Of a stretch of 64,000 nucleotides of DNA, positions 1 to 64,000 are shown piece by piece (position 1 is the first letter of the stretch; every line of letters starts with the position of its first letter). This DNA is from Solirubrobacteraceae bacterium (GTDB lineage: Bacteria; Actinomycetota; Thermoleophilia; Solirubrobacterales; Solirubrobacteraceae): positions 538,295 through 602,294 of the forward strand of contig JAUJOT010000001.1 in NCBI GenBank assembly GCA_030447505.1, given 5' to 3'. Position numbers and translations under genes: made by a program. Below the pieces are notes generated by a model. That model was given only the letters and a program-made list of their open reading frames with translations. It had not been told where the DNA came from and searched no databases.

Positions 1-1511
1 ATGGCCGGCCTCGCCGCAGCCGACGGCCAGGGCCCGTAGCCCTCGGCCGCGAGCTCGCCCTTCGGGACGCCGGTGATGACCGTGCCGAGCAGCGAGCCTC
101 CCGCCTCACAGATGACCTGCGCCGCGCGCGCGACGTCGCGGCGCTGCGTGCGAGAGTGCTGCACGACGAGGATCGCTCCCGAGGCCTGCGCCAGGAGCGC
201 CAGCGCGTCGCCGACCGCCAGCAGCGGGGCGCATTGGACGATCACTATGTCGTGGTCGGCGGCGAGATCGTCGAGGACTCGCTCGACGCGCCCACCCGAC
301 AGCAGCTCGCCGGCCTCATCCCCGCTCGCGCTGCCCGCGGTCACCACGCTGATCTGCACGGGCTGGCGGGGCCGGCTGCCGTTGACGGACTCCTCAGAGG
401 GAACATCGAAGCTCTGGACGACCTGCTCGGCGGGCGTTCGCCGGATCGCGTCGGCCAGTCCCGGGGCCGCATCGTCGAGGCCGAACTGCGCCCCCAGGGC
501 GGGGTGACGGAGGTCTGTGTCGACGACGGCCACGCGAAAGCCCTGTCTGGCGAGCGAGACGGCCAGATGCGCCGCGACGCTCGCATTGCCGTCGGTGCGG
601 TCGGTCGCGCTCGTCACGAGGATCCGCCGCAGCGCGTCCGCTCCCCCGTTCAGCACGAGCAGAGCGGTGCGCAGCTGATCGAACGGCTCGCGGCTCGCGG
701 CCAGCACGCGCGGCTTGCGGCCTCGCGGCCGGCGCAGCCTCGGCAACGCCGCGAGCTGCGGAGCGTCGACCAGGCGCCGCAACTCCGACAGCCGCCGCAC
801 GCGCGGATCGAGCGCCTCGAGCGAGAACGCGAGGACGAGCCCGAGCAGGAGGCCGAGCGCTGCTCCGGCCGCGCCCCAGCGCAGCGGCGCCGCTTCCGCC
901 TGCGTAGCTCCCGGGACCGCGCGCTCGATCAACTCGGCGTCGAAATCTCCGAGCAGCGCCGTCGTGCGAAGCTCGGCCAGCTCCGACGCGAGCACGGAGC
1001 GCTCGCGGGAGCCTCGCGGGAGATCCGCGAGCTGGCGCTCCAGGCTCGCGATCGCACGCCGCGCGCGATCGCGAGACCTCTCACCGCGCGCGGCGATGAA
1101 CTGCTCCGCGAAGGCGTTCGCGAGCTGCGCCGCCGCGCGAGGGCTCTCGTCACGAGCGGTGATGTCGATGAACGCCCGGCTTTCGTCGGGCTGCACCGAC
1201 ACAGCGTCGAGCAGCTCGCCGAGCGGACGCTGATCCCCGAGCTCTTCGCTGACCCGCTTCGCGACCGCGCGCGTACGGATCAGCCGCGCAGCGACGTCAG
1301 CGGAGAGGCCGCCGGGCGCGCTCGCGCCCGAGCCGGCTCCCGACGAGACCAAGACGGTGGCCGTGGCCGCCTCGGTCCGCGACACCGCGAGCGCGAACAG
1401 GATGCCCGCGACCGCCCCGATGACGACGAGCTGGATGAGCACCCATCGCCGTCGCGACAGGACGCGGCGTATCTGATCGAAGGAGATCGGCTCGGGGGGG
1501 GCGTCGTTCAT
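1..1511 (-). CDS. Wzz/Wzc-like polysaccharide co-polymerase with degenerate ATPase domain (partial)
   Basis: The reading frame starts at ATG 1511 and runs off the window edge after 503 codons, so the C-terminus (including any tyrosine cluster) is not visible. The layout is that of a chain-length determinant fused to a bacterial tyrosine-kinase domain: TM1 at about residues 24-43, an extracytoplasmic helical part, TM2 at about 211-231, then a cytoplasmic MinD/CpsD-like fold. The Walker A' motif is kept (VVDTDLRHP, about 329-337). The P-loop reads SATDRTDGNAS (about 301-311), with Asn where the catalytic Lys belongs, and the Walker B position reads DIVIVQCAPLL (about 421-431), with Gln in place of Asp. 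Family members control capsule or exopolysaccharide length at the inner membrane. Here catalysis looks lost, so I infer a structural or regulatory role. Confidence 0.8.
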   Translation of the reverse strand, partial: MNDAPPEPISFDQIRRVLSRRRWVLIQLVVIGAVAGILFALAVSRTEAATATVLVSSGAGSGASAPGGLSADVAARLIRTRAVAKRVSEELGDQRPLGELLDAVSVQPDESRAFIDITARDESPRAAAQLANAFAEQFIAARGERSRDRARRAIASLERQLADLPRGSRERSVLASELAELRTTALLGDFDAELIERAVPGATQAEAAPLRWGAAGAALGLLLGLVLAFSLEALDPRVRRLSELRRLVDAPQLAALPRLRRPRGRKPRVLAASREPFDQLRTALLVLNGGADALRRILVTSATDRTDGNASVAAHLAVSLARQGFRVAVVDTDLRHPALGAQFGLDDAAPGLADAIRRTPAEQVVQSFDVPSEESVNGSRPRQPVQISVVTAGSASGDEAGELLSGGRVERVLDDLAADHDIVIVQCAPLLAVGDALALLAQASGAILVVQHSRTQRRDVARAAQVICEAGGSLLGTVITGVPKGELAAEGYGPWPSAAARPA

Positions 1512-1780
1512 GGCGGATTGTCGTTCGACCGGAAGCCGTGCCCCCTGCACGAGAAAAAGGGTGTAACGGACAGCAGGTCGCTGCGGGAACCGTTACCCGT
1601 TCACGTGTCCGCCTAGCGACGTGCCGGCTACCGATTCAGCGGCTCGGACATAAGGGTCAGTTTGTCGTACTCGAGCGATCACCGTACCCTGCGGGTCGCG
1701 CGACTGACGGGCCGGCTGCTCAGCTGTGACGACAAGCCGAGCAAACGGGGACCGTTTCTCCCTCCGCTCTACGAGATTCG
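1512..1780. other. Intergenic region upstream of the co-polymerase gene
   Basis: No gene is supported here. It should hold the promoter of the leftward gene starting at 1511. An inverted repeat GTAACGG (1563-1569) / CCGTTAC (1590-1596) is visible, as is a small palindrome AAACGG-GGA-CCGTTT (1744-1758). Their role is unknown. Confidence 0.4.
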
Positions 1781-1808
1781 CGAGAGCCCGGCCGCGGCCG
1801 GGCTCTCG
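1781..1808 (-). terminator. Perfect palindrome, likely terminator
   Basis: A perfect 28-bp inverted repeat begins 10 bp beyond the stop of the leftward secreted-protein gene (1819). No T-tract follows on either strand, so terminator function is inferred from position and stem strength. Confidence 0.55.
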
Positions 1809-1818
1809 CCGTCTTCGG

Positions 1819-2679
1819 TCAGCCGGTGATGCAGCGGAACGGCGACGGCACCGTCTGCGCCGCGGTGCCGACCGCACCGGCATCGTTCACCGTCGCATAG
1901 CCCTGGACGATGACGCCCGTGACAAGCACCACCGACGCCGGCGTGATGTCGGCGCTCATCTCGCCGCCGCCGAGGTCGATGCCCTCCAGCGTGCGGGCGT
2001 GCAGCAGCACGTCCGGCGGCACGAGCCGGCGCCCCGCGCCACCGCAGGCGGCGGCAGCGTCCGCGTAGGTCGCGGCGGCCCGCGGCGCGTTCTCGATGCA
2101 GCCTCCGCCGACGAGGACCGTGTTCGCCGGGCAGCCCGCTGCGTTGTTGGCGCCCCCGCCGCCTGCGGCGGTCTTCGCCGCCTGCACGGCCTGGGCGATG
2201 ATCTCGCTGGCGCCGAGGCTGTCGACGCGGTCGGCGTTCAGCCCCGCGGCGACCCCATTCGCGTTCGTGACGAACGGCGCCACGTTCGGCTTCGGCGACA
2301 GGATGCTGCCGCCGCTCTGGATGACGCCGATGATCGGGGTGTCCTTGGCGCGGAAGTCGAACGCCTTGCCGCTGGAGAGGTTGTTGATGCGCACGCAGGG
2401 CGTACTCCTCTCCGGATCGGCGATCGCAACCGGGCTGCTCGTGTCGAGCGTCGAGCGGCAGCCGTAGATCGCGCCGCCGCCGGCGCCGAGGTTCGACTGG
2501 CGGGTGCCGTAGGTGTCCTTGCCCGTGCGCGCGATGATCTCCGTCTCGCGCTCGGCATCACCCGTGGTCGGGTTTCGGATGCCTTCGCGGACCGGGTCCC
2601 CGGTGTCGGCGGCCGCGAACGGCGCGCCGGTCAGGATTCCCACGGCGATCGCCGCCGCGAAGATGGTACGACTGGACAT
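1819..2679 (-). CDS. Secreted protein of unknown function
   Basis: This 286-residue protein begins with a clear Sec signal peptide (MSSRTIFAAAIAVGILTGAPFAAA, cleavage after about residue 24). The mature part is Ala/Gly/Asn-rich and has a few Cys residues, including CPANTVLVGGGCIENAP in the middle and a Cys four residues from the end. I recognise no domain. Similar secreted proteins in soil actinobacteria are often lineage-specific. The start ATG 2679 is supported by the signal peptide following directly. A strong palindrome lies just past the stop. Confidence 0.75.
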   Translation of the reverse strand: MSSRTIFAAAIAVGILTGAPFAAADTGDPVREGIRNPTTGDAERETEIIARTGKDTYGTRQSNLGAGGGAIYGCRSTLDTSSPVAIADPERSTPCVRINNLSSGKAFDFRAKDTPIIGVIQSGGSILSPKPNVAPFVTNANGVAAGLNADRVDSLGASEIIAQAVQAAKTAAGGGGANNAAGCPANTVLVGGGCIENAPRAAATYADAAAACGGAGRRLVPPDVLLHARTLEGIDLGGGEMSADITPASVVLVTGVIVQGYATVNDAGAVGTAAQTVPSPFRCITG

Positions 2680-2811
2680 TGTTCCCCTTCCGTCGTGAAG
2701 CGGTTTTCACTCGCAACACGGCTGTTCGCGCCGTGATTCGGCGCCGCGCGCCCGGCCAAGGCCGCGCGGCAGTCGCCGTGCAGCGTTACCGTACGGTGCG
2801 AGGGGAAGGGC

Positions 2812-2853
2812 ATGCAGCGCACACGCAGGGTCCGACATCGCCGACGCTCATGA
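2812..2853 (+). CDS. Possible 13-codon leader peptide coupled to the next gene
   Basis: An ATG at 2812 follows a purine-rich Shine-Dalgarno-like stretch (GAGGGGAAGGG, 2800-2810) and encodes MQRTRRVRHRRRS. Its TGA (2851-2853) overlaps the ATG at 2850 (ATGA), the usual layout for translational coupling. The ribosome site fits this tiny frame better than the larger gene. It may be a leader peptide or chance; no family is known to me. Confidence 0.3.
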   Translation: MQRTRRVRHRRRS

Positions 2854-3764
2854 GGTCGCCGCCGAACGCGGACCTCAGCCGCGTCTCAATCCAGCCCGGC
2901 ATGACGCTCGAGGAGTACGCGGTCCGCCAGCAGGACAGCCCTTCGGCCGACGACGAGCAGACGGCCGCGGTGGGCGACGGCCCCGCGACGCTGATGATCT
3001 CGGCGGCGGCCGAGCCCGCGGCAGCGGGGGAGCAGACAAGGGAGCCCATGCCGGAGCCCGGCGCCCGCGAGCGGGTGCAGGCTGCGGGGACGACAACCAC
3101 GACGCCCACGACCACAACGCCCACGACCCCGACGACCACGACCCCGACGACCACGACGCCGACGACCACGACGCGGTCCGGCGACGGACCGGTCATCACG
3201 CGCGAGCTGTCGCCGGCGGCGCGCGAGGCGCTCTCCGACGGCGTCACGGACGCGCTCGAGGCGACGCCGCAGCCGGTCGTCATCACGCCTGGCTGCCGCG
3301 CGAACCCGCTCGCGCCGTCCTGCGGGCTGAGCAGCCTCGCGAGCGCGATGGAGCTCACCGCAGCAGGGCCGGGCGCGATCGACACCGTCTCGGAGGAGAA
3401 CGTCGCTCGCCAGCTCGCGCGGGTCTTCCGGGGCACGCGGACCGTCCGCTCGCCCGGCGACCCGCGCAAGCGCGAGCTCGTCGGGGCGGCCGTCGACTTC
3501 AACGTCTCGCTGACCGGCTTTCGCGGTCGCACCGTGCAGGTGCGCTGGTCGCTGTACAGCGCCACGCAGCGGGTTCGCGTGCCGCGCGCGTGGCTGCGCA
3601 ACCAGCGCATCATGCTGCTGCGCGGCGAGGCCGACAGGGATAGCGCGAGCGCCCAGTTCTGGGTTCCGATCCCCGAGCTGCGGGGCCCGTTCTTCATCCG
3701 CGTGGGGGTCTACGACGGCGCCGGCGGGCGCCTGGACTACGCGGACACCGAGGCGTTCCGCTAG
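2850..3764 (+). CDS. Thr/Pro-linker protein with C-terminal beta-type domain, unknown function
   Basis: About 304 residues if started at ATG 2850; in-frame GTG codons upstream (2778, 2796) are alternatives. The first 80 residues are acidic and low in complexity, followed by a TTTTP-type Thr/Pro linker (3090-3172), a central part with one Cys pair (CRANPLAPSC), and a C-terminal part of about 100 residues (from VDFNVSLTGF to DYADTEAFR) that looks like one beta-sandwich domain. Such linkers usually tether surface or wall proteins, but no clear signal peptide follows the chosen start, so export is unproven. Function unknown. Confidence 0.6.
   Translation: MRSPPNADLSRVSIQPGMTLEEYAVRQQDSPSADDEQTAAVGDGPATLMISAAAEPAAAGEQTREPMPEPGARERVQAAGTTTTTPTTTTPTTPTTTTPTTTTPTTTTRSGDGPVITRELSPAAREALSDGVTDALEATPQPVVITPGCRANPLAPSCGLSSLASAMELTAAGPGAIDTVSEENVARQLARVFRGTRTVRSPGDPRKRELVGAAVDFNVSLTGFRGRTVQVRWSLYSATQRVRVPRAWLRNQRIMLLRGEADRDSASAQFWVPIPELRGPFFIRVGVYDGAGGRLDYADTEAFR
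3090..3172 (+). repeat. In-frame Thr/Pro codon repeat (ACG/ACC-rich minisatellite)
   Basis: Imperfect units of ACGACCACGAC(G/C)CC(G/C) encode a TTTTP linker. Such arrays are prone to slippage and length variation. Confidence 0.7.
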
Positions 3765-3777
3765 CCGATCGCGTTGC

Positions 3778-3783
3778 TAGCCT
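3778..3783 (+). promoter_or_regulatory. -10 box of purC (leaderless type)
   Basis: TAGCCT ends 7 nt before the GTG start of purC, the same geometry as at many other starts in this window. The -35 region is not obvious. Confidence 0.5.
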
Positions 3784-3790
3784 GCGACAC

Positions 3791-4669
3791 GTGACCGCCC
3801 TCGCCGACCTGCCGCTCGTCGCCTCGGGCAAGGTCAGGGAGATGTACGACCTCGGCGACCGGCTGCTGATGGTCGCAAGCGACCGCATCTCGACCTACGA
3901 CGTCGTGCACCCGACGCCGATCCCCGACAAGGGCAAGGTCCTGACGGCGCTGTCGGTCTTCTGGTTCGAGCAGTCGGCGCAGATCGTGCCCAACCATCTC
4001 GTGTCGGCGACCGACGGCGTTCCCGACGAGGTCCGCGGGCGGGCGCTGAACGTCATGAAGCTCGACATGCTGCCCGTCGAGTGCGTCGTGCGCGGATACC
4101 TCAGCGGGTCGGGGTGGAAGGACTACCAGGCGACGGGCGCCGTCGCCGGCATCGAGCTGCCCGAGGGGCTGAGCGAGTCCCAGCAGCTGCCCGAGCCGAT
4201 CTTCACCCCTTCGACGAAGGCCGAGGTCGGCCACGACGAGACGATCGACTTCGACCGCGCGGCGGAGCTTGTCGGCGATCGCGCGACGATGGAGCAGCTG
4301 CGAGACCTGTCGATCGCGCTGTACTCCTTCGCGGCCGAGCACGCGTTCGGCGCCGGCGTCATCCTCGCCGACACGAAGTTCGAGTTCGGCCGCGACGCGG
4401 ACGGCGTCATCCGCGTCGGCGACGAGGTGCTGACGCCCGACTCGTCGCGCTTCTGGCCCGCCGACACGTACGCCGTCGGGCGCGGCCAGCCGAGCTTCGA
4501 CAAGCAGTACGTGCGCGACTGGGCGGCGGGCACCGGCTGGGACAAGAAGCCGCCCGCGCCCGCGATCCCCGACGACGTCGTCGCCGGCACGCGCGCGCGC
4601 TATGTCGAGGCCTACGAAAGGATCACCGGTACGTCGTTCGACGAGTGGCTGCAGCGGGTGCGGTCATGA
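3791..4669 (+). CDS. purC: Phosphoribosylaminoimidazole-succinocarboxamide synthase (SAICAR synthetase)
   Basis: A 292-residue enzyme joining CAIR and aspartate with ATP in IMP synthesis. Family signatures are plain: SGKVREMYDLGDRLLMVASD near the N-terminus, the GYLSGSGWKDY stretch, and the LADTKFEFG motif in the nucleotide-binding part. The length is that of the longer (about 290-residue) PurC form. The GTG start at 3791 sits 7 nt after a TAGCCT -10 box. It is the first gene of a tight operon: its TGA overlaps the ATG of purS, and purS, purQ and purL follow with overlapping ends, so the transcript is probably polycistronic. Confidence 0.95.
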   Translation: MTALADLPLVASGKVREMYDLGDRLLMVASDRISTYDVVHPTPIPDKGKVLTALSVFWFEQSAQIVPNHLVSATDGVPDEVRGRALNVMKLDMLPVECVVRGYLSGSGWKDYQATGAVAGIELPEGLSESQQLPEPIFTPSTKAEVGHDETIDFDRAAELVGDRATMEQLRDLSIALYSFAAEHAFGAGVILADTKFEFGRDADGVIRVGDEVLTPDSSRFWPADTYAVGRGQPSFDKQYVRDWAAGTGWDKKPPAPAIPDDVVAGTRARYVEAYERITGTSFDEWLQRVRS

Positions 4670-4896
4670 CCACGCGTGCGCGAGTATTGGTGCGCCCGAA
4701 GGCGGGCATCCTCGATCCGCAGGGCGTCGCCGTCGAGCGCGCGCTGCCCGCTCTCGGCTTCGAGGGCGTCGCCAACGTGCATGTCGGCCGCCTGATCGAG
4801 CTCGACATCGACGAGCCGAGCCAGCTTCCGGCGATCTGTGAGAAGCTGCTCGCGAACCCGCTGATCGAGGATTTCGAGATCGTCTCAGAGCCGTGA
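4666..4896 (+). CDS. purS: Phosphoribosylformylglycinamidine synthase, PurS subunit
   Basis: A 76-residue protein starting at ATG 4666, overlapping the purC stop by 4 nt. The sequence (RVLVRPKAGILDPQGVAVE, then VGRLIELDIDE and a C-terminal NPLIEDFEI) matches PurS, the small scaffold subunit that bridges PurQ and small-type PurL and helps channel ammonia. Its presence fits the 727-residue PurL encoded downstream. The stop overlaps the GTG of purQ (GTGA), so translation is probably coupled. Confidence 0.93.
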   Translation: MTTRARVLVRPKAGILDPQGVAVERALPALGFEGVANVHVGRLIELDIDEPSQLPAICEKLLANPLIEDFEIVSEP

Positions 4897-5561
4897 GGTT
4901 CGGCGTCGTCCGGTTTCCCGGCTCGTGCGACGACGTCGATGCGCTGCTTGCCTGCCAGCGCGTGCCGGGCGCGTCAGCACAGCTGCTGTGGCACGGCGAC
5001 GCGGACCTGCACGGCGTCGAGGCCGTCGTCATCCCGGGCGGCTTCTCCTACGGCGATTACCTGCGCGTCGGCGCGATCGCGCGCTTCTCGCCGGTGATGG
5101 AGTCCGTCATCCGCTTCGCCGAGGCGGGCGGACTCGTGCTCGGGATCTGCAACGGCTTTCAGGTCCTCTGCGAGGCAGGGCTGCTGCCCGGCGCGCTGCT
5201 GCCCAACGTGAACCGGCGCTTCATCTGCCGGCAGGTGAACGTCGAAGTCGTCCGCGCGCGCATGCCGTTCAGCGCCGACATGGCCGACGGCGAGGTGCTG
5301 TCGATCCCGGTCAAGCACACGTCCGGGCGCTACTACGCCCCCGCTGCGGTACTCGAGTCACTCGAGGCCGACGGGCAGATCGTCCTGCGCTACGCCCACG
5401 ACGCCAACCCCAACGGCTCCTCGAACGACATCGCGGGCGTCACCAACGCGGCGGGCAACGTGTTCGGGCTGATGCCGCATCCCGAGCACGCGGTCGAACC
5501 GTTGAGCGGTTCCGTCGACGGGCTGAAGATCTTCACCTCGATGGCCCATGCCCACGGTTGA
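4893..5561 (+). CDS. purQ: Phosphoribosylformylglycinamidine synthase, glutaminase subunit PurQ
   Basis: A class I glutamine amidotransferase of 222 residues that supplies ammonia to PurL. The nucleophile Cys86 lies in LGICNGFQ, and the His/Glu pair in MPHPEH (His196, Glu198) completes the triad. The N-terminus [10 protein letters not shown] and [11 protein letters not shown] are typical of PurQ. GTG start at 4893 overlaps the purS stop by 4 nt; the 3' end overlaps purL by 14 nt. Confidence 0.95.
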
Positions 5562-7731
5562 GCAGGCGGTCGCGCTCGGGCTGACGCCGGGCGAATACGA
5601 GCTCATCGTCGAGAAGATCGGCCGCCAGCCCAACGCCGTCGAGCTCGCGGTCTTCTCGCTGATGTGGAGCGAGCACTGCGCCTACAAGCATTCCAAGAAG
5701 CTGCTGCGGTCGCTGCCGACCGAGGGACCGCGGCTCGCCCTGGGCCCCGGCGAGAACGCGGGCGCGGTCGACGTCGGCGACGGCTGGGTCGTCGCCTTCA
5801 AGGTCGAGTCGCACAACCATCCCTCCGCGGTCGAGCCGTTTCAGGGCGCGGCGACCGGCGTCGGCGGGATCCTGCGCGACATCTTCGCGATCGGCGCCCG
5901 GCCGATCGCGATCCTGGATTCGCTGCGCTTCGGCGAGCCGTCCTCGCCGCGCTCGCGCTATCTGCTCGATCACGCCGTCGGCGGGATCGGCCACTACGGC
6001 AACTCGGTCGGCGTCCCGACGATCGGCGGCGAGGTCTACTTCGAGGGCCCCTACGAGCAGAACTGCCTCGTCAACGCGATGGCTCTGGGACTGGCGCGCG
6101 CGGACAGCCTGATCCGCAGCGCGGCGACAGGGATCGGCAACGCGCTCGTGTTGTTCGGCGCCTCGACCGGGCGCGACGGGATCGGCGGCGCCTCGGTGCT
6201 CGCCTCGGCAGAGCTCGGCGCGGGCGATGACGACAAGCGCCCGACCGTGCAGGTCGGCGATCCGTTCGCCGAGAAGAAGCTGTTGGAGTGCTCGCTGGAG
6301 CTCTTGGAGCGCGGCCTGCTCGTCGCGCTGCAGGATCTCGGCGCGGCCGGGTTGTCGTCGTCGTCTGCGGAGATGGCGTCCAAGGGCGAGGTCGGCCTGG
6401 ACGTCGACGTCGCCCGCGTGCCGCTGCGCGAGGCGGGGATGGAGCCCTGGGAGATCATGGTCTCCGAGTCGCAGGAGCGGATGCTCTGCGTCGTCGAGCC
6501 GTCGCAGCTCGACGAGCTGCTCGCAGTCTGCGAGAAGTGGGAGGTCGACGCAAGCGCGATCGGCGCGGTGACCGACACGCGCGCGCTGCGCGTGTTCGTC
6601 GGCGACGAGATCGTCGGCGAGATGCCGGTCCCGGCGCTGGTCGACGACTGCCCGCTGTACGACCTGACCGTCGAGCCGCCGGCGGCCGGCCTGTATCCGG
6701 CGCCGCCGCCGGTCCTGGTCGCAGACGCTTCGCCGCAGGAGGTCCTGCTCGCCCTGATCGCGGCGCCGAACATCGCCTCGCGCCTGCCGCTGTTCGAGCA
6801 GTACGACTCGCTCGTGCAGTCGCGGACCGTGCGCCGCCCCGAGCAGGCCGATGCCGCGGTGCTCGCGCTGCCCGAGACGCCGCGCGGGATCGCGGTCTCG
6901 ATCGACGGCAGCGGACGCCGCGTGGCGTGCGATCCGTACACCGGCGCGATCGAGGCCGTGCTCGAATGCACGGCCAACCTCGCCTGCGCGGGCGCCGAGC
7001 CACTCGGGCTGACGAACTGCCTGAACTTCGGCAACCCGGAGAAGCCGCATATCGCCTGGCAGCTGACCGAGGCGATCCGCGGGCTGGGCGACGCCTGCCG
7101 GGCATTCGACGTGCCCGTCGTCGGCGGCAACGTGTCGCTCTACAACGAGAGCAGCGACGGCCCGATCTACCCGACGCCGGTCGTCGGGATCGTCGGCGAG
7201 CTGCCCGACGTCGCGCGCGCCGGCCGCTCGGGCTTCACGCGCGCGGGCGACGCCGTGGCGCTTGCCGGGCCGTTTGCGCCCTCGCTGCCGGGGTCAGAGC
7301 TCGCCAAGCTGCGCGGCGACGAGCTGCCGGCGGGGTTGGCGCAGATCGACGTCGCCGCGGTGCGGACAGCGCAGCAGGCGATCCGCGACGCGGTCCGCGC
7401 GGGCGAGCTGTCGAGCGCGCACGACGTGGCCGAGGGCGGCTTGCTCGTGGCCGTCGCCGAGTCGTGCCTGGGCGGCGCGATCGGCGCCACGATCGAGGTG
7501 GGCGCGGGCGACGAGCTGATGCAGACGCTCTTCGGCGAGTCGCTCGGCAGCGGCTTCGTCGTCTCCGGATCGCAGGACGCGCTGCGCCGTCTGGGCGAGC
7601 GCGTGTCGCTTGACATCCTCGGCACGGTTGGCGGCGAGTCGCTCGTGCTGACGAGCAGCGAGCTGCTGATCGACGTCACGCTCGACGAGCTGCGCGCGGC
7701 GCACGGCGCGCTCGCGCCGCTGTTTGCCTGA
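5548..7731 (+). CDS. purL: Phosphoribosylformylglycinamidine synthase, small-type PurL subunit
   Basis: At 727 residues this is the small PurL that works with PurS and PurQ, converting FGAR to FGAM with ATP. Visible signatures are [13 protein letters not shown] near residue 35, a [12 protein letters not shown] motif, and the duplicated AIR-synthase-like halves (second half with [13 protein letters not shown] and [11 protein letters not shown]). The ATG at 5548 lies inside the end of purQ. It is the last gene of the purCSQL operon; a gap of about 380 bp follows before purF. Confidence 0.96.
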
Positions 7732-7752
7732 CGGCGCGCGCAGCCGCGGCTC

Positions 7753-7986
7753 TCAGCCGATGCCCTCTTGGGGGTCGTCTGCACCCTCGGCCTGGTCACG
7801 ATCGGCGTCGCTCTCGACCTCGTCGGGAGTCGTGGCCGGTCCCGTGTCGGGATCCTCTTCAGGGTCGTACTGCTGTTCGGTTTCGCGTTGCACGAGACGC
7901 GTGTTCCACGAGGCAGGGGGGCGCAAACCGCCCTGCACCCCGTGGCTCGCCTGCTGCCGAGCGCAGCCAGCCGCGGCGGTGGGCAT
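7753..7986 (-). CDS. Possible small acidic protein, unknown function
   Basis: A 77-codon frame on the reverse strand in the purL-purF gap. Its C-terminal half is strongly acidic (EEDPDTGPATTPDEVESDAD), and GC-rich third positions in that part look coding. The N-terminal part is less convincing, and a GTG further in could be the true start. I recognise no family. It fills most of a gap otherwise without genes. Confidence 0.4.
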   Translation of the reverse strand: MPTAAAGCARQQASHGVQGGLRPPASWNTRLVQRETEQQYDPEEDPDTGPATTPDEVESDADRDQAEGADDPQEGIG

Positions 7987-8096
7987 GAAGCCGACGACGC
8001 TCGCGCGGGCGCTCGTGCTCAACGGTGCGGCCAGAATCCTTCGGGAGCATGCGGGCTCAGCCTGAGCGGCGAAGGTCTCAACGCCGAACGCACGGC

Positions 8097-8102
8097 TATC
8101 CT
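8097..8102 (+). promoter_or_regulatory. -10 box of purF (leaderless type)
   Basis: TATCCT ends 6 nt before the GTG start of purF at 8109. The identical hexamer with the same spacing occurs before purH. Confidence 0.5.
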
Positions 8103-8108
8103 GAACTC

Positions 8109-9539
8109 GTGACCAAGCTCGACGAGCGCGAGGGACCGCGTGACGAGTGCGGCGTGTTCGGGCTCTACGCACCCGGCCACGACGTCTCGCGGTTGGCCTA
8201 CTTCGCTCTGTACGCCTTGCAGCACCGCGGCCAGGAGTCGGCCGGCATCGCGGCCGCCGACGTAGGCGGTCACATCATGACCCTGCGCGAGCTCGGGCTC
8301 GTCAACCAGGTCTTCGACGAGCAGAAGCTGCGTGCGCTCGGCGGCGACCTCGCAGTCGGCCACGTGCGCTACTCGACGACCGGGTCCAACGGCTGGGACA
8401 ACGCCCAGCCCGTGCACCGCTCCGACCGCCGCGAGCTGGCGCTCGGCCACAACGGCAACCTCATCAACGCCGTCGAGCTGCACAGCGAGCTGCGCGAGCT
8501 CGGCGTCAGCTTCCGCTCGACCTCGGACTCCGAGATCATCGCCGCGCTGCTGGCCTCGCACGGCGCCGAGCGCATCGAGGACGCGGTGTCCGCGGTCGTG
8601 CCGCGCCTGCAGGGCGCCTTCTCGACCGTCCTGATGACGAAGGACAGCCTCGTCGCGTTCCGCGACCCCGCCGGGCTGCGTCCGCTCGTCCTCGGCCGCC
8701 TCGAGGGGCACTACTGCGTCGCCAGCGAATCGTGCGCGCTGGACATCATCGGTGCCGAGCTCGTGCGTGACGTCAACCCAGGCGAGATGGTCTGGATCGA
8801 CTCCGCCGGGCTGCACTCGCGCCAGGTCGTCAAGGGCTCGCGCGAGGCCTTCTGCGTCTTCGAGTACATCTACTTCGCCCGCCCCGACTCGCGCATGAAC
8901 GGCGATGTCCTGCAGGCCGCGCGCGGGCGGATGGGCGAGATCCTCGCGCGCGAGGCGCCCGCCCCGAACGCCGACCTCGTGATCCCGGTGCCGGACTCCG
9001 GCGCGCCCGCCGCGCGCGGCTACGCGCGCGCCAGCGGGCTGCCGCAGGACGACGGGCTGATCAAGAACCGCTACGTCGGGCGGACGTTCATCGAGCCCGG
9101 CCAGGAGCTGCGCAAGCACGGCCTGCGGCTGAAGTTCAACCCGCTGCCCGACGTGGTGGCCGGCAAGAAGCTCGTGGTCGTCGACGACTCGATCGTGCGC
9201 GGCAACACGACGCGCCAGATCGTCCAGATGCTGCGCGACGCCGGTGCCCGCGAGGTCCACATGCGCGTGTCCGCGCCGCCGATCAAGCATCCGTGCCACT
9301 ACGGCATCGACATGTCCACCCGCGAGGAGATGATCGCCCACGAGCGCACGGAGGAGGAGATCGCCGCCGAGCTGGGCTGCGACACGCTGGCCTACCTGTC
9401 GCTCGAAGGCGTCTACGAGGCGGTCCGTGGCGACCGCGAGCGCCACTGCGACGCGTGCTTCAGCGGCCGCTACCCGCTCGAGGGCAGCGACGAGGCCAAC
9501 GGCAAGTACGCGCTCGAGCTCCCGCTCGTCCGCGCCTAG
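8109..9539 (+). CDS. purF: Amidophosphoribosyltransferase
   Basis: First committed enzyme of purine synthesis, making phosphoribosylamine from PRPP and glutamine. The 476-residue protein has the Ntn-type glutaminase nucleophile Cys14 in DECGVFG, preceded by a short propeptide that should be cleaved, and the C-terminal PRTase domain with the PRPP loop VVVDDSIVRGNTTRQIV. Cysteines near the C-terminus (HPCHYG, HCDACFSG) match the Fe-S type found in Bacillus and actinobacteria. I chose GTG 8109 over in-frame starts further upstream because the conserved protein begins here and TATCCT lies 6 nt before it. Confidence 0.95.
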   Translation: MTKLDEREGPRDECGVFGLYAPGHDVSRLAYFALYALQHRGQESAGIAAADVGGHIMTLRELGLVNQVFDEQKLRALGGDLAVGHVRYSTTGSNGWDNAQPVHRSDRRELALGHNGNLINAVELHSELRELGVSFRSTSDSEIIAALLASHGAERIEDAVSAVVPRLQGAFSTVLMTKDSLVAFRDPAGLRPLVLGRLEGHYCVASESCALDIIGAELVRDVNPGEMVWIDSAGLHSRQVVKGSREAFCVFEYIYFARPDSRMNGDVLQAARGRMGEILAREAPAPNADLVIPVPDSGAPAARGYARASGLPQDDGLIKNRYVGRTFIEPGQELRKHGLRLKFNPLPDVVAGKKLVVVDDSIVRGNTTRQIVQMLRDAGAREVHMRVSAPPIKHPCHYGIDMSTREEMIAHERTEEEIAAELGCDTLAYLSLEGVYEAVRGDRERHCDACFSGRYPLEGSDEANGKYALELPLVRA

Positions 9540-9566
9540 CGGCGCTCGCTCAGGCCGCAGCGGGCG

Positions 9567-9926
9567 CTACCTGACCTGCGGCCCGTAGCCCCACTTCGGC
9601 ATCCCTGAGCGACCGCCGACGGCGATCGCGCGGTCGCGATCGGGGTTGCGCAGGTTCGTCGGGTACGGCGGGCGCTTCCAGGGGTGCCAGCCGATCGTCC
9701 CGTAGTGCTCGCGCAGGAAGGCGACGAGGTCGCCGCGGTGCTCGCGACAGGCGTAGCGCGACGGCCCGTAGAGCCCGCGGCCGTGCCAGATGAGCCACTT
9801 CTCCGGCATCGCGTCCTCGTAGGCGCCCCAGATCAGCTCGGGCACGCTCTTCTCGAGGCTGATCTGCGTCAGCGGATCGGGCTGCGCCTCGCAGAACTGG
9901 CAACGGAAGATCAGTCGGACCGACAT
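9567..9926 (-). CDS. Zinc-motif protein, paralogue A, unknown function
   Basis: A 119-residue protein with an N-terminal CxxC (FRCQFCEAQPDPLTQ) and a second possible metal site (YACREHRGD), conserved aromatic stretches (WHGRGLYGPSRYAC, HYGTIGWHPWKRPPYP) and a variable tail. It is clearly homologous to the adjacent gene 9977-10318, probably by tandem duplication. The ATG 9926 lies 9 nt after a TACTCT -10 box on the reverse strand. The Cys/His spacing suggests a small zinc ribbon-like fold; function unknown. Confidence 0.75.
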   Translation of the reverse strand: MSVRLIFRCQFCEAQPDPLTQISLEKSVPELIWGAYEDAMPEKWLIWHGRGLYGPSRYACREHRGDLVAFLREHYGTIGWHPWKRPPYPTNLRNPDRDRAIAVGGRSGMPKWGYGPQVR

Positions 9927-9976
9927 CCGGTCCTCAGAGTACACCCCCGAAGGTCGACGCGAACAGCGGATCGGCG

Positions 9977-10318
9977 CTAGAAACCGCTCCAGCGCTGGCG
10001 CCGCGTGGCGGTGATCCAGGCGTGGTCGGTGTCCGCCGATTCGAGGCTGTTGGGATACGGCGGACGCTTCCAGGGATGAAAGCCGATCGTCCCGTAGTGC
10101 TCGCGCAGGTAGGCGACGAGGTCGCCGCGATGATCGGGGCAGGCGTAGCGCGCGGGACCGTACAGGCCGCGCCCGTGCCACACGAGCCAGCGGCCGGGCA
10201 GCGCGTTCTGGTAGGCGCCCCAGACGAACTCGCGCATCGCAGCCTGAAGGCGCAGCTGCGTCAGCGGGTCGGGCTGAGCGTCGCAGAACTGACAGCGGAA
10301 GATGAAGCTGACCGGCAC
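9977..10318 (-). CDS. Zinc-motif protein, paralogue B, unknown function
   Basis: A 113-residue paralogue of the neighbouring gene, sharing the CQFC-AQPDPLTQ motif, WHGRGLYGPxRYAC, the DHRGDLVA stretch and HYGTIGFHPWKRPPYP; only the C-terminal 20 to 25 residues diverge. GTG start at 10318 with a TACGCT -10 box about 8 nt upstream, so each copy has its own promoter. No named family recognised. Confidence 0.75.
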   Translation of the reverse strand: MPVSFIFRCQFCDAQPDPLTQLRLQAAMREFVWGAYQNALPGRWLVWHGRGLYGPARYACPDHRGDLVAYLREHYGTIGFHPWKRPPYPNSLESADTDHAWITATRRQRWSGF

Positions 10319-10464
10319 CGGTGTCCAGCGTAGCGGGAGTGGAAAGGGCCCTCGATCAATACCCGGAAATGCACCCGCACGCGCGCGACATCACGCAGAC
10401 GGCGCAACGGGACGGCGAACGCCGGCGGTCCTCGCCGCAGCGCCCGCTATGGTCGAGCGTCGCC

Positions 10465-12285
10465 ATGGATCCGACCGTCGCCCTGCGCGAGACCTTCGGC
10501 TTCGACGCCTTCCGACCGGGCCAGGAGGATGCTGTGCGCGCGGCGATCGGTCCGCCCGCGCGCGACGTGCTCGTCGTCATGCCGACCGGCGCCGGCAAGT
10601 CGCTGTGCTACCAGCTGCCCGCGCTCGTGCGCGACGACCTGACGCTCGTCGTCTCACCGCTCGTCTCGCTGATGCAGGACCAGGTCGAGGCGCTCGAGAG
10701 GATCGCGCCCGGACGCGTCGGACTCGTCAACGCCCAGCGCGACGGCGCGTCGAACCGCGATGCTCTGGAGCGCGCGACGTCGGGCGCGCTGCGCCTGCTC
10801 TACGTCGCGCCCGAGCGCTTCTCCTCGGCGCCGTTCCTGCAGGCGATCCGCGACACGAAGATCGGCCTGTTCGTCGTCGACGAGGCGCACTGCGTCTCGC
10901 AGTGGGGCCACGACTTCCGGCCCGACTACTTCCGCCTCGCCGACGCCGCCCGCTGGCTGCAGGCCGAGGCGATCATCGCCTCGACCGCGACCGCGACGCC
11001 GCAGGTCGCAAACGACATCGTGCAGCGCCTCGGGCTGCGCGACCCGGCCCGCGTCGCGACCGGCTTCGATCGCCCGAACCTCTCCTTCGCGGTTCTGCCG
11101 TGCGCGTCGACGCAGGCCAAGCACCGCCACATCGCCGCCGCGCTCGCGCAGCCCGACGCGACGCCCGCGATCGTCTATGCGGGCACGCGCGCGGGCAGCG
11201 AGAAGCTCGCGACGAAACTGGCGGGCAGCCTCGACGGCGCCGTCGGCGTCTACCACGCCGGACTCGGCCGCGATCAGCGCGCCGACGTCCAGCGGCGCTT
11301 CATGGACGCCCGCCTCGACGTCGTCGTCGCGACGAACGCCTTTGGCATGGGGATCGACAAGGCAGACGTGCGCACCGTCTGCCACGAGTCGGTGCCGGGC
11401 TCGATCGAGGCCTACTACCAGGAGGCCGGGCGCGCCGGACGCGACGGCGGGCCGGCCCGCGCGCTGCTGTTCGCCGAGGGGCGCGACAAGGGCCTGCACG
11501 TCTTCTTCATCCAGCGCAGCGAGGTCAGCGACGAGGCGATCTCGACGGTCGCGCGGCGCCTGCAGATGCGCTCGCAGGAGGGGCGCTACGACCTCGGCAC
11601 GGACGAGCTCGCGGCGGTGCTCGACGGTCGCGGCGAGAACGACGACCAGGTGCGCGCGGTGATCGGCCACCTCGCGCGGGCCGGCGTCGTGCGCCCCGCG
11701 CCGTCGTCGCCCGACCGCCTGCGGGGACGCATCGAAGGACCGTTCGACGCCCGCGCCCGCGCCGCCTGCCGCACCTCTGCCGGCGAGGGCCAGCGCGCGC
11801 GCTGGCGCCAGTACCGCTCGGTCTGGGCGTTCGTCGAGGGCGACGCCTGCCGGCGCGCGACGATCCTGCGCCACTTCGGCGACCCCAGCCCGCCGGCGCC
11901 CGAGCCGGGCACCCCGTGCTGCGACGTCTGCGACGCGTCGTGGGTTCCGGCGGCGCCGGCGAAGGCCGCCGCCAGGCGAGCGTCGGCGAACGGGTCCGGG
12001 CACGCGACAGCGAATGGCAGCGCGGTCGCGCCCGGGGATCTCGACGCCGCGATCCTCGAGGTCGTCGCGACCGCGCAGCCGGCGGTCGGCCGGACGCGCA
12101 CGGTCGAGATCCTGCGCGGCGGGCGCTCGCAGGCGCTCGTCAGGAGCGGGCACGACGGCCTGCCCGCGTACGGCACGTTCGACCACCTGACCGCCAAGCA
12201 GGTGCTCGCGCGCGTCGACGAGCTCATCGAGGGCGGCAGGCTGCGCTCGAGCGGCGGGATGTATCCCAAGCTCGAGGCGACCTGA
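10465..12285 (+). CDS. recQ: RecQ-family ATP-dependent DNA helicase
   Basis: A 606-residue SF2 helicase. Visible motifs: FGFDAFRPGQ (motif 0), Walker A MPTGAGKS (Lys45), VVDEAHCVSQWGHDFRPDY (DEAH at 139-142), motif III STATATP, and the arginine-finger region QEAGRAGRDG. The zinc-binding subdomain is present (AC RRATILRHFG ... CCDVCD). A short winged-helix-like C-terminus (about 80 residues, ending KLEAT) follows a variable linker. RecQ unwinds 3'-5' in recombinational repair. I chose ATG 10465 because the conserved protein starts here; TATGGT lies 11 nt upstream. Its neighbour purN starts 3 nt after the stop, so they are co-transcribed. Confidence 0.92.
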   Translation: MDPTVALRETFGFDAFRPGQEDAVRAAIGPPARDVLVVMPTGAGKSLCYQLPALVRDDLTLVVSPLVSLMQDQVEALERIAPGRVGLVNAQRDGASNRDALERATSGALRLLYVAPERFSSAPFLQAIRDTKIGLFVVDEAHCVSQWGHDFRPDYFRLADAARWLQAEAIIASTATATPQVANDIVQRLGLRDPARVATGFDRPNLSFAVLPCASTQAKHRHIAAALAQPDATPAIVYAGTRAGSEKLATKLAGSLDGAVGVYHAGLGRDQRADVQRRFMDARLDVVVATNAFGMGIDKADVRTVCHESVPGSIEAYYQEAGRAGRDGGPARALLFAEGRDKGLHVFFIQRSEVSDEAISTVARRLQMRSQEGRYDLGTDELAAVLDGRGENDDQVRAVIGHLARAGVVRPAPSSPDRLRGRIEGPFDARARAACRTSAGEGQRARWRQYRSVWAFVEGDACRRATILRHFGDPSPPAPEPGTPCCDVCDASWVPAAPAKAAARRASANGSGHATANGSAVAPGDLDAAILEVVATAQPAVGRTRTVEILRGGRSQALVRSGHDGLPAYGTFDHLTAKQVLARVDELIEGGRLRSSGGMYPKLEAT

Positions 12286-12288
12286 GCC

Positions 12289-12927
12289 GTGGCGCGCCCC
12301 GCGGCTGGACCCCTGCGCGTCGGCGTGCTCGCCTCCGGAGCGGGCACGAACCTGCAGGCGCTGCTGGACTCCGTGCACGGCGAGGAGGCCGTGATCGTCG
12401 GCGTCGCCGCGGACAGGCCGGGGGCGGTCGCGCTCGAGCGGGCACGCAGCGCCGGCATCGAGACGGCCGCCTTCCCGCTCGCCGACCACCCCGACCGCGA
12501 CGCGCGCGACAGCGCGATCGCCGCGTGGCTGCTCGAGCGCGACGTCGAGCTCGTCGTGCTCGCCGGCTACATGGCGCTGCTGACGAGCCCCTTCCTGCGT
12601 CGCTTTCCCGGCCGCGTGCTCAACGTCCACCCCTCGCTGCTGCCCGCGTTTCCGGGCCTGCGCGCGATCGAGCAGGCGATCGACTACGGCGTGAAGGTCT
12701 TCGGCGTCACGGTCCACTTCGTCGAGGACGACGGCGGCGTCGACACCGGGCCCGTGATCCTGCAGGGCTCCGTCGAGCTGCCCGACGCCGACGACCCCGA
12801 CGCGGTCCACGCGCGCCTGCGACCGATCGAGCACGCGCTGCTGCCCGCCGCGGTCCGGCTGATCGCCCGCGGCGCGCTGTCGCGCGACCCCGACAACCCG
12901 CGCCGGATCGTGGTGGCGGAGGGCTGA
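12289..12927 (+). CDS. purN: Phosphoribosylglycinamide formyltransferase
   Basis: GAR transformylase of 212 residues using 10-formyl-THF. The N-terminal motif VLASGAGTNLQALLD and the catalytic Asn112, His114 (VLNVHPSLLPAF) and Asp152 (GGVDTGPV) are all present. GTG start at 12289, 3 nt after the recQ stop. The C-terminal tail is a little long but ordinary. Confidence 0.95.
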   Translation: MARPAAGPLRVGVLASGAGTNLQALLDSVHGEEAVIVGVAADRPGAVALERARSAGIETAAFPLADHPDRDARDSAIAAWLLERDVELVVLAGYMALLTSPFLRRFPGRVLNVHPSLLPAFPGLRAIEQAIDYGVKVFGVTVHFVEDDGGVDTGPVILQGSVELPDADDPDAVHARLRPIEHALLPAAVRLIARGALSRDPDNPRRIVVAEG

Positions 12928-12956
12928 GCGAGTTGCCGGGCGCGCGCCGACGCGCC

Positions 12957-14438
12957 ATGATGGCGCCCGTGCGCGCGCGCCGACTCCATCCGGTGACGCT
13001 GCGCATGCTCATCTGCGCGCTGGCGCTGACGCTGCTGACAGCGCTGCCCGCCGCGCAGGCGGTCGTCCGCGACGGCAGTGGGCGCAGCGACAGGCTCACG
13101 GGCACCAACGAGCGCGACCTGTTGCGCGGCAATCACAGCAACGACGTGCTGCGCGGCAGGGCCGGCCACGACGTGCTGCTCGGCGGCTTCGGCTCCGACA
13201 GGCTCTTAGGCGACGGCGGCAACGACCGCCTCGAGGGTGAGTCCGGCAACGACAAGGTCGCGGGTGCAACGGGGATCGACCAGATCGACGGCGGCACCGG
13301 CGACGACACCGTCGACGGCGGGACGGGCGACGACCGCATCGACGGCGGCGACGGCGACGACACCCTGCTCGGCGGCGAGGGCGACGACTTCATCCTCGAG
13401 AAGGGCTTCGGCAACGACAGGCTCGCCGACGGCGGGCCCGGCGACGACTACGTCAACACCAACCGCGGCAACGACCGGATCGTGCTCGGCCGCGAGGGTG
13501 ACGACATCCTGATCGGCGGTTCGGGGATCGACCACCTCGTCGGCGGCGCCGGCAACGACGTGCTCGAGGGCGGCGGCGGCGGCAACGACGTGCTCGACGG
13601 CGAGGGCGAGGACGACACGATCATCGCGATCGGCGGCTCGAACACGATCCGCGGCGGCGGCGGCAACGACACGATCTGGGCCGGATACATCAGGGCCAGC
13701 GACGTCGACTGCGGCGACGGGATCGACACGGTGTACGCCGGCCACGTCACGTCCGGCAGGACCGAGCGCGGTACACCGGCGCAGGTGCAGGACCCCGCCG
13801 TCCACCAGCCCTGGACGTTCGCCGACTGCGAGGTGCTGATCCCGCTCACGGTGCGCGTCAACGCCCTCGTCGGCGAGTACTTCAACCCGCAGTTCGTCGA
13901 TCCCCGCACGCAGCAGGGACGCGCGACGAACGCCGGTCTGCAGAAGGCGGGACCGCCCGGTGCGGCCGCTGTCGCCGACGTCAACGACTTCAACGCAAAG
14001 CAGCCGCGGCGGCGCTACGGCGCGGCGTCGAACGACAACGACTCGCTCAGCGTTCGCAACGAGAACGCGCTCGACGCCGACGGCGCGCTGTACGGCCTGG
14101 GCGGCAACGACCGGCTCGAGGGCGACGGCTCCGACGACCGGCTCTACGGCGGGTCGGGCAACGACGGCCTGTACGGGCGCGGTGGAGCCGACCTGCTCGT
14201 CGGCGGCTCCGGCAGCGACACGCTCGAGGGCGCCCGCGGCGAGGATCTGCTCGACGGCGGCCCGGGCAACGACAAGCTCAACGGCGGCTTCGGCAACGAC
14301 TCCATCTCCGGCGGGTTCGGCAACGACCACGTCATCGCGCTCGGAGGAGGTCGGGACACGATCGACTGCGGATCGGGCAACGACCGCGTGATCGCCGACA
14401 AGCGCGACCGGACCAGGAACTGCGAACGGTTCAGGTGA
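12957..14438 (+). CDS. Secreted RTX-type calcium-binding repeat protein
   Basis: A 493-residue protein with a signal peptide (LICALALTLLTALPAAQA) and about two dozen GGxGxDxLxG nonapeptide repeats in two blocks: roughly residues 50-240 and 365-470. Between the blocks is a non-repeat insert of about 120 residues with Cys residues (SDVDCGDGIDT, FADCEVLIP). It ends with a Cys-containing cap (DCGSGNDRVIADKRDRTRNCERF). Such repeats form a calcium-binding parallel beta-roll outside the cell. No protease or lipase domain is fused. ATG 12957 or 12960 could be the start. It sits between purN and purH without obvious functional link. Confidence 0.8.
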   Translation: MMAPVRARRLHPVTLRMLICALALTLLTALPAAQAVVRDGSGRSDRLTGTNERDLLRGNHSNDVLRGRAGHDVLLGGFGSDRLLGDGGNDRLEGESGNDKVAGATGIDQIDGGTGDDTVDGGTGDDRIDGGDGDDTLLGGEGDDFILEKGFGNDRLADGGPGDDYVNTNRGNDRIVLGREGDDILIGGSGIDHLVGGAGNDVLEGGGGGNDVLDGEGEDDTIIAIGGSNTIRGGGGNDTIWAGYIRASDVDCGDGIDTVYAGHVTSGRTERGTPAQVQDPAVHQPWTFADCEVLIPLTVRVNALVGEYFNPQFVDPRTQQGRATNAGLQKAGPPGAAAVADVNDFNAKQPRRRYGAASNDNDSLSVRNENALDADGALYGLGGNDRLEGDGSDDRLYGGSGNDGLYGRGGADLLVGGSGSDTLEGARGEDLLDGGPGNDKLNGGFGNDSISGGFGNDHVIALGGGRDTIDCGSGNDRVIADKRDRTRNCERFR

Positions 14439-14451
14439 TCCTCGCGGCCGA

Positions 14452-14457
14452 TATCCT
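14452..14457 (+). promoter_or_regulatory. -10 box of purH
   Basis: TATCCT followed by six bases and then ATC (14464). At purF the same hexamer and spacing lead to GTG. This places the purH start at an ATC codon. Confidence 0.5.
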
Positions 14458-14463
14458 CGCGCC

Positions 14464-16059
14464 ATCGCGATCGAGCCCGACAACGCGAGCGCTCAGACGC
14501 TCACCGCACCGGCAGCGGTAAGGATCCGTCGCGCGCTGCTGTCCGTCTCGGACAAGCGCGGCGTCGTGGAGTTCGCGCGCGGCCTGGGCGAGCTCGGGGT
14601 CGAGCTCGTCTCGACCGGCGGCACCGCGACCGAGCTCGAGGCCGCGGGCCTCGACGTCCGCACGATCGAGAGCTTCACCGGCTTCCCGGAGATCATGGAC
14701 GGGCGCGTCAAGACGCTGCACCCCCGCCTCTACGCGGGGCTGCTCGCCGTCCGCGACGACCAGGCGCACGTCGACGCCGCGAGCGAGCACGACATCGAGT
14801 ACGTCGACCTCGTCTGCGTGAACCTCTATCCGTTCGAGCGCAGCGTCGCGCGCCGGCTGCCGAGCGCGGAGATCATCGAGAACATCGACATCGGCGGGCC
14901 GACGATGATCCGCGCGGCCGCCAAGAACCACGCGTTCGCCGCCGTCGTGACGAGCCCCGAGGCCTACGACGCGGTGCTCGACGAGCTGCGCAGCAGCGAT
15001 GCGCAGCTGTCGATGCCGACGCGCGAATCGCTCGCCGCCGAGGCCTTCGCCTACACGGCGCGCTACGACACCGCCGTCGCGCGCTGGTTCGCGGAGAAGT
15101 CCGAGGACTTCCCGCCGCTACACGTGCGCGCCTACGAGAAGGTCTCCGACCTGCCCTACGGCGAGAACCCGCACCAGCGCGCGGCGTACTACCAGGAGGT
15201 CGGCGCACGGATGCACGTGCTGTCGATGGTCCAGCAGCACCACGGCAAGCAGCTCTCGTTCAACAACCTGCTCGACCTCGACTCGGCGCGCAACCTCGTC
15301 CGCGACTTCGGGCGGCCGGCCTGCGTGATCGTCAAGCACAACAACCCCTGCGGCGTCGCCGTCGGCGCCAGCGCGCTCGACGCCTACGAGCGGGCCTTCG
15401 CGACCGACCCGCTGAGCGCGTTTGGCGGCGTGATCTCGTTCAACCAGCCGATCGACGTCGCGACCGCCGAGCGCCTGTCCGAGCAGTTCGTCGAGGTGCT
15501 GTTCGCGCCGGCCTACGACGACGGCGCGCTCGAGATCCTCACGACGAAGCCGTCGATCCGCATCCTCGAGGACAACGAGCGCCGCTCGCCGCTCAGCGCC
15601 GAGCCCGAGATCAAGCAGGTCATGGGCGGGCTGCTGATCCAGGACCGCGACCTCGAGTTCGGCGATCGCACCGAGATGGAGATCGTCAGCAAGCGCCAGC
15701 CCGGCGACGAGGAGTGGCGCGACCTGATGTTCGCCTGGAAGGTCTGCAAGCACGTGCGCTCCAACGCGATCGTGCTCGCCCGAGACGAGGCGACGGCGGG
15801 CATCGGCGCCGGCCAGATGAGCCGCGTCGACTCCGTGCGCCTGGCGATCGACAAGTCGCGCCTGGAGTCGCTGGCGGGCTCCGTGCTCGCCTCCGACGCG
15901 TTCTTCCCCTTCTCCGACGGACCCGAGATCGCGATCGGCGCCGGCGTGACCGCGATCATCCAGCCGGGCGGGTCGCGCCGCGATCCCGAGGTCGTCGACG
16001 CCGCCGACGCCGCCGGCGTCGCGATGGTCTTCACGAGCCGCCGCCACTTCCGCCACTAG
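14464..16059 (+). CDS. purH: Bifunctional AICAR transformylase/IMP cyclohydrolase; start codon unresolved
   Basis: Catalyses the last two steps to IMP. The conserved N-terminus RIRRALLSVSDKRGVVEFARG and TGFPEIMDGRVKTLHP (cyclohydrolase half), and the transformylase half with VKHNNPCGVA, AFGGVISFN and SNAIVLARD are intact. The frame opens after a stop at 14389 and has no ATG, GTG or TTG until GTG 14566, which lies inside the conserved N-terminal strand and would delete the RRALLSVSDK motif. A leaderless-type -10 box points to ATC 14464 as the initiation site (protein (M)AIEPDNASAQ...). AUC initiation is rare, so this is either a non-canonical start or a base error. GTA 14518 and CTG 14536 are weaker options. 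Confidence 0.9.
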   Translation: MAIEPDNASAQTLTAPAAVRIRRALLSVSDKRGVVEFARGLGELGVELVSTGGTATELEAAGLDVRTIESFTGFPEIMDGRVKTLHPRLYAGLLAVRDDQAHVDAASEHDIEYVDLVCVNLYPFERSVARRLPSAEIIENIDIGGPTMIRAAAKNHAFAAVVTSPEAYDAVLDELRSSDAQLSMPTRESLAAEAFAYTARYDTAVARWFAEKSEDFPPLHVRAYEKVSDLPYGENPHQRAAYYQEVGARMHVLSMVQQHHGKQLSFNNLLDLDSARNLVRDFGRPACVIVKHNNPCGVAVGASALDAYERAFATDPLSAFGGVISFNQPIDVATAERLSEQFVEVLFAPAYDDGALEILTTKPSIRILEDNERRSPLSAEPEIKQVMGGLLIQDRDLEFGDRTEMEIVSKRQPGDEEWRDLMFAWKVCKHVRSNAIVLARDEATAGIGAGQMSRVDSVRLAIDKSRLESLAGSVLASDAFFPFSDGPEIAIGAGVTAIIQPGGSRRDPEVVDAADAAGVAMVFTSRRHFRH

Positions 16060-16068
16060 GACGCGAGC

Positions 16069-16461
16069 GTGGCGGGCATCGAGCGCTTCGCCTCGGGCGG
16101 CCGCTGGGAGGCCGGCTTCGGCTACGCGCGCGCGGTGCGCGCGGGCGACACGGTGCTCGTCGCGGGCACGACGGCGATCGACGAGGACGGCATCGTGCGC
16201 GGCCTCGGCGACGCGGCCGCGCAGACCGCGTTCGCGCTCGACAAGATCGCGGCGGCGCTCGCGCAGGCGAGCACGAGCCTCGATCGGGTCGTGCTGACGC
16301 GGATCTTCGTCACCGACATCAGCCGCGCCGAGGAGATCGGACGCGTGCACGGCGAGCGCTTCCGTGCGCATCCGCCGGTCAGCACGATGGTGCAGGTCGC
16401 CGCGCTGATCGACCCGCGGATGCTCGTCGAGATCGAGGCTGTCGCCCACGTCGGCCCGTAG
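16069..16461 (+). CDS. RidA/YjgF-family protein (enamine/imine deaminase-like)
   Basis: A 130-residue RidA-fold protein starting at GTG 16069, 9 bp after purH. Typical stretches are GYARAVRAGDTVLVAGTTA, the central helix QTAFALDKIAAALAQA, the RIFVTD strand and the C-terminal VEIEAVAHV. The Arg usually binding the substrate carboxylate (VVLTRIFVTD) is present. RidA enzymes hydrolyse reactive enamines from PLP enzymes, but many paralogues have other or unknown activity. Probably co-transcribed with purH. Confidence 0.85.
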   Translation: MAGIERFASGGRWEAGFGYARAVRAGDTVLVAGTTAIDEDGIVRGLGDAAAQTAFALDKIAAALAQASTSLDRVVLTRIFVTDISRAEEIGRVHGERFRAHPPVSTMVQVAALIDPRMLVEIEAVAHVGP

Positions 16462-16557
16462 CACGGCGGGTTTGCAGGGCACCTGCGGGTCCGTCCGGTC
16501 GGTCGCGCACACTGCGCCGCTCGTGCTCGTCGCAAGCGTCCTCTCCGCCCTGACATC

Positions 16558-18162
16558 GTGACCACGCTGCGAGCCTGGCAGGAGTGCGCCCTCCAGCGCT
16601 TGGCGGCATGGGACGGCGGCTCGTTCCTGCTGTCCGCCGCGCCCGGCGCCGGCAAGACGATCCCGAGCCTCGTGTTCGCCCGCCGCCTGCTCGACGCCGG
16701 CACGATCACGCGCGTGCACGTCGTCTGCCCGACGGCGCCGCTGACGCGCCAGTGGGCCGAGGCCGCCGGGCGGCTCGGCGTGCAGCTCGCGCCCGACGCC
16801 GAGGAGCTGCTGGCGCCGCGCGATTTCCACGGCGTCGCGGTGACCTACGCGCGCGCCGCGCAATCCGCCAAGCGCTGGGCCTCGCAATGCGGAGCGCGCA
16901 CGCTGATCATCGCCGACGAGGCGCACCACCTCGGCGAGGAGCTCGCATGGGGCGAGGGCTTCGCGCGCTCCTTCGCGGCCACCGAGCGTTGGCTGCTGCT
17001 GTCCGGCACGCCGTTTCGCTCCGACGGCGGCGCGATCGCCGGCGTGCGCTACGACGACGGCCTGGCGATGCCGGACGTCAGCTACTCCTACGCCGACGCC
17101 GTGCGCGACGGCATCTGCCGGCCCGTCGTCTTCGTCCCCTACGACGGGACGCTGTCGTGGCAGTCGGGCGACGACGTCATCGAGTCCTCCTTCGCGGACG
17201 CGGCGCTGAGCGGACGCGAGGCGAGCCGCCGCTACCGGACGGCGATCTCGACCGAGCTCGCCGACGGGCTGCCGCGCATCCTGCGTGCCGCCGACGAGCG
17301 CCTCGGAGAGGTCCGCTCGAGCGGCCACCGCGACGCCGGCGGCCTGGTCGTCACCGCCGACGGCGGGCATGCGCGCCGCGTCGCCGCGCTGCTGAAGCAG
17401 ATCACCGGCCGCTCGCCGACCGTCGTCGTCCACACCGACGCGCAGGCGGCCGCCAAGCTGCGCGCGTTCGGCAAGGGCCGCGAGCGCTGGATCGTCGCGG
17501 TGAACATGGTCTCCGAGGGGGTCGACATCCCGCGGCTGCGCGTCGGCGTCTACGCGACGGCGGCCAAGACGCCGCTCGTCTTCCGCCAGATCGTCGGGCG
17601 CTTCGTGCGCACGCTCGCGGGCCGCCCGCCCGAGCCCAGCTACCTCTTCCTGCCCGCCGACGGGCTGCTGCGCAGGCACGCCGCCGAGGTCGAGGAGGAG
17701 CTCTGCCACGTCCTGCGCGCCCCGGCCGAGGAGCGCCCGGAGGCCTTCGACCGGGTCGAGCGGCGCCGCAGCGAGCCGAGCGAGCCCGACGCGTTCGTGC
17801 CGCTCGACGCCGACGTGGCGCCGCAGCTCGCGCTGTTCGGCGGCGGGCCTGCAGCGCCGGCCGTCGAGGTCGCGCCGCCGGCGCCCGTCCCGCCCCCGCC
17901 GCCGCCCGCGGCCGGCGAGGAGCCGATCTTCCAGCGCCGGCGGCGCCTGCGCGACAAGCGCCAGGGGCTCGTGGTCACGCTCGCCGGCTTCGAGCGCCGC
18001 TCGCATCGCGACATCAACACCTGGCTGAACCGCGAGATCGGCGCGGCCGGCGTGCGCGAGGCGTCGCTCGAGCAGCTCGAGCGCTCGATCGAGCTGCTGC
18101 AGGCGCGCCTTGACGGGATCGGTCGCCGTCGCGCGAGCCGTGCATCCCAGCTGCACGCCTAG
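16558..18162 (+). CDS. SF2 DEAH-type helicase (restriction-subunit-like)
   Basis: A 534-residue helicase-like ATPase starting at GTG 16558. Motifs: SAAPGAGKT (Walker A), IIADEAHHLG (DEAH box), LLLSGTPFRSD (motif III), VNMVSEGVDIP (motif V) and FRQIVGRFVR (motif VI). A proline-rich linker (PPAPVPPPPPPAAG) separates the helicase core from a basic C-terminal region that could bind nucleic acid. It resembles stand-alone helicases related to type I/III restriction subunits, but no nuclease or methylase lies nearby. Exact substrate unknown. Confidence 0.82.
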   Translation: MTTLRAWQECALQRLAAWDGGSFLLSAAPGAGKTIPSLVFARRLLDAGTITRVHVVCPTAPLTRQWAEAAGRLGVQLAPDAEELLAPRDFHGVAVTYARAAQSAKRWASQCGARTLIIADEAHHLGEELAWGEGFARSFAATERWLLLSGTPFRSDGGAIAGVRYDDGLAMPDVSYSYADAVRDGICRPVVFVPYDGTLSWQSGDDVIESSFADAALSGREASRRYRTAISTELADGLPRILRAADERLGEVRSSGHRDAGGLVVTADGGHARRVAALLKQITGRSPTVVVHTDAQAAAKLRAFGKGRERWIVAVNMVSEGVDIPRLRVGVYATAAKTPLVFRQIVGRFVRTLAGRPPEPSYLFLPADGLLRRHAAEVEEELCHVLRAPAEERPEAFDRVERRRSEPSEPDAFVPLDADVAPQLALFGGGPAAPAVEVAPPAPVPPPPPPAAGEEPIFQRRRRLRDKRQGLVVTLAGFERRSHRDINTWLNREIGAAGVREASLEQLERSIELLQARLDGIGRRRASRASQLHA

Positions 18163-18183
18163 ACTGGGCGCCAGGACCGCCTC

Positions 18184-18255
18184 GCCCCCATGGTGTAGCG
18201 GTTAGCACGCCAGCCTTTCACGCTGGTAGCGGGGGTTCGATTCCCCCTGGGGGTA
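18184..18255 (+). tRNA. tRNA-Glu (UUC)
   Basis: The full cloverleaf is present: acceptor GCCCCCA/TGGGGGT, anticodon stem CCAGC/GCTGG with loop CTTTCAC giving anticodon TTC, and T arm GGGGG-TTCGATT-CCCCC. CCA is not encoded. Confidence 0.95.
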
Positions 18256-18283
18256 CTCTCTGAGTCTAAGCTGGTGCGCGTGC

Positions 18284-18592
18284 GGGCCGTTAGCTCAATC
18301 GGTAGAGCAAGGGACTTCGGTACGGAGCGCCAGTCGGGAGACCGCTGGTTTGTCGGCAGCTGTTTGCTGGGACCCCCTGAGAGCCTGAGGTACCGCTGGC
18401 GGTGACATCCTCAGGATTGGGCAATCAGCAGGCAACCCCGCAAGGGAGAGCCCTCAGAGGCCATACGCTGCCCACCCTAACGCGTTCAGGCGAGGGTGAA
18501 GAGATGGTCCAGACCGCAACGCCACGGCGGCCGGTGAGAGCCGGTGCGGCAGGTTAATCCCTAGGTTCTGGGTTCGAGTCCCAGGCGGCCCA
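18284..18592 (+). tRNA. tRNA-Lys (UUU) interrupted by a group I intron
   Basis: Two exons, 18284-18317 and 18554-18592, form a complete 73-nt tRNA: acceptor GGGCCGT/GCGGCCC, D arm GCTC/GAGC, anticodon stem AGGGA/TCCCT, and T arm CTGGG-TTCGAGT-CCCAG. Joining the exons gives the loop CTTTTAA, anticodon TTT (Lys). Discriminator A73 fits Lys. Moving both splice points one base would give GTT (Asn), but bacterial tRNA-Asn normally has G73, so Lys is preferred. The intron follows U34. Confidence 0.85.
18318..18553 (+). ncRNA. Group I self-splicing intron (tRNA type, IC3-like)
   Basis: This 236-nt insertion follows group I rules: the 5' exon ends in U (18317), the intron ends in G (18553). P1 pairs 18315-18319 with 18323-18327, placing U18317 opposite G18325. 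A GGGCAATC...GGCAACCCC segment (18419-18439) matches P4-P6 joining sequences of cyanobacterial tRNA-Leu introns. P7 is GGCCAT (18459-18464) with ATGGTCC (18504-18510). P8 is the hairpin CACCCT (18473-18478)/AGGGTG (18493-18498), followed by GAAGAGATGGTCC as in known IC3 introns. No open reading frame or homing endonuclease is inside. Confidence 0.85.
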
Positions 18593-18689
18593 CTGTCATG
18601 CTGCCGTGAGCCACCCCCCGCGGTGATCGACCTCGACGTCCAAGAGAGCTCCAATAACCATACGATCCTCCCAGCGTGACCACGCGAGC

Positions 18690-19040
18690 GTGGCCCGCGA
18701 CATCTGCGCTGACCTGGCGATGATGCACGAGCCCGCCTACGGCACGACCGGCATCTTTCGCACGTGCTACATCGCCGACCTCGTCGTGGTCGCCGACGAC
18801 ATCGAGCTGACGGACTCCGAGCGCGAGCTGCTCGAGCGCGGCCGCGGCGACCGCATACGGGCCGACCGCGTCGCCTTCCAGTACGTCACCGGGCCGCTGT
18901 TCGTCTCGATGGTCGAGCGCGCGACCGGCCGGCGCGTGCTCGCGTTCTCCGGCGAGGTGCACCTCGAGCCGCTCTTCGAGGTGGCCGTGTTCCGGCTGGC
19001 GCCGGAGGAGCCCAGACCATCGTGCTCTCGCGCGTCGTAA
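18690..19040 (+). CDS. DUF2294-like protein
   Basis: A 116-residue protein with the strand-helix pattern and sequence flavour of DUF2294 proteins: GTTGIFRTCYIADLVVVADD, then a helix LTDSERELLERGRGD, FQYVTGPLFVSMVERATGRRVLAFSGEVH and LEPLFEVAVFRL. Function of the family is not established. Start GTG 18690 is the best in-frame choice; another GTG at 18676 lies closer to a TACGAT box but is in a frame that closes quickly. It lies between two tRNA genes. Confidence 0.65.
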   Translation: MARDICADLAMMHEPAYGTTGIFRTCYIADLVVVADDIELTDSERELLERGRGDRIRADRVAFQYVTGPLFVSMVERATGRRVLAFSGEVHLEPLFEVAVFRLAPEEPRPSCSRAS

Positions 19041-19050
19041 CCTGTCGCGC

Positions 19051-19124
19051 GGGCGGTTAGCTCAGCTGGTCAGAGCGCCTGCCTTACAAGCAGGAGGTCC
19101 CCGGTTCGAGCCCGCGACCGCCCA
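19051..19124 (+). tRNA. tRNA-Val (UAC)
   Basis: Acceptor GGGCGGT/ACCGCCC, anticodon stem CCTGC/GCAGG with loop CTTACAA giving TAC, and a standard T loop TTCGAGC. 74 nt, no encoded CCA. Confidence 0.95.
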
Positions 19125-19142
19125 TCGTGTGAAGCGGAAGCC

Positions 19143-19403
19143 TCAGCCGCGTCGGCTGCCATACGCGGCGAGGTCCGCGAGGAACGCGAGCACGACGACG
19201 AACACCTCCAGGCCCCTCACGCCATGGGTGCCGAACTCCCACATCCCTGCGTAGGCGAGCGTCGTCCACGGCAGCAGGAAGAAGCCGATCAGCGGCAGCA
19301 GCGCGTTGTCGAACGCGCGGCTGAGGATGTCGGTCAACAGCCACACGGCGACGAGCGCCAGGCGTGGCGAGATCAGCGCGAGCAGGACGACCAGGCAACC
19401 CAC
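19143..19403 (-). CDS. Small integral membrane protein, unknown function
   Basis: An 86-residue protein starting at GTG 19403, with three hydrophobic segments (MGCLVVLLALISPRLALVAVWLL, LLPLIGFFLLPWTTLAYAGMW, LEVFVVVLAFLADLAAY). Small membrane proteins of this kind recur in actinobacteria. No function is known to me. Its 3' end lies 18 nt from tRNA-Val. Confidence 0.65.
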   Translation of the reverse strand: MGCLVVLLALISPRLALVAVWLLTDILSRAFDNALLPLIGFFLLPWTTLAYAGMWEFGTHGVRGLEVFVVVLAFLADLAAYGSRRG

Positions 19404-19465
19404 GGGACCTGAACGCTACGCGAAGCAGCGCCGGCGCTCACGCACGCCGGCCAGGCGTTGGGACG

Positions 19466-19651
19466 CTACGCGAGATCGCGCCGTCGCTTCTCCGCGAGCG
19501 TCTTGCTGTCCTTCTTCTCGCGCAGCTTCTTGGCCGCCCTGTGCGCCTGCTCGTTGCGCGCGGCGATCTGCTTCGTCAGCTCGTCGAACGCGGCCTTGGC
19601 GGTCGACTTGCCCGGACCGGGGGTATGCGTCTTGTCGCTCGCTGGGGTCAT
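19466..19651 (-). CDS. Small Lys-rich protein, unknown function
   Basis: A 61-residue basic, helical protein (ELTKQIAARNEQAHRAAKKL) with ATG start 19651. Its composition suggests a soluble, possibly nucleic-acid-associated or ribosome-associated small protein, but that is only inferred. GC-rich third positions support coding. Confidence 0.6.
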   Translation of the reverse strand: MTPASDKTHTPGPGKSTAKAAFDELTKQIAARNEQAHRAAKKLREKKDSKTLAEKRRRDLA

Positions 19652-19774
19652 GACCGACCCTTTCGATTTGAAACCCGAGCCATCCAGCCTACTCCGTCGA
19701 GCGCCTCGCAGAGCAGCTGCGCGTGCAGGAAAACGACGGCCGAGCCCCCGCAGGCGGTCGATCGCGTCCCAGTG

Positions 19775-20048
19775 CTACGGCTCGGCTGCGCGCGCAGGCG
19801 CCGGCGCGGGAGCAGGGGCGTCGGGTGATGGCGGGGCGGGCGGCGGCGGCGGTGGTGGCGGCGGCGGCGGTGGCGCAGCCGGCGGGGCGGCGCCGCCGGT
19901 GCCGGGTTCCTCGCTCGCCGCTGAATTCGGCGCCTCCACCCGCGGCGCCTCTTCGACGCCGGGCGGTGCGGGCCTTCCCGCGTGCAGGGGTTGGTGCTTC
20001 GCGGCGTCAACGGCGCGGACGCGGACGTGGTTGCGGACGCGGTTGCGG
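19775..20048 (-). other. Proline-rich reading frame, likely lost C-terminal tail of the glycosyltransferase
   Basis: This stretch has coding-like third positions in a frame shifted by one from the glycosyltransferase and includes a run of about 11 prolines (GCC/CCG repeats around 19830-19880). It has no start of its own, so I read it as the tail separated by a frameshift. Confidence 0.5.
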
Positions 20049-20945
20049 TTACGGGCGCGGACCCGGGCGCAGCCGCAGCCGCGGGCGCGGGCGGTTCGGG
20101 ATCAGGCGGCCGAGCTCGAACGCCCAGACGGCGGGACCGTCGAGCAGGCCGAGCAGCGTGGCGTCGCGGTCGCCTCTTGCGGCGGCGCCTGCGCCCTCGG
20201 CCGCGCGTCTCAAGCTCCAGAGCATCAGGCCCGGCCAGCGCCGTCGCGGGAGCGCACCCGGCCAGCGTTGCGCGAGCCAGTTCGCGCCCGCGCCGTGACG
20301 GGCGCGCTGGGCGAGCATCCGCGGGACGGTCTGGCGGTTGTGGTGGACGACCGCCGCGTCCTGGCGGCGCTCGAGCTCCCAGCCTGCGGCCCTGATGCGA
20401 AAGCACAGGTCGGCATCGCCGCCCGAGCGGATGCGCTCCTCGAAGCCGCCGACCTGGGTGAACGCGTCGCGTCTGATCGCTGCGTTGGCGGTCTGCGCGA
20501 ACGCCCAGCCGTCGTGGGCGAGCGTGATCTCCTGGCTCATCGAGGATTTGAGCCAGGCGTAGCGGGCTGCGGGCGCTGCGGGCTCGGGTGGCTGCTCGTC
20601 GACGACGGCGCCGGCCAGGATGGCCGTGCTGTCTCGGGCTGGTTGCGCGAAGTAGCGCCCGAGCAGGTCTTCCGGCGGGTGCACGTCGGCATCGAGGAAG
20701 ACGATCCACGGCGCGCTGCCCTCGGCGACCGCGCGGTTGCGGGCGTGATAGGAGGTCTGCAGCTCGCCGGCGCCGAGGATGCGGACCTGGTTGCGGCCGC
20801 CGTCCTGCGCTTTCGGTCGGTTGTCCGCGATCGTCACGGTGTCGCCGGGCTCGAGCCTCAGCGTCGCGAGCCGCTCCGCCACGCGCTCGAGCTGTTCGTC
20901 CGAACCACGAAACGGCAGCACGACATCGACCGAGGGGCGCGTCAC
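20049..20945 (-). CDS. Family 2 glycosyltransferase, probably frameshifted near the C-terminus
   Basis: Reading from GTG 20945 (7 nt after TAGATT on the reverse strand) gives 298 residues. The GT-A fold motifs are clear: VDVVLPFRGSDEQLERV, ARNRAVAEGSAPWIVFLDADVHPPEDLL (DxD motif), FTQVGGFEERIRSGGDADLCFRI. It probably transfers a sugar in surface polysaccharide synthesis. The frame closes at 20049 after a basic run (RPRPRLRLRPGPRP). In the next frame, strongly GC3-biased codons continue (AVDAAKHQPLHAGRPAPPGVE, then a Pro-rich tail) to a TAG at about 19775. A one-base shift in the repeats at 20050-20100 would add about 90 residues. Confidence 0.8.
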   Translation of the reverse strand: MTRPSVDVVLPFRGSDEQLERVAERLATLRLEPGDTVTIADNRPKAQDGGRNQVRILGAGELQTSYHARNRAVAEGSAPWIVFLDADVHPPEDLLGRYFAQPARDSTAILAGAVVDEQPPEPAAPAARYAWLKSSMSQEITLAHDGWAFAQTANAAIRRDAFTQVGGFEERIRSGGDADLCFRIRAAGWELERRQDAAVVHHNRQTVPRMLAQRARHGAGANWLAQRWPGALPRRRWPGLMLWSLRRAAEGAGAAARGDRDATLLGLLDGPAVWAFELGRLIPNRPRPRLRLRPGPRP

Positions 20946-21009
20946 GGGCTGCAATCTACGGCGCAGGCACCGGACGGCGTCACGTGTTCCTATACTGGCC
21001 ACCCGTCCC

Positions 21010-21083
<74 letters not shown>

Positions 21084-21209
21084 CTCCGCAGCGGACCGGA
21101 GGGTCGCAATAGCAGCAGGAGCAGGAGATTTGGCCAGGAAGGGCCGAAGGGCGATCGGCAGTGGTCGCCAGCGATCCGCAGGGCTCGCGGCGAAACTCTG
21201 GCCAAGGAG

Positions 21210-21590
21210 ATGCGCGAGCTCTACGAGCGCTTGGGTGAGTGCGAGCGCCGCGACATCGGAGGCCCTGCTCGATCTCAGCGGCCGAGCCACTACGAGGAGC
21301 GTCACGACTTCGCGGAGGTCCTCGAATCGTTCGTTCGCGGTGAGAACCGCTGGGTCGCGTATCGAGGGATGAACCGGATCGCTCGCTCAGCGCGCAGCGC
21401 TCGTGCGGGCACCCCGGCATCGCCCCTCAGGGGAGGGAATCAAGGCGGCGCTTCTCGCGCCGGCCGCGGTGCGCGCCGACGCTACTCCCGCGCAACGGCC
21501 CCTGCGCCGGCAATGTGCCGCGCACGGCGCGCGTCGTGTTGCTGGCGTAGGAGGCGGCGCAGCGGCAGATCACGGCGATCGACCAGCTGA
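21210..21590 (+). CDS. Doubtful reading frame, possible remnant
   Basis: The first 55 residues (MRELYERLGECERRDIG..., HYEERHDFAEVLESFVRGEN) look like real protein and the frame is open back past the ATG (ETLAKEMREL). The second half is low-complexity Arg/Ala/Ser typical of an off-frame read. I take it as a truncated remnant near the 3' end of tRNA-Asp. No family recognised. Confidence 0.3.
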   Translation: MRELYERLGECERRDIGGPARSQRPSHYEERHDFAEVLESFVRGENRWVAYRGMNRIARSARSARAGTPASPLRGGNQGGASRAGRGARRRYSRATAPAPAMCRARRASCCWRRRRRSGRSRRSTS

Positions 21591-21748
21591 GCGACGGCTT
21601 TGAATTCGGCAGTGGTCAGGGGTGCGCTGCGGCGCAGCGCGTGCTGCTCGGCTGGACTGAGTGCGGCGCCGGCGGACGGCCCGCGACCGGCGAACGCGGG
21701 GTCCGAAGGGGTGAGCATCTGCTGTACGTCTGAGGCGATGGGTCGCAT
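21482..21748 (-). CDS. Small hypothetical protein
   Basis: An 88-residue frame from ATG 21748 (MRPIASDVQQMLTPSDPAFAG ..., LSPAEQHALRRSAPLTTAEF, VDRRDLPLRRLLRQQHDARR). The sequence is helical and charged with normal codon use. It overlaps the doubtful rightward frame above and is the better candidate of the two. Function unknown. Confidence 0.45.
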   Translation of the reverse strand: MRPIASDVQQMLTPSDPAFAGRGPSAGAALSPAEQHALRRSAPLTTAEFKAVAQLVDRRDLPLRRLLRQQHDARRARHIAGAGAVARE

Positions 21749-21776
21749 GCGCGCCACGGTGGCCCCTTTCGTTAGA

Positions 21777-22314
21777 TCAACGCAGCCAAACGAGTCCCTC
21801 AGCATCTAGATCCCCGTCAGGCACCACAGCGTGCAGCCGCACGCCCCCGCGCGCAATGGGCCAGACGACCCGACACCGTTCACACGCATGAGACCTTGGG
21901 AGGCAGGCACCGGTGGCCGCCTCTCGGCGCTTGCTGGGGCCTGTCCCCTTCAGCGTCGGACCGTTCGGCGCGGCCAACTGGGCTACCTGACGGCTTCTCG
22001 AGCGCTCGTCATCGCTCGCTTCGCCGATGCTGTCGTGCGCGAGCTCGCCTGCGGCGATCGCGGCGCGCCAGGAGAAGCCGTCCAGCGCAAGCCAGGACGC
22101 GCCCGGCGCGAGGTATACGGTTCCCCACGCCCAGGTCGAGGCGATCATCGAGCACTGGCCGCCGGCGCCGAAGAAGATGGCGCTCGCAAGGTTGCGGTGG
22201 GCGGGCTCCTCATCGCCGTGCTCGTCGCCGGCAACTATCTCGCGAATGGATCCCGCGGTGCGGGCCGTCCGGTGATCGCGCTGTCGAGCCGCCACGCGCG
22301 GGCGCGCATCTGCT
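21777..22314 (-). other. No intact gene; possible decayed coding sequence
   Basis: Reverse-strand frames contain protein-like patches (for example CSMIASTWAWGTVYLAPGAS, then ALDGFSWRAAIAAGELAHDS at about 22030-22170, and WPIARGGVRLHAVVPDGDLD near 21800-21860), but no frame with a sound start covers them. I suggest a decayed gene. Confidence 0.3.
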
Positions 22315-22537
22315 TCAGCGGTTGGCTTGTCCGGCTGGGGGGGTGGGCGAGGATCGAGAGTCGAGCTTGGGGAGATCCTCGGCGGGGACGAGGTGCAGGC
22401 CGGCACGGTCGTGCCCGAGGGTGTTGACGACGGCGCGTGGATCCAAGGACCGGTAGGACTCGTTCCCGTAGACGACCGCATCCGGCCGCCAACGACGCTG
22501 TCCAGGGCGGCTTCAACCAGCCGAGCGACCCCGCGCT
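22315..22537 (-). pseudogene. Frameshifted gene fragment, unknown family
   Basis: A natural-looking peptide (WRPDAVVYGNESYRSLDPRA ... HDRAGLHLVPAEDLPKLDS) ends at a TGA at 22315. Upstream at about 22492 it appears to continue in another frame (ERGVARLVEAALDSVVG). It abuts the stop of the next leftward gene. The parts suggest a broken gene. Confidence 0.35.
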
Positions 22538-23077
22538 CTAGGTTCGCCGAACCTTGACGTCCACGCGCGCTGTGCGCACGAGCTTGACGAGCTGCGCACC
22601 GATCCGACGTTGCGCGGCATCGGTGCAGGTCCCTTGCGCGAAGCCGAGTGCGCGAACTTGTGCGTAGCGGCGATCGGCGATGCGCTTGGACGCGATTCCA
22701 TACAGCGCGTCGTTGTCCATCCGTACCACCCGCCAAGGGCCGGCACGGCCATCGCCTTCGCCGAAGACAGGTGTACCGCCGCGAGTGGCAGAGCGAACCT
22801 GGTTGCGCGGGCCGCTCCTGGTGGCCACGCCTCGCAGGGAGACGCGCACCTTGACCACGCAGCCTTCCTCGGGACGCACGAGGAAGGTCGCGGTGCGCAA
22901 TCCGTCGCGGCCTTCTCGTCGCCAGGCATCCGACGGCTGTACGAAGAAGCGACCCTGCGTCACCTCACGCGTAGTCAGGTGATCCCCATTGGCGGCGACC
23001 TTCGTCGTCGTCGCGGCGGCGTCTGGCGCCAAGACTCCAAGCAGCACGACGGTGAGAGGGAGCGCGCGGAGATTCAT
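22538..23077 (-). CDS. Secreted protein of unknown function
   Basis: A 179-residue protein with signal peptide (MNLRALPLTVVLLGVLAPDAAA). The mature part contains two Cys (EEGCVVKVRVSLRG and AQGTCTDAAQRR) and beta-strand-like segments. No family recognised. It is divergent from the lipoprotein gene at 23210, and an inverted repeat lies in the gap. Confidence 0.65.
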   Translation of the reverse strand: MNLRALPLTVVLLGVLAPDAAATTTKVAANGDHLTTREVTQGRFFVQPSDAWRREGRDGLRTATFLVRPEEGCVVKVRVSLRGVATRSGPRNQVRSATRGGTPVFGEGDGRAGPWRVVRMDNDALYGIASKRIADRRYAQVRALGFAQGTCTDAAQRRIGAQLVKLVRTARVDVKVRRT

Positions 23078-23148
23078 GGCATCAAGAATCCCTGTGAACG
23101 CCGGGAGTTGCGCCTGCAGTCGCGGCCGTGGACGATTTCACGGAGCCC

Positions 23149-23201
23149 GAGTCAGATGTCGATCGGCCTTCAAGCGCCCTGCCTCATCTGACTCGGTCAG
23201 A
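23149..23201. promoter_or_regulatory. Inverted repeats between divergent genes
   Basis: GAGTCAGAT (23149-23157) and its complement ATCTGACTC (23186-23194) form a 9-bp inverted repeat. The right arm is also part of a local palindrome TCTGAC-TCG-GTCAGA (23187-23201) 8 bp before the lipoprotein start. This could be an operator; the binding protein is unknown. Confidence 0.35.
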
Positions 23202-23209
23202 CTTCGGCC

Positions 23210-23827
23210 ATGCGGACAGCTGGCAGCCTCTTCCTTGCGCTATCCGCGCTGGCGGTGAGCGCCTGCGGCCAAGAGCAGACCGCTACCGGCGAGGTTGCCC
23301 CGACCGTCACCACCGCAGCGATGACACGCGACATCCCGCCGCGTCTACGGCGCGTCTGTGCCAGCGCGGCGCGCAAGGGCACGGTGTCCGTGCGCTGTCC
23401 GCGTCTGATCCCGGCGGGGGCGGGCGGCTCATCCGTGCTGCGACCGCGCCGCAGCGTTGTGCGACCTGGCGCCCGCGGCGACGACGGCAGGCGGCGCTAC
23501 CGCGGGCCGCGCGACTTCTATGTGATCGAGGCCTACGCGCGGTCGCTGCGACCCGAGGGGCATTGGCTCACCGCAGCGGGCAGCGAACGCAGCCTCGAAG
23601 AGCACGCGCTGCGCAGCGCTCGGCCACCACGCGTTCAGCGCGTGCGGGTCGCCGACCGAGACATCGAGCTGAGGCGCTACCCGCCCTACCCCGACGGCGG
23701 CGTCAACGGCGGGCACGTCGTGGCAATCGCGCGGGGCAAGGAGCAGCTCACCTACGTCAGCGTCCACGGCCACGCGCACGCCGACGTCGCCATCGCGATG
23801 CTCGTAGACCTGCTCGGCGAGCGCTGA
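23210..23827 (+). CDS. Putative lipoprotein, unknown function
   Basis: A 205-residue protein whose N-terminus MRTAGSLFLALSALAVSACGQ carries a lipobox (VSAC), so it should be lipid-anchored outside the membrane. The rest is basic in the middle (VRCPRLIPAG, PRRSVVRPG) and ends in a more ordered part (EQLTYVSVHGHAHADVAIAM). No known domain. Start ATG 23210 is fixed by the signal. Confidence 0.65.
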   Translation: MRTAGSLFLALSALAVSACGQEQTATGEVAPTVTTAAMTRDIPPRLRRVCASAARKGTVSVRCPRLIPAGAGGSSVLRPRRSVVRPGARGDDGRRRYRGPRDFYVIEAYARSLRPEGHWLTAAGSERSLEEHALRSARPPRVQRVRVADRDIELRRYPPYPDGGVNGGHVVAIARGKEQLTYVSVHGHAHADVAIAMLVDLLGER

Positions 23828-23921
23828 GACCGCTGGCGTCGACGCCCTCGCAGTGCTGCAATTCCCGTCAACTGCACGTCGGCCGGCGCTTGGGGCTCGA
23901 CCGCGGTACTTGGCGACTGTC

Positions 23922-23947
23922 GTGAGGTTGGTGAGGGGTTGGTGAGG
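23922..23947 (+). repeat. Three GTGAG direct repeats
   Basis: GTGAGG occurs three times with start-to-start spacing of 9 and 11 bp. It resembles the GTGAG boxes at 33961-33979 but has no matching gene context. Low significance. Confidence 0.3.
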
Positions 23948-24009
23948 AGAATGAGCTGCTCTTCACGGTCACATGTCGTCCGCCGACTGCGCGGGCGCGG
24001 ACAGGCGTG

Positions 24010-24169
24010 TGTCGTCGCGATACAGAACACGCAGGTGCAGCTCGTCGCGCTGGAGAACTTCGGCCATGCCTGGCCGGCCGCCGACGCGCCGTACGGTGAG
24101 CCGTCCGCGTACAACGGCAGCGCTGAGATCGGGCTCTTCTTTGCGAGCCTGCCCCCGCGCCCACGCTGA
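24010..24169 (+). pseudogene. C-terminal fragment of a PHB-depolymerase/LpqC-like esterase
   Basis: The peptide VQLVALENFGHAWPAADAPY followed by YNGSAEIGLFFASLPPR matches the C-terminal end of alpha/beta-hydrolase esterases of the PHB depolymerase type, where the His of GHxWP is catalytic and the chain ends with an IWxFF helix. Nothing resembling the nucleophile region or oxyanion loop lies upstream, so only the last 50 residues remain. Confidence 0.5.
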
Positions 24170-24220
24170 GCATCGCGGCTTCTGAACGGAATCCCAACAG
24201 CGCTCGGTTAGGGTCGAGGC

Positions 24221-25207
24221 ATGCGCCGACTGGCTCCCAAGCGTGCCGGCGTCATCGCGGCGGCCGTCGCCACGCCGTGGGTGCTGTGGGCGGCGCTGCG
24301 CACGTTCGGGCTCGAGCGCGGCCATCCGCTCGTCGCCTTGATTGCGTTCTCGCCCTATGCGGCGGCGCTCGCGCCCCTACCGGTCGTCGTCGCGCTGCTC
24401 TTGCGCCGCCGGCTCGTGGCCGCCGTCGCCGGCGTCGCTGCCGTGGCGCTGCTGGCGGCGGTGCTGCCGCGGACGCTCGCCGGGCCGCATAGGGCGCAGC
24501 CGGACGCCCGCGGCCGGGCGCTCGTCGTGATGACGGCGAACCTGCGATTCGGCGGCGCCGACGCGGCCGGCATCCTGCGGCTGGTCCGCGAGCACGACGT
24601 GGACGTCCTGAGCCTGCAGGAGCTCACGCCCGACGCCCTGAGGCGACTCGACGCTGCCGGCGCGGCTGCACTGCTGCCGGGCCGCTCGGTGCGCCCGGAC
24701 ATGCGCTGGTCGGGCCTGGGCCTGCTCACGAGAGCGCCAGTGCGGGGCGTGACGGCGCGACGCAGCAGCGCGGCGGCGCAGCTCGAAGCGGTGCTGTCAC
24801 CAGGCGACGGCGCGCCCCTGCGGCTTGTCGCAGTACACCCGCTTCCGCCGACCTCGCCGGTGAACACGCGCGCCTGGCGCACTGCGCTGCGCGACCTGCC
24901 CGAACCGCGCGCGGGCGGCGTGCCGCGCGTGCTGCTCGGCGACTTCAACGCAACGCTCGACCACCACGAACTGCGCCGCCTGCTCGGCCGCGGCTACGTC
25001 GACGCGGCGGATGCCATGGGCGACGGGCTGCGACCGACCTGGCCGACGACCGGCGGAGCGCCGCCGCTCACGATCGACCACGTGCTGTTCCCCGCGCCGA
25101 TCAAGGTCAGCCGGGTGAGCCTTCACACCCTCCGCGGCAGCGACCACCGCGCGCTGATCGCCGAGCTCTTGCTGCCGCAGCGGCAGGTCGCCCGGCGATC
25201 GTCGTAG
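24221..25207 (+). CDS. Membrane-anchored endonuclease/exonuclease/phosphatase family protein
   Basis: A 328-residue protein with three N-terminal hydrophobic segments (about residues 10-30, 36-60, 66-85) and a C-terminal EEP domain. Catalytic motifs are VMTANLRFGG (Asn), LSLQELTPD (Glu), LLGDFNATLDHHEL (Asp/Asn) and GSDHRALIAELLL (Asp-His). The architecture is common in actinobacteria; the substrate (nucleic acid, phosphoinositide or other phosphodiester) is unknown. The ATG lies 6 nt after TAGGGT. Confidence 0.85.
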   Translation: MRRLAPKRAGVIAAAVATPWVLWAALRTFGLERGHPLVALIAFSPYAAALAPLPVVVALLLRRRLVAAVAGVAAVALLAAVLPRTLAGPHRAQPDARGRALVVMTANLRFGGADAAGILRLVREHDVDVLSLQELTPDALRRLDAAGAAALLPGRSVRPDMRWSGLGLLTRAPVRGVTARRSSAAAQLEAVLSPGDGAPLRLVAVHPLPPTSPVNTRAWRTALRDLPEPRAGGVPRVLLGDFNATLDHHELRRLLGRGYVDAADAMGDGLRPTWPTTGGAPPLTIDHVLFPAPIKVSRVSLHTLRGSDHRALIAELLLPQRQVARRSS

Positions 25208-25377
25208 ATCGTCCGGGGCAACCGGCGCTGCCATCGCCTACCTTCGATGCGCCGCTGAACGCGTTCCTGTGAGGACCTCGGCGAACCGGCGACGCCACGC
25301 GCGAGCTGCCGGCAACGCCCTGGCCTTCCGCCCGCGGCGGTTGACGTGGCGTGTACGCCGCTGCAGCGGTCGGCGGC

Positions 25378-25677
25378 GTGAGGCCCTATCGTCACAGCAT
25401 CCGGCGAAGCGAGCTGATCGCCGAAGACCGTGAGCGCACCCGCGACGCGCTCGCCTTGGGAGCGTTCGTGGGTGTCCTTTTGAGCTTCCTGGTAGCCATG
25501 CCGGTGGTTCCGGCGCTCGGCTTCCCGCTGGGGCTCGTCCTCACGGGCACGATCGCCAGCGTGCCGATGTTCCTACTGCTCGCGCCGCGGATCGGCGTGA
25601 GCCGGGCGCTGATACTCGCGGCGCTGAACGCAGCCGGCATCGCCGCCGCCTTCTGCTCGCGATCGCGCTCGCTCTGA
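25378..25677 (+). CDS. Small two-TM membrane protein, unknown function
   Basis: From GTG 25378 the protein has 99 residues (RPYRHSIRRSELIAEDRER N-terminus, then two hydrophobic segments AFVGVLLSFLVAMPVVPALG and VLTGTIASVPMFLLLAP). ATG 25351 would add nine residues. Function unknown. Confidence 0.5.
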   Translation: MRPYRHSIRRSELIAEDRERTRDALALGAFVGVLLSFLVAMPVVPALGFPLGLVLTGTIASVPMFLLLAPRIGVSRALILAALNAAGIAAAFCSRSRSL

Positions 25678-25910
25678 AGGCCGTGCACCCCCGGCTACCG
25701 CGTCCACGACACGACCGCCACCGACCTCGTCATGCGAACCTCGCATCGATGGCGAGCGCTACCGCATGCGCGGCCACCAAGCCCGCCCGCATCCCTCACA
25801 GCCGCCCTCAGCCACGCCGCCGAGGATGGGGATTCTGACGATCGCGACTGGGAAATCGTCACGACGTTGCCAGCGCAACCGCACGTCCGCGATGCTCACA
25901 GTCACACGAA

Positions 25911-26444
25911 CTACTCCAGCGAGGCTGTGGTACGGAACACAACGCCCCAGGAGATCTGTTGGACGTCGGTCGGGGTCTGGACGAACGAGGCGACGATGAG
26001 GACGTTGCCGGGCTGAATGTCCGTTGCCGGCACGCGCACGGTCCGGCGCGCGCCTGAGAGGGTCGTCGGCCATCGCCCGCAGCTCGTGGTCGCGCACTCG
26101 GCGCTCTCGATGGGTGGCTCACGACCGAGGACGCGCACCGAGCGATAGAGGGCGACCTCGACCAGCTTCAATGGCTTGGCGGGCTGCACGCTGATTTCGA
26201 CCGTGCTGTCGGGCACCGGCATCGCGACCAGGCGTGATGCCCTGTTGGTCGCTGCGCGCTCGGGCTGCGCCGCCGAGTCCGCAAGCCGGCGGACGTCGCG
26301 AGTGGTGCCGTCGACGGTCACGCAGAGGCTGACGTCTGCACTGCCACGTCCCGCTTCCGTCGGCCGTTCCGACGAGCAGCCTGTTTGCGCGGCGAGCACG
26401 ACAGCCGCGGCGACGACGAGGCTGGGGATCCTCAAGGGCTTCAC
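25911..26444 (-). CDS. Putative lipoprotein, unknown function
   Basis: Reading from GTG 26444 gives 177 residues beginning with a signal peptide and lipobox (PSLVVAAAVVLAAQTGCSS). The exported part carries a short beta-rich domain (DVSLCVTVDGTTRDVR, VPDSTVEISVQPAKPLKLVE) and ends TDVQQISWGVVFRTTASLE. It overlaps the stop of the next leftward gene by 4 nt, so the two are probably translated together. No family recognised. Confidence 0.6.
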   Translation of the reverse strand: MKPLRIPSLVVAAAVVLAAQTGCSSERPTEAGRGSADVSLCVTVDGTTRDVRRLADSAAQPERAATNRASRLVAMPVPDSTVEISVQPAKPLKLVEVALYRSVRVLGREPPIESAECATTSCGRWPTTLSGARRTVRVPATDIQPGNVLIVASFVQTPTDVQQISWGVVFRTTASLE

Positions 26445-27216
26445 GCGCCGCCGTACGTGAACCACTTCGCGGGCAGCTCGTCGGGCGCTGATCGAGGTCG
26501 CAACTGAACCGCGATCGCCGCCTTGGGCATCAGCAGCCAGAGGGAGCATGCAGTGCCCAGCCCACAGGGAAAGGAGAACGCGCTGCGTTGACCTCGAAAG
26601 GCCGAGATCTCTGCTTCGAGAACGCAGCGCCACGAGAAGTCGATGACCCGGATCCCACGCTCGTGCAGCGACTGGACGGCGGCGGCGACGCTGCCGCTGC
26701 GCGCCACGATGCTGTCCGCGTCGGCGAGCGACGCGATCAGGCTGACCTGGCTGGCGGGGGGACGGTCGAACGACACCGTCAGTTGGGGCGGGGGGCTCTC
26801 CGTGTTATACGCCATCCATATCGACCAGTCGCTCTGCGTCGCATCGAGCGCCGGCGTCGTCCACAAGACGTCGAGCGGCTTCCAATGCCCGCCCGCAGCC
26901 CTGAAGTCGACCGCCGGTGACACGAATCGCTCGGGCGCCCAGTCCGGATTGGCTGACAGGTGGATGGGGGGCCGATCCATTCGAGCCGCCAGCACGCCGT
27001 CGAGCTCTTCGACTGCCGCAGCGACCCGAGCAAGAGCCGCGTGATCGGTCGCGGCCGGTCGCAGGGATGTATCGCGCCGGTGCGGACTCAGCAAATCCGA
27101 CAGCGTTACCAGCGCGTGAGTCGCCGCCGGCTCATGCCCCTCGCACAGCGAGGACAGCAGCTCGACGACGAGCCCATCGGGCAGCAGCGCCGTGTCGTCG
27201 CTGCTCTGCGGTCGCT
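26441..27216 (-). CDS. Hypothetical protein with LWT/SDW motif; start uncertain
   Basis: The coding stretch ends at 26441 and clearly extends to about 27216, but no ATG or GTG sits right after the upstream gene's stop (27220). The nearest upstream in-frame start (27421) would overlap that gene by 200 bp. Visible features: an Ala-rich N-terminal helical region, then GGHWKPLDVLWTTPALDATQ, SDWSIWMAYN, PQLTVSFDRP and HERGIRVIDFSWRCVL. The W-P-LWT-SDW-W pattern reminds me of uncharacterised actinobacterial and phage proteins; I can assign no function. The left boundary is approximate. Confidence 0.5.
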
Positions 27217-27219
27217 CGG

Positions 27220-27639
27220 TCAGCAGGCCACGTGCTTGGTGTTGAAGACCTCCGCCGAGCGGATGTGGCGGCCAGCCCACAGATAATGGCCGAAGCCGGT
27301 GACACGGATCGAGTTGTTGCGGCATCGGGCTGACACGTTGATGCGCGAAGTCCTGCTCGTGGTCAGCCGCGAGAACCGTGGCCCGGCGATGACGTTGTAA
27401 CCCCACCACCGCTTCTCCCACAGCTTCGCCTCGGTCGAGTTTCTCTGAACGACAACCGGACAGACTTGGCGGACCACGGCGTTGATGGTCCCACGCACAT
27501 GACGCGACGGATGCGGGTCGTCAGCGAAGGTCTTGCAATTCGCCGGGTTGGCGGGGACGAGATGCCCCGCAACCGCTTCGGCCGCAAAACTCAGCGCGAC
27601 GGCAACGACGACGACCGCTGCATGCAAGGGCTTGAACAC
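27220..27639 (-). CDS. Small secreted protein, unknown function
   Basis: From GTG 27639, which has a strong ribosome site (GCGGAGGAAC, 5 nt spacing), the product has 139 residues with a signal peptide (MFKPLHAAVVVVAVALSFAAEAVAG). The mature part has several Cys residues (NPANCKTF, VRQVCPVVV, SARCRNNS, and a C-terminal Cys) that could pair as disulfides. It is the first gene of a leftward set of three. The strong ribosome site differs from the leaderless style of the core genes. Confidence 0.6.
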   Translation of the reverse strand: MFKPLHAAVVVVAVALSFAAEAVAGHLVPANPANCKTFADDPHPSRHVRGTINAVVRQVCPVVVQRNSTEAKLWEKRWWGYNVIAGPRFSRLTTSRTSRINVSARCRNNSIRVTGFGHYLWAGRHIRSAEVFNTKHVAC

Positions 27640-27916
27640 GAGTTCCTCCGCAAATTGGCAGATGACGGCTGACGACCAATCAATCAAACAGCGTCAGAAC
27701 GGTCAAGCGGCGAGACCGCACCGCTTGTTCATCGACCGGCATGGCGACGCGTCATCGATCCGGTTGCATACGAAGCGCAAGTGAGAAGATCGCCGCTCGG
27801 TGCGGCAGGCAACCGGGCACGTGTCGGTGTGATCAAGCGGCGGCACGGCGCCGATCGCTTCGCCCGCATCGGCGCGATCGGCTGATGCCATCCATGAGCT
27901 GCATATTTTCTGTGGG
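27640..27916. other. Intergenic region with a 9-bp stem-loop
   Basis: No gene supported. A stem GCCGATCGC (27850-27858)/GCGATCGGC (27874-27882) with 15-nt loop is present. TATTTT at 27906-27911 with the ATG at 27917 is a -10 box candidate for the rightward gene. The A+T content is higher here than elsewhere. Confidence 0.4.
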
Positions 27917-28601
27917 ATGGTCAGGTCGCGCCGCAAGCGCGGCTCGCCGGAGCGCTACGAGCCGCTTCCAGACCTGCACGCGATGCCGGTCTGGCTCTGG
28001 CGCAGAACGCCGCCCTCCGCGCGCGCCGCACTCGTCGCCGCGCTGCTGCTCGCGGCCGGGGCGGCGGTCGCGCTCGCGCCCGGCATCCAGGAGTCCAAGC
28101 GCGAGCGCGCGCGCGAGCAGGCCGCCGAGCTGCGCGCGGCGCAGGCGCAGCGGACGCGCGCCCTGCGCGCCGAGCAACGACCGGTGAGAGGTCGCGCGGA
28201 GGGCGCTGCTGCCGGCGGACGCCGGGCCGGCCGTCCGCCTCGCCTCGCGCGGGCGGCTGCTGGCAGAGGTCGAGGCGCGGATCCTGGCCGACGCGCGGGC
28301 GCGCCGCCTGCCCGGGCGCCTGCGGCGCGTCAGCTGCACGCCCTTCCCGCGTGGCGTCGACGATCGCGACCCGCGCCGGGATCTGCGCCGCCGGTGGGGA
28401 CGCTACGCGTGCCTCGTCGTCACGGCCGACATCGCGCCCAGCGCGACGAACGTGGCCGGCGCGATCGGCCATCCGTACCGGGCGCTGATCGACTTTCGGA
28501 GCGGGCGCTACGCGTTCTGCAAGATCAGCGGCGTCCCCGGCGAGGGCGCGCTGTCCGCCGAGCGGCGGGCGACGGTCCCGAGAGTCTGCGGCGGCGCCTG
28601 A
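27917..28601 (+). pseudogene. Frameshifted single-TM protein of actinobacterial type
   Basis: Frame one gives a start (MVRSRRKRGSPERYEPLPD), a PVWLWRR motif, one membrane helix (ALVAALLLAAGAAVALAPGI) and a charged helix ending RAEQRPVRG at about 28190. Frame two then carries the rest: LLPADAGPAVRLASRGRLLA, DARARRLPGRLRRVSCTPFP, RYACLVVTAD and [18 protein letters not shown], stopping at 28601. A TGA at 28185-28187 in the second frame shows the junction must lie at about 28188-28215. The assembled protein would be about 225 residues, a family I believe is common in Thermoleophilia but unnamed. Confidence 0.65.
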
Positions 28602-28669
28602 GCGAAAACGAATGCACCGCTGGCTGCGCCAGGCCGGCTTCGAGGCTGCCGGCACCCGGCGCGGCGGTT

Positions 28670-28939
28670 GCGCCCGTCGAGCAGCGTCAGGCAGACGTTC
28701 GTCGCGATCCGGTACAGCCATGACGACAGCGCCGACCTGCCCTCGAAGCGGTCGAAGCTGCGCCAGGCGCGCAGCATCGTCTCCTGCACCGCGTCCTCGG
28801 CCTCGAACGCCGAGCCGAGCATCCGGTAGCAGTAGCCCGTCAGCTGCGGTCGCAGCTGCTCGAACTGCCGTTCGAGCTCGTCGGATCGCGGCTTTGCGAC
28901 GCCCGCGCGGATCGTCCCTGCGGCCTGCAGCTCCGCCAT
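28670..28939 (-). pseudogene. Truncated ECF sigma factor (sigma-2 region only)
   Basis: From ATG 28939 the product matches ECF sigma factors of the SigG/SigJ kind: [60 protein letters not shown] and [10 protein letters not shown]. Homology stops there; region 4 (promoter -35 binding) and the usual SnoaL-like C-terminus are absent, and the frame runs on antisense through the preceding gene to 28508. The gene has lost its 3' two thirds, probably by a deletion that joined it to the neighbouring broken gene. Confidence 0.65.
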
Positions 28940-28997
28940 CTCGCCGTAGGCTAGCTCCGGATCAGGCGATGAGTACCAGGCTCAACCACGAGACCCC

Positions 28998-30672
28998 GTG
29001 CCCGAGCTGAGCGCAGGCGAGCTGCTCGGCGGCTGCCGCGTCGAGGGCGTCATCGCCCGTGGCGGAATGGGCGTCGTCTATCGCGCCGTGCAGCTCGACC
29101 TCCAGCGCCCCGTCGCGCTGAAGGTGATCGCCGGCGACCGCGCCGGCGACCCCGAGTTCCGCGAGCGCTTCGAGCGCGAGTCGCGGATGGCGGCGGCGAT
29201 CGACCATCCCAACGTCGTGCCCGTCTATGCCGCGGGCGAGGACCGCGGCGCGCTGTACATCGTCATGCGCTTCGTGCCGGGCAGCGACCTGCACGCACTG
29301 ATCAAGAGGCAGGGACGGCTGCCCGCCCAGCGCTCGGCGGCGATCGTCGCGCAGGTGGCGGCGGCGCTCGACGCGGCGCACGCGGCGGGCCTCGTGCACC
29401 GCGACGTCAAGCCCGCCAACGTGCTGCTCGCAGACGACGGCGAGCACGCCTACCTCAGCGACTTCGGGCTGATGCGCGCGCTCGACCCGCAGGTGCCGCT
29501 GACCGACAGCGGCCGCTGGATGGGCACCGTCGACTTCGCCGCGCCGGAGCAGCTCAGCGGCGAGCGCGTCGACGCGCGCTCAGACGTCTACTCGCTCGGC
29601 AGCGTGCTGTTCGCGGCGCTGACCGGCGCGCCGCCGTTCGCGCGCGCCACGGTGCCCGCGACGCTGCTCGCGCACCTGCACGATCCGCCGCCGCGGCCGT
29701 CGTCGAGCGGCGCGCCGGCGCACTTCGACCGGGTCGTCGCGCGCGCTCGCAAAGGCGCCCGACGACCGCTACCCGTCGGCCGGCGACCTCGGCCGCGCCG
29801 CGCTGGCGGCAGCGCGCGGCGAGCCGGTCACGGAGTCAGAGCGCACGGTGGCGATCGGTCCCGCCGCGCCCGGTGACGGCCCCGATCCGACTGCGCCGAC
29901 CGCCGTCGTCGGGCGTCCGCGCAGCCGCGCGCTCACGCCCGCACCGCCACCCGCGTCGATGCCCGCCCCGCTATCGCCCGGCACGCGACCAGCCGCGGCA
30001 CCGCCAAGCGCCGCACAAGCGCCGGCCGCAGCACCGCCAAGCGCCGCACGAGCGCCGGCCGCACCACCACGCGCCGCACGAGCGCCCGACGCAGCACCGC
30101 CACGCGCCGCACGAGCGCCGGCCGCAGCACCACGCGCCGCACGAGCGCCCGACGCAGCACCAGCCGCCGCACCACCGCGCCGCCGCCGTCGCCTCGGCCG
30201 CCGCGGCCTCGCCGCCGCGCTCGCGCTGCCGCTGGCCGGGATCGCCACCGTCGCCGTGCTGATGCTCGGCGGCGGCGAGGAGCGCGACGTCAGGGCCGCC
30301 GAGACGCGACCGCTTGCCGACGACGACGTGCGCGCCGCCGCCGAGGCGTTCGCACAGGCCTATGAGAGCGAGGACGGGCGCGCGCTTCGACGCCTGCTGA
30401 CGCCCGACGCCCAGCGCGTGCTGCCCGCCGGCGCGGTCCGCGGCCGCAGCGCGATCGTGAGCGAGTACGAGAGCCAGTTCCGCGTCAACGCGACGCAGAG
30501 CTACGAGCTCGAGGAACTCGACGTACGCGGCGGTCGCGCCGGCCGGGTCAGCGCCGGCTACCGCGTCCGGCGCGCTGGGCGCCCGTCGATCACCGGCAGG
30601 ATCGTGCTCGGCGTCGTACGCGACCGCGCCCGCACACGGATCGCGCTGATCGCGGTCACGCCGGACGGCTGA
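28998..30672 (+). pseudogene. Membrane Ser/Thr protein kinase (PknB type), frameshifted after the kinase domain
   Basis: Kinase motifs are intact: ARGGMGVVYRA (Gly loop), Lys42 in VALKVI, HRDVKPAN (134-141), DFG (155-157), FAAPEQL. Near 29745 the frame changes: the read RARKGARRPLPVG should be RALAKAPDDRYPSAGDLGRA, which is restored by two bases in the GCGCGCGC tract. The second frame carries an Ala/Pro repeat linker, one TM helix (AAALALPLAGIATVAVLMLG) and an extracellular NTF2/SnoaL-like domain (VRAAAEAFAQAYESEDGRAL), ending at 30672. Read as one protein it is a receptor kinase with an NTF2-like sensor instead of PASTA repeats. The break could also be sequence error. Confidence 0.8.
29990..30180 (+). 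repeat. Ala/Pro-coding tandem repeat in kinase linker
   Basis: Five imperfect units of about 30-33 bp (CCRCCAMGCGCCGCACGAGCG pattern) encode (A)PPRAARAPxA. They form the juxtamembrane linker and may vary in copy number. Confidence 0.75.
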
Positions 30673-30686
30673 CCCGCGCGCCCCGC

Positions 30687-31256
30687 TCAGCAGCGCTTGG
30701 CGGCGACGACCAGCACGCTGCGCCCGCGTCGCACCCGCGTCCCCGCATCCGGATCCTGCTCGCAGACGGCGGGCTCCCCCGCGCGCAGCAGGTCGAGGAT
30801 CCCGCCGCCGCGCTGCACCTCGGCGCGCAGGCCGAGCGGCTCGAGGATCCGCTCGAGCTCGTCCTGCGTGAGGCCCGCGAGCTCGGGGACCGTCACGAGC
30901 ACGTCGCGCGTCACGCGCAGCGCCGTCAGCGTCGGCTTGCGGCGCGGCGCGGACGCGATCACGTCGACGACGTTCGGACCCGGCTCGAGCGGGACCACGG
31001 CCGTGAAGCGTCCCTGCGTCACGAGCGCCGGGCGCCCGAGGACCGTCACCTCCGACACGGACGGCGAGACGCGTCCGCGGACGTCGACGTTGCCGCCGCG
31101 CACGATCGCGTCGTCGGCGGGCGCGGTGACCTGCAGGCGCACGGGCTGCAGCCGCGGCGCCGGCGCACCGTCCTGGCCGCCGCACGCCGCGAGCGCTGCG
31201 CCGGCAGCGGCAGCCGCCGCCATGGCGAGCGCGCCGATCGAGATCGCGGGTCGCAC
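30687..31256 (-). CDS. Lipoprotein with Big-like domain and single PASTA domain
   Basis: From GTG 31256 (8 nt after TAGCCT on the reverse strand) the product has 189 residues: a signal with lipobox (AGAALAACGG), an Ig-like/glucodextranase-type domain (LQVTAPADDAIVRGGNVDVR, GPNVVDVIASA) and a C-terminal PASTA domain (TVPELAGLTQDELERILEPL, CEQDPDAGTRVRRGRSVLV). PASTA domains bind muropeptides or beta-lactams in PknB-type kinases. It converges with the kinase gene, whose ectodomain lacks PASTA, so it may be a partner sensor; that is inference. Confidence 0.75.
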   Translation of the reverse strand: MRPAISIGALAMAAAAAAGAALAACGGQDGAPAPRLQPVRLQVTAPADDAIVRGGNVDVRGRVSPSVSEVTVLGRPALVTQGRFTAVVPLEPGPNVVDVIASAPRRKPTLTALRVTRDVLVTVPELAGLTQDELERILEPLGLRAEVQRGGGILDLLRAGEPAVCEQDPDAGTRVRRGRSVLVVAAKRC

Positions 31257-31361
31257 CTGAAATGAGGCTAGTGGTCGTCCCCGCAAGCACGCACGCCGCC
31301 ACCAGGCAGCCGCGTGATCAGCGCCTGGACAGCGCGCGTCCTCGCGCGAACGACCACCCGC

Positions 31362-32699
31362 TCAGAAGCGCACGCCGAAGCGCGCGCCGCCGAGCGGCGA
31401 ATCGCCGACGCAGACCGTCGCACCGTGGGCGCGCACCTGCTGGGTCACGAGCGCGAGGCCGAGCCCCGACCCCGGCGTCGTCGTGCCGTTGGCGCGCACG
31501 AACGGCTCGAAGATGCGCTCTCGCTCGCCCTCCGCGACGCCGCCGCCGTCGTCGTCGACGAGCAGCGCCGGGCCGTCTGCCGTGAGCGTCACCGCGACCG
31601 CTCCGCCGCCGTGGCGGGCCGCGTTCTCGATCAGGTTGTCGACGAGCATCCGCAGCCCGGGCTCCCATCCGCGCAGGACGACGGGCTCCTCGGGCAGCTC
31701 GCAGGACCACCGCACCTCGGGGTGGCGCGCGCGCGCCGCCGCGAGCGCGACGCCGACGAGATCGGTCATCTCGACCTCGACGTGCTCGGCGGGCGCGGCA
31801 TCACCGCGCGCGAGCGCCTGCAGGCCGTCGAGCAGCTCGACGAGGCGGCGGTTCTCGGCCAGCGCATCGGCCACCATCTCGGCGCGCTGCCTCTCGGACA
31901 TCTCCGGATGGCGAGCGATCGCCGACAGGTTCGCCTGCACGCTCGTCAGCGGCGTGCGCAGCTCGTGGCCGGCGTTGGCCGTGAACCGGCGCGTCGCCGC
32001 CAGCGCGCGCTCGCGGTCTGCTGCCGAGCGGGCGAGGCGGGCGAGCATCTCGTTGAAGCTCGCCGCCAGCGAGCGCAGCTCGGCGGGGCCGTCGTCGCCC
32101 GGCACGCGACGGTCGAGGTCCTCGGTGCCGGCGATCACCGACGTCGCCACGCGCAGGCGCCGCAGCGGGCGCAGCAGCAGGTCGGCGGCAAACCAGACGC
32201 CGAGCGCCGCCACGAGCAGCGCCGCCGCGCCGAAGCCGAGCAGCCGCCGGTTGAGGTCTGACAGCTTGCGCTCGACCGTTCGCAGCCGGGTCGTCACCTC
32301 GAGGCGCGCGAGGCCGCCGAGCGCGTCGAGGCTGATCGCGTAGGAGCGGTAGCGCTCGCCGCCCAGCTCGAACGTGTGCAGGCCGGCGCGCGCCGCGGGG
32401 CGTCCCGGCGGCAGCGCCTGGCCGGAGGCGAGCAGCTGCCTGCGGTCCAGCAGCAGGCGCAGCGACGTGCCCGTCGCCGAAAGGACGTTGTCGAGCCGCT
32501 CGTCACCCGTCGGCAGCTCGCGCTGGACCGCCGCCAGGGCCGTCTCGCGCGACAGCTCGGCCGTCCGCTTCAGGCGGTCGTCGACGGCCGCCCGCTCAGA
32601 GCGATCGACGTAGCGCGACACGACGAGCCCGGCGCCCGCGAGCACGACGGCGAGCACCAGCGTGATGCCAAGCGAGAGCCGACCGCGGAGACTGCGCAT
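31362..32699 (-). CDS. Sensor histidine kinase
   Basis: A 445-residue membrane kinase: TM1 about 10-28, extracytoplasmic region about 30-150, TM2 about 153-172, HAMP, then HisKA with His245 in FTANAGHELRTPL and an HATPase domain (DNLIENAARHGGG N box, PGSGLGLALV G2 box). It pairs with the OmpR-type regulator encoded immediately upstream (12 nt gap). The likely operon is RTX gene - regulator - kinase. The signal is unknown. Confidence 0.9.
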   Translation of the reverse strand: MRSLRGRLSLGITLVLAVVLAGAGLVVSRYVDRSERAAVDDRLKRTAELSRETALAAVQRELPTGDERLDNVLSATGTSLRLLLDRRQLLASGQALPPGRPAARAGLHTFELGGERYRSYAISLDALGGLARLEVTTRLRTVERKLSDLNRRLLGFGAAALLVAALGVWFAADLLLRPLRRLRVATSVIAGTEDLDRRVPGDDGPAELRSLAASFNEMLARLARSAADRERALAATRRFTANAGHELRTPLTSVQANLSAIARHPEMSERQRAEMVADALAENRRLVELLDGLQALARGDAAPAEHVEVEMTDLVGVALAAARARHPEVRWSCELPEEPVVLRGWEPGLRMLVDNLIENAARHGGGAVAVTLTADGPALLVDDDGGGVAEGERERIFEPFVRANGTTTPGSGLGLALVTQQVRAHGATVCVGDSPLGGARFGVRF

Positions 32700-32711
32700 C
32701 CCTGCAGCAGA

Positions 32712-33401
32712 TCAGACCTGCAGGATGAAGCCCACCCCGCGCACCGTCTGCAGCACGCGCGGCTCGCCCTCGGCCTCGAGCTTGCGCCGCAGATAGCCGA
32801 CGAAGACGTCGGCGATGTTCGTCCCCGGGTCGAACGTGTAGCCCCACACCTCCTCGTGCAGGCGCGCGCGGTCGAGCACCTCCGCCGGGTGGCGCATGAA
32901 GAGGTGCAGCAGGTCGAACTCACGCCGCGTGAGCTCGAGATCGCGCCCGCCGCGCTGAGCCGTGTGCGAGCGCGGGTCGAGCGCGATGTCGCCGACCGTC
33001 AGCACCGCCTCGGGCGTCGCGGGCCGGCGGCGCAGCAGGGCCTGCAGCCGCGCCGTCACCTCCTCCAGCGCGAACGGCTTGACGACGTAGTCGTCGGCGC
33101 CCGCCTGCAGTCCGCGTACGCGGTCTTCGACGTCGTCGCGCGCCGACAGCACGCAGACCGGCACGTCGTCGCCGCCCGCCCGCAACCGGCGCAGGACCTC
33201 GAGGCCGTCGAGGTCGGGCATCGTGAGGTCGAGCAGGATCACCGCCGGCGAGACGGACTCGATCGCCGCCAGCGCGGCCCGACCGCCCGAGGCGCGGACG
33301 ACGCGGAAGCCCTCGAGCTCGAGACCCGCGGCAACCGCCCGGCGGATCGCAGCATCGTCGTCGACGAGCAGCACGATCGGGCCGCCGGGCCCGTCATCCA
33401 C
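32712..33401 (-). CDS. OmpR-family response regulator
   Basis: 229 residues from GTG 33401. The receiver has the acidic pair VDDD, phospho-acceptor Asp58 in VILLDLTMPD, and Lys in YVVKPFALEEV. The C-terminal winged helix is standard (ELTRREFDLLHLFMRH ... VLQTVRGVGFIL). Its start overlaps the stop of the small RTX-repeat gene by 8 nt, so translation is probably coupled. A plausible target site with four boxes lies at 33939-33979. Confidence 0.92.
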   Translation of the reverse strand: MDDGPGGPIVLLVDDDAAIRRAVAAGLELEGFRVVRASGGRAALAAIESVSPAVILLDLTMPDLDGLEVLRRLRAGGDDVPVCVLSARDDVEDRVRGLQAGADDYVVKPFALEEVTARLQALLRRRPATPEAVLTVGDIALDPRSHTAQRGGRDLELTRREFDLLHLFMRHPAEVLDRARLHEEVWGYTFDPGTNIADVFVGYLRRKLEAEGEPRVLQTVRGVGFILQV

Positions 33402-33888
33402 GCGAGACGCGCTCGCAGTCGCGCGCGATCCTGTCGATCGCGTCGGCGAAGACGCGGTCGCGGCCCTTGCCGCAGCCGATCTGATCGCGCGCCCCGTCGA
33501 CGGCGCGGACCGTGTCGCGCCCGTCGCCGGCTTCGACGACGTCGCCCCGACCACCGGTCGCGTCGATCCGATCCCGGCCGGCTCCGCCGAGCAGCACGTC
33601 GGCGCCCGTGCCGCCGACGAGCACATCGTTGCCGGCATCGCCGGCGACGAGGTCGACGCCGGGACCGCCGTTGAGCCTGTCGTTGCCCGCGCCGCCGCGC
33701 AGGTCGTCGTTTCCGCCGCGCCCGTTGATCCTGTCCGCTCCGGGCGTGCCGTTGATCCTGTCCGGTCCCGGCGCGCCGACGATGCGGTCGGGCCCCCGCG
33801 CGCCCTTCGGCGGCGTCGCCGCGAGCGCCGTCGAACCGCCGGCGACCGCCGCGACGACAAGGGCGACTGCGACGCAGCGCGAGCTCAT
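33394..33888 (-). CDS. Small secreted RTX-type repeat protein, first gene of the two-component operon
   Basis: 164 residues with a signal peptide (MSSRCVAVALVVAAVAGGSTALA) and eight or nine repeats of the G-x-DRI(N/V)G and GGxGxDxLxG type, ending in a Cys cap (CGKGRDRVFADAIDRIARDC). The N-terminal repeats are simplified (PDRIVGAPGPDRINGTPG). It is co-transcribed with the regulator and kinase, unusual for this protein class. Divergent from another RTX-repeat gene at 34049. Probably a calcium-binding beta-roll at the cell surface. Confidence 0.78.
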   Translation of the reverse strand: MSSRCVAVALVVAAVAGGSTALAATPPKGARGPDRIVGAPGPDRINGTPGADRINGRGGNDDLRGGAGNDRLNGGPGVDLVAGDAGNDVLVGGTGADVLLGGAGRDRIDATGGRGDVVEAGDGRDTVRAVDGARDQIGCGKGRDRVFADAIDRIARDCERVSRG

Positions 33889-33938
33889 GTCCGCACACGA
33901 TGACGCAGCGCGGCCGTCACAGGTCGTGCTACCCGTGG

Positions 33939-33979
33939 CTCTCATCGACTTCTCACCAGCGGTGAGGACTCCGTGAGAG
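33939..33979. promoter_or_regulatory. Four-box palindromic operator candidate for the OmpR-type regulator
   Basis: Two direct CTCA(T/C) boxes with 11-bp spacing (33941-33945 and 33952-33956) are mirrored by two GTGAG boxes with 11-bp spacing (33962-33966 and 33973-33977) around a 3-bp centre. The half sites match at 15 of 19 positions. OmpR-type regulators bind tandem repeats spaced by one helical turn. The site lies between two divergent RTX-repeat genes and 5' of the two-component operon. Confidence 0.55.
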
Positions 33980-34048
33980 CAGCAGCCACGCCGGCTCGAG
34001 GATGCGCACAGTAGCGGCAGCACACCCGAACGGGAGGACGCAAGAGCC

Positions 34049-34915
34049 ATGAACCTCACCAGGACGCAGCTCGTCGGGGCCGTCGCGGTCGTCGGTCTCG
34101 TCGTTCCCGCCAGCGCGCTCGCGGCGACGATCAGCGGTGGACCGGCGAGCGAGCGCCTACGCGGCACGAACCTCGCCGACACGATCGACGGCAACGGCGG
34201 CAACGACCGGATCCGCGGCCTCGGCGGCGCCGACCTGCTCAGCGGCGGGCCGGGCAACGACCGCGTCTTCGGCGGCACCGGCAACGACGTCATCGCCGGC
34301 CTGCAGGGCAACGACCGGCTCAACGGCGGTCCTGGCGACGACACGGTCAGCGGCGACGTGAACAACGCCGGCGACCGCACCTCGTTTGATCGCATCTTCG
34401 GCGCCGCGGGCAACGACACGCTCAGGGGTGGCGACTCCGCCGACCGCATCTCGGGCGGCTCGGGCAACGACCGGATCGCCGGCGAGAACGGCCGCGACCG
34501 CATGGCCGGCGGCAGCGGCGACGACGTGCAGGACGGCGGCAGCGGCGACGACACGATCTTCGCCAACCGCGGCGTCGACGTCTCGAGCGGCGGCGACGGC
34601 AACGACGTGCTGTGGGCGCTCGCCCGTGCCGACGTGACGCCCGGCCCCGACGGTGCGGTCGACAGCGCCGCCGACGCGCTCGACGGCGGCAACGGCGACG
34701 ACGTCTTGCGCACGCGCGACGGCGAGGCCGACAGGATCACCTGCGGGCCGGGCGACGATCGCGCGCTGCTCGACACCGTCGACGTCATCACCGACGCGAC
34801 GTCGCAGAACCTCAACGGCTCCTGCGAGGTCGTCCGGCGTCGGGCGCCGAAGGCCCACGAGGGGCGCACGCGAGGACGGCGAGCAGAAGCCGGCGGGCGC
34901 GCAGATCGCAGCTGA
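34049..34915 (+). CDS. Secreted RTX-type calcium-binding repeat protein
   Basis: 288 residues with signal peptide (QLVGAVAVVGLVVPASALA) and about 15 GGxGNDxLxG repeats between residues 30 and 240, then a Cys-containing cap (ITCGPGDDRALLDTVD ... NGSCEVVRR) and a basic tail. ATG 34049 has a real ribosome site (GGGAGG, 12 nt upstream), so this transcript has a leader. It is divergent from the RTX-regulator-kinase operon and shares its upstream region. Confidence 0.8.
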   Translation: MNLTRTQLVGAVAVVGLVVPASALAATISGGPASERLRGTNLADTIDGNGGNDRIRGLGGADLLSGGPGNDRVFGGTGNDVIAGLQGNDRLNGGPGDDTVSGDVNNAGDRTSFDRIFGAAGNDTLRGGDSADRISGGSGNDRIAGENGRDRMAGGSGDDVQDGGSGDDTIFANRGVDVSSGGDGNDVLWALARADVTPGPDGAVDSAADALDGGNGDDVLRTRDGEADRITCGPGDDRALLDTVDVITDATSQNLNGSCEVVRRRAPKAHEGRTRGRRAEAGGRADRS

Positions 34916-35058
34916 TGCTCTCCCCGCAGCGCGTGTTCTGAGACTGCCCGAGAGCTGGCGCATTCCCACTCGGATTGTTCAGGCCAAACGAACGTCGTTC
35001 GCTTCTGGCTGACGCCAAGCTGATGACGACAGGCAGGGACAAGCCGACCGGAACCACC
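34916..35058. other. Short intergenic region, nothing recognised
   Basis: No gene is supported. It ends with two strong stem-loops (35059-35086 and 35094-35135). Confidence 0.4.
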
Positions 35059-35086
35059 CGAGGCTCCCCGTAGTTCCGGAGCCTCG
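35059..35086. terminator. Stem-loop between convergent genes
   Basis: CGAGGCTCC (35059-35067) and GGAGCCTCG (35078-35086) form a 9-bp perfect stem with 10-nt loop. Confidence 0.5.
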
Positions 35087-35093
35087 CTCCTAG

Positions 35094-35135
35094 CAGGAGA
35101 AAGGGCGCCTCTTCCCCGTGGCGCCCTTTCTCCTG
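35094..35135. terminator. Strong bidirectional terminator
   Basis: A perfect 16-bp stem (35094-35109 with 35120-35135) and 10-nt loop, containing AAAGGGCGCC/GGCGCCCTTT. It lies 15 bp past the stop of the leftward cyclase gene and can serve both strands. Confidence 0.65.
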
Positions 35136-35150
35136 TCCGGAGTCAGATCG

Positions 35151-35726
35151 TCATGCCGCCGCGGCGAACAGCGCCAGCGGAGCCTTCACGTTCTTGAAGC
35201 TGCGGGCACCGCGATCGGCGATCTTGACGCCGGCGCGGGCGATCCGCTCGCGCGTCGTCAGGCTCAGCAGGATCTCGCCGGCGCCGGCCGCATCGGCGAC
35301 CCGGGCGGCGACGTTCACGGTCGCGCCGTACCAGTCGCCGCCACGCTCGACGGCGCTGCCCGAGTGCACGCCCATCCGCAGCTCGGGGCACCAGCCCTCG
35401 TCGGCGAGCTCGCGCCGCAGCCGCAGCGCCAGCGCGACGACGCGCGCCGCGTCGTCGGAGTGGATCATCACCGCGTCGCCGAGGCTCTTGATGACCTCGC
35501 AGCCGCACTGCTCGGCGAGGTGCGCGGCCGCCGCCTGGAACGCCACCGCCACGTCGGCTGCGGCATCGTCTCCGACGCGCTCCGTCAAGGCTGTGTAGCC
35601 GACGAGGTCGGCGAACAGGAAGGTGTGTTCGATGGCGGTCTTCATCTGCCCCTTGGGCGTGACGACTGCGTGAACGTCGTACACCCGATCAGCCGGCGCC
35701 GTTCGGGGCCGCCGAACGAACGCCAC
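35151..35726 (-). CDS. Class III adenylate/guanylate cyclase-domain protein
   Basis: Up to 191 residues, almost only a cyclase catalytic domain: FLFADLVGYTALTERVGDDA (metal Asp), KSLGDAVMIHSDDAARVVAL (second Asp), LRMGVHSGSAVERGGDWYGA and TVNVAARVADAAGAGEILLS. An internal ATG (35645, MKTAIEHTF) could be the true start. In actinobacteria this domain is often fused N-terminally to an AAA-TPR module; here that module is the separate gene just upstream (13-nt gap, same strand), so the two products may work together. Whether it makes cAMP or cGMP cannot be told. Confidence 0.85.
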   Translation of the reverse strand: MAFVRRPRTAPADRVYDVHAVVTPKGQMKTAIEHTFLFADLVGYTALTERVGDDAAADVAVAFQAAAAHLAEQCGCEVIKSLGDAVMIHSDDAARVVALALRLRRELADEGWCPELRMGVHSGSAVERGGDWYGATVNVAARVADAAGAGEILLSLTTRERIARAGVKIADRGARSFKNVKAPLALFAAAA

Positions 35727-35738
35727 CGGGTCAGCGCG

Positions 35739-38700
35739 TCAGGGCTGAACGGTCCAGCGCAGCGGGCACCGGGGATCGGGCTCGTAGACGCAGAACGCAC
35801 CGGTGTGGACGCAGCGCTCGAGCTCTGCGCCCAGTTGCTCGTCGTAGCCGGCGATCCGCTTCAGCGTCGCACGCAGCGCGCGGGTGACGTTGACGCGCGC
35901 GCGCTCGGCGTGCGAACCGGACTCGCGGTCGCGCCCGCCGAGGCCCGTCGCGCGACGCAGCTCGCGCCGCACGAAGTCGAGCTCCTCGCCGAGCTCCTGG
36001 ACGGCGCCCTCGTCACGCCGCGCCTCGGCCGCGGCCAGCTGCGCCTCGAGCTTCTCGATGCAGTCGCGGTAGTCGTACTTCGCCCTCGCGTCGAGCGCCG
36101 GACCGGCGCCGCCCTGCACGCCGAAGCGGCCCCCGGTCTCCTGCCCGCCGGAGTGCTCGACCGCCGGGCCGATCGTCGCCGACCCCTGGACGGCGGCGAC
36201 GAGGTCGAGGCTGTGCACCTCGCTGCCGGGCCGTTCGAGCAGCAGTGCGAGCAGCCGCACGCCGCGGCCGTCGTTGAGATGCAGCGTCTGCCCGCGGTAC
36301 CCGACCGTCCACACGTCGCCGATCCGTCGCAGCGTCGCGTGATCGGCTCCCGCAGCGCCGGCGAGCGCCGCCGGCGCGGCCGCGGGCGCAACGCCGTCGA
36401 GCTGTGCGCGCAGCGCCTGCACCTGCTCGTGCAGGCGGATCAGGTTCATCTGCTCGCAAGCGTCGCCGGCGCTCTCCAGCAGCTCCTCGACGCGCGTGCG
36501 CGCCGCCGCGCCGCCGTCGCGCAGGAGCACGGTCGCCTCCTCGACGGCGATGCGCGCAAGCGCCGGGCGCGCGCCGTCGCGCGTGGCGCGAGCGCGCGCC
36601 GCCGAGAGCTGCTCGAGCGCCTCGGCGTCACGCCCCGCGACGCGCGCGAGGATGCCGAGCCACAGCTCGACCGGACCGAGGAACCCGACCGTCGGCAGCA
36701 CGACGTTGCGTCCCGCGAAGGGCGCGAGCCGGCCGTGCAGCTCGATCGCGTGCTCGCTCAGGTCCAGCGCGACGACCGTCTCGCAGAGCAGCGCCATCGC
36801 GGTGAGCCAGAGGTTGTCGCGCGGAAGTGCCGCGAAGTCGTCGGCGACGAGGCGATCGAACTCGAGCTTCGCCTCGTCGCGGCGGCCGCCGTCGGCGAGC
36901 GCGGCGGCGAGGCCCGCCCGCCAGGCCGGCATCGCGGGCCTGGCGGCGGCATAGGGACGCACGAGCTCGACGATCTCGCGCGGGCCCTTCTGCAGCCAGG
37001 TCAGCACGACACGCTGCGAGGCGACCGTGATCGGGATCGTCGACGCCGACAGCTCGGCGACGAGCTGCTCGACGTCGGCAAGCTGCCGCTCGGCGTCTGC
37101 ATAGCGCCCCTCGAGCGCTTCGCGGCGCGCGCGGTGCAGCGGGACGAAGGCGGCGGCGCGTCGGTCGCGGGCGGCGTGTGCCAGGCGCTCGAGCGCCTCG
37201 ATCGCGATGTCGGCGCCGGCGAGGTCGTCGAGCTCGAGCAGGACGTCGACGTGGCGGCTGCGGGCGGCCAGCGACATCACGGTCTCGCCGACGCGCTCGG
37301 TCAGCGCGAACAGCTCGCGCAGCCATTCGCGGCCCTGCTCGGTCGTGTCGGGGCCGTTCGTCGCCAGCTGCGCCGAGCTCAGCGCGATCGTCAGGGTGAT
37401 CTCGTCGCCGAGGCGGCGCGCCATCTCGAGCGCCTCGATCGCGAGCCGCGCGCGGCGTTCGGCGTCGTCAGACCAGTACAGCGCGACCGCCAGCGACCCG
37501 AGCAGGCGTACGCGCATCGGGTCGTCGGCGCCGCTGATCCGCTCCAGCGCCTCGACGAGCAGCGCGACGTGCGCCTCGTCGACGTAGCCGGGCGTCAGCG
37601 CGAACGGCGCGAAGCCGAGCGCCGCGCGGGCGAAGATCTCGTCGGCCTCGATCGAGCGCGCTGCCGCAACCGCGGCCTCGAAGGTCGCGCGCGCGGCCGG
37701 ACGACCGGCGCGCGACTGCGCGGTGCCGAGGCCGAGCAGCAGGCCGGCGCGGCGCGGCACGTCCTGGTCGATCGTCCCGAGCGCCTCCAGCGCGCGCGTG
37801 AAGAGCTCGGCTGCCTGCTCGTAGGCGAGCGACTCCAGCGCGCCGTAGGCGGCGCGCTCGGCGTAGTCGACGGCCTTGACGACGTCACCGCGCAGCGCGG
37901 CGGAGAGGAAGTGGTGAGCGAGCTGCGCCAGGTGCTCGTCGATCGCGCCGCGGTAGACCTGCTCGAGCGCCTCGCCGACGATGCGGTGGCAGTTCATGCG
38001 CGCCGCGGCCGTCATCCCGGCGAGCAGCGTGTCGCGGATCAGCCCGTGGCCGAAGCGGTACTGGCCGAGTCTGCCCGGCACGGCCACGACGAGGCCGAGC
38101 GACGCGGCCTCGTCGAGCGTCTCGAGGACGCAGTCGCGATCCAGCGGCGAGGCGTGCTCGAGCGTCGCGAGGTCGAACGTGCGACCGATGATCGCCGCGA
38201 GCTCGAGCGTCTCGCAGGCGCGCTGGTCAAGCGGCTCCAGGCGCCGGCGGATCGTCTCGCGCACGCCCTCCGGCAACGGCAGCTCCTCGGGCGGATCGTG
38301 CAGCCGCCCCTCGGCCAGCAGCAGCGCGATGATCTCGCGCGCGAAGAACGCGTTTCCCTCCGTCACCGCGTGGACCGCGGTCGCCAGCGCCGGCGGCGCG
38401 CAGCTGCCGCTCGTCAGCTCGATCAGCCGCGCGACGTCCTCACGGGTCAGGCCGCCCAGCACGAGGCGGCGCCCGGCGCGGACGATGTTCTGCAGCGCAA
38501 GCTGCGCGTCCGGCGTGCGGTAGCGCACGCGGACGTGCATCGTGACGACGAGCAGCACGCCGACGTCGCGCAGCATTCGCGACACGAAGTCCAGCGCCAC
38601 GAGCGAACCCTCGTCGACGGCCTGCAGGTCGTCGATCAGGATCACGACGGGACCGCTTGCGCTGCGCGCGCGCAGCAGCGCGACGAGCGCGTCGAACAGC

Positions 38701-39116
38701 GCGAAGCGCGCGACCTCGCTGTCTTCGGCGTCTCGTGCAGGGGCCTGCGCGTCGGGCAGCCGCTCGGCGAGCTCCGGCGCGAGCCGCAGAAGCTGATCGG
38801 CCGCCAGGCCGAGCTCGCGGCGCAGGGTCTTGCCGTCGAGGTCCCGCACGAGGCCGCGCACGACCTCGACCCAGGGCCAGTACGGCGGCGCCGCGCGACC
38901 CCAGCCGCGCGTCCAGATGACGCGCGCCCCGCGGCCCGCCGCGTGCTCGGCCAGCGCCGCGGCCAGCCGCGTCTTGCCGACGCCCGGGTCGCCCAGCACG
39001 AGCTGCACGCCACCGTGCCCGCGACCTGCGTGCTCGAAGGCGTCGTGAAGCTCGCGCAGTTCCCGGACGCGTCCCACGAGCGGGCCTTCGCCCGCCGTCG
39101 GCACACCAGAAAACAC
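35739..39116 (-). CDS. Large AAA-TPR regulator, copy 1
   Basis: About 1125 residues from GTG 39116 (ATG 39242 is possible but would overlap the upstream gene). An AAA_16/STAND-like ATPase with Walker A LGDPGVGKTRL and Walker B VVILIDDLQAVD, then a long alpha-helical TPR region, and a C-terminal domain (about 200 residues: VWTVGYRGQTLHLNDGRGVR, then a coiled YRDCIEKLEAQLAAAEARRD, then RARVNVTRALRATLKRIAGY) ending CVYEPDPRCPLRW. No LuxR HTH is seen; the C-terminal part looks like a winged-helix/coiled-coil module. Homologous throughout to the next gene. Likely a signalling hub, partner and input unknown. Confidence 0.8.
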   Translation of the reverse strand: MFSGVPTAGEGPLVGRVRELRELHDAFEHAGRGHGGVQLVLGDPGVGKTRLAAALAEHAAGRGARVIWTRGWGRAAPPYWPWVEVVRGLVRDLDGKTLRRELGLAADQLLRLAPELAERLPDAQAPARDAEDSEVARFALFDALVALLRARSASGPVVILIDDLQAVDEGSLVALDFVSRMLRDVGVLLVVTMHVRVRYRTPDAQLALQNIVRAGRRLVLGGLTREDVARLIELTSGSCAPPALATAVHAVTEGNAFFAREIIALLLAEGRLHDPPEELPLPEGVRETIRRRLEPLDQRACETLELAAIIGRTFDLATLEHASPLDRDCVLETLDEAASLGLVVAVPGRLGQYRFGHGLIRDTLLAGMTAAARMNCHRIVGEALEQVYRGAIDEHLAQLAHHFLSAALRGDVVKAVDYAERAAYGALESLAYEQAAELFTRALEALGTIDQDVPRRAGLLLGLGTAQSRAGRPAARATFEAAVAAARSIEADEIFARAALGFAPFALTPGYVDEAHVALLVEALERISGADDPMRVRLLGSLAVALYWSDDAERRARLAIEALEMARRLGDEITLTIALSSAQLATNGPDTTEQGREWLRELFALTERVGETVMSLAARSRHVDVLLELDDLAGADIAIEALERLAHAARDRRAAAFVPLHRARREALEGRYADAERQLADVEQLVAELSASTIPITVASQRVVLTWLQKGPREIVELVRPYAAARPAMPAWRAGLAAALADGGRRDEAKLEFDRLVADDFAALPRDNLWLTAMALLCETVVALDLSEHAIELHGRLAPFAGRNVVLPTVGFLGPVELWLGILARVAGRDAEALEQLSAARARATRDGARPALARIAVEEATVLLRDGGAAARTRVEELLESAGDACEQMNLIRLHEQVQALRAQLDGVAPAAAPAALAGAAGADHATLRRIGDVWTVGYRGQTLHLNDGRGVRLLALLLERPGSEVHSLDLVAAVQGSATIGPAVEHSGGQETGGRFGVQGGAGPALDARAKYDYRDCIEKLEAQLAAAEARRDEGAVQELGEELDFVRRELRRATGLGGRDRESGSHAERARVNVTRALRATLKRIAGYDEQLGAELERCVHTGAFCVYEPDPRCPLRWTVQP

Positions 39117-39195
39117 CTTCTCTTGCGGCAGAGCGTCTCCAGTCTCTGACCTTCGAACGTTGCTGCTGTCGGATGAACGCGGCGGCCCGGCGAAG

Positions 39196-42100
39196 CTAGC
39201 GCTGAATCTCCCACTCCAGCGGCACGCCCGGATCCGGTTCATACATGCACGACATTCCGGTTCGAACGGTAGCGCGCAGCAGGTGGCCGAGCTCCGGCTC
39301 GTGCTCGGCGATCCGGCGCACCGCGGCCTTGATCGCGCGCGTCACGTTGATCCGGGCGCGCTCGCCGGCTGCGCTCGTGCTGACGTCGCTCTCGGCCACG
39401 ACGGCCGCCAGCGCCTCGAGCTGCGCGCGGGCGCGCATGATCCGCTCGGGGTCGTTGAAGGCCCGCGCCTCGGCGAGCTCGTCGCGCAGATCCATCGCCC
39501 GCTCGCGCTGCGCGACGAGGGCCGCGTCCGAGCCGCCGCGCCCGCCGCCGCTCGCGCCGCCGGCGAGCTCGACGGCGGCGATCGGCGTGCCGGGACGCGC
39601 GAACAGCGCGGCGAGGTGATGCAGGCCCTTGACGTCCTGCAGGCACACCCTGCGCCCGTCGTAGTCGAGCAGCCAGACGTCCTGCTCGCGGCGCAGCGCG
39701 GCATGCAGCGGCCGCGCGCGCGACACCTGGCGCGCCGCGGCGGGCGCCTCCTCCAGCCGCGCGAGCAGGTCGTCGGCGCGCGCGATCGCGGCGTCCATCT
39801 GCATCCGCGCGGCGTCCTGCGCCACGCGCTGCACGAGCGCGCGCCCGCGCTGCGCGTCGCCTGGCGCGTCACGCCGCGCCAGCACCTCCGCCGTGTCGAG
39901 CGCCGTCAGCACGACCGTCGGCCGCGCGCCCATCCGCTCGGCCGCCGAGCGCGCGGTCTCGAGGTGCCCGAGCGCGCGCTCGTCCTCGCCGATCGTCATC
40001 GCCAGCAGGCCGAGGTAGCGGGCCACCGGCCCGAGGTAGGCGGCGCCCATCGAGACGACGTTGCGGCCCTCGTAGGGGACGAGCAGCTCGTACAGGCGCC
40101 GCGCCCGCGACCGGTCGTCGAGCAGCGTGCAGAGCTCGGCGAGCAGCGACATCGCCACGAGCCAGAGCGCATCGCGCGGGACGTCCTCGAAGTCGCACGC
40201 CGCGAGGTGCTCGAGCTCGCGCCGCGCCTCGTCCTCGCGCCCGAGCTCGGCGAGCACGAGCGCCAGGCCGCAGCGCCAGCGGCGCATCGCGGGCAGGCGG
40301 TCGGCGTTCCTTCGGACGAGCGGCTCGAGGTCGAGGTGGCGGCCCTGCGTGCGGCGCACGAGGAACGTCTGCGCGTCGGCGATGATCGGCGCGATCGAGC
40401 CCGGCACGTCGCGCGACTGCGCGACGGCCTCGGCGCTGAAGCGCTCGGAGGCGGCGAAGTCGCCGCGCATGTGGGCGGCCATCGCGCGGTGCAGCGGGTC
40501 GTAGACGAGCATCCGCGGCTGACCGAGGCGCCGCGCCGTCGAGCCGAACGCCTCGATCTCCTCGTCGGCGCGGACGGGGTCGTCGAGCTCGAGCAGCAGG
40601 CTGATCCGCCACAGACGCACCTGCATCGCGAGCTCGGCGTCGTTCGTGCGCTCGCACAGCTCGAGCGCCTCGATCGAGATCGGCAGCCCGCGCGTGACGG
40701 TCTCCGGGCCCCAGACGGCGACGAAGCCCTGCGCGAGGGCGAAGGCGAGCGTGCGGTCGCCGAGCATCCGGTGCGCACGCGAGCCGCGCGCCGACCTGTC
40801 CGTGTAGAGCGCGCGCGCGAGGCCGAGCGCCTCGTCGACGAGCTGCTCGCGGCGCGCGCGCTGCGGCGACCAGTACAGCGCGAGCGCGAGCTGGACGCGC
40901 AGACGGCAGCGCAGGGCGTCGATGCTGGCGCGCCGCAGCGACTCCTCGTCCGTCGCCAGGTCCTCCAGGCGGTCGAGCGCCTCCTCGAGCGTCGCGACGA
41001 GCTCGGGCTCGACGAGGCCGGGCGAGAACGAGCCGAGCGTGCGAGCCAGCGCCGTCTGCGCGAGCCGCTCGGGATCGTCGAGACGGCGGGCGTGCTGGGC
41101 CGCCGTGCGCAGCGCGCGCTGCGCCCCGTCGACGTCGCCGGCGCGCATCCGCGCCTCGCCCAGGCCCTGCGTCAGCTGCCAGGCGCGCTGCTCGTCGGCC
41201 GCCAGCGACGCCGCGACGTCGATCGCGCGCTCGTACAGCCGCGCGGCCTCCTCATAGGCGAACTGGGCGACGGCGCGCTGCGCCGCGCGCGCCGCGTAGT
41301 CGACCGCGCGCTCGGCAGCGCCCTCCGTCGCAGCCTCCAGGTAGTGGTGCGCGATCTTCGCGAGATGCTGCTCGAGGTCGTCACGGTAGGCCTCCTCGAG
41401 CGCCTCGGCGGCGGCCCGGTGCAGCCGCGCGCGCCGCGTCGCGCCGAGGCTCTCGAGCAGGGTGTCGCGAACGAGCGCATGCGCGAACTCGTAGCGAGCG
41501 GCCTCGCGCGCGGCGTTGACGATCCCGCTGCGCAGCGGCACCTCGAGCCAATCGAGTACTGCGCCCGGCGGCTGCCCGAGCACGCTGGCGAGCGTGTGCA
41601 GGCCGAACTCGCCGCCGATCACGGCGGCCGCGCCGAGCGTCTGCAGCACGAAGGGCTCCAGCGGGTCCAGGCGCCGGCGGATCGCGTCGCGCACGCCTTC
41701 GGGCAGCGGCAGCGGGCGCGCCGCGGCCGCGCTGTCGTGCAGACGTCCCTCGGCGGCGAGCAGCTGCACGAGCTCGTCGACGAAGAACGGGTTGCCGGCG
41801 CTCGCCTCGTGGACGGCCGCGACGAGCTGCGGCGGGATCGGCGCGCGCTCGCCCGTCCCAAGGCCCCGCGCCCGCGCCTGCGCCAGCAGACCGACGTCGT
41901 CGCGGCCGAGGCCCTCGAGCGGCAGGCGCGTCGCGGCGCGCGCGAGGCCGCCGAGGGGGGTCGCGAGATCGGCGCGCGCGTGCGCCTCGGCGTGGCGGTA
42001 CGCGGCGATCGCCAGCAGCGGGATGTCCGGCAGCGTGCGCGCGACGAACTCCAGCGCGAGCAGCGACGAGGCGTCGGCCCAGTGCAGGTCGTCGAGCACG

Positions 42101-42576
42101 ACGACGAGCGGACGCTGCTCCGCGACCGTCGCCAGCAGCGTCGCGAGCGCGTCGAAGAGCCGGAAGCGAGCCTGGTCGGAGTCCAGCTCGGACGGCTGCG
42201 CGGGCGGTCCGAGCGCCCCGGCGAGCTCTGGCAGCAGGCCGGCGATCCACGGGGCGCCCTCGGCGAGCGCTGCGCGCAGCGCCGCGGCGTCGGCGCGACG
42301 GCTGAGCACGCGCCCGACCTGCACCCAGGGCCAGTACGCGGGCGCCCCGCCGCCGTCCCAGCAGCTGCCCCACGCCCACGCGGCGCCGCGCGCCGCGGCG
42401 TGCTCGACGAACTCGCGCGCGAGCGCGGTCTTGCCGATGCCGGGCTCGCCCGTCAGCAGGATCAGGCCGCCGCGGCCGGCGAAGGCGCGTTCCAGGCTCG
42501 TGTCGAGCTGCGCAAGCTCGCGTCCGCGCCCCACGAGGCGTGGACTGCGCCGTTCGCTCATGGCTGCCGCATGCAC
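39196..42576 (-). CDS. Large AAA-TPR regulator, copy 2
   Basis: 1126 residues from GTG 42576, which has a GGGGGGAG ribosome site; ATG 42561 is an alternative. Walker A TGEPGIGKTAL, Walker B LVVVLDDLHWAD, TPR-like middle, and the same C-terminal module as copy 1 (VWLLDYDGRRVCLQDVKGLH, RARINVTRAIKAAVRRIAEH, CMYEPDPGVPLEWEIQR). It starts leftward transcription that probably includes copy 1 and the cyclase. The almost equal lengths and shared ends point to tandem duplication and divergence. Confidence 0.82.
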   Translation of the reverse strand: MHAAAMSERRSPRLVGRGRELAQLDTSLERAFAGRGGLILLTGEPGIGKTALAREFVEHAAARGAAWAWGSCWDGGGAPAYWPWVQVGRVLSRRADAAALRAALAEGAPWIAGLLPELAGALGPPAQPSELDSDQARFRLFDALATLLATVAEQRPLVVVLDDLHWADASSLLALEFVARTLPDIPLLAIAAYRHAEAHARADLATPLGGLARAATRLPLEGLGRDDVGLLAQARARGLGTGERAPIPPQLVAAVHEASAGNPFFVDELVQLLAAEGRLHDSAAAARPLPLPEGVRDAIRRRLDPLEPFVLQTLGAAAVIGGEFGLHTLASVLGQPPGAVLDWLEVPLRSGIVNAAREAARYEFAHALVRDTLLESLGATRRARLHRAAAEALEEAYRDDLEQHLAKIAHHYLEAATEGAAERAVDYAARAAQRAVAQFAYEEAARLYERAIDVAASLAADEQRAWQLTQGLGEARMRAGDVDGAQRALRTAAQHARRLDDPERLAQTALARTLGSFSPGLVEPELVATLEEALDRLEDLATDEESLRRASIDALRCRLRVQLALALYWSPQRARREQLVDEALGLARALYTDRSARGSRAHRMLGDRTLAFALAQGFVAVWGPETVTRGLPISIEALELCERTNDAELAMQVRLWRISLLLELDDPVRADEEIEAFGSTARRLGQPRMLVYDPLHRAMAAHMRGDFAASERFSAEAVAQSRDVPGSIAPIIADAQTFLVRRTQGRHLDLEPLVRRNADRLPAMRRWRCGLALVLAELGREDEARRELEHLAACDFEDVPRDALWLVAMSLLAELCTLLDDRSRARRLYELLVPYEGRNVVSMGAAYLGPVARYLGLLAMTIGEDERALGHLETARSAAERMGARPTVVLTALDTAEVLARRDAPGDAQRGRALVQRVAQDAARMQMDAAIARADDLLARLEEAPAAARQVSRARPLHAALRREQDVWLLDYDGRRVCLQDVKGLHHLAALFARPGTPIAAVELAGGASGGGRGGSDAALVAQRERAMDLRDELAEARAFNDPERIMRARAQLEALAAVVAESDVSTSAAGERARINVTRAIKAAVRRIAEHEPELGHLLRATVRTGMSCMYEPDPGVPLEWEIQR

Positions 42577-42642
42577 AACGTTCTCCCCCCGCAGGAGAGT
42601 AGACGACGCCCTTTCGGGCGATCGCCCCCGCGCCGCGATCGC

Positions 42643-43107
42643 TCACCAGTTCCGCGTGCCCGCCGCGCCCTTGAACGGACCGCGCAGGTCGGCGCTGATC
42701 CAACCGCCGTAGAAGTCTCCCGGCTGGGACTGCACGAGCTCGTCATCGAGCCAGCACGCGTCCATCCGGCCGGGGTAGAACGCGACGTGGTCGCGCAGCG
42801 CGGCGAACGGCGCCGCCGGGTCGGGGTACGCCCACGCCGCGCGCGGCTCGCGGCGCTCGCCTGCGACGACGTCGAAGTAGGTGGCGATGCCCTTCCACTC
42901 ACAGAAGGAGCGCTCGGCGGCAGGCTGGATACATCGGGCTGCGACGTCGGCCGGCGGGATGTAGATCGTCGGCGGGTGGCTCGTCTCCAGGACGCGCAGC
43001 GCCGCGGTCGAGTCGGCGACCGCGATTCCGCCGAGCTCGACGCGCACGCGACGCGTGCAGCGGACCAGCGCGGGCGGGCGCGGGTAGTCCCAGACGGACT
43101 CGTTCAT
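42643..43107 (-). CDS. DUF427-family protein
   Basis: 154 residues from ATG 43107 ([12 protein letters not shown]). DUF427 signatures: [53 protein letters not shown] and the C-terminal [28 protein letters not shown]. The family has a beta-rich fold of unsettled function. Divergent from aconitase, so a shared promoter region of about 115 bp lies between them. Confidence 0.88.
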
Positions 43108-43222
43108 CGCGGCGTCAGGGGCCGACAGACGGGAGTCGTCTCGGGGCTGCCACACTGATGGATTCGTCTTGTGCTCGCTGCGGGATCAGTCAGCGAGACG
43201 CACCCTTTCCCCGGAGACCCGC

Positions 43223-46075
<2,853 letters not shown>

Positions 46076-46123
46076 CGGTCGGGCTTCGGCGGTCGCGGGT
46101 CCGGGGCGCGGCGGCGCCGGCGC

Positions 46124-46627
46124 TCAGCGCGGTCGCGCGGCGCTGACGCTGTAGCGGAAGTGCCCCTCGTCGTCGGTCAGGCGCACGCTCACGTCGCGCG
46201 CCTCGCGGGCCGACGTCGCCTCGCACTCGAAGAGCCGGCCCGCTGCGACGACGACGATCTCCGGACAGGCGAGCTTCACGTCGTCGGCCCTGATCCGCTT
46301 GCCGATCTCCGTCGCGATGACGCTCTCCGCCTCGCGCACGTGCAGGAACGGCGCGTCGACGCGCAGGCTGCCGTCGTCATCGCGCTGCCTGACGGCGACG
46401 TCGCCCTTCGATCCGTCGGTGCCCGTCACGGAGCATCTGAACGTCCGACCCTCCTGCATCTCGACGTCCTCCGGACAGCCGACCGACGCGACGCGCGCGC
46501 CGACCTGCTCGACGACCGCGCCACGGATCAGGCGCTCCGGCCTGCCGGCATCGATCGTCGACTGTCCGCAGGCGGAGGCCAGCGCGACGCCCGCGAGGAG
46601 CGCCAGGGCGGCGAGGATCGCGCGCAT
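46124..46627 (-). CDS. Lipoprotein with two DUF4333-like domains
   Basis: 167 residues with lipobox (LASACGQS). Two similar halves each hold a conserved Cys pair (VGCPEDVEMQEGRTFRCSVTG and LACPEIVVVAAGRLFECEAT), the DUF4333 pattern of actinobacterial lipoproteins. The ATG 46627 follows TACGCT by 7 nt on the reverse strand. Function unknown; exported and lipid-anchored. Confidence 0.85.
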   Translation of the reverse strand: MRAILAALALLAGVALASACGQSTIDAGRPERLIRGAVVEQVGARVASVGCPEDVEMQEGRTFRCSVTGTDGSKGDVAVRQRDDDGSLRVDAPFLHVREAESVIATEIGKRIRADDVKLACPEIVVVAAGRLFECEATSAREARDVSVRLTDDEGHFRYSVSAARPR

Positions 46628-46684
46628 GCGCAGCAGCGTAGAGCCAGTGCGCGACGCTGCCGGCGTCAGGGCCGCGTCGACCGG

Positions 46685-46690
46685 TACCCT
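46685..46690 (+). promoter_or_regulatory. -10 box of the antiporter transcript
   Basis: TACCCT, but unlike most genes here 65 nt separate it from the start codon, leaving room for a structured leader. Confidence 0.45.
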
Positions 46691-46755
46691 GGCGCCGGTG
46701 CGCCGGGAAGTCTGGTCGGCACGGATCCCTGCTGCCCAGATGAGAGGAACCGCCC
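46691..46755 (+). ncRNA. Compact structured leader upstream of cation antiporter (riboswitch candidate)
   Basis: The predicted 5' UTR starts with a GGCGC/GCGCC hairpin (46691-46695 and 46700-46704), followed by GGGAAGTCTGGTCGGCACGG and closing GGGA/TCCC (46705-46708 with 46726-46729); GTGC (46698-46701) could pair with GCAC (46719-46722). A GAGAGG ribosome site (46742-46747) lies downstream before GTG 46756. The position before a CPA2 antiporter and the compact purine-rich core resemble ion-sensing riboswitches in style. I cannot assign an Rfam class from memory with confidence. Confidence 0.45.
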
Positions 46756-47952
46756 GTGCCGATCGCCGCAGCCGCCGCTGTCGCCGACGTCCTGACCGAC
46801 CTGTTCATCGTCCTGCTCGCCGCGAAGCTCGGCGACGAGCTGTTCCGGCGCCTGCGCCAGCCGACGATCGTCGGCGAGATCCTTGCCGGGCTGCTCGTCG
46901 GACCCGCGGTCTTCGGCCTCGTCGAGCCCAACGAGGTGATCGAGGTCTTCGCCGAGCTGGGTGTCGTCTTCCTGCTGTTCTGGGTCGGCCTCGAGACGCG
47001 GCTGTCCGCGCTGCGCGAGGTCGGCGGGATGGCGCTCTCCGTGGGCGTGCTCGGCGTCGCGATCCCGTTCGCGGGCGGGGTCGGGCTCGGCGCGGCGCTC
47101 GGTGAGAGCACCGCGACGTCGCTGTTCATCGGCGCCGCGCTCGTCGCGACGAGCGTCGGGATCACGTCGGCGGTGCTGATCGAGCTGGGGGTGCTCGAGC
47201 GGCGCGCGAGCCGCACGATCCTCGGAGCGGCGATCGTCGACGACATCCTCGCGCTGCTGCTCGTGGCGATCGCGGCGGGCGTCGCGGCGGAAGGCGGCGT
47301 CGACGTCGGCTCGATCGCGGTGACGGCGGGGATCGCGCTGGCGTTCGTCGCGTTCATCGCGCTCGGCGGCACGCGGCTCCTGCAGACGCGGCCCGCGCTC
47401 CTGCACGCGCCGCGCTTCTCGGAGTCGCCCCTGCTGCCGGCGGTGATCCTCTGCCTCGGCCTCGCGGCCTTCGCAGCGCAGATCGGCCTGGCGGCGATCA
47501 TCGGCGCGTTCCTCGCCGGCATGATCGTCGCCGAGACGCGCGACCAGTCCCCGATCGAGCAGGAGATCGCGCCGCTGTACGCGTTCTTTCCGCCGTTCTT
47601 CTTCGCCTTCATCGGCCTCGAGGTCTCGCTCGCCGCGTTCGGCGACCTCGACACCCTGCTGCTGCTCGCGGGCGTGACCGTGCTCGCCGTGGCGACGAAG
47701 TTCGTCGGCGCCTACCTCGGCGCGATCCGCCTCGGCCGCCGCGACGCTGCGTTCATCGGCGTCGGCATGGTGCCGCGCGGCGAGGTCGGGATCATCGTCG
47801 CCGGGATCGGCAGCGCGACCGGCACGATCGATGCGGAGCTGTTCGCGATCATCGTCGCGATGTCCGTGCTGACGACGGTGATCGTGCCGCCGGTCCTGCG
47901 CCGGCTGGCGCCGCGCGCTTCGCCTGCGGGCGCGCCGGCGGCCGCGATCTGA
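46756..47952 (+). CDS. CPA2-family cation:proton antiporter
   Basis: 398 residues with about 12 hydrophobic segments. Features of the KefB/NapA-like family are LRQPTIVGEILAGLLVGPAV near the N-terminus, the LFWVGLETRLSALR segment, and the ion-binding GAAIVDDILALLL (two Asp residues of TM5). A second-half GMVPRGEVGIIVAGIGSATG motif is typical. It lacks the C-terminal TrkA-N domain of Kef proteins. It should exchange Na+ or K+ for H+ across the inner membrane. GTG start, preceded by the structured leader. Confidence 0.9.
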   Translation: MPIAAAAAVADVLTDLFIVLLAAKLGDELFRRLRQPTIVGEILAGLLVGPAVFGLVEPNEVIEVFAELGVVFLLFWVGLETRLSALREVGGMALSVGVLGVAIPFAGGVGLGAALGESTATSLFIGAALVATSVGITSAVLIELGVLERRASRTILGAAIVDDILALLLVAIAAGVAAEGGVDVGSIAVTAGIALAFVAFIALGGTRLLQTRPALLHAPRFSESPLLPAVILCLGLAAFAAQIGLAAIIGAFLAGMIVAETRDQSPIEQEIAPLYAFFPPFFFAFIGLEVSLAAFGDLDTLLLLAGVTVLAVATKFVGAYLGAIRLGRRDAAFIGVGMVPRGEVGIIVAGIGSATGTIDAELFAIIVAMSVLTTVIVPPVLRRLAPRASPAGAPAAAI

Positions 47953-47963
47953 GCGTCGCTAGC

Positions 47964-49009
47964 TGTAGTTCCTGAGGACGTTGTTCATCCGGGCCTCCCT
48001 GGAGGCTGGTGGTTACGAAGCCCCAGCACCAAGGAGACACCGGATGAAGTTGCACGCCAACGCGCGGCTCAGCGTGATCGGCCGGCAGTTGCTTGTCGAT
48101 CGAATCGAGAGGAGAGTTGGAAGGTCCGAGACGCCGCACAGAGCGTCGGGATCTCTGAGCGGACCGCCCGGAAGTGGCTCGCGCGGTATCGCACCGAAGG
48201 GCCCGATGGCTTGATCGACAGGCCGTCGACGCCGCAGCTGGTGGCCAACCGCACCGACGAGCGGACGATCGAGGCGATCGCGGCACTGCGACGGTTGCGC
48301 TTCTCGGGGCCAGAGATCGCCGAGGTCCTTGACCGGCCGCTGTCGACGGTCTCAGGGATCCTCACGCGGATCGGGATGGGGCGCCTCGGTCGCTTGGGCT
48401 TGGAGCCCGCGGAGCGCTACGAGCGCCAGGTCGCCGGTGAGCTGATCCACATCGACGTCAAGAAGCTCGGCCGCATCCACGGCGGCGCGGGCAAACGCAT
48501 CACCGGGCTCCAGCGCAACCCGCGACGCACACGCAAAGACAGCGAGGGACACAACCGCAGGATCGTCGGCTGGGACTACGTCCACGTCGCGATCGACGAC
48601 GCCACGCGCCTGGCCTACGCCGAAGTCCTCAGCGACGAGAAGGCAACCACCGCGATCGGGTTTTTGCGCCGAGCGATCGCGTTCTTTGAGAGCCACGGCA
48701 TGACCGTCTGCGACCTGCTTACCGACAACGGCTCGGCGTACCGCTCAGCCGTTCACGCGATCGCCTGCAGAACGCTGGGCATCCGCCACCTGCGCACCCG
48801 GCCACGACGCCCGCAGACCAACGGCAAGGCCGAGCGCTTCATCCGCACGATGCTCGCCGGCTGGGCCTACGGCGCGATCTACGCCACCAGCGCCGAACGC
48901 ACCGCAGCCCTTGACGGCTGGATCTACCGCTACAACCATCACCGACGACACGCAGCCATCGGCCGACAACCACCGATCAGCCGCCTGAACAACCTGCTCG
49001 GGACCTACA
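47964..49009 (+). mobile_element. IS481-family insertion sequence
   Basis: 1046 bp bounded by imperfect 24-bp inverted repeats: TGTAGTTCCTGAGGACGTTG at the left and TGTAGGTCCCGAGCAGGTTG at the right (reverse complement). It is flanked by the 6-bp direct repeat GCTAGC (47958-47963 and 49010-49015), the target duplication. It carries one transposase gene with a frameshift. The stop of the transposase uses bases of the right duplication, and the K+ channel gene reading the other way also ends there. Confidence 0.88.
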
Positions 49010-49014
49010 GCTAG
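48044..49014 (+). pseudogene. IS481 transposase with a frameshift near codon 23
   Basis: The first frame begins at ATG 48044 behind AAGGAGAC and reads MKLHANARLSVIGRQLLVDR. From about 48109 the match continues in another frame (EESWKVRDAAQSVGISERTA, a helix-turn-helix, then WLARYRTEGPDGLIDRPS). The DDE core is complete: HIDVKKLGRI (Asp), LLTDNGSAYRS (Asp), and NGKAERFIRTMLAGWAYG (Glu). A single net frameshift separates start and body. IS481 transposases are normally one frame, so the copy is either inactive or carries a sequence error. Confidence 0.8.
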
Positions 49015-50027
49015 CGGCGGTGGCTGCGCAGGTAGACGACGCGGTCGCCCGGCTTGACGGTCTTCGCCCGTGGATCGTCGAAGCGCATCAGGTCGTCGCC
49101 GCGGACGACCGCGACGACCGGCCCCGGGATCGCGAGCGCGCCGAGCGCTCCGGCGTCGTCGTCGCAGACGCAGTGCTCGGCGATGTCGAGGCCCTGCCCG
49201 ATCCTCATGAGGTCCTCGAGGACCTCGGTGATCCTCGGCTGGTCGATCGCGAAGCCGAGCAGCCGACCCGCTGCGTCGGCCGAGGTGATGACCGATGTCG
49301 CACCGCTCTGGCGCAGCAGGTGGACGTTCTCCTCCTCCCTGACGGCCGCGACGATCGTCGCCTTCGCGTTGAGCTCGCGTGCGGTGAGCGTCGCCAGCAC
49401 CGCGGTGTCGTCGCGGTTGACCGCGACGATGATCGAGCGCGCGTCGCGGACCCCCGCCTGCAGCAGCACGTCGGTCGACGCCGCGCTGCCGCAGACGACG
49501 CTCAGCCCGGCGGCGGTCGCGTGCTCGCGCGCCGCGGGTTCGTCGTCGATCACGACGATCTGCTCGCGCTCGACGCCCTTCGCGAGCAGGGTGCGCAGCG
49601 CGCTGCGTCCCTTGACGCCGAAGCCGCAGATGATGATGTGGTCGTTCAAGGTTCGCTTCCAGCGCGAGCGGCGGTAGGCGTCGCGGCTGCGCTGCGCCAG
49701 GATCTCGAGTGTCGTGCCGACGAGCAGGATCAGGAACAGAACCCGCGCCGGCGTCACGAGCACCGTCGTCAGCAGCCGCGCCTGATCGCTGACCGGGCGC
49801 ACGTCCCCGTACCCGGTCGTCGTGATGCTCACCGTCGAGTAGTAGAAGGCGTCGAGCAGGCTGACCGGGTCGCCCCCTGCGTCGACGTACCCGTCGCGGC
49901 CGGCGTAGGTCAGCAGCGCGACGAACACCACGAGCGCGATCGCGATCGCGATCCGCACGCCGATGTTGCGCAGCGGGCCATGGGGCCGGCTCGGGAACTC
50001 GACCGGGATGCTGTCGCGCAGCGCCAT
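49011..50027 (-). CDS. Potassium channel with RCK (TrkA-N) domain
   Basis: 338 residues: one short N-terminal segment, TM1 (VRIAIAIALVVFVALLTYAG), pore with selectivity filter TTTGYGDV, TM2 (LLTTVLVTPARVLFLILLVG), then an RCK domain with Rossmann motif IICGFGVKGRS and acidic strand end IVVIDDEPAA, and a C-terminal TrkA-C-like part. The gene's TAG stop lies in the target duplication made by the insertion element. It probably releases or balances K+ under ligand control. Confidence 0.9.
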   Translation of the reverse strand: MALRDSIPVEFPSRPHGPLRNIGVRIAIAIALVVFVALLTYAGRDGYVDAGGDPVSLLDAFYYSTVSITTTGYGDVRPVSDQARLLTTVLVTPARVLFLILLVGTTLEILAQRSRDAYRRSRWKRTLNDHIIICGFGVKGRSALRTLLAKGVEREQIVVIDDEPAAREHATAAGLSVVCGSAASTDVLLQAGVRDARSIIVAVNRDDTAVLATLTARELNAKATIVAAVREEENVHLLRQSGATSVITSADAAGRLLGFAIDQPRITEVLEDLMRIGQGLDIAEHCVCDDDAGALGALAIPGPVVAVVRGDDLMRFDDPRAKTVKPGDRVVYLRSHRR

Positions 50028-50116
50028 CCGCGCCGGCTACCCGTCGCGCGACGACGCAGCCGCGACGACCGCGGCGCGGCGCGCGCGGCCGGCGATCTCG
50101 ATCGTCGCGCCCTCGA

Positions 50117-50584
50117 TCATTCGTTCGATGCGAGCACGCGCTCGGCCAGCGCGCGGAAGAAGTCCTCTCTCGTGACGATGCCGCTCACGCGACCGCGATC
50201 GACGACGGGGATGATCAGCACGCGGTGGTGCAGGAAGATCTCCGCCAGCTGCGTGTCGGACATGTCCTCGCCGACGTCGATGTGATCGGTGTTCATGTAC
50301 CTGCGGACCGGATCGTCGGCGCAGGACGCGCGCTTCTCGAGCACCTCGTCGAGCGAGCTCGGGACGAAGCCTGCGAAGCCGAGCGTGTTCAGGTAGCCCG
50401 GGAACAGCGCGCCGATGAACTCGCGCTCGCCGAAGATGCCGAGCAGCTTGCCGGCGTCGTCGACGACCGGCAACGCCGGCAGGTCGGCCCCGACGATCTC
50501 CCTGACCGCATCGCGCAGGCACTCGTCGTCGCGCAGCAGCGGGACCTCGCGGCGCACGCTGCTGGCGATCGTCTGTGGGCTCAT
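50117..50584 (-). CDS. CBS-domain pair protein
   Basis: 155 residues with two CBS motifs: the first around ALPVVDDAGKLLGIFGEREF, the second around VLIIPVVDRGRVSGIVTRED. CBS pairs bind adenosyl ligands and commonly regulate transporters. The gene lies 15 nt downstream of the permease gene on the same strand, suggesting that it senses energy state for that permease. Confidence 0.85.
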   Translation of the reverse strand: MSPQTIASSVRREVPLLRDDECLRDAVREIVGADLPALPVVDDAGKLLGIFGEREFIGALFPGYLNTLGFAGFVPSSLDEVLEKRASCADDPVRRYMNTDHIDVGEDMSDTQLAEIFLHHRVLIIPVVDRGRVSGIVTREDFFRALAERVLASNE

Positions 50585-50599
50585 CGTGTTCGTCCTCCC

Positions 50600-51856
50600 T
50601 CAGAGGTAGCGCACGACGATGTACCCGGTCGCGAGCAGCATCGACACGAGCGTCGCGGGAACGCCGACCTTCAGGAACGCCAGGAAGCCGATCGGGCGTC
50701 CGGCGCGTTCGGCCATCCCGGCAGCGGCGACGTTGGCGGCCGCCGCGATCAGCGTCAGGTTGCCGCCGAAGCAGGCGCCGAGCGAGAGCGACCACCAGTA
50801 GGCGTCGTCGCCGTCGCTGGCGCCCTGCAGCTGCTCCACGACCGGGATCATCGTCGCGGTGAACGGGATGTTGTCGACGATTCCCGAGCCGATCGCCGAC
50901 ACCCATGCGATCCCCAGCAGCTCGGCGCTGCGGTCGCCGTTGGTCACCGCGCCGATCGCGTCGGCGACCTCCTTGATCGTGCCGGTCTCCTCGAGCGCGC
51001 CGACCATGATGAACAGGCCGATGAAGAAGAACAGCGTCGGCCACTCGATCCCGCGCAGCGCCTCGTCGACGGACTGGCGCGTCAGCAGCAGCATGACGGT
51101 GGCGCCGCTCAGCGCGACGGTCGCGGGCTCGATCCCGACCGCGCCGTGCACGAAGAAGGCGATGATCGTGAGCACGAGCACCGGCAGCGTGCGCTTGAGC
51201 TCGGGAACGTCCTCTATCGAGCGGCGCGCGTCGAGCTCGAGCACGCGCTCGCGCGCCTCGGGCGCGATCTGCAATCGCTTGCGGAAGAAGAGGTACAGCA
51301 GCCCCGTCACGATGAAAAAGGAGAGCGCCGCGATCGGGGCGAGGTTGACGGCGAACTCGGCGAAGGTCAGGCCGGTGGCGCCGGCGATGAGGATGTTCGG
51401 GGGATCGCCGATCAGCGTCGCCGTCCCACCGATGTTCGACGCGATGATCTCGATCAGGACGAGCGGGATCGGGTCGATGTCGAGCGCGTCGGCGAGCAGG
51501 AACGTGATCGGTACGATCAGCAGGATCGTCGTCAGGTTGTCCAGGAACGCCGACAGCACGGCGGTCGACAGCGCCAGCGAGAGCACGACCGCGAACGGAC
51601 GGCCGCGGGCGATCTGCCCCGCGCGGATCGCGAGGAACGTGTAGACCCCGGTCGGCTCGGTCACGCGGACGATCAGCATCATCCCCGCCAGCAGCCCGAT
51701 CGTCTCCCAGTCGATCGCCTCGATCGCGTGCTCCTGGTCGATCGTCTGCGTGAGCACGATCAGGATCGCGCCGACGAGCGCGACCTTCGTGCGATCGACG
51801 CGCTCGGACGCGATGACCGCGAGTGCTCCCGCGAAGATGAAGATGGCCAGGAGCAT
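50600..51856 (-). CDS. SLC13/ArsB-type ion transporter (IT superfamily)
   Basis: 418 residues, about 11 hydrophobic segments. Signatures of the ArsB/NhaD/P-protein group: FLDNLTTILLIVPITFLLAD, SNIGGTATLIGDPPNILIAG in the first half and the mirrored SGIVDNIPFTATMIPVVEQL with LSLGACFGGNLTLIAAAANV in the second half. These pore helices bind anion or Na+ substrates. The substrate (Na+/H+, arsenite, citrate-like) is not predictable. Followed by the CBS protein gene in one operon. Confidence 0.88.
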   Translation of the reverse strand: MLLAIFIFAGALAVIASERVDRTKVALVGAILIVLTQTIDQEHAIEAIDWETIGLLAGMMLIVRVTEPTGVYTFLAIRAGQIARGRPFAVVLSLALSTAVLSAFLDNLTTILLIVPITFLLADALDIDPIPLVLIEIIASNIGGTATLIGDPPNILIAGATGLTFAEFAVNLAPIAALSFFIVTGLLYLFFRKRLQIAPEARERVLELDARRSIEDVPELKRTLPVLVLTIIAFFVHGAVGIEPATVALSGATVMLLLTRQSVDEALRGIEWPTLFFFIGLFIMVGALEETGTIKEVADAIGAVTNGDRSAELLGIAWVSAIGSGIVDNIPFTATMIPVVEQLQGASDGDDAYWWSLSLGACFGGNLTLIAAAANVAAAGMAERAGRPIGFLAFLKVGVPATLVSMLLATGYIVVRYL

Positions 51857-51915
51857 CGAGCTGTCGCCATCCTTGCAGAGCGAGATCGCGGTCAGGCGCC
51901 GGTACGCTGCTGCTC

Positions 51916-52989
51916 ATGCCGCTACCGGACGTCCTTGCCCAGCTGCTCGGCGCCGCCGGTCCGTCGGGCTACGAGGCCGCGCCCGCCGCCGTCTTCGCCG
52001 AAGCCGGGCGACGCTTCACCGACGACGTCGAGATCGACGCCATGGGCAGCGCGATCGCGCGCGTCGCGGGGACATCCGATCCCGCCCACCAGGCGCCGTT
52101 TCTCGCCGTCGTCGGGCACATCGACGAGATCGGGCTGATCGTCACCCACATCGACGACAACGGCTTTCTGCGCTTCATGGGCGTCGGCGGCTGGGATCCG
52201 CAGATCCTCGTCGGCCAGCGCGTCGCGCTGATGACGCGCGACGGCGTCGTGCCCGGCGTGGCGGGTCGCAAGGCGATCCACCTGCTGCGCGAGGAGGAGC
52301 GCGAGAAGGTGCCCAAGCTGCGCGACCTGCACATCGACATCGGCGCCAAGGACGGCGACGAGGCGCGCGAGCTCGTGCGGATCGGCGACGTGGCGGTGAT
52401 CGCCGGTGAGCCGGTCGAGCTGCGCAACGGGCGCGTCGTCTCGCGCTCGATGGACAACCGCCTGGGCTCGTTCATCGCGCTCGAGGCGGCGCGGCTGGTC
52501 GCCGAGGCGGGCGGCGCGCCGGGCGACGTCGCGGCGCTGGGCGTCGTGCAGGAGGAGATCACCTTCGCCGGCGCGCGAACCTCTGCCTTTCGCCTCGAGC
52601 CCGCCGTCGCGATCGTCGTCGACGTCACGCACGAGACCGGCTCGCCCGGCGTCGACGTCAACGAGATCGGCAAGCACGAGTTCGGACAGGGGCCGGTCAT
52701 CGAGCGCGGGTCGGTGCTCAACCCGGTCGTCTTCGAGCTGCTGCACGACGCCGCCGAGCGCGAGCAGATCCCGTTCACGGTGCAGGCCTCGGCGCGCTCG
52801 ACGGGCACCGACGCCGACGCGATCCATCTCTCGCGGGCGGGCGTGCCGACCGGCGGCGTGTCGATCGCGCTGCGCTACATGCACTCTCCGGTCGAGATGG
52901 TGCAGCTCGACGACATCGACGCCTGCGCGCGCCTGATCGCCGCCTTCGCGCAGTCGCTGCGCGCCGAGACGTCGTTCGCGCGGAGCTAA
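51916..52989 (+). CDS. M42-family metallopeptidase (glutamyl aminopeptidase-like)
   Basis: 357 residues. M42 dinuclear metal ligands are visible: GHIDEIGL (His), SMDNRLGS (Asp), VVQEEITFAGA (Glu-Glu, catalytic base), VVDVTHETG (Asp) and ALRYMHSPVE (His). These are cytosolic aminopeptidases forming large tetrahedral assemblies. ATG 51916 lies 7 nt after TACGCT. It is divergent from the permease gene. Confidence 0.92.
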   Translation: MPLPDVLAQLLGAAGPSGYEAAPAAVFAEAGRRFTDDVEIDAMGSAIARVAGTSDPAHQAPFLAVVGHIDEIGLIVTHIDDNGFLRFMGVGGWDPQILVGQRVALMTRDGVVPGVAGRKAIHLLREEEREKVPKLRDLHIDIGAKDGDEARELVRIGDVAVIAGEPVELRNGRVVSRSMDNRLGSFIALEAARLVAEAGGAPGDVAALGVVQEEITFAGARTSAFRLEPAVAIVVDVTHETGSPGVDVNEIGKHEFGQGPVIERGSVLNPVVFELLHDAAEREQIPFTVQASARSTGTDADAIHLSRAGVPTGGVSIALRYMHSPVEMVQLDDIDACARLIAAFAQSLRAETSFARS

Positions 52990-52992
52990 TGG

Positions 52993-53715
52993 ATGGGCCA
53001 CGGGTTGCTACTGCTCTTCGACATCGACGGGACGCTCCTGATCGGCGCCGCCGACGCGCACCGCGACGCGATCCACGAGGCGCTGCGGACCGTCCACGGC
53101 GTGACCGATCCGCAGAGCCGGGGGATGCAGGTCGCCGGGCGAACCGACGCCGAGATCGCCCGCAACCTGCTCGTGCACGCCGGCGTTTCCGCGCTGCAGA
53201 TCGACGAACGCGCCGACGACGTCCGGATCGCCGCCTGCCAGGCGTACGCCGGGCTCGTGCCCGACGATCTCTGCGCGCACGTCGCGCCGGGGATCGGCGC
53301 GCTGCTCGAGCGCCTCGCCGCGCGCGAGGACACGAAGCTCGCGCTCGTGACCGGCAACTTCGAGCCGATCGCGCGGATGAAGCTGCGCGCCGCCGGAATC
53401 GGCCGCTTCTTTGCGCCCGGGCAGGGCGGCTTCGGCTCTGACCACGAGGACCGCGCGATGCTGCCGCAGATCGCGCGCCGGCGAGCGGGCGCCGGCGACG
53501 GCGCCGACTGGCCGCGCGCACAGACCGCCGTGATCGGCGACACGCCGCGCGACATCGCCTGTGCGCGCGCGGACGGCGTGCGCGTCGCAGCGATCGCGAG
53601 CGGCCCCTACGGCCCGGAGGAGCTGCGCCAAGCCGATGCCGTCGCGCGCGACGCGGACGAGCTCGGCGAGGCGCTGGAGCGCTGGCTGACGGAGCGAACG
53701 AGCCTGCGGTCATGA
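52993..53715 (+). CDS. HAD-superfamily hydrolase (phosphoglycolate phosphatase-like)
   Basis: 240 residues with motif I LFDIDGTLL, cap domain of subtype C1, motif II LALVTGN, a Lys in RMKLRAAGI and motif IV AVIGDTPRDIACARADG. Substrate unknown; probably a small phosphomonoester. The start is 3 nt after the peptidase stop and its own stop overlaps the next start (ATGA), so these form an operon. Confidence 0.9.
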   Translation: MGHGLLLLFDIDGTLLIGAADAHRDAIHEALRTVHGVTDPQSRGMQVAGRTDAEIARNLLVHAGVSALQIDERADDVRIAACQAYAGLVPDDLCAHVAPGIGALLERLAAREDTKLALVTGNFEPIARMKLRAAGIGRFFAPGQGGFGSDHEDRAMLPQIARRRAGAGDGADWPRAQTAVIGDTPRDIACARADGVRVAAIASGPYGPEELRQADAVARDADELGEALERWLTERTSLRS

Positions 53716-54155
53716 GCAACGAGCGCCTCGGACTGCTGGTGGCCGCCGTCGCGGCGCTCGTGCTGGCGTTCGTGGTGCTGTCGCCCGACGGCGACGACGA
53801 GCTCGACGGCGGCGCCACCCCGACGACGACGCTGCCCGCGACGACGCGCGAGCGCGGCGCGCAGGCGCCGGACGAGCCGCCGGCGGCCGCGACGTCCACG
53901 ACGATCCGCGTGCAGAACGGCAAGCCCGCCGGCGGCGTCAAGACGATCACCGTGAAGAAGGGCGAGCGGGCCCGCATCGAGGTCAGCTCGCAGGACACGA
54001 GCGACGAGGTCCACCTGCACGGCTACGACATCACGCGCGACCTCGAGGCGGGCGACAGCGTGCGCTTCTCGTTCGATGCCGACGCCGAGGGCATCTTCGA
54101 GCTCGAGCTCGAGGGCTCGCACACGCAGATCGGCAGGCTCGTCGTCGAGCCGTAG
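53712..54155 (+). CDS. Membrane-anchored cupredoxin-like protein
   Basis: 147 residues: one N-terminal membrane anchor (LLVAAVAALVLAFVVLS), a Thr/Pro/Ala linker, then a cupredoxin-type beta domain. HLHGYD at about residue 101 matches EfeO/cupredoxin_1-like proteins; the usual Cys ligand of blue-copper proteins is missing, so it may bind metal differently or not at all. Start overlaps the HAD stop by 4 nt. Confidence 0.75.
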   Translation: MSNERLGLLVAAVAALVLAFVVLSPDGDDELDGGATPTTTLPATTRERGAQAPDEPPAAATSTTIRVQNGKPAGGVKTITVKKGERARIEVSSQDTSDEVHLHGYDITRDLEAGDSVRFSFDADAEGIFELELEGSHTQIGRLVVEP

Positions 54156-54168
54156 CTCGCCGCCGCGC

Positions 54169-55020
54169 TCAAGCCGGCGACCAGAGCCCGTCGGCGCCGA
54201 GGTGGCGCTCGTTCGCGACGCGGCCGAGCTCCTCGCGGGCCTCCGCGTGATCGATGTCGCAGACGACGGCGACCTCGCGCGTGGCGAGCGGCTCGCCCGC
54301 CCATTCGAGCACCTCGAGCACCGAGCGCGGCGGGTCGCGCCGCTCGGAGCCGGGCACGAGGTTGGCGAGCACGACGTCGTAGGCAGCGAAGGGCTGAAAG
54401 CCCGGCACGGCGATCCGCACGCCGTCGCTGCGGCGCACGATCTCATAGGAGGGACACGTGTAGCGCCGTCCCCCCGACCAGTTGGCGAGCTTGTCGTCGA
54501 GCACCCGAGCGGCGGCGATCGGCTCGCGCGCGGCCGCTCGGTCCTCGTTCAGCGCGGCTTCGACGTCGTCGTCGGCCATCCACGCCTGCAGCTCGTCGGG
54601 ATCGAGCCCCGCGTCGCCGGCCGCGTCCTTCACGGTCACCGGCTCGTCGAGCGCCTGCCCGGCGAAGTGGCGCACGCGAAACGCCCGCAGCAGCGCGTCC
54701 TCGGCCTCGCGCGCATGCAGGCGCGCGGCGACGACGGCGCGGCAGGCCGGCGCCGTCGCCGCCATCCGCTCGCGCCGCGAGGTGTCGATCGGCATGCCGT
54801 GGTCGCGCGCGATCGCCGCGAGGCTCGTCGCCATCCTCGCGGGCGTGACGCCCTTGTCGAGGAACTCCTGCGGCTCGTCGGCGAGGACGACCATCCGGCG
54901 CGACCAGTCGAGCTTGTCGCCGTAGAGCCACTGCAGGCGGCGACGAAAGGGCTCCGCGGACCAGGCCCACGGGCAGCCGGGGTCGGTGAAGTCGGTGACG
55001 CAGACGTCGGGGGCGCTCAC
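54169..55020 (-). CDS. DsbA-family (FrnE-like) thioredoxin-fold protein
   Basis: 283 residues. The N-terminal strand CVTDFTDPGCPWAWSAEPFRR has the usual DsbA/FrnE motif position, but with CPWAW instead of CPWC, so only one Cys of the redox pair remains; the fold's cis-Pro loop is likely at YTCPSYEI. A large helical insert follows. It could be a GST-like or isomerase-type member rather than a disulfide oxidoreductase. No signal peptide, so cytosolic. GTG 55020 is the start. Confidence 0.78.
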   Translation of the reverse strand: MSAPDVCVTDFTDPGCPWAWSAEPFRRRLQWLYGDKLDWSRRMVVLADEPQEFLDKGVTPARMATSLAAIARDHGMPIDTSRRERMAATAPACRAVVAARLHAREAEDALLRAFRVRHFAGQALDEPVTVKDAAGDAGLDPDELQAWMADDDVEAALNEDRAAAREPIAAARVLDDKLANWSGGRRYTCPSYEIVRRSDGVRIAVPGFQPFAAYDVVLANLVPGSERRDPPRSVLEVLEWAGEPLATREVAVVCDIDHAEAREELGRVANERHLGADGLWSPA

Positions 55021-55077
55021 GCCCGCGCGCCGTTGCTCGTCGCGCCGTACGCGCAGCAGGCCATCGCTCGCAACGCG

Positions 55078-56733
<1,656 letters not shown>

Positions 56734-56740
56734 CCGCCCC

Positions 56741-56746
56741 AGGGTA
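56741..56746 (-). promoter_or_regulatory. -10 box of ettA (leaderless type)
   Basis: TACCCT on the reverse strand, 7 nt before ATG 56733. Confidence 0.45.
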
Positions 56747-56812
56747 GCCGGCCGCGGTCGGGCATCTGCTGCGATCGGTTTCGGACGCCGCGGCGGTCAG
56801 AGCCCGCGTGAC

Positions 56813-56818
56813 TAGCCT
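56813..56818 (+). promoter_or_regulatory. -10 box of the ABC exporter operon
   Basis: TAGCCT, 7 nt before ATG 56826. It argues for this ATG rather than the GTG at 56808. Confidence 0.45.
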
Positions 56819-56825
56819 TCCGCGG

Positions 56826-57722
56826 ATGCCCGCGCTCGCGATCTCGTTGCGAGGCGTCGTCAAGCGCTTCGGCGCGATCGTCGCCGTCGACGGCCTCGAC
56901 CTCGACGTGCCCGAGGGGACCTGCGTCGGCCTGCTCGGGCCCAACGGCGCGGGCAAGTCGACGACGATGAAGATGCTGACCGCGCAGGTCATCGCGGACT
57001 CCGGCGAGATCGAGGTGCTGGGCCGCAGGCTGCCCGGCGAGTCGAAGATCGCGCGCGCCGAGATGGGCGTCGTGCCGCAGCTCGACAACCTCGACACGTC
57101 GCTGTCCGTGGAGCAGAACCTGCGCGTCTTCACGCACCTCTACCGGATCGGCCGCGCCGAGCGCGCGGCGGCGATCGAGCGGGCGCTGCGGATCGCGAGG
57201 CTCAGCGACCGCCGGACGGCGAAGGTCGACGAGCTGTCGGGCGGGATGCGGCGGCGGCTGCTGATCGCCCGCGCGCTCGTGCACCGGCCGCGGCTGCTGC
57301 TGCTCGACGAGCCGACGGTCGGCCTGGACCCGCAGGTGCGCCAGGAGCTGTGGGCGCTGATCGACGCGCTGCGCAGCGAGGGGACGTCGATCCTGATGTC
57401 GACGCACTACATCGAGGAGGCCCAGCGGCTCGCCGACTCCGTGACGATCATGTCGGCCGGCGCGGCGGTCGCGACGGGGCCGCCGGCGCAGCTCGTCGTA
57501 GAGCGCGCCGGACGGGAGGTGGTCGAGGTGTACGGGCCGCCGGCGCGGCTCGTCGAGGTCGAGCAGGCGATGACGTGCGCGGGCGTACGCACGCGACGCA
57601 CCGGGACGAGCGTCGCGCTGATCGGCGTCGAGGGCCACGACGGCGACCTGCCCGACGGCGTGCGGCGCGCCGCCAACCTCGAGGACGTCTTCGTGCTGCT
57701 CACCGGCGAGGAGGTGCGCTGA
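56826..57722 (+). CDS. ABC exporter ATPase (DrrA/NodI-like)
   Basis: 298 residues from ATG 56826. Motifs: LLGPNGAGKSTTMKML, the Q-loop VVPQLDNLD, signature ELSGGMRRRLLIARAL, Walker [14 protein letters not shown] and STHYIEEAQRLAD. The C-terminal extension is that of NodI/DrrA-type exporters. It pairs with the ABC-2 permease gene whose coding overlaps the stop. Substrate unknown (polysaccharide, lipid or drug). Confidence 0.92.
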   Translation: MPALAISLRGVVKRFGAIVAVDGLDLDVPEGTCVGLLGPNGAGKSTTMKMLTAQVIADSGEIEVLGRRLPGESKIARAEMGVVPQLDNLDTSLSVEQNLRVFTHLYRIGRAERAAAIERALRIARLSDRRTAKVDELSGGMRRRLLIARALVHRPRLLLLDEPTVGLDPQVRQELWALIDALRSEGTSILMSTHYIEEAQRLADSVTIMSAGAAVATGPPAQLVVERAGREVVEVYGPPARLVEVEQAMTCAGVRTRRTGTSVALIGVEGHDGDLPDGVRRAANLEDVFVLLTGEEVR

Positions 57723-58507
57723 TCCGCCGCTCGAGCCGCGTCGGACGTCTCGACCGGCCCGCGATCGCCGGCGTGCTCGTCCGCGAGATCACGAACTTCA
57801 GCTCCTACTGGCGCTCGACGACGTTCTCCTCGACGGTCGAGCCGACGATCTACCTGCTCGCGTTCGGCTTCGGCTTCGGCGCGCTGGTCTCGCAGGTCGC
57901 GGGCTATGACTACGTGGACTTCGTCGGCACCGGCACGGTCGCGACGGCGGTGCTCTTCGCGTCGGTCTTCCCGTCGATGTTCGGGACGTTCGTCAAGTAC
58001 TCGTTCCAGCACACGTACGACGCGATCCTGGCTGCGCCGGTCGACACCGAGGAGATCGTCACCGGGGAGGCGCTGTGGATCTCGATCCGCGCCGGGACCT
58101 ACGGCTGCGTACCGCTGCTCGTCGCGATCTGCTTCGGGCTGGATCCGCGGATCGACATGCTGCTCGTGCCCGCGATCGCGTTCGTCAGCGGCTTCGGCTG
58201 GGCGGCGTTCGGGATCATGATCGCCGGCCTGCTGAAGTCGATCGACAACTTCAACTACGTCACGAGCACCGTCATCACGCCGACGTTCCTCACCGCCGGC
58301 ACGTTCTTTCCGCTCAGCGAGCTGCCCGAGTGGGCGCAGGTGCTGGGCAACTTCAACCCGCTGTACCACACCGTCGAGCTCGTGCGCCACGCGGCGTTCG
58401 GCTGGGAGCCGGCCGCCGATCTGCTGCACCTCGGCGCGCTCGTGCTGTTCGGGCTGGTGCTCTGGCGGCTGGCGATCCGCGCGCTGCAGCGCAAGCTCAT
58501 CACGTAG
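57719..58507 (+). CDS. ABC-2 type permease; start codon unusual or uncertain
   Basis: Coding continues upstream to CTG 57719 (IRRSSRVGRLDRPAIAGVLV), which overlaps the ATPase stop as CTGA where ATGA would be usual; the first canonical start is GTG 57773. Six hydrophobic segments follow (TIYLLAFGFGFGALV, VATAVLFASVFPSMFG, and others), with the DrrB/NodJ motifs NFNPLYHTVELVRHAAFG. It forms the membrane pore of the exporter with the adjacent ATPase. I give 262 residues from CTG, 244 from GTG. Confidence 0.85.
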   Translation: MIRRSSRVGRLDRPAIAGVLVREITNFSSYWRSTTFSSTVEPTIYLLAFGFGFGALVSQVAGYDYVDFVGTGTVATAVLFASVFPSMFGTFVKYSFQHTYDAILAAPVDTEEIVTGEALWISIRAGTYGCVPLLVAICFGLDPRIDMLLVPAIAFVSGFGWAAFGIMIAGLLKSIDNFNYVTSTVITPTFLTAGTFFPLSELPEWAQVLGNFNPLYHTVELVRHAAFGWEPAADLLHLGALVLFGLVLWRLAIRALQRKLIT

Positions 58508-58866
58508 CGGGTCGCCGGTGGCACCGGCGCCCGGGCGGGTCGATCTGTGCACGTGACACATGAACAACCCGACCAGCCAGCGGCTGGAAGCACGACGCCG
58601 ACCGGCCGGGTCGATCTGTTCACCTCACGGGACAACAACTCGACCCGACGGCGCCGCCGCCGCTTTCACGCGCCGTGGCGCCACGAAGTGGCGCGAGCCA
58701 ACAAGCGCGGCGCGGTTTTGACGCGCCGCGCGACGTCACGACGCGGCGAGTCGTAGCGAGCCGCCCCCACCGCCGTTTCCACACGTCGCCGGGGCCACGC
58801 AACGCCGACTCGGACAGCGCGCGCCGCGCACGCCACCACCCCCACCGGCGCTAGTCTCGACGGTTC
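58508..58866. other. Intergenic region with a repeated 22-mer
   Basis: No gene is supported in these 359 bp. The 22-mer CGGGTCGATCTGTGCACGTG.. (58536-58557) recurs with three differences at 58607-58628. Further short GCC/GGC inverted repeats are present. TAGTCT at 58853-58858 precedes the next ATG by 8 nt and could be its -10 box. The duplicated motif could be a regulator site. Confidence 0.4.
58513..58527 (+). terminator. Possible terminator after the ABC operon
   Basis: GCCGG-TGGCA-CCGGC stem-loop just after the permease stop at 58507. No T-tract. Confidence 0.4.
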
Positions 58867-60117
58867 ATGCCGGCCGTCCTCGACATCGAGCAGTCGCTGC
58901 TTCTCCTCGAGCTCCAGCCGCCGTTCGACAAGCGCGACGTGCAGCTGGCGCGGCGCCGGCAGGCGAAGGTCTGGCACCCCGACATCGCGCCGCCGGGCAA
59001 GCAGTTCGAGCACGAGCGCCACCTCAAGGCGATCAACGAGGCGGCCGACCAGCTCGAGCGGCTCGCGGAGGGCTCGCGCGGCGGGAAGGTGTCGCGCAAC
59101 GCGGTGAAGGTGAGCGCGGCCGCGGCGCGCACCGCGCGCGCCGAGGAGGGCCGGCGCAACTACGAGGCCCAGCAACGCGAGCGCGCCCATGCCGAGGACC
59201 GCGCGGCAAACGACCCCTTCGCCGCACAGGTTCCCGACCACTCCGTCGTGCACCGCTACGCGCGCTGCGTCGCCTATCCCGAATGGGGCGTCGGCAGCGT
59301 GACCGGCATCTACTTCACGGGCAGCGGCGACGACATCCAGCAATGGGCGCGCGTGCGCTTCCAGGTCGGCGTGCGAACCGTGCCCGCGGGCACGCTGCAG
59401 TTCGTCGACTTCTCCAAGCCCGATGCGGGCGCCGACCGCGTCGAGCGCTTCATGACGGCGGCCCAGCACGCGACGCTCGAGGGCGACCACGCGCTGGCGG
59501 CGCAGCGGCTCATCTACGCGCGCGACGCCGAGCCGGACAACGTCACCGTGCTGCGGCTGCTGACGCTCGCGTTCTGGCAGGCGGGCAACCTCAACGCCGC
59601 CGGGCGGTCGGTGCGCGACTGGGCACGCGCCGAGGGCGACCGCCCCGCGCCGCACCGCTTCGCGGCGCGCATCTACGAGGACATGGGCGCGATCGACCTC
59701 GCCGCCGACGCCGCGCAGCGGGCGGTCGACCGCGGCAACGACGACGCCGACGCGTGGGAGCGGCTCGGGCGCCTGCGCCTGCGCCTGATGGATCGCGAGG
59801 CGGCGATCTTCGCGCTCGAGCGCGCGCGCTCGCTCGTGCCGTCGGTCGAAGGGCTGCTCGACCTCGCGCTCGCCTACCACCTCGCCGGCGACCTCGGCGC
59901 GGAGCTGACCGCCTGCGAGCAGGCGACGCTGCTGGACGACGAGAGCGCCGCCGCCTGGGCGCGCTATGCGCACGCGCTCGCGCGCACCGATCGCGTCAGC
60001 GACGCGATCGAGGCCTGCGACCTCGCGCTGCGGATCGCCGAGAACGACGAGGTCACCGAGCTGCTGGCCCGGCTGCGCGACGAGCTGCCGCGCGTGCTGC
60101 CCGCGGCCTCGGCCTAG
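58867..60117 (+). CDS. J-domain protein with TPR repeats
   Basis: 416 residues. An N-terminal J-like domain of about 55 residues has a HPD motif (KVWHPDIAPP) and the preceding helix DKRDVQLARRRQ, followed by a charged linker, a KOW/SH3-like part (CVAYPEWGVGSVTGIYF) and TPR units (AAQRLIYARDAEPDNVTVLR, AADAAQRAVDRGNDDADAWE, LAYHLAGDLGAELTACEQAT). It may recruit DnaK to specific clients. The ATG at 58867 follows TAGTCT by 8 nt. Confidence 0.82.
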   Translation: MPAVLDIEQSLLLLELQPPFDKRDVQLARRRQAKVWHPDIAPPGKQFEHERHLKAINEAADQLERLAEGSRGGKVSRNAVKVSAAAARTARAEEGRRNYEAQQRERAHAEDRAANDPFAAQVPDHSVVHRYARCVAYPEWGVGSVTGIYFTGSGDDIQQWARVRFQVGVRTVPAGTLQFVDFSKPDAGADRVERFMTAAQHATLEGDHALAAQRLIYARDAEPDNVTVLRLLTLAFWQAGNLNAAGRSVRDWARAEGDRPAPHRFAARIYEDMGAIDLAADAAQRAVDRGNDDADAWERLGRLRLRLMDREAAIFALERARSLVPSVEGLLDLALAYHLAGDLGAELTACEQATLLDDESAAAWARYAHALARTDRVSDAIEACDLALRIAENDEVTELLARLRDELPRVLPAASA

Positions 60118-60120
60118 GCC

Positions 60121-60318
60121 TCAGGCTTGGACGAACGCCTCGCGCGCGGCCATCCGGTGCTGCTCGCGCAGGCCTTCGAGCTGGCGCTCGGCCTTGGCCT
60201 GCAGGCCCGCGATCTCCTCTTCGTCGAGCCGCTCGTCGAGGGCCGCGATCTGCGCCAGCGCGTCCCACAGGCCGAGCTTGCCCGCCACCCCCGAGCCCAG
60301 GCCCTCGAGCTCGAGCAC
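60121..60318 (-). CDS. Small helical protein; true start probably upstream
   Basis: From GTG 60318 the product has 65 residues (LELEGLGSGVAGKLGLWDAL, LDERLDEEEIAGLQAKAERQ). Codon use in the same frame remains coding-like upstream (GKPTLKTAGAKIAERVSRLK) to about 60420, but no ATG, GTG or TTG occurs there. A GTC or ATT codon would be at the expected place. A short frameshift is the other option. Function unknown; members of this kind recur in actinobacteria. Confidence 0.55.
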   Translation of the reverse strand: MLELEGLGSGVAGKLGLWDALAQIAALDERLDEEEIAGLQAKAERQLEGLREQHRMAAREAFVQA

Positions 60319-60529
60319 GCGGCTCAGCGGCGAGTAGGACGTGAGCTCGTCGTTGGGCTTGAGGCGGCTGACCCTCTCGGCGATCTTCGCGCCCGCGGTC
60401 TTGAGCGTCGGCTTGCCGACAGGTCTCGAGGTAATCGCTCGCGCCGGAGGTCGTCGTCCCGGTGGCTACCGATGGCGCCTGCGCTGCGCCACCGCGATCG
60501 GTCCGCCGCCGCCGGTACGGTCGCGAACG

Positions 60530-61216
60530 ATGCGTCTGATCGTCGCCCGCTGCGAGGTTCGCTACAGCGGCCGCCTGAACGCCGTCCTGCCCGCGGCGCT
60601 GCGGCTGCTCATGATCAAGGCCGACGGCTCCTTCATGGTCCATGCCGACAGCGGCGGCTACAAGCCGAGCAACTGGATGACGGCGCCGACGGTGATCGAG
60701 GAGGAGCCCGAGCGGATCGTCGTGCGCAAGCGCGCGGGCGCGAGCGAGGATCGCCTCGAGATCGACATCGCCGAGGTCGTCTCCGACGTGGTTCACGACA
60801 TGGGCCCGCCCGCCGAGGCGGCGGCGCTCGAGAAGGACGGCGTCGAGCGCGACCTGCAGGAGGCGCTGGCGGCGGCGCCACAGTTCTGCGGCGAGGGCTT
60901 CCGCCTCGTGCGCCGCGAGTGGCCGACCGACATCGGCCCGGTCGACCTGATGTGCCGCGACGTCGCGGACGCCTGGATCGCCGTCGAGATCAAGCGCGTC
61001 GCGACGATCGACGCCGTCGAGCAGCTCACGCGCTACCTCGAGCGCATCCGCCTGGACCCGGCGATGACGTCGTGTCGCGGCATCCTCGCGGCGCAGTCGA
61101 TCAAGCCCCAGGCGCGGGTCCTCGCCGAGGCGCGCGGGCTGGCCTGCGTCGAGGTCGACCTGACCGTGCTGCGCGGCGAGCGCGAGCCCGATCTGACGCT
61201 GTTTTCCGCGTACTAG
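60530..61216 (+). CDS. nucS: Endonuclease NucS
   Basis: 228 residues from ATG 60530. NucS motifs: MRLIVARCEVRYSGRLNAVL at the N-terminus, SDVVHDMG linker, then the RecB-like nuclease core VDLMCRD and AVEIKRVATIDAVEQLTRY, and C-terminal QSIKPQARVLAEARGLACVE. NucS performs mismatch-directed double-strand cleavage in actinobacteria that lack MutS/MutL. TACGGT lies 8 nt before the ATG. Confidence 0.93.
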   Translation: MRLIVARCEVRYSGRLNAVLPAALRLLMIKADGSFMVHADSGGYKPSNWMTAPTVIEEEPERIVVRKRAGASEDRLEIDIAEVVSDVVHDMGPPAEAAALEKDGVERDLQEALAAAPQFCGEGFRLVRREWPTDIGPVDLMCRDVADAWIAVEIKRVATIDAVEQLTRYLERIRLDPAMTSCRGILAAQSIKPQARVLAEARGLACVEVDLTVLRGEREPDLTLFSAY

Positions 61217-61271
61217 CCGCCAGGCACGGGTCGGGCGCCGGGAAACCCGCAGAACTTGCGGACGCGCGTAC

Positions 61272-61697
61272 TCACCGCGGCTCGCCGGAGAGGGTCGCCA
61301 GCAGCGAGCGCGCGCCGCCGCGGTCGCGGTGCTCGCAGAGGTAGATCCCCTGCCATGTGCCGAGTGCCAGCCGCCCGCCGCTGATCGGCAGGCTCAGCGA
61401 CGAGCCCATCAACGAGGCCTTGATGTGCGCCGGCATGTCGTCGCGACCCTCGAGCGTGTGCGTCCACGCGAAGTCCTCGCCGACAGCGGCGTTGAACCAC
61501 GACTCGAAGTCGCGCCGCACGTCGGGGGACGCGTTCTCGTTGAGCGTCAGCGACGCCGACGTGTGGCGGATGAACAGCTGCGCGAGGCCGATCTCGAGCT
61601 CACGCAGTTCGGGCAGCGCGCCGACGATCTCCGACGTCACGAGGTGCACGCCGCGCGGGCGCGGCTCGAGCGTGATCTCGCGCTGGTACCAGGGCAT
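61272..61697 (-). CDS. yjbQ: YjbQ-family protein (secondary thiamine-phosphate synthase-like)
   Basis: 141 residues of the UPF0047/YjbQ family: RGVHLVTSEIVGALPELREL, FIRHTSASLTLNENASPDVR, HTLEGRDDMPAHIKASLMGS and GTWQGIYLCEHRDRGG. Metal-binding His residues of the family are present (IRHTSA, PAHIKA, CEHRD). Its exact role is unsettled, with weak thiamine phosphate synthase activity reported for the E. coli member. Start ATG 61697. Confidence 0.9.
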   Translation of the reverse strand: MPWYQREITLEPRPRGVHLVTSEIVGALPELRELEIGLAQLFIRHTSASLTLNENASPDVRRDFESWFNAAVGEDFAWTHTLEGRDDMPAHIKASLMGSSLSLPISGGRLALGTWQGIYLCEHRDRGGARSLLATLSGEPR

Positions 61698-61752
61698 CGC
61701 CGGCAGGCTACGCGGGACGCGTGCCCGGCGCGCTCGCGGGTAGGGTCAGGGC

Positions 61753-62261
61753 ATGTCAATTCCGGAAGGTACGCACAACATCGGGCCCAGCAACGGATCG
61801 CTGAGGGTCAAGACGGGCAGGGAGGGAGCCGCAGCCAAGGCCGGACACGACCTCGTCCTCGGCGTCAACAGCTGGGACGCGACGATCGAGGGCGGCGACA
61901 GCCCCTCGATCCAGCTCACCGCGGATCCCGCTTCGATGGAGGTCATCGAGGGCACGGGCGGCGCCAAGGCGCTGACCGACAAGGACAAGCCGACATCAAG
62001 AAGAGCATCACCGGCAAGGTGCTGGGCTCGTCGCAGATCTCCTTCAAGTCCAGCGAGGTGACCGACAGCGCCGCCAAGGGCGACCTCTCGATCGCCGGCT
62101 CGAGCTCGTCGGTCAACGTCCCGCTGAACGTCAGCGCCGACAAGATCAGCGGCAGCATCACGCTCAGCCAGAGCGAGTTCGGCATCAAGCAGTTCAAGGC
62201 CCTGATGGGCGCGCTGAAGGTCTCCGACGAGGTCACCGTCGAGTTCGAGGGCAAGCTGTAG
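61753..62261 (+). pseudogene. YceI-family protein with a one-base frameshift
   Basis: The first frame gives MSIPEGTHNIGPSNGSLRVK, AGHDLVLGVNSWDATIE and PASMEVIEGTGGAKALTDKD, then turns to nonsense after GACAAGCCGACATC. In the next frame the YceI body continues (ADIKKSITGKVLGSSQISFK, SADKISGSITLSQSEFGIKQ, FKALMGALKVSDEVTVEFEG) to the stop 62261. One missing G at about 61990 explains it. YceI proteins have a lipocalin-like barrel. It lacks a signal peptide, as cytosolic members do. ATG 61753 follows TAGGGT by 6 nt. Confidence 0.8.
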
Positions 62262-62281
62262 CCACGGCGTAGGCTTGCGGC

Positions 62282-64000
62282 GTGGACCGCCGCAAGCCGC
62301 AGGTGCTGTGGGAGCCCGGCGAGGCGCTCGCGCAGCGCACGCGCCTGCGCGCGTACTGCGACTGGCTGTCGGCCCAGCACGGGGTCGCCGCCGCGTCGTA
62401 CCACGAGCTGTGGGAGTGGTCGGTCGGCGACCTCGAGGGCTTCTGGTCGTCGATCGCCGAGCACTTCGACGTGCGCTTGCACGACGCGCCGCAGGCGGTG
62501 CTCGCGCGGCGCCAGATGCCCGGCGCGCGCTGGTTCGACGGCGCGACGCTGTCCTACCCCGAGCACATCTTCCGCGGTCGCGATCACGACGCGGTGGCGA
62601 TCCGCCACGCGTCGGAGCTGCGCCCGCTCGAGTCGATGACGTGGGGCGATCTGCGCCTGCTGACGGCGCGCATCCAGTCCGGGCTGCGGGCCGCGGGCGT
62701 GACGCGCGGCGACCGCGTCGCTGCGTACATGCCGAACATCCCCGAGACGGTCGCGGCGTTCCTGGCGACCGCCGGCCTGGGCGCGATCTGGTCGAGCTGC
62801 TCGCCGGACTTCGGTGCGCGCTCGGTGATCGACCGCTTCGCGCAGATCGAGCCGAAGGTGCTGCTGGCGGTCGACGGCTACCGCTACGGCGGGCGCGACT
62901 TCGACCGCGCCGCCGTCGTCGAGCAGATCCACGCCGCCGTCGGCGGGACGCTCGTGCGGCTCGGCCACCTGGACGCGGGCGGCTGGCAGGACGGGTTCCT
63001 CGGCGACGACGACGCCGAGCTCTCGCTCGAGCCCGTGCCCTTCGAGCACCCGCTCTGGGTCCTCTATTCCAGCGGCACGACCGGCCTGCCCAAGGCGATC
63101 GTCCACGGCCACGGCGGGATCCTGCTCGAGCAGCTCAAGCACCAGAACCTGCACCTCGACATGCACCCGGACGACCGCGCGTTCTGGTTCACGACGACCG
63201 GCTGGATGATGTGGAACTTCCTCGTCGGCGTGCTGCTGACGCCGGCCTCGATCGTGCTCTACGACGGCAGCCCCGCCGCACCGTCGCTCGGTCGGCTGTG
63301 GGACCTCGCCGCAGAGGCGGGCATCACGTGCTTCGGCACGAGCGCCGCGTTCATCGCGAGCTGCATGAAGGCGGGCGTGAGGCCCGGCAGCGGACGCGAT
63401 CTGCGGGCGCTGCGCAGCGTCGGCTCGACCGGCTCGCCGCTGTCACCGGAGGGCTTTCGGTGGATCTACGACGAGCTGGGCGCCGACACGTGGCTGTTCT
63501 CGACGAGCGGCGGAACGGATGTCTGCACCGCGTTCGTCGGCGGCGTCGCGCTGCTGCCGGTCTACGAGGGCGAGCTGCAGGCGCGCTCGCTGGGCTGCGA
63601 CGTGCGGTCCTACGACGAGCACGGACGGTCGCTGATCGGCGAGGTCGGCGAGCTCGTCATCGCGCAGCCGATGCCGTCGATGCCGCTGTACTTCTGGAAC
63701 GACCCAGACGGCGCGCGACTGCGCGAGGCGTACTTCGAGCTGTACCCGGGGGTCTGGCGCCACGGCGACTGGATCGAGATCACGCCGCGCGGCAGCGCGA
63801 TCATCTACGGCCGCAGTGACGCGACGATCAACCGCGGCGGCGTGCGGATCGGCACGAGCGAGATCTATCGCGCGGTGTTGGCGCTCGACGAGATCGTCGA
63901 CGCGCTCGTGGTCGACGTCGACGGCTGGATCGGGCTCTTCGTCGTGGTCCGCGACGAGACGGCGCTGGACGATGACCTGCGCGCGCGGATCGCGCGGCGC
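62282..64000 (+). CDS. Acetoacetyl-CoA synthetase (partial)
   Basis: 573 codons from GTG 62282 to the window end; the C-terminal domain continues outside. It is an ANL-family acyl-CoA synthetase of the acetoacetate-CoA ligase type: N-terminal YHELWEWSVGDLEGFWSSIA, the P-loop LYSSGTTGLPKAIVHGHGGI, FTTTGWMMWNF, STSGGTDVCTAFVGG and GDWIEITPRGSAIIYGRSDA, with the hinge NRGGVRIGTSEIYR. It activates acetoacetate with ATP and CoA. GTG follows TAGGCT by 6 nt. Confidence 0.92.
   Translation, partial: MDRRKPQVLWEPGEALAQRTRLRAYCDWLSAQHGVAAASYHELWEWSVGDLEGFWSSIAEHFDVRLHDAPQAVLARRQMPGARWFDGATLSYPEHIFRGRDHDAVAIRHASELRPLESMTWGDLRLLTARIQSGLRAAGVTRGDRVAAYMPNIPETVAAFLATAGLGAIWSSCSPDFGARSVIDRFAQIEPKVLLAVDGYRYGGRDFDRAAVVEQIHAAVGGTLVRLGHLDAGGWQDGFLGDDDAELSLEPVPFEHPLWVLYSSGTTGLPKAIVHGHGGILLEQLKHQNLHLDMHPDDRAFWFTTTGWMMWNFLVGVLLTPASIVLYDGSPAAPSLGRLWDLAAEAGITCFGTSAAFIASCMKAGVRPGSGRDLRALRSVGSTGSPLSPEGFRWIYDELGADTWLFSTSGGTDVCTAFVGGVALLPVYEGELQARSLGCDVRSYDEHGRSLIGEVGELVIAQPMPSMPLYFWNDPDGARLREAYFELYPGVWRHGDWIEITPRGSAIIYGRSDATINRGGVRIGTSEIYRAVLALDEIVDALVVDVDGWIGLFVVVRDETALDDDLRARIARR

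What the first reader, a model, noticed from the sequence alone, without database searches (positions are those of the whole stretch)
18284..18592. tRNA-Lys gene split by a self-splicing group I intron
Both tRNA exons are perfect and the 236-nt insert has the group I hallmarks: 5' exon U paired with G in P1, terminal G, P7, P8, and a P4-P6 joining segment like those of cyanobacterial tRNA-Leu introns. Bacterial tRNA introns I know of are in tRNA-Leu(UAA), tRNA-Arg(CCU), tRNA-Ile(CAU) and tRNA-fMet; tRNA-Lys(UUU) would be a different host, after U34. It holds no homing endonuclease.
Basis: partly seen in the sequence, partly recalled or inferred. Interest (0 to 1): 0.85.

Follow-up and report, generated by a model that had tools for sequence, protein, structure and literature searches.

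The report
Ribozyme-split tRNA-Lys gene, phage-related
In this soil-type actinobacterium the only gene for the lysine tRNA that reads AAA is cut in two by a 236-base self-splicing RNA intron, and the closest known relatives of that intron sit at or one base from the same spot in lysine tRNA genes of bacterial viruses.

Summary
Confirmed. Window 18284-18592 is a tRNA-Lys(UUU) gene interrupted after U34 by a 236-nt group I intron (18318-18553). The exons splice to a complete tRNA-Lys. RF00028 matches over its full length (45.0 bits, E 3e-10; below the 50-bit gathering score). P1-P9, the U·G pair at the 5' splice site and the terminal G are all there, and 23 base pairs change on both sides among 14 homologues. 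The intron is in 13 of 232 genomes of the order, including the complete genome of strain Svornostia abyssi J379. Five intron-less relatives tested, one from the same genus, carry one intact tRNA-Lys(UUU); ten intron-bearing genomes tested carry none. The split gene is therefore the only AAA reader and must be spliced, although AAA is very rare here. Three of these are the nearest relatives found, and one carries a PD-(D/E)XK homing-endonuclease gene. A 2014 review knew no phage tRNA introns. It is an ordinary group I ribozyme in a host tRNA that I found no credible report of, with phage relatives. Direction of transfer is not shown; splicing is untested experimentally.

The parts
18284..18317 (+). 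5' exon of tRNA-Lys(UUU): acceptor 5' strand, D arm, anticodon stem 5' strand, C32-U33-U34
   Evidence: Spliced product scored by ARAGORN as tRNA-Lys(ttt)
18318..18553 (+). Group I intron, 236 nt
   Evidence: RF00028 45.0 bits, E 3e-10, model 1-253/253; orthologues in 12 other genomes; compensatory changes
18554..18592 (+). 3' exon of tRNA-Lys(UUU): U35-U36-A37-A38, anticodon stem 3' strand, T arm, acceptor 3' strand and discriminator base
18315..18327 (+). P1: CUU^C (18315-18318) with the internal guide GGAG (18324-18327); U34-G wobble at the 5' splice site
   Evidence: Read from the sequence; CUUC...GGAG is kept in all 13 bacterial copies although the loop between varies in sequence and length
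18330..18348 (+). P2 hairpin with GNRA loop GAGA/GAAA (18338-18341)
   Evidence: 6 of 7 pairs change on both sides somewhere in the alignment
18355..18360 (+). P3 5' strand, pairs with 18467-18472
   Evidence: 5 of 6 pairs change on both sides, 100% of cells paired
18365..18370 (+). P4 5' strand (element P), pairs with 18425-18430 (element Q, UCAGCA)
   Evidence: Invariant in 14 sequences
18459..18463 (+). P7 5' strand GGCCA (element R), pairs with UGGUC at 18505-18509 (element S): the guanosine-binding helix
   Evidence: Invariant; aligned to RF00028
18473..18498 (+). P8 stem-loop (CACCCU/AGGGUG)
18514..18549 (+). P9 region: CCGCA/UGCGG stem and inner hairpin with GNRA loop GAGA/GAAA
   Evidence: Compensatory changes in both helices
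18553..18553 (+). Terminal guanosine of the intron, directly before the 3' exon
   Evidence: Sequence; G in all 13 bacterial copies and in all phage copies

Best explanation
[quoted passage not shown] In the precursor the intron folds on the P3-P8 and P4-P6 domains. Guanosine held in P7 attacks after the U34 that pairs with G in P1; the freed 3' OH of U34 then attacks after the terminal G. The joined exons form an ordinary tRNA-Lys(UUU). The intron is small and carries no mobility gene. It belongs to a tRNA-Lys(UUU) intron lineage that also lives in tRNA genes of tailed phages, where one copy carries a PD-(D/E)XK (PF11645) homing-endonuclease gene. Most likely the bacterial copies derive from such mobile introns and have lost the endonuclease. 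Shown: anatomy, homology, gene-level presence and absence, and that no second tRNA-Lys(UUU) gene was found. Inferred: splicing in the cell, and transfer between phage and bacterium and its direction (the confidence below is for the spliced group I intron, not for the direction of transfer).
For: Exons splice to a complete tRNA-Lys(ttt). Full-length RF00028 match, E 3e-10. Intron in 13 of 232 genomes of the order, over five genera and two families. 96.1% of cells paired against 89.7% in shuffles; 23 pairs with changes on both sides against 7.0. Intact tRNA-Lys(UUU) found in all 5 intron-less genomes tested and in none of 10 intron-bearing genomes. The own genome's 45 other tRNAs include only tRNA-Lys(CUU). 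Phage tRNA-Lys(UUU) introns are the best matches outside the bacterial set: 128, 118, and 67+33 bits, against at most 53 for other group I introns. The phage endonuclease gene matches PF11645 at 2.3e-18.
Against: No RNA data. The Rfam score is below the curated cut-off. P10 pairing is weak. AAA is very rare (5 AAA against 162 AAG in 23 long window ORFs, and 4 of the 5 AAA lie in one doubtful ORF), so selection to keep splicing may be weak. Phage and bacterial introns are divergent, branches between them are long, and the tree does not give a direction.
Confidence: 0.93

Rival explanations
1. The split gene is a dead tRNA copy whose intron no longer splices; AAA is read by another tRNA.
For: AAA codons are extremely rare in the window; the Rfam score is below the gathering score.
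Against: No other tRNA-Lys(UUU) gene in the genome; exons and catalytic helices intact in 13 genomes, with compensatory changes.
Confidence: 0.04
2. The insert is removed by protein enzymes (bulge-helix-bulge endonuclease type) rather than by its own ribozyme.
For: Position in the anticodon loop.
Against: Group I core with P7, guide pairing, U-G wobble and terminal G; archaeal canonical introns sit at 37/38 (PMC8450103), not 34/35; I know of no such enzyme in bacteria.
Confidence: 0.01
3. The intron is an old vertical inheritance of Solirubrobacterales, and the phages picked it up from bacteria (a rival to the origin part of the best explanation only).
For: In six of seven genomes of the window's genus and all three of genus g11; conserved neighbour tRNA-Glu in the loci.
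Against: Patchy: 13 of 232 genomes, absent from one same-genus member (G006), one of seven genomes in g9. The G060 intron from another family is 90% like the window genus but 83.5% like its own genus mate, though the clade test is not significant (p 0.084). Phage copies are more diverse and one carries a homing endonuclease.
Confidence: 0.3
4. Assembly or binning artefact.
For: Many copies are from metagenome-assembled genomes.
Against: Same structure in 13 independent assemblies including the complete genome CP088295.1.
Confidence: 0.005

Closest known systems
Group I introns of cyanobacterial/plastid tRNA-Leu(UAA) (Paquin 1997; from my own knowledge, also cited in PMC8450103 and PMC5733544)
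   Same: Small ORF-less group I intron in a tRNA anticodon loop, after U34 (position recalled, not tested here)
   Different: Host is tRNA-Lys(UUU) in Actinomycetota; sequence not compared directly
tRNA-Ile(CAU) introns (Azoarcus, Acidovorax, Burkholderia) and tRNA-fMet introns (Synechocystis, Gloeobacter)
   Same: Bacterial tRNA group I introns that make tRNA finders miss the gene (PMC8450103)
   Different: Other tRNA and other insertion position
tRNA-Lys(UUU) introns of tailed phages found here (L144, L150, L151, L154, L156, L157/L159, L160)
   Same: Same host tRNA; sites 34/35 or 35/36; three (L144, L150, L151) are the closest sequence relatives
   Different: Phage genomes; L150 carries a PF11645 endonuclease gene; 193-708 nt; some at 35/36; L154 and L156 have a more divergent core
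'Group I introns' reported in cyanobacterial tRNA-Lys(CTT), tRNA-Arg and tRNA-Gly (PMC5733544)
   Same: Claimed tRNA-Lys host
   Different: Those inserts are 22-49 nt, too short to hold a group I core, so I do not count them as group I introns
Group I introns in 23S rRNA of other Thermoleophilia (L033-L061)
   Same: Group I core, same class of bacteria
   Different: Host is 23S rRNA; at most about 31 bits to the tRNA-Lys intron profile

Membership tests
Group I intron | Conserved core with elements P, Q, R, S and helices P3-P8 | tested here: met
   RF00028 over 1-253; P3, P5a, P9 covary, P4 and P7 invariant
Group I intron | U-G wobble at the 5' splice site in P1 | tested here: met
   U34-G in CUUC/GGAG, kept in all 13 bacterial copies
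Group I intron | Terminal guanosine at the 3' end of the intron | tested here: met
   G in all 13 bacterial and all phage copies
Group I intron | Rfam curated gathering score (50 bits) | tested here: not met
   45.0 bits. A screening cut-off, not a structural feature; related phage tRNA-Lys introns L144 and L151 score 56.5 and 58.7
Group I intron | Guanosine-initiated splicing in vitro | not testable with these tools
   Needs an in vitro transcription assay
Subgroup IC3 (bacterial tRNA introns) | GNRA loops on P2 and P9, compact peripheral domains | tested here: met
   GAGA/GAAA loops in both hairpins; that these mark IC3 is from my own knowledge
Subgroup IC3 (bacterial tRNA introns) | Best score with an IC3 subtype covariance model | not tested
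   No subtype models available
tRNA-Lys(UUU) gene | Joined exons form a complete tRNA with lysine anticodon | tested here: met
   ARAGORN tRNA-Lys(ttt)

The most novel reading that the evidence does not exclude
tRNA-Lys(UUU) anticodon-loop introns are a mobile lineage that circulates among tRNA-rich tailed phages with the help of a PD-(D/E)XK homing endonuclease, and from there has homed into the chromosomal tRNA-Lys gene of Solirubrobacterales, perhaps more than once. Phage tRNA arrays would then be a reservoir of bacterial tRNA introns.
Probability: 0.45. Interest if true: 0.68.

Novelty: new member of a known kind. Interest (0 to 1): 0.52.

Why it matters
Standard tRNA finders miss this gene, so genomes of this group look as if they lack any tRNA for AAA. 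tRNA-Lys(UUU) is a host gene for which I found no credible earlier report of a group I intron. The sharing of the intron with phage tRNA genes gives a testable route for how such introns reach bacterial chromosomes. A 2014 review (PMC3984707) states that all phage introns seen up to then were in protein genes, so phage tRNA introns themselves deserve a survey. A strain with a complete genome (Svornostia abyssi J379) makes splicing testable.

Tried and rejected
Default Rfam scan: no group I hit, because the score is below the gathering value; resolved with an E-value search on the short stretch. ARAGORN with introns called the gene tRNA-Asn(gtt), because it shifts the splice site by one base; the group I splice rules (U before, G last) and every homologue give Lys(UUU). 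Minimum-free-energy folding is not informative: z -1.55. Viral pattern hits L145 and L146 have no group I match and no tRNA and are taken as chance. Acinetobacter phage hits are introns near the terminase gene, not in tRNA. Inter-family transfer judged from G060 is suggestive only (p 0.084). No plasmid match. The claim of cyanobacterial tRNA-Lys group I introns (PMC5733544) was examined and not accepted, because the inserts are 22-49 nt. First alignment A1 used wrong coordinates for L133 and mixed in the divergent L154; it was replaced by A2. A pattern search of the own genome with a guessed reverse-strand motif was badly designed and is not used; one search replaces it.

Full report
OBSERVATION. 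The window lies in a 3.84-Mb assembly of 13 contigs, 72% G+C in the window. Records holding the same intron are named Solirubrobacteraceae, Solirubrobacterales or Thermoleophilaceae, among them the complete chromosome of Svornostia abyssi J379. ARAGORN and the Rfam tRNA model find tRNA-Glu at 18184, tRNA-Val at 19051 and tRNA-Asp at 21010, and nothing between the first two. The bases 18284-18317 and 18554-18592 join to a 73-nt tRNA-Lys with anticodon UUU. The 236-nt insert matches RF00028 from the first to the last model position at 45.0 bits, E 3e-10, and is the only RF00028 hit in the genome. Rfam's gathering score is 50, which is why a default scan does not show it.

ANATOMY. The last exon bases CUU and the first intron base C pair with GGAG, with a U34-G wobble at the splice site. 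P2 ends in a GNRA loop. P3 is GGCAGC/GCUGCC, P4 UGCUGG/UCAGCA, P7 GGCCA/UGGUC, P8 CACCCU/AGGGUG. P9 carries a second hairpin with a GNRA loop. The last base is G. On 14 homologues this hand-made structure pairs in 96.1% of cells (shuffles 89.7 +/- 0.4), has 23 pairs with changes on both sides (shuffles 7.0 +/- 2.0), and falls to 33-50% paired when the partners are slid. P3 is the clearest case: five of six pairs are exchanged completely between sequences with no break. P4, P5 and P7 do not vary and say nothing. The 5' strand of P1 is misaligned for some rows, so P1 is undercounted there. For the phage copy L150 the endonuclease gene was cut out before alignment. The structure was drawn on the window sequence, so the fraction paired leans towards it; the counts of two-sided changes do so less.

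DISTRIBUTION. In the order, 13 of 232 genomes have the intron: six of seven in the window's genus, three of three in genus g11, one of seven in g9, one in g18, and two of three in genus g42 of another family. All 13 splice to tRNA-Lys(ttt). The genus member without it (G006) has an intact tRNA-Lys(UUU). A pattern for an uninterrupted UUU anticodon loop and T arm finds exactly one copy in each of five intron-less genomes and none in ten intron-bearing ones. The 45 other tRNAs of the window genome include tRNA-Lys(CUU) but no tRNA-Lys(UUU). Since C34 is not expected to read AAA, the split gene should be the only AAA reader; this follows from decoding rules. AAA is nearly absent: 5 AAA against 162 AAG in 23 long window ORFs, and four of the five lie in one doubtful ORF.

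OTHER GROUP I INTRONS IN THE CLASS. The other RF00028 matches among 399 Thermoleophilia genomes for which a locus was read lie near 23S rRNA landmarks, except one locus without a landmark (L059, near another 23S hit in the same contig). No second tRNA host was seen in the class.

PHAGE RELATIVES. Pattern scans of IMG/VR and a search of a phage collection found tRNA-Lys(UUU) genes split by group I introns in phage contigs. L150, L154, L156 (LR756508.1, a 484-kb phage genome) and L160 are split at 34/35. L144, L151 and L157/L159 (near-identical) are split at 35/36. All splice to tRNA-Lys(ttt); of the L157/L159 pair only L157 was run. Rfam group I matches were seen for L144, L151 and L156; L154 is called by its splice anatomy and a weak profile match, and L157 and L160 by the core sequence and splice anatomy. 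LR756508.1 also has a tRNA-Arg(UCU) split at the same site, and L153 a tRNA-Leu(UAA). The contigs are tRNA-rich (41 tRNAs in the 74-kb contig of L144), and the L150 contig holds a terminase gene; for the other contigs the phage label is IMG/VR's. A profile of the 13 bacterial introns scores L144 at 128 bits, L151 at 118 and L150 at 67+33 (two pieces around its gene). The next best group I introns reach 53 bits. The L150 intron encodes a 164-aa protein matching PF11645 (PD-(D/E)XK endonuclease) at 2.3e-18. From memory, that family includes the endonuclease of the Synechocystis tRNA-fMet intron; this was not tested.

INTERPRETATION. The best reading is a functional group I intron without its own mobility gene, inserted between U34 and U35 of the only tRNA-Lys(UUU) gene. 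It comes from a lineage that is also found in phage tRNA genes. The patchy spread and the closer likeness of the G060 intron (family f2) to the window genus (90%) than to its own genus mate (83.5%) suggest movement between bacteria. The test that holds the two f2 introns together is not significant (p 0.084), and branches to the phages are long. The direction between phage and bacterium is therefore open.

LITERATURE. [quoted passage not shown] PMC8450103 reports fMet and Ile2 introns as a cause of missing tRNA calls. PMC5733544 reports tRNA-Lys(CTT) introns of 22-49 nt as group I; these are too short. The huge-phage paper PMC7162821 does not contain the word intron in its main text; that LR756508.1 comes from that study is from memory. 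I found no earlier report of a real group I intron in tRNA-Lys(UUU) or in phage tRNA genes in the held open-access library, which lacks most subscription journals.

VERDICT. The observation and the interpretation hold. It is a new member of a known kind. The new host tRNA is of moderate interest; the shared tRNA-Lys introns of phages and bacteria raise it.

Noticed in passing
L102, L109; L103-L113, L126 similar by eye: Group I introns in tRNA-Asn(GUU) genes, after U35, in other classes of Actinomycetota; RF00028 up to 99.6 bits. I recall no report of this host.
   Followed up: partly
L114, L119: Group I introns in a CAU-anticodon tRNA (likely tRNA-Ile2) in another actinomycetal family.
   Followed up: partly
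L156 675-943 and 1074-1325 (LR756508.1): A 484-kb phage genome has two neighbouring tRNA genes, Lys(UUU) and Arg(UCU), both split after U34 by very small group I introns (193 and 175 nt); a HEARO (HNH endonuclease-associated) RNA with 144 bits lies just downstream at 1473-1697.
   Followed up: partly
L153 2993-3293: Phage contig with tRNA-Leu(UAA) split after U34 by a group I intron, the host tRNA and site known from cyanobacteria.
   Followed up: partly
L150 3567-4061 (- strand): PF11645 PD-(D/E)XK endonuclease gene inside a phage tRNA-Lys(UUU) group I intron.
   Followed up: partly
L144 907-1449; L159 8341-9225 and 12757-13662; L154 6835-7725: Free-standing HNH or homing-endonuclease-like genes among phage tRNA arrays that hold split tRNA genes.
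   Followed up: no
window genome G000: No tRNA-Gly(GCC) among the 45 tRNAs found; may be an assembly gap or another hidden gene.
   Followed up: no
window, long ORFs: AAA is almost unused (5 against 162 AAG), so the split tRNA serves a very rare codon.
   Followed up: partly
L028 (CAMCUD010000009.1): Record titled Bifidobacterium breve carries the Solirubrobacterales-type tRNA-Lys intron; the organism name looks wrong.
   Followed up: no
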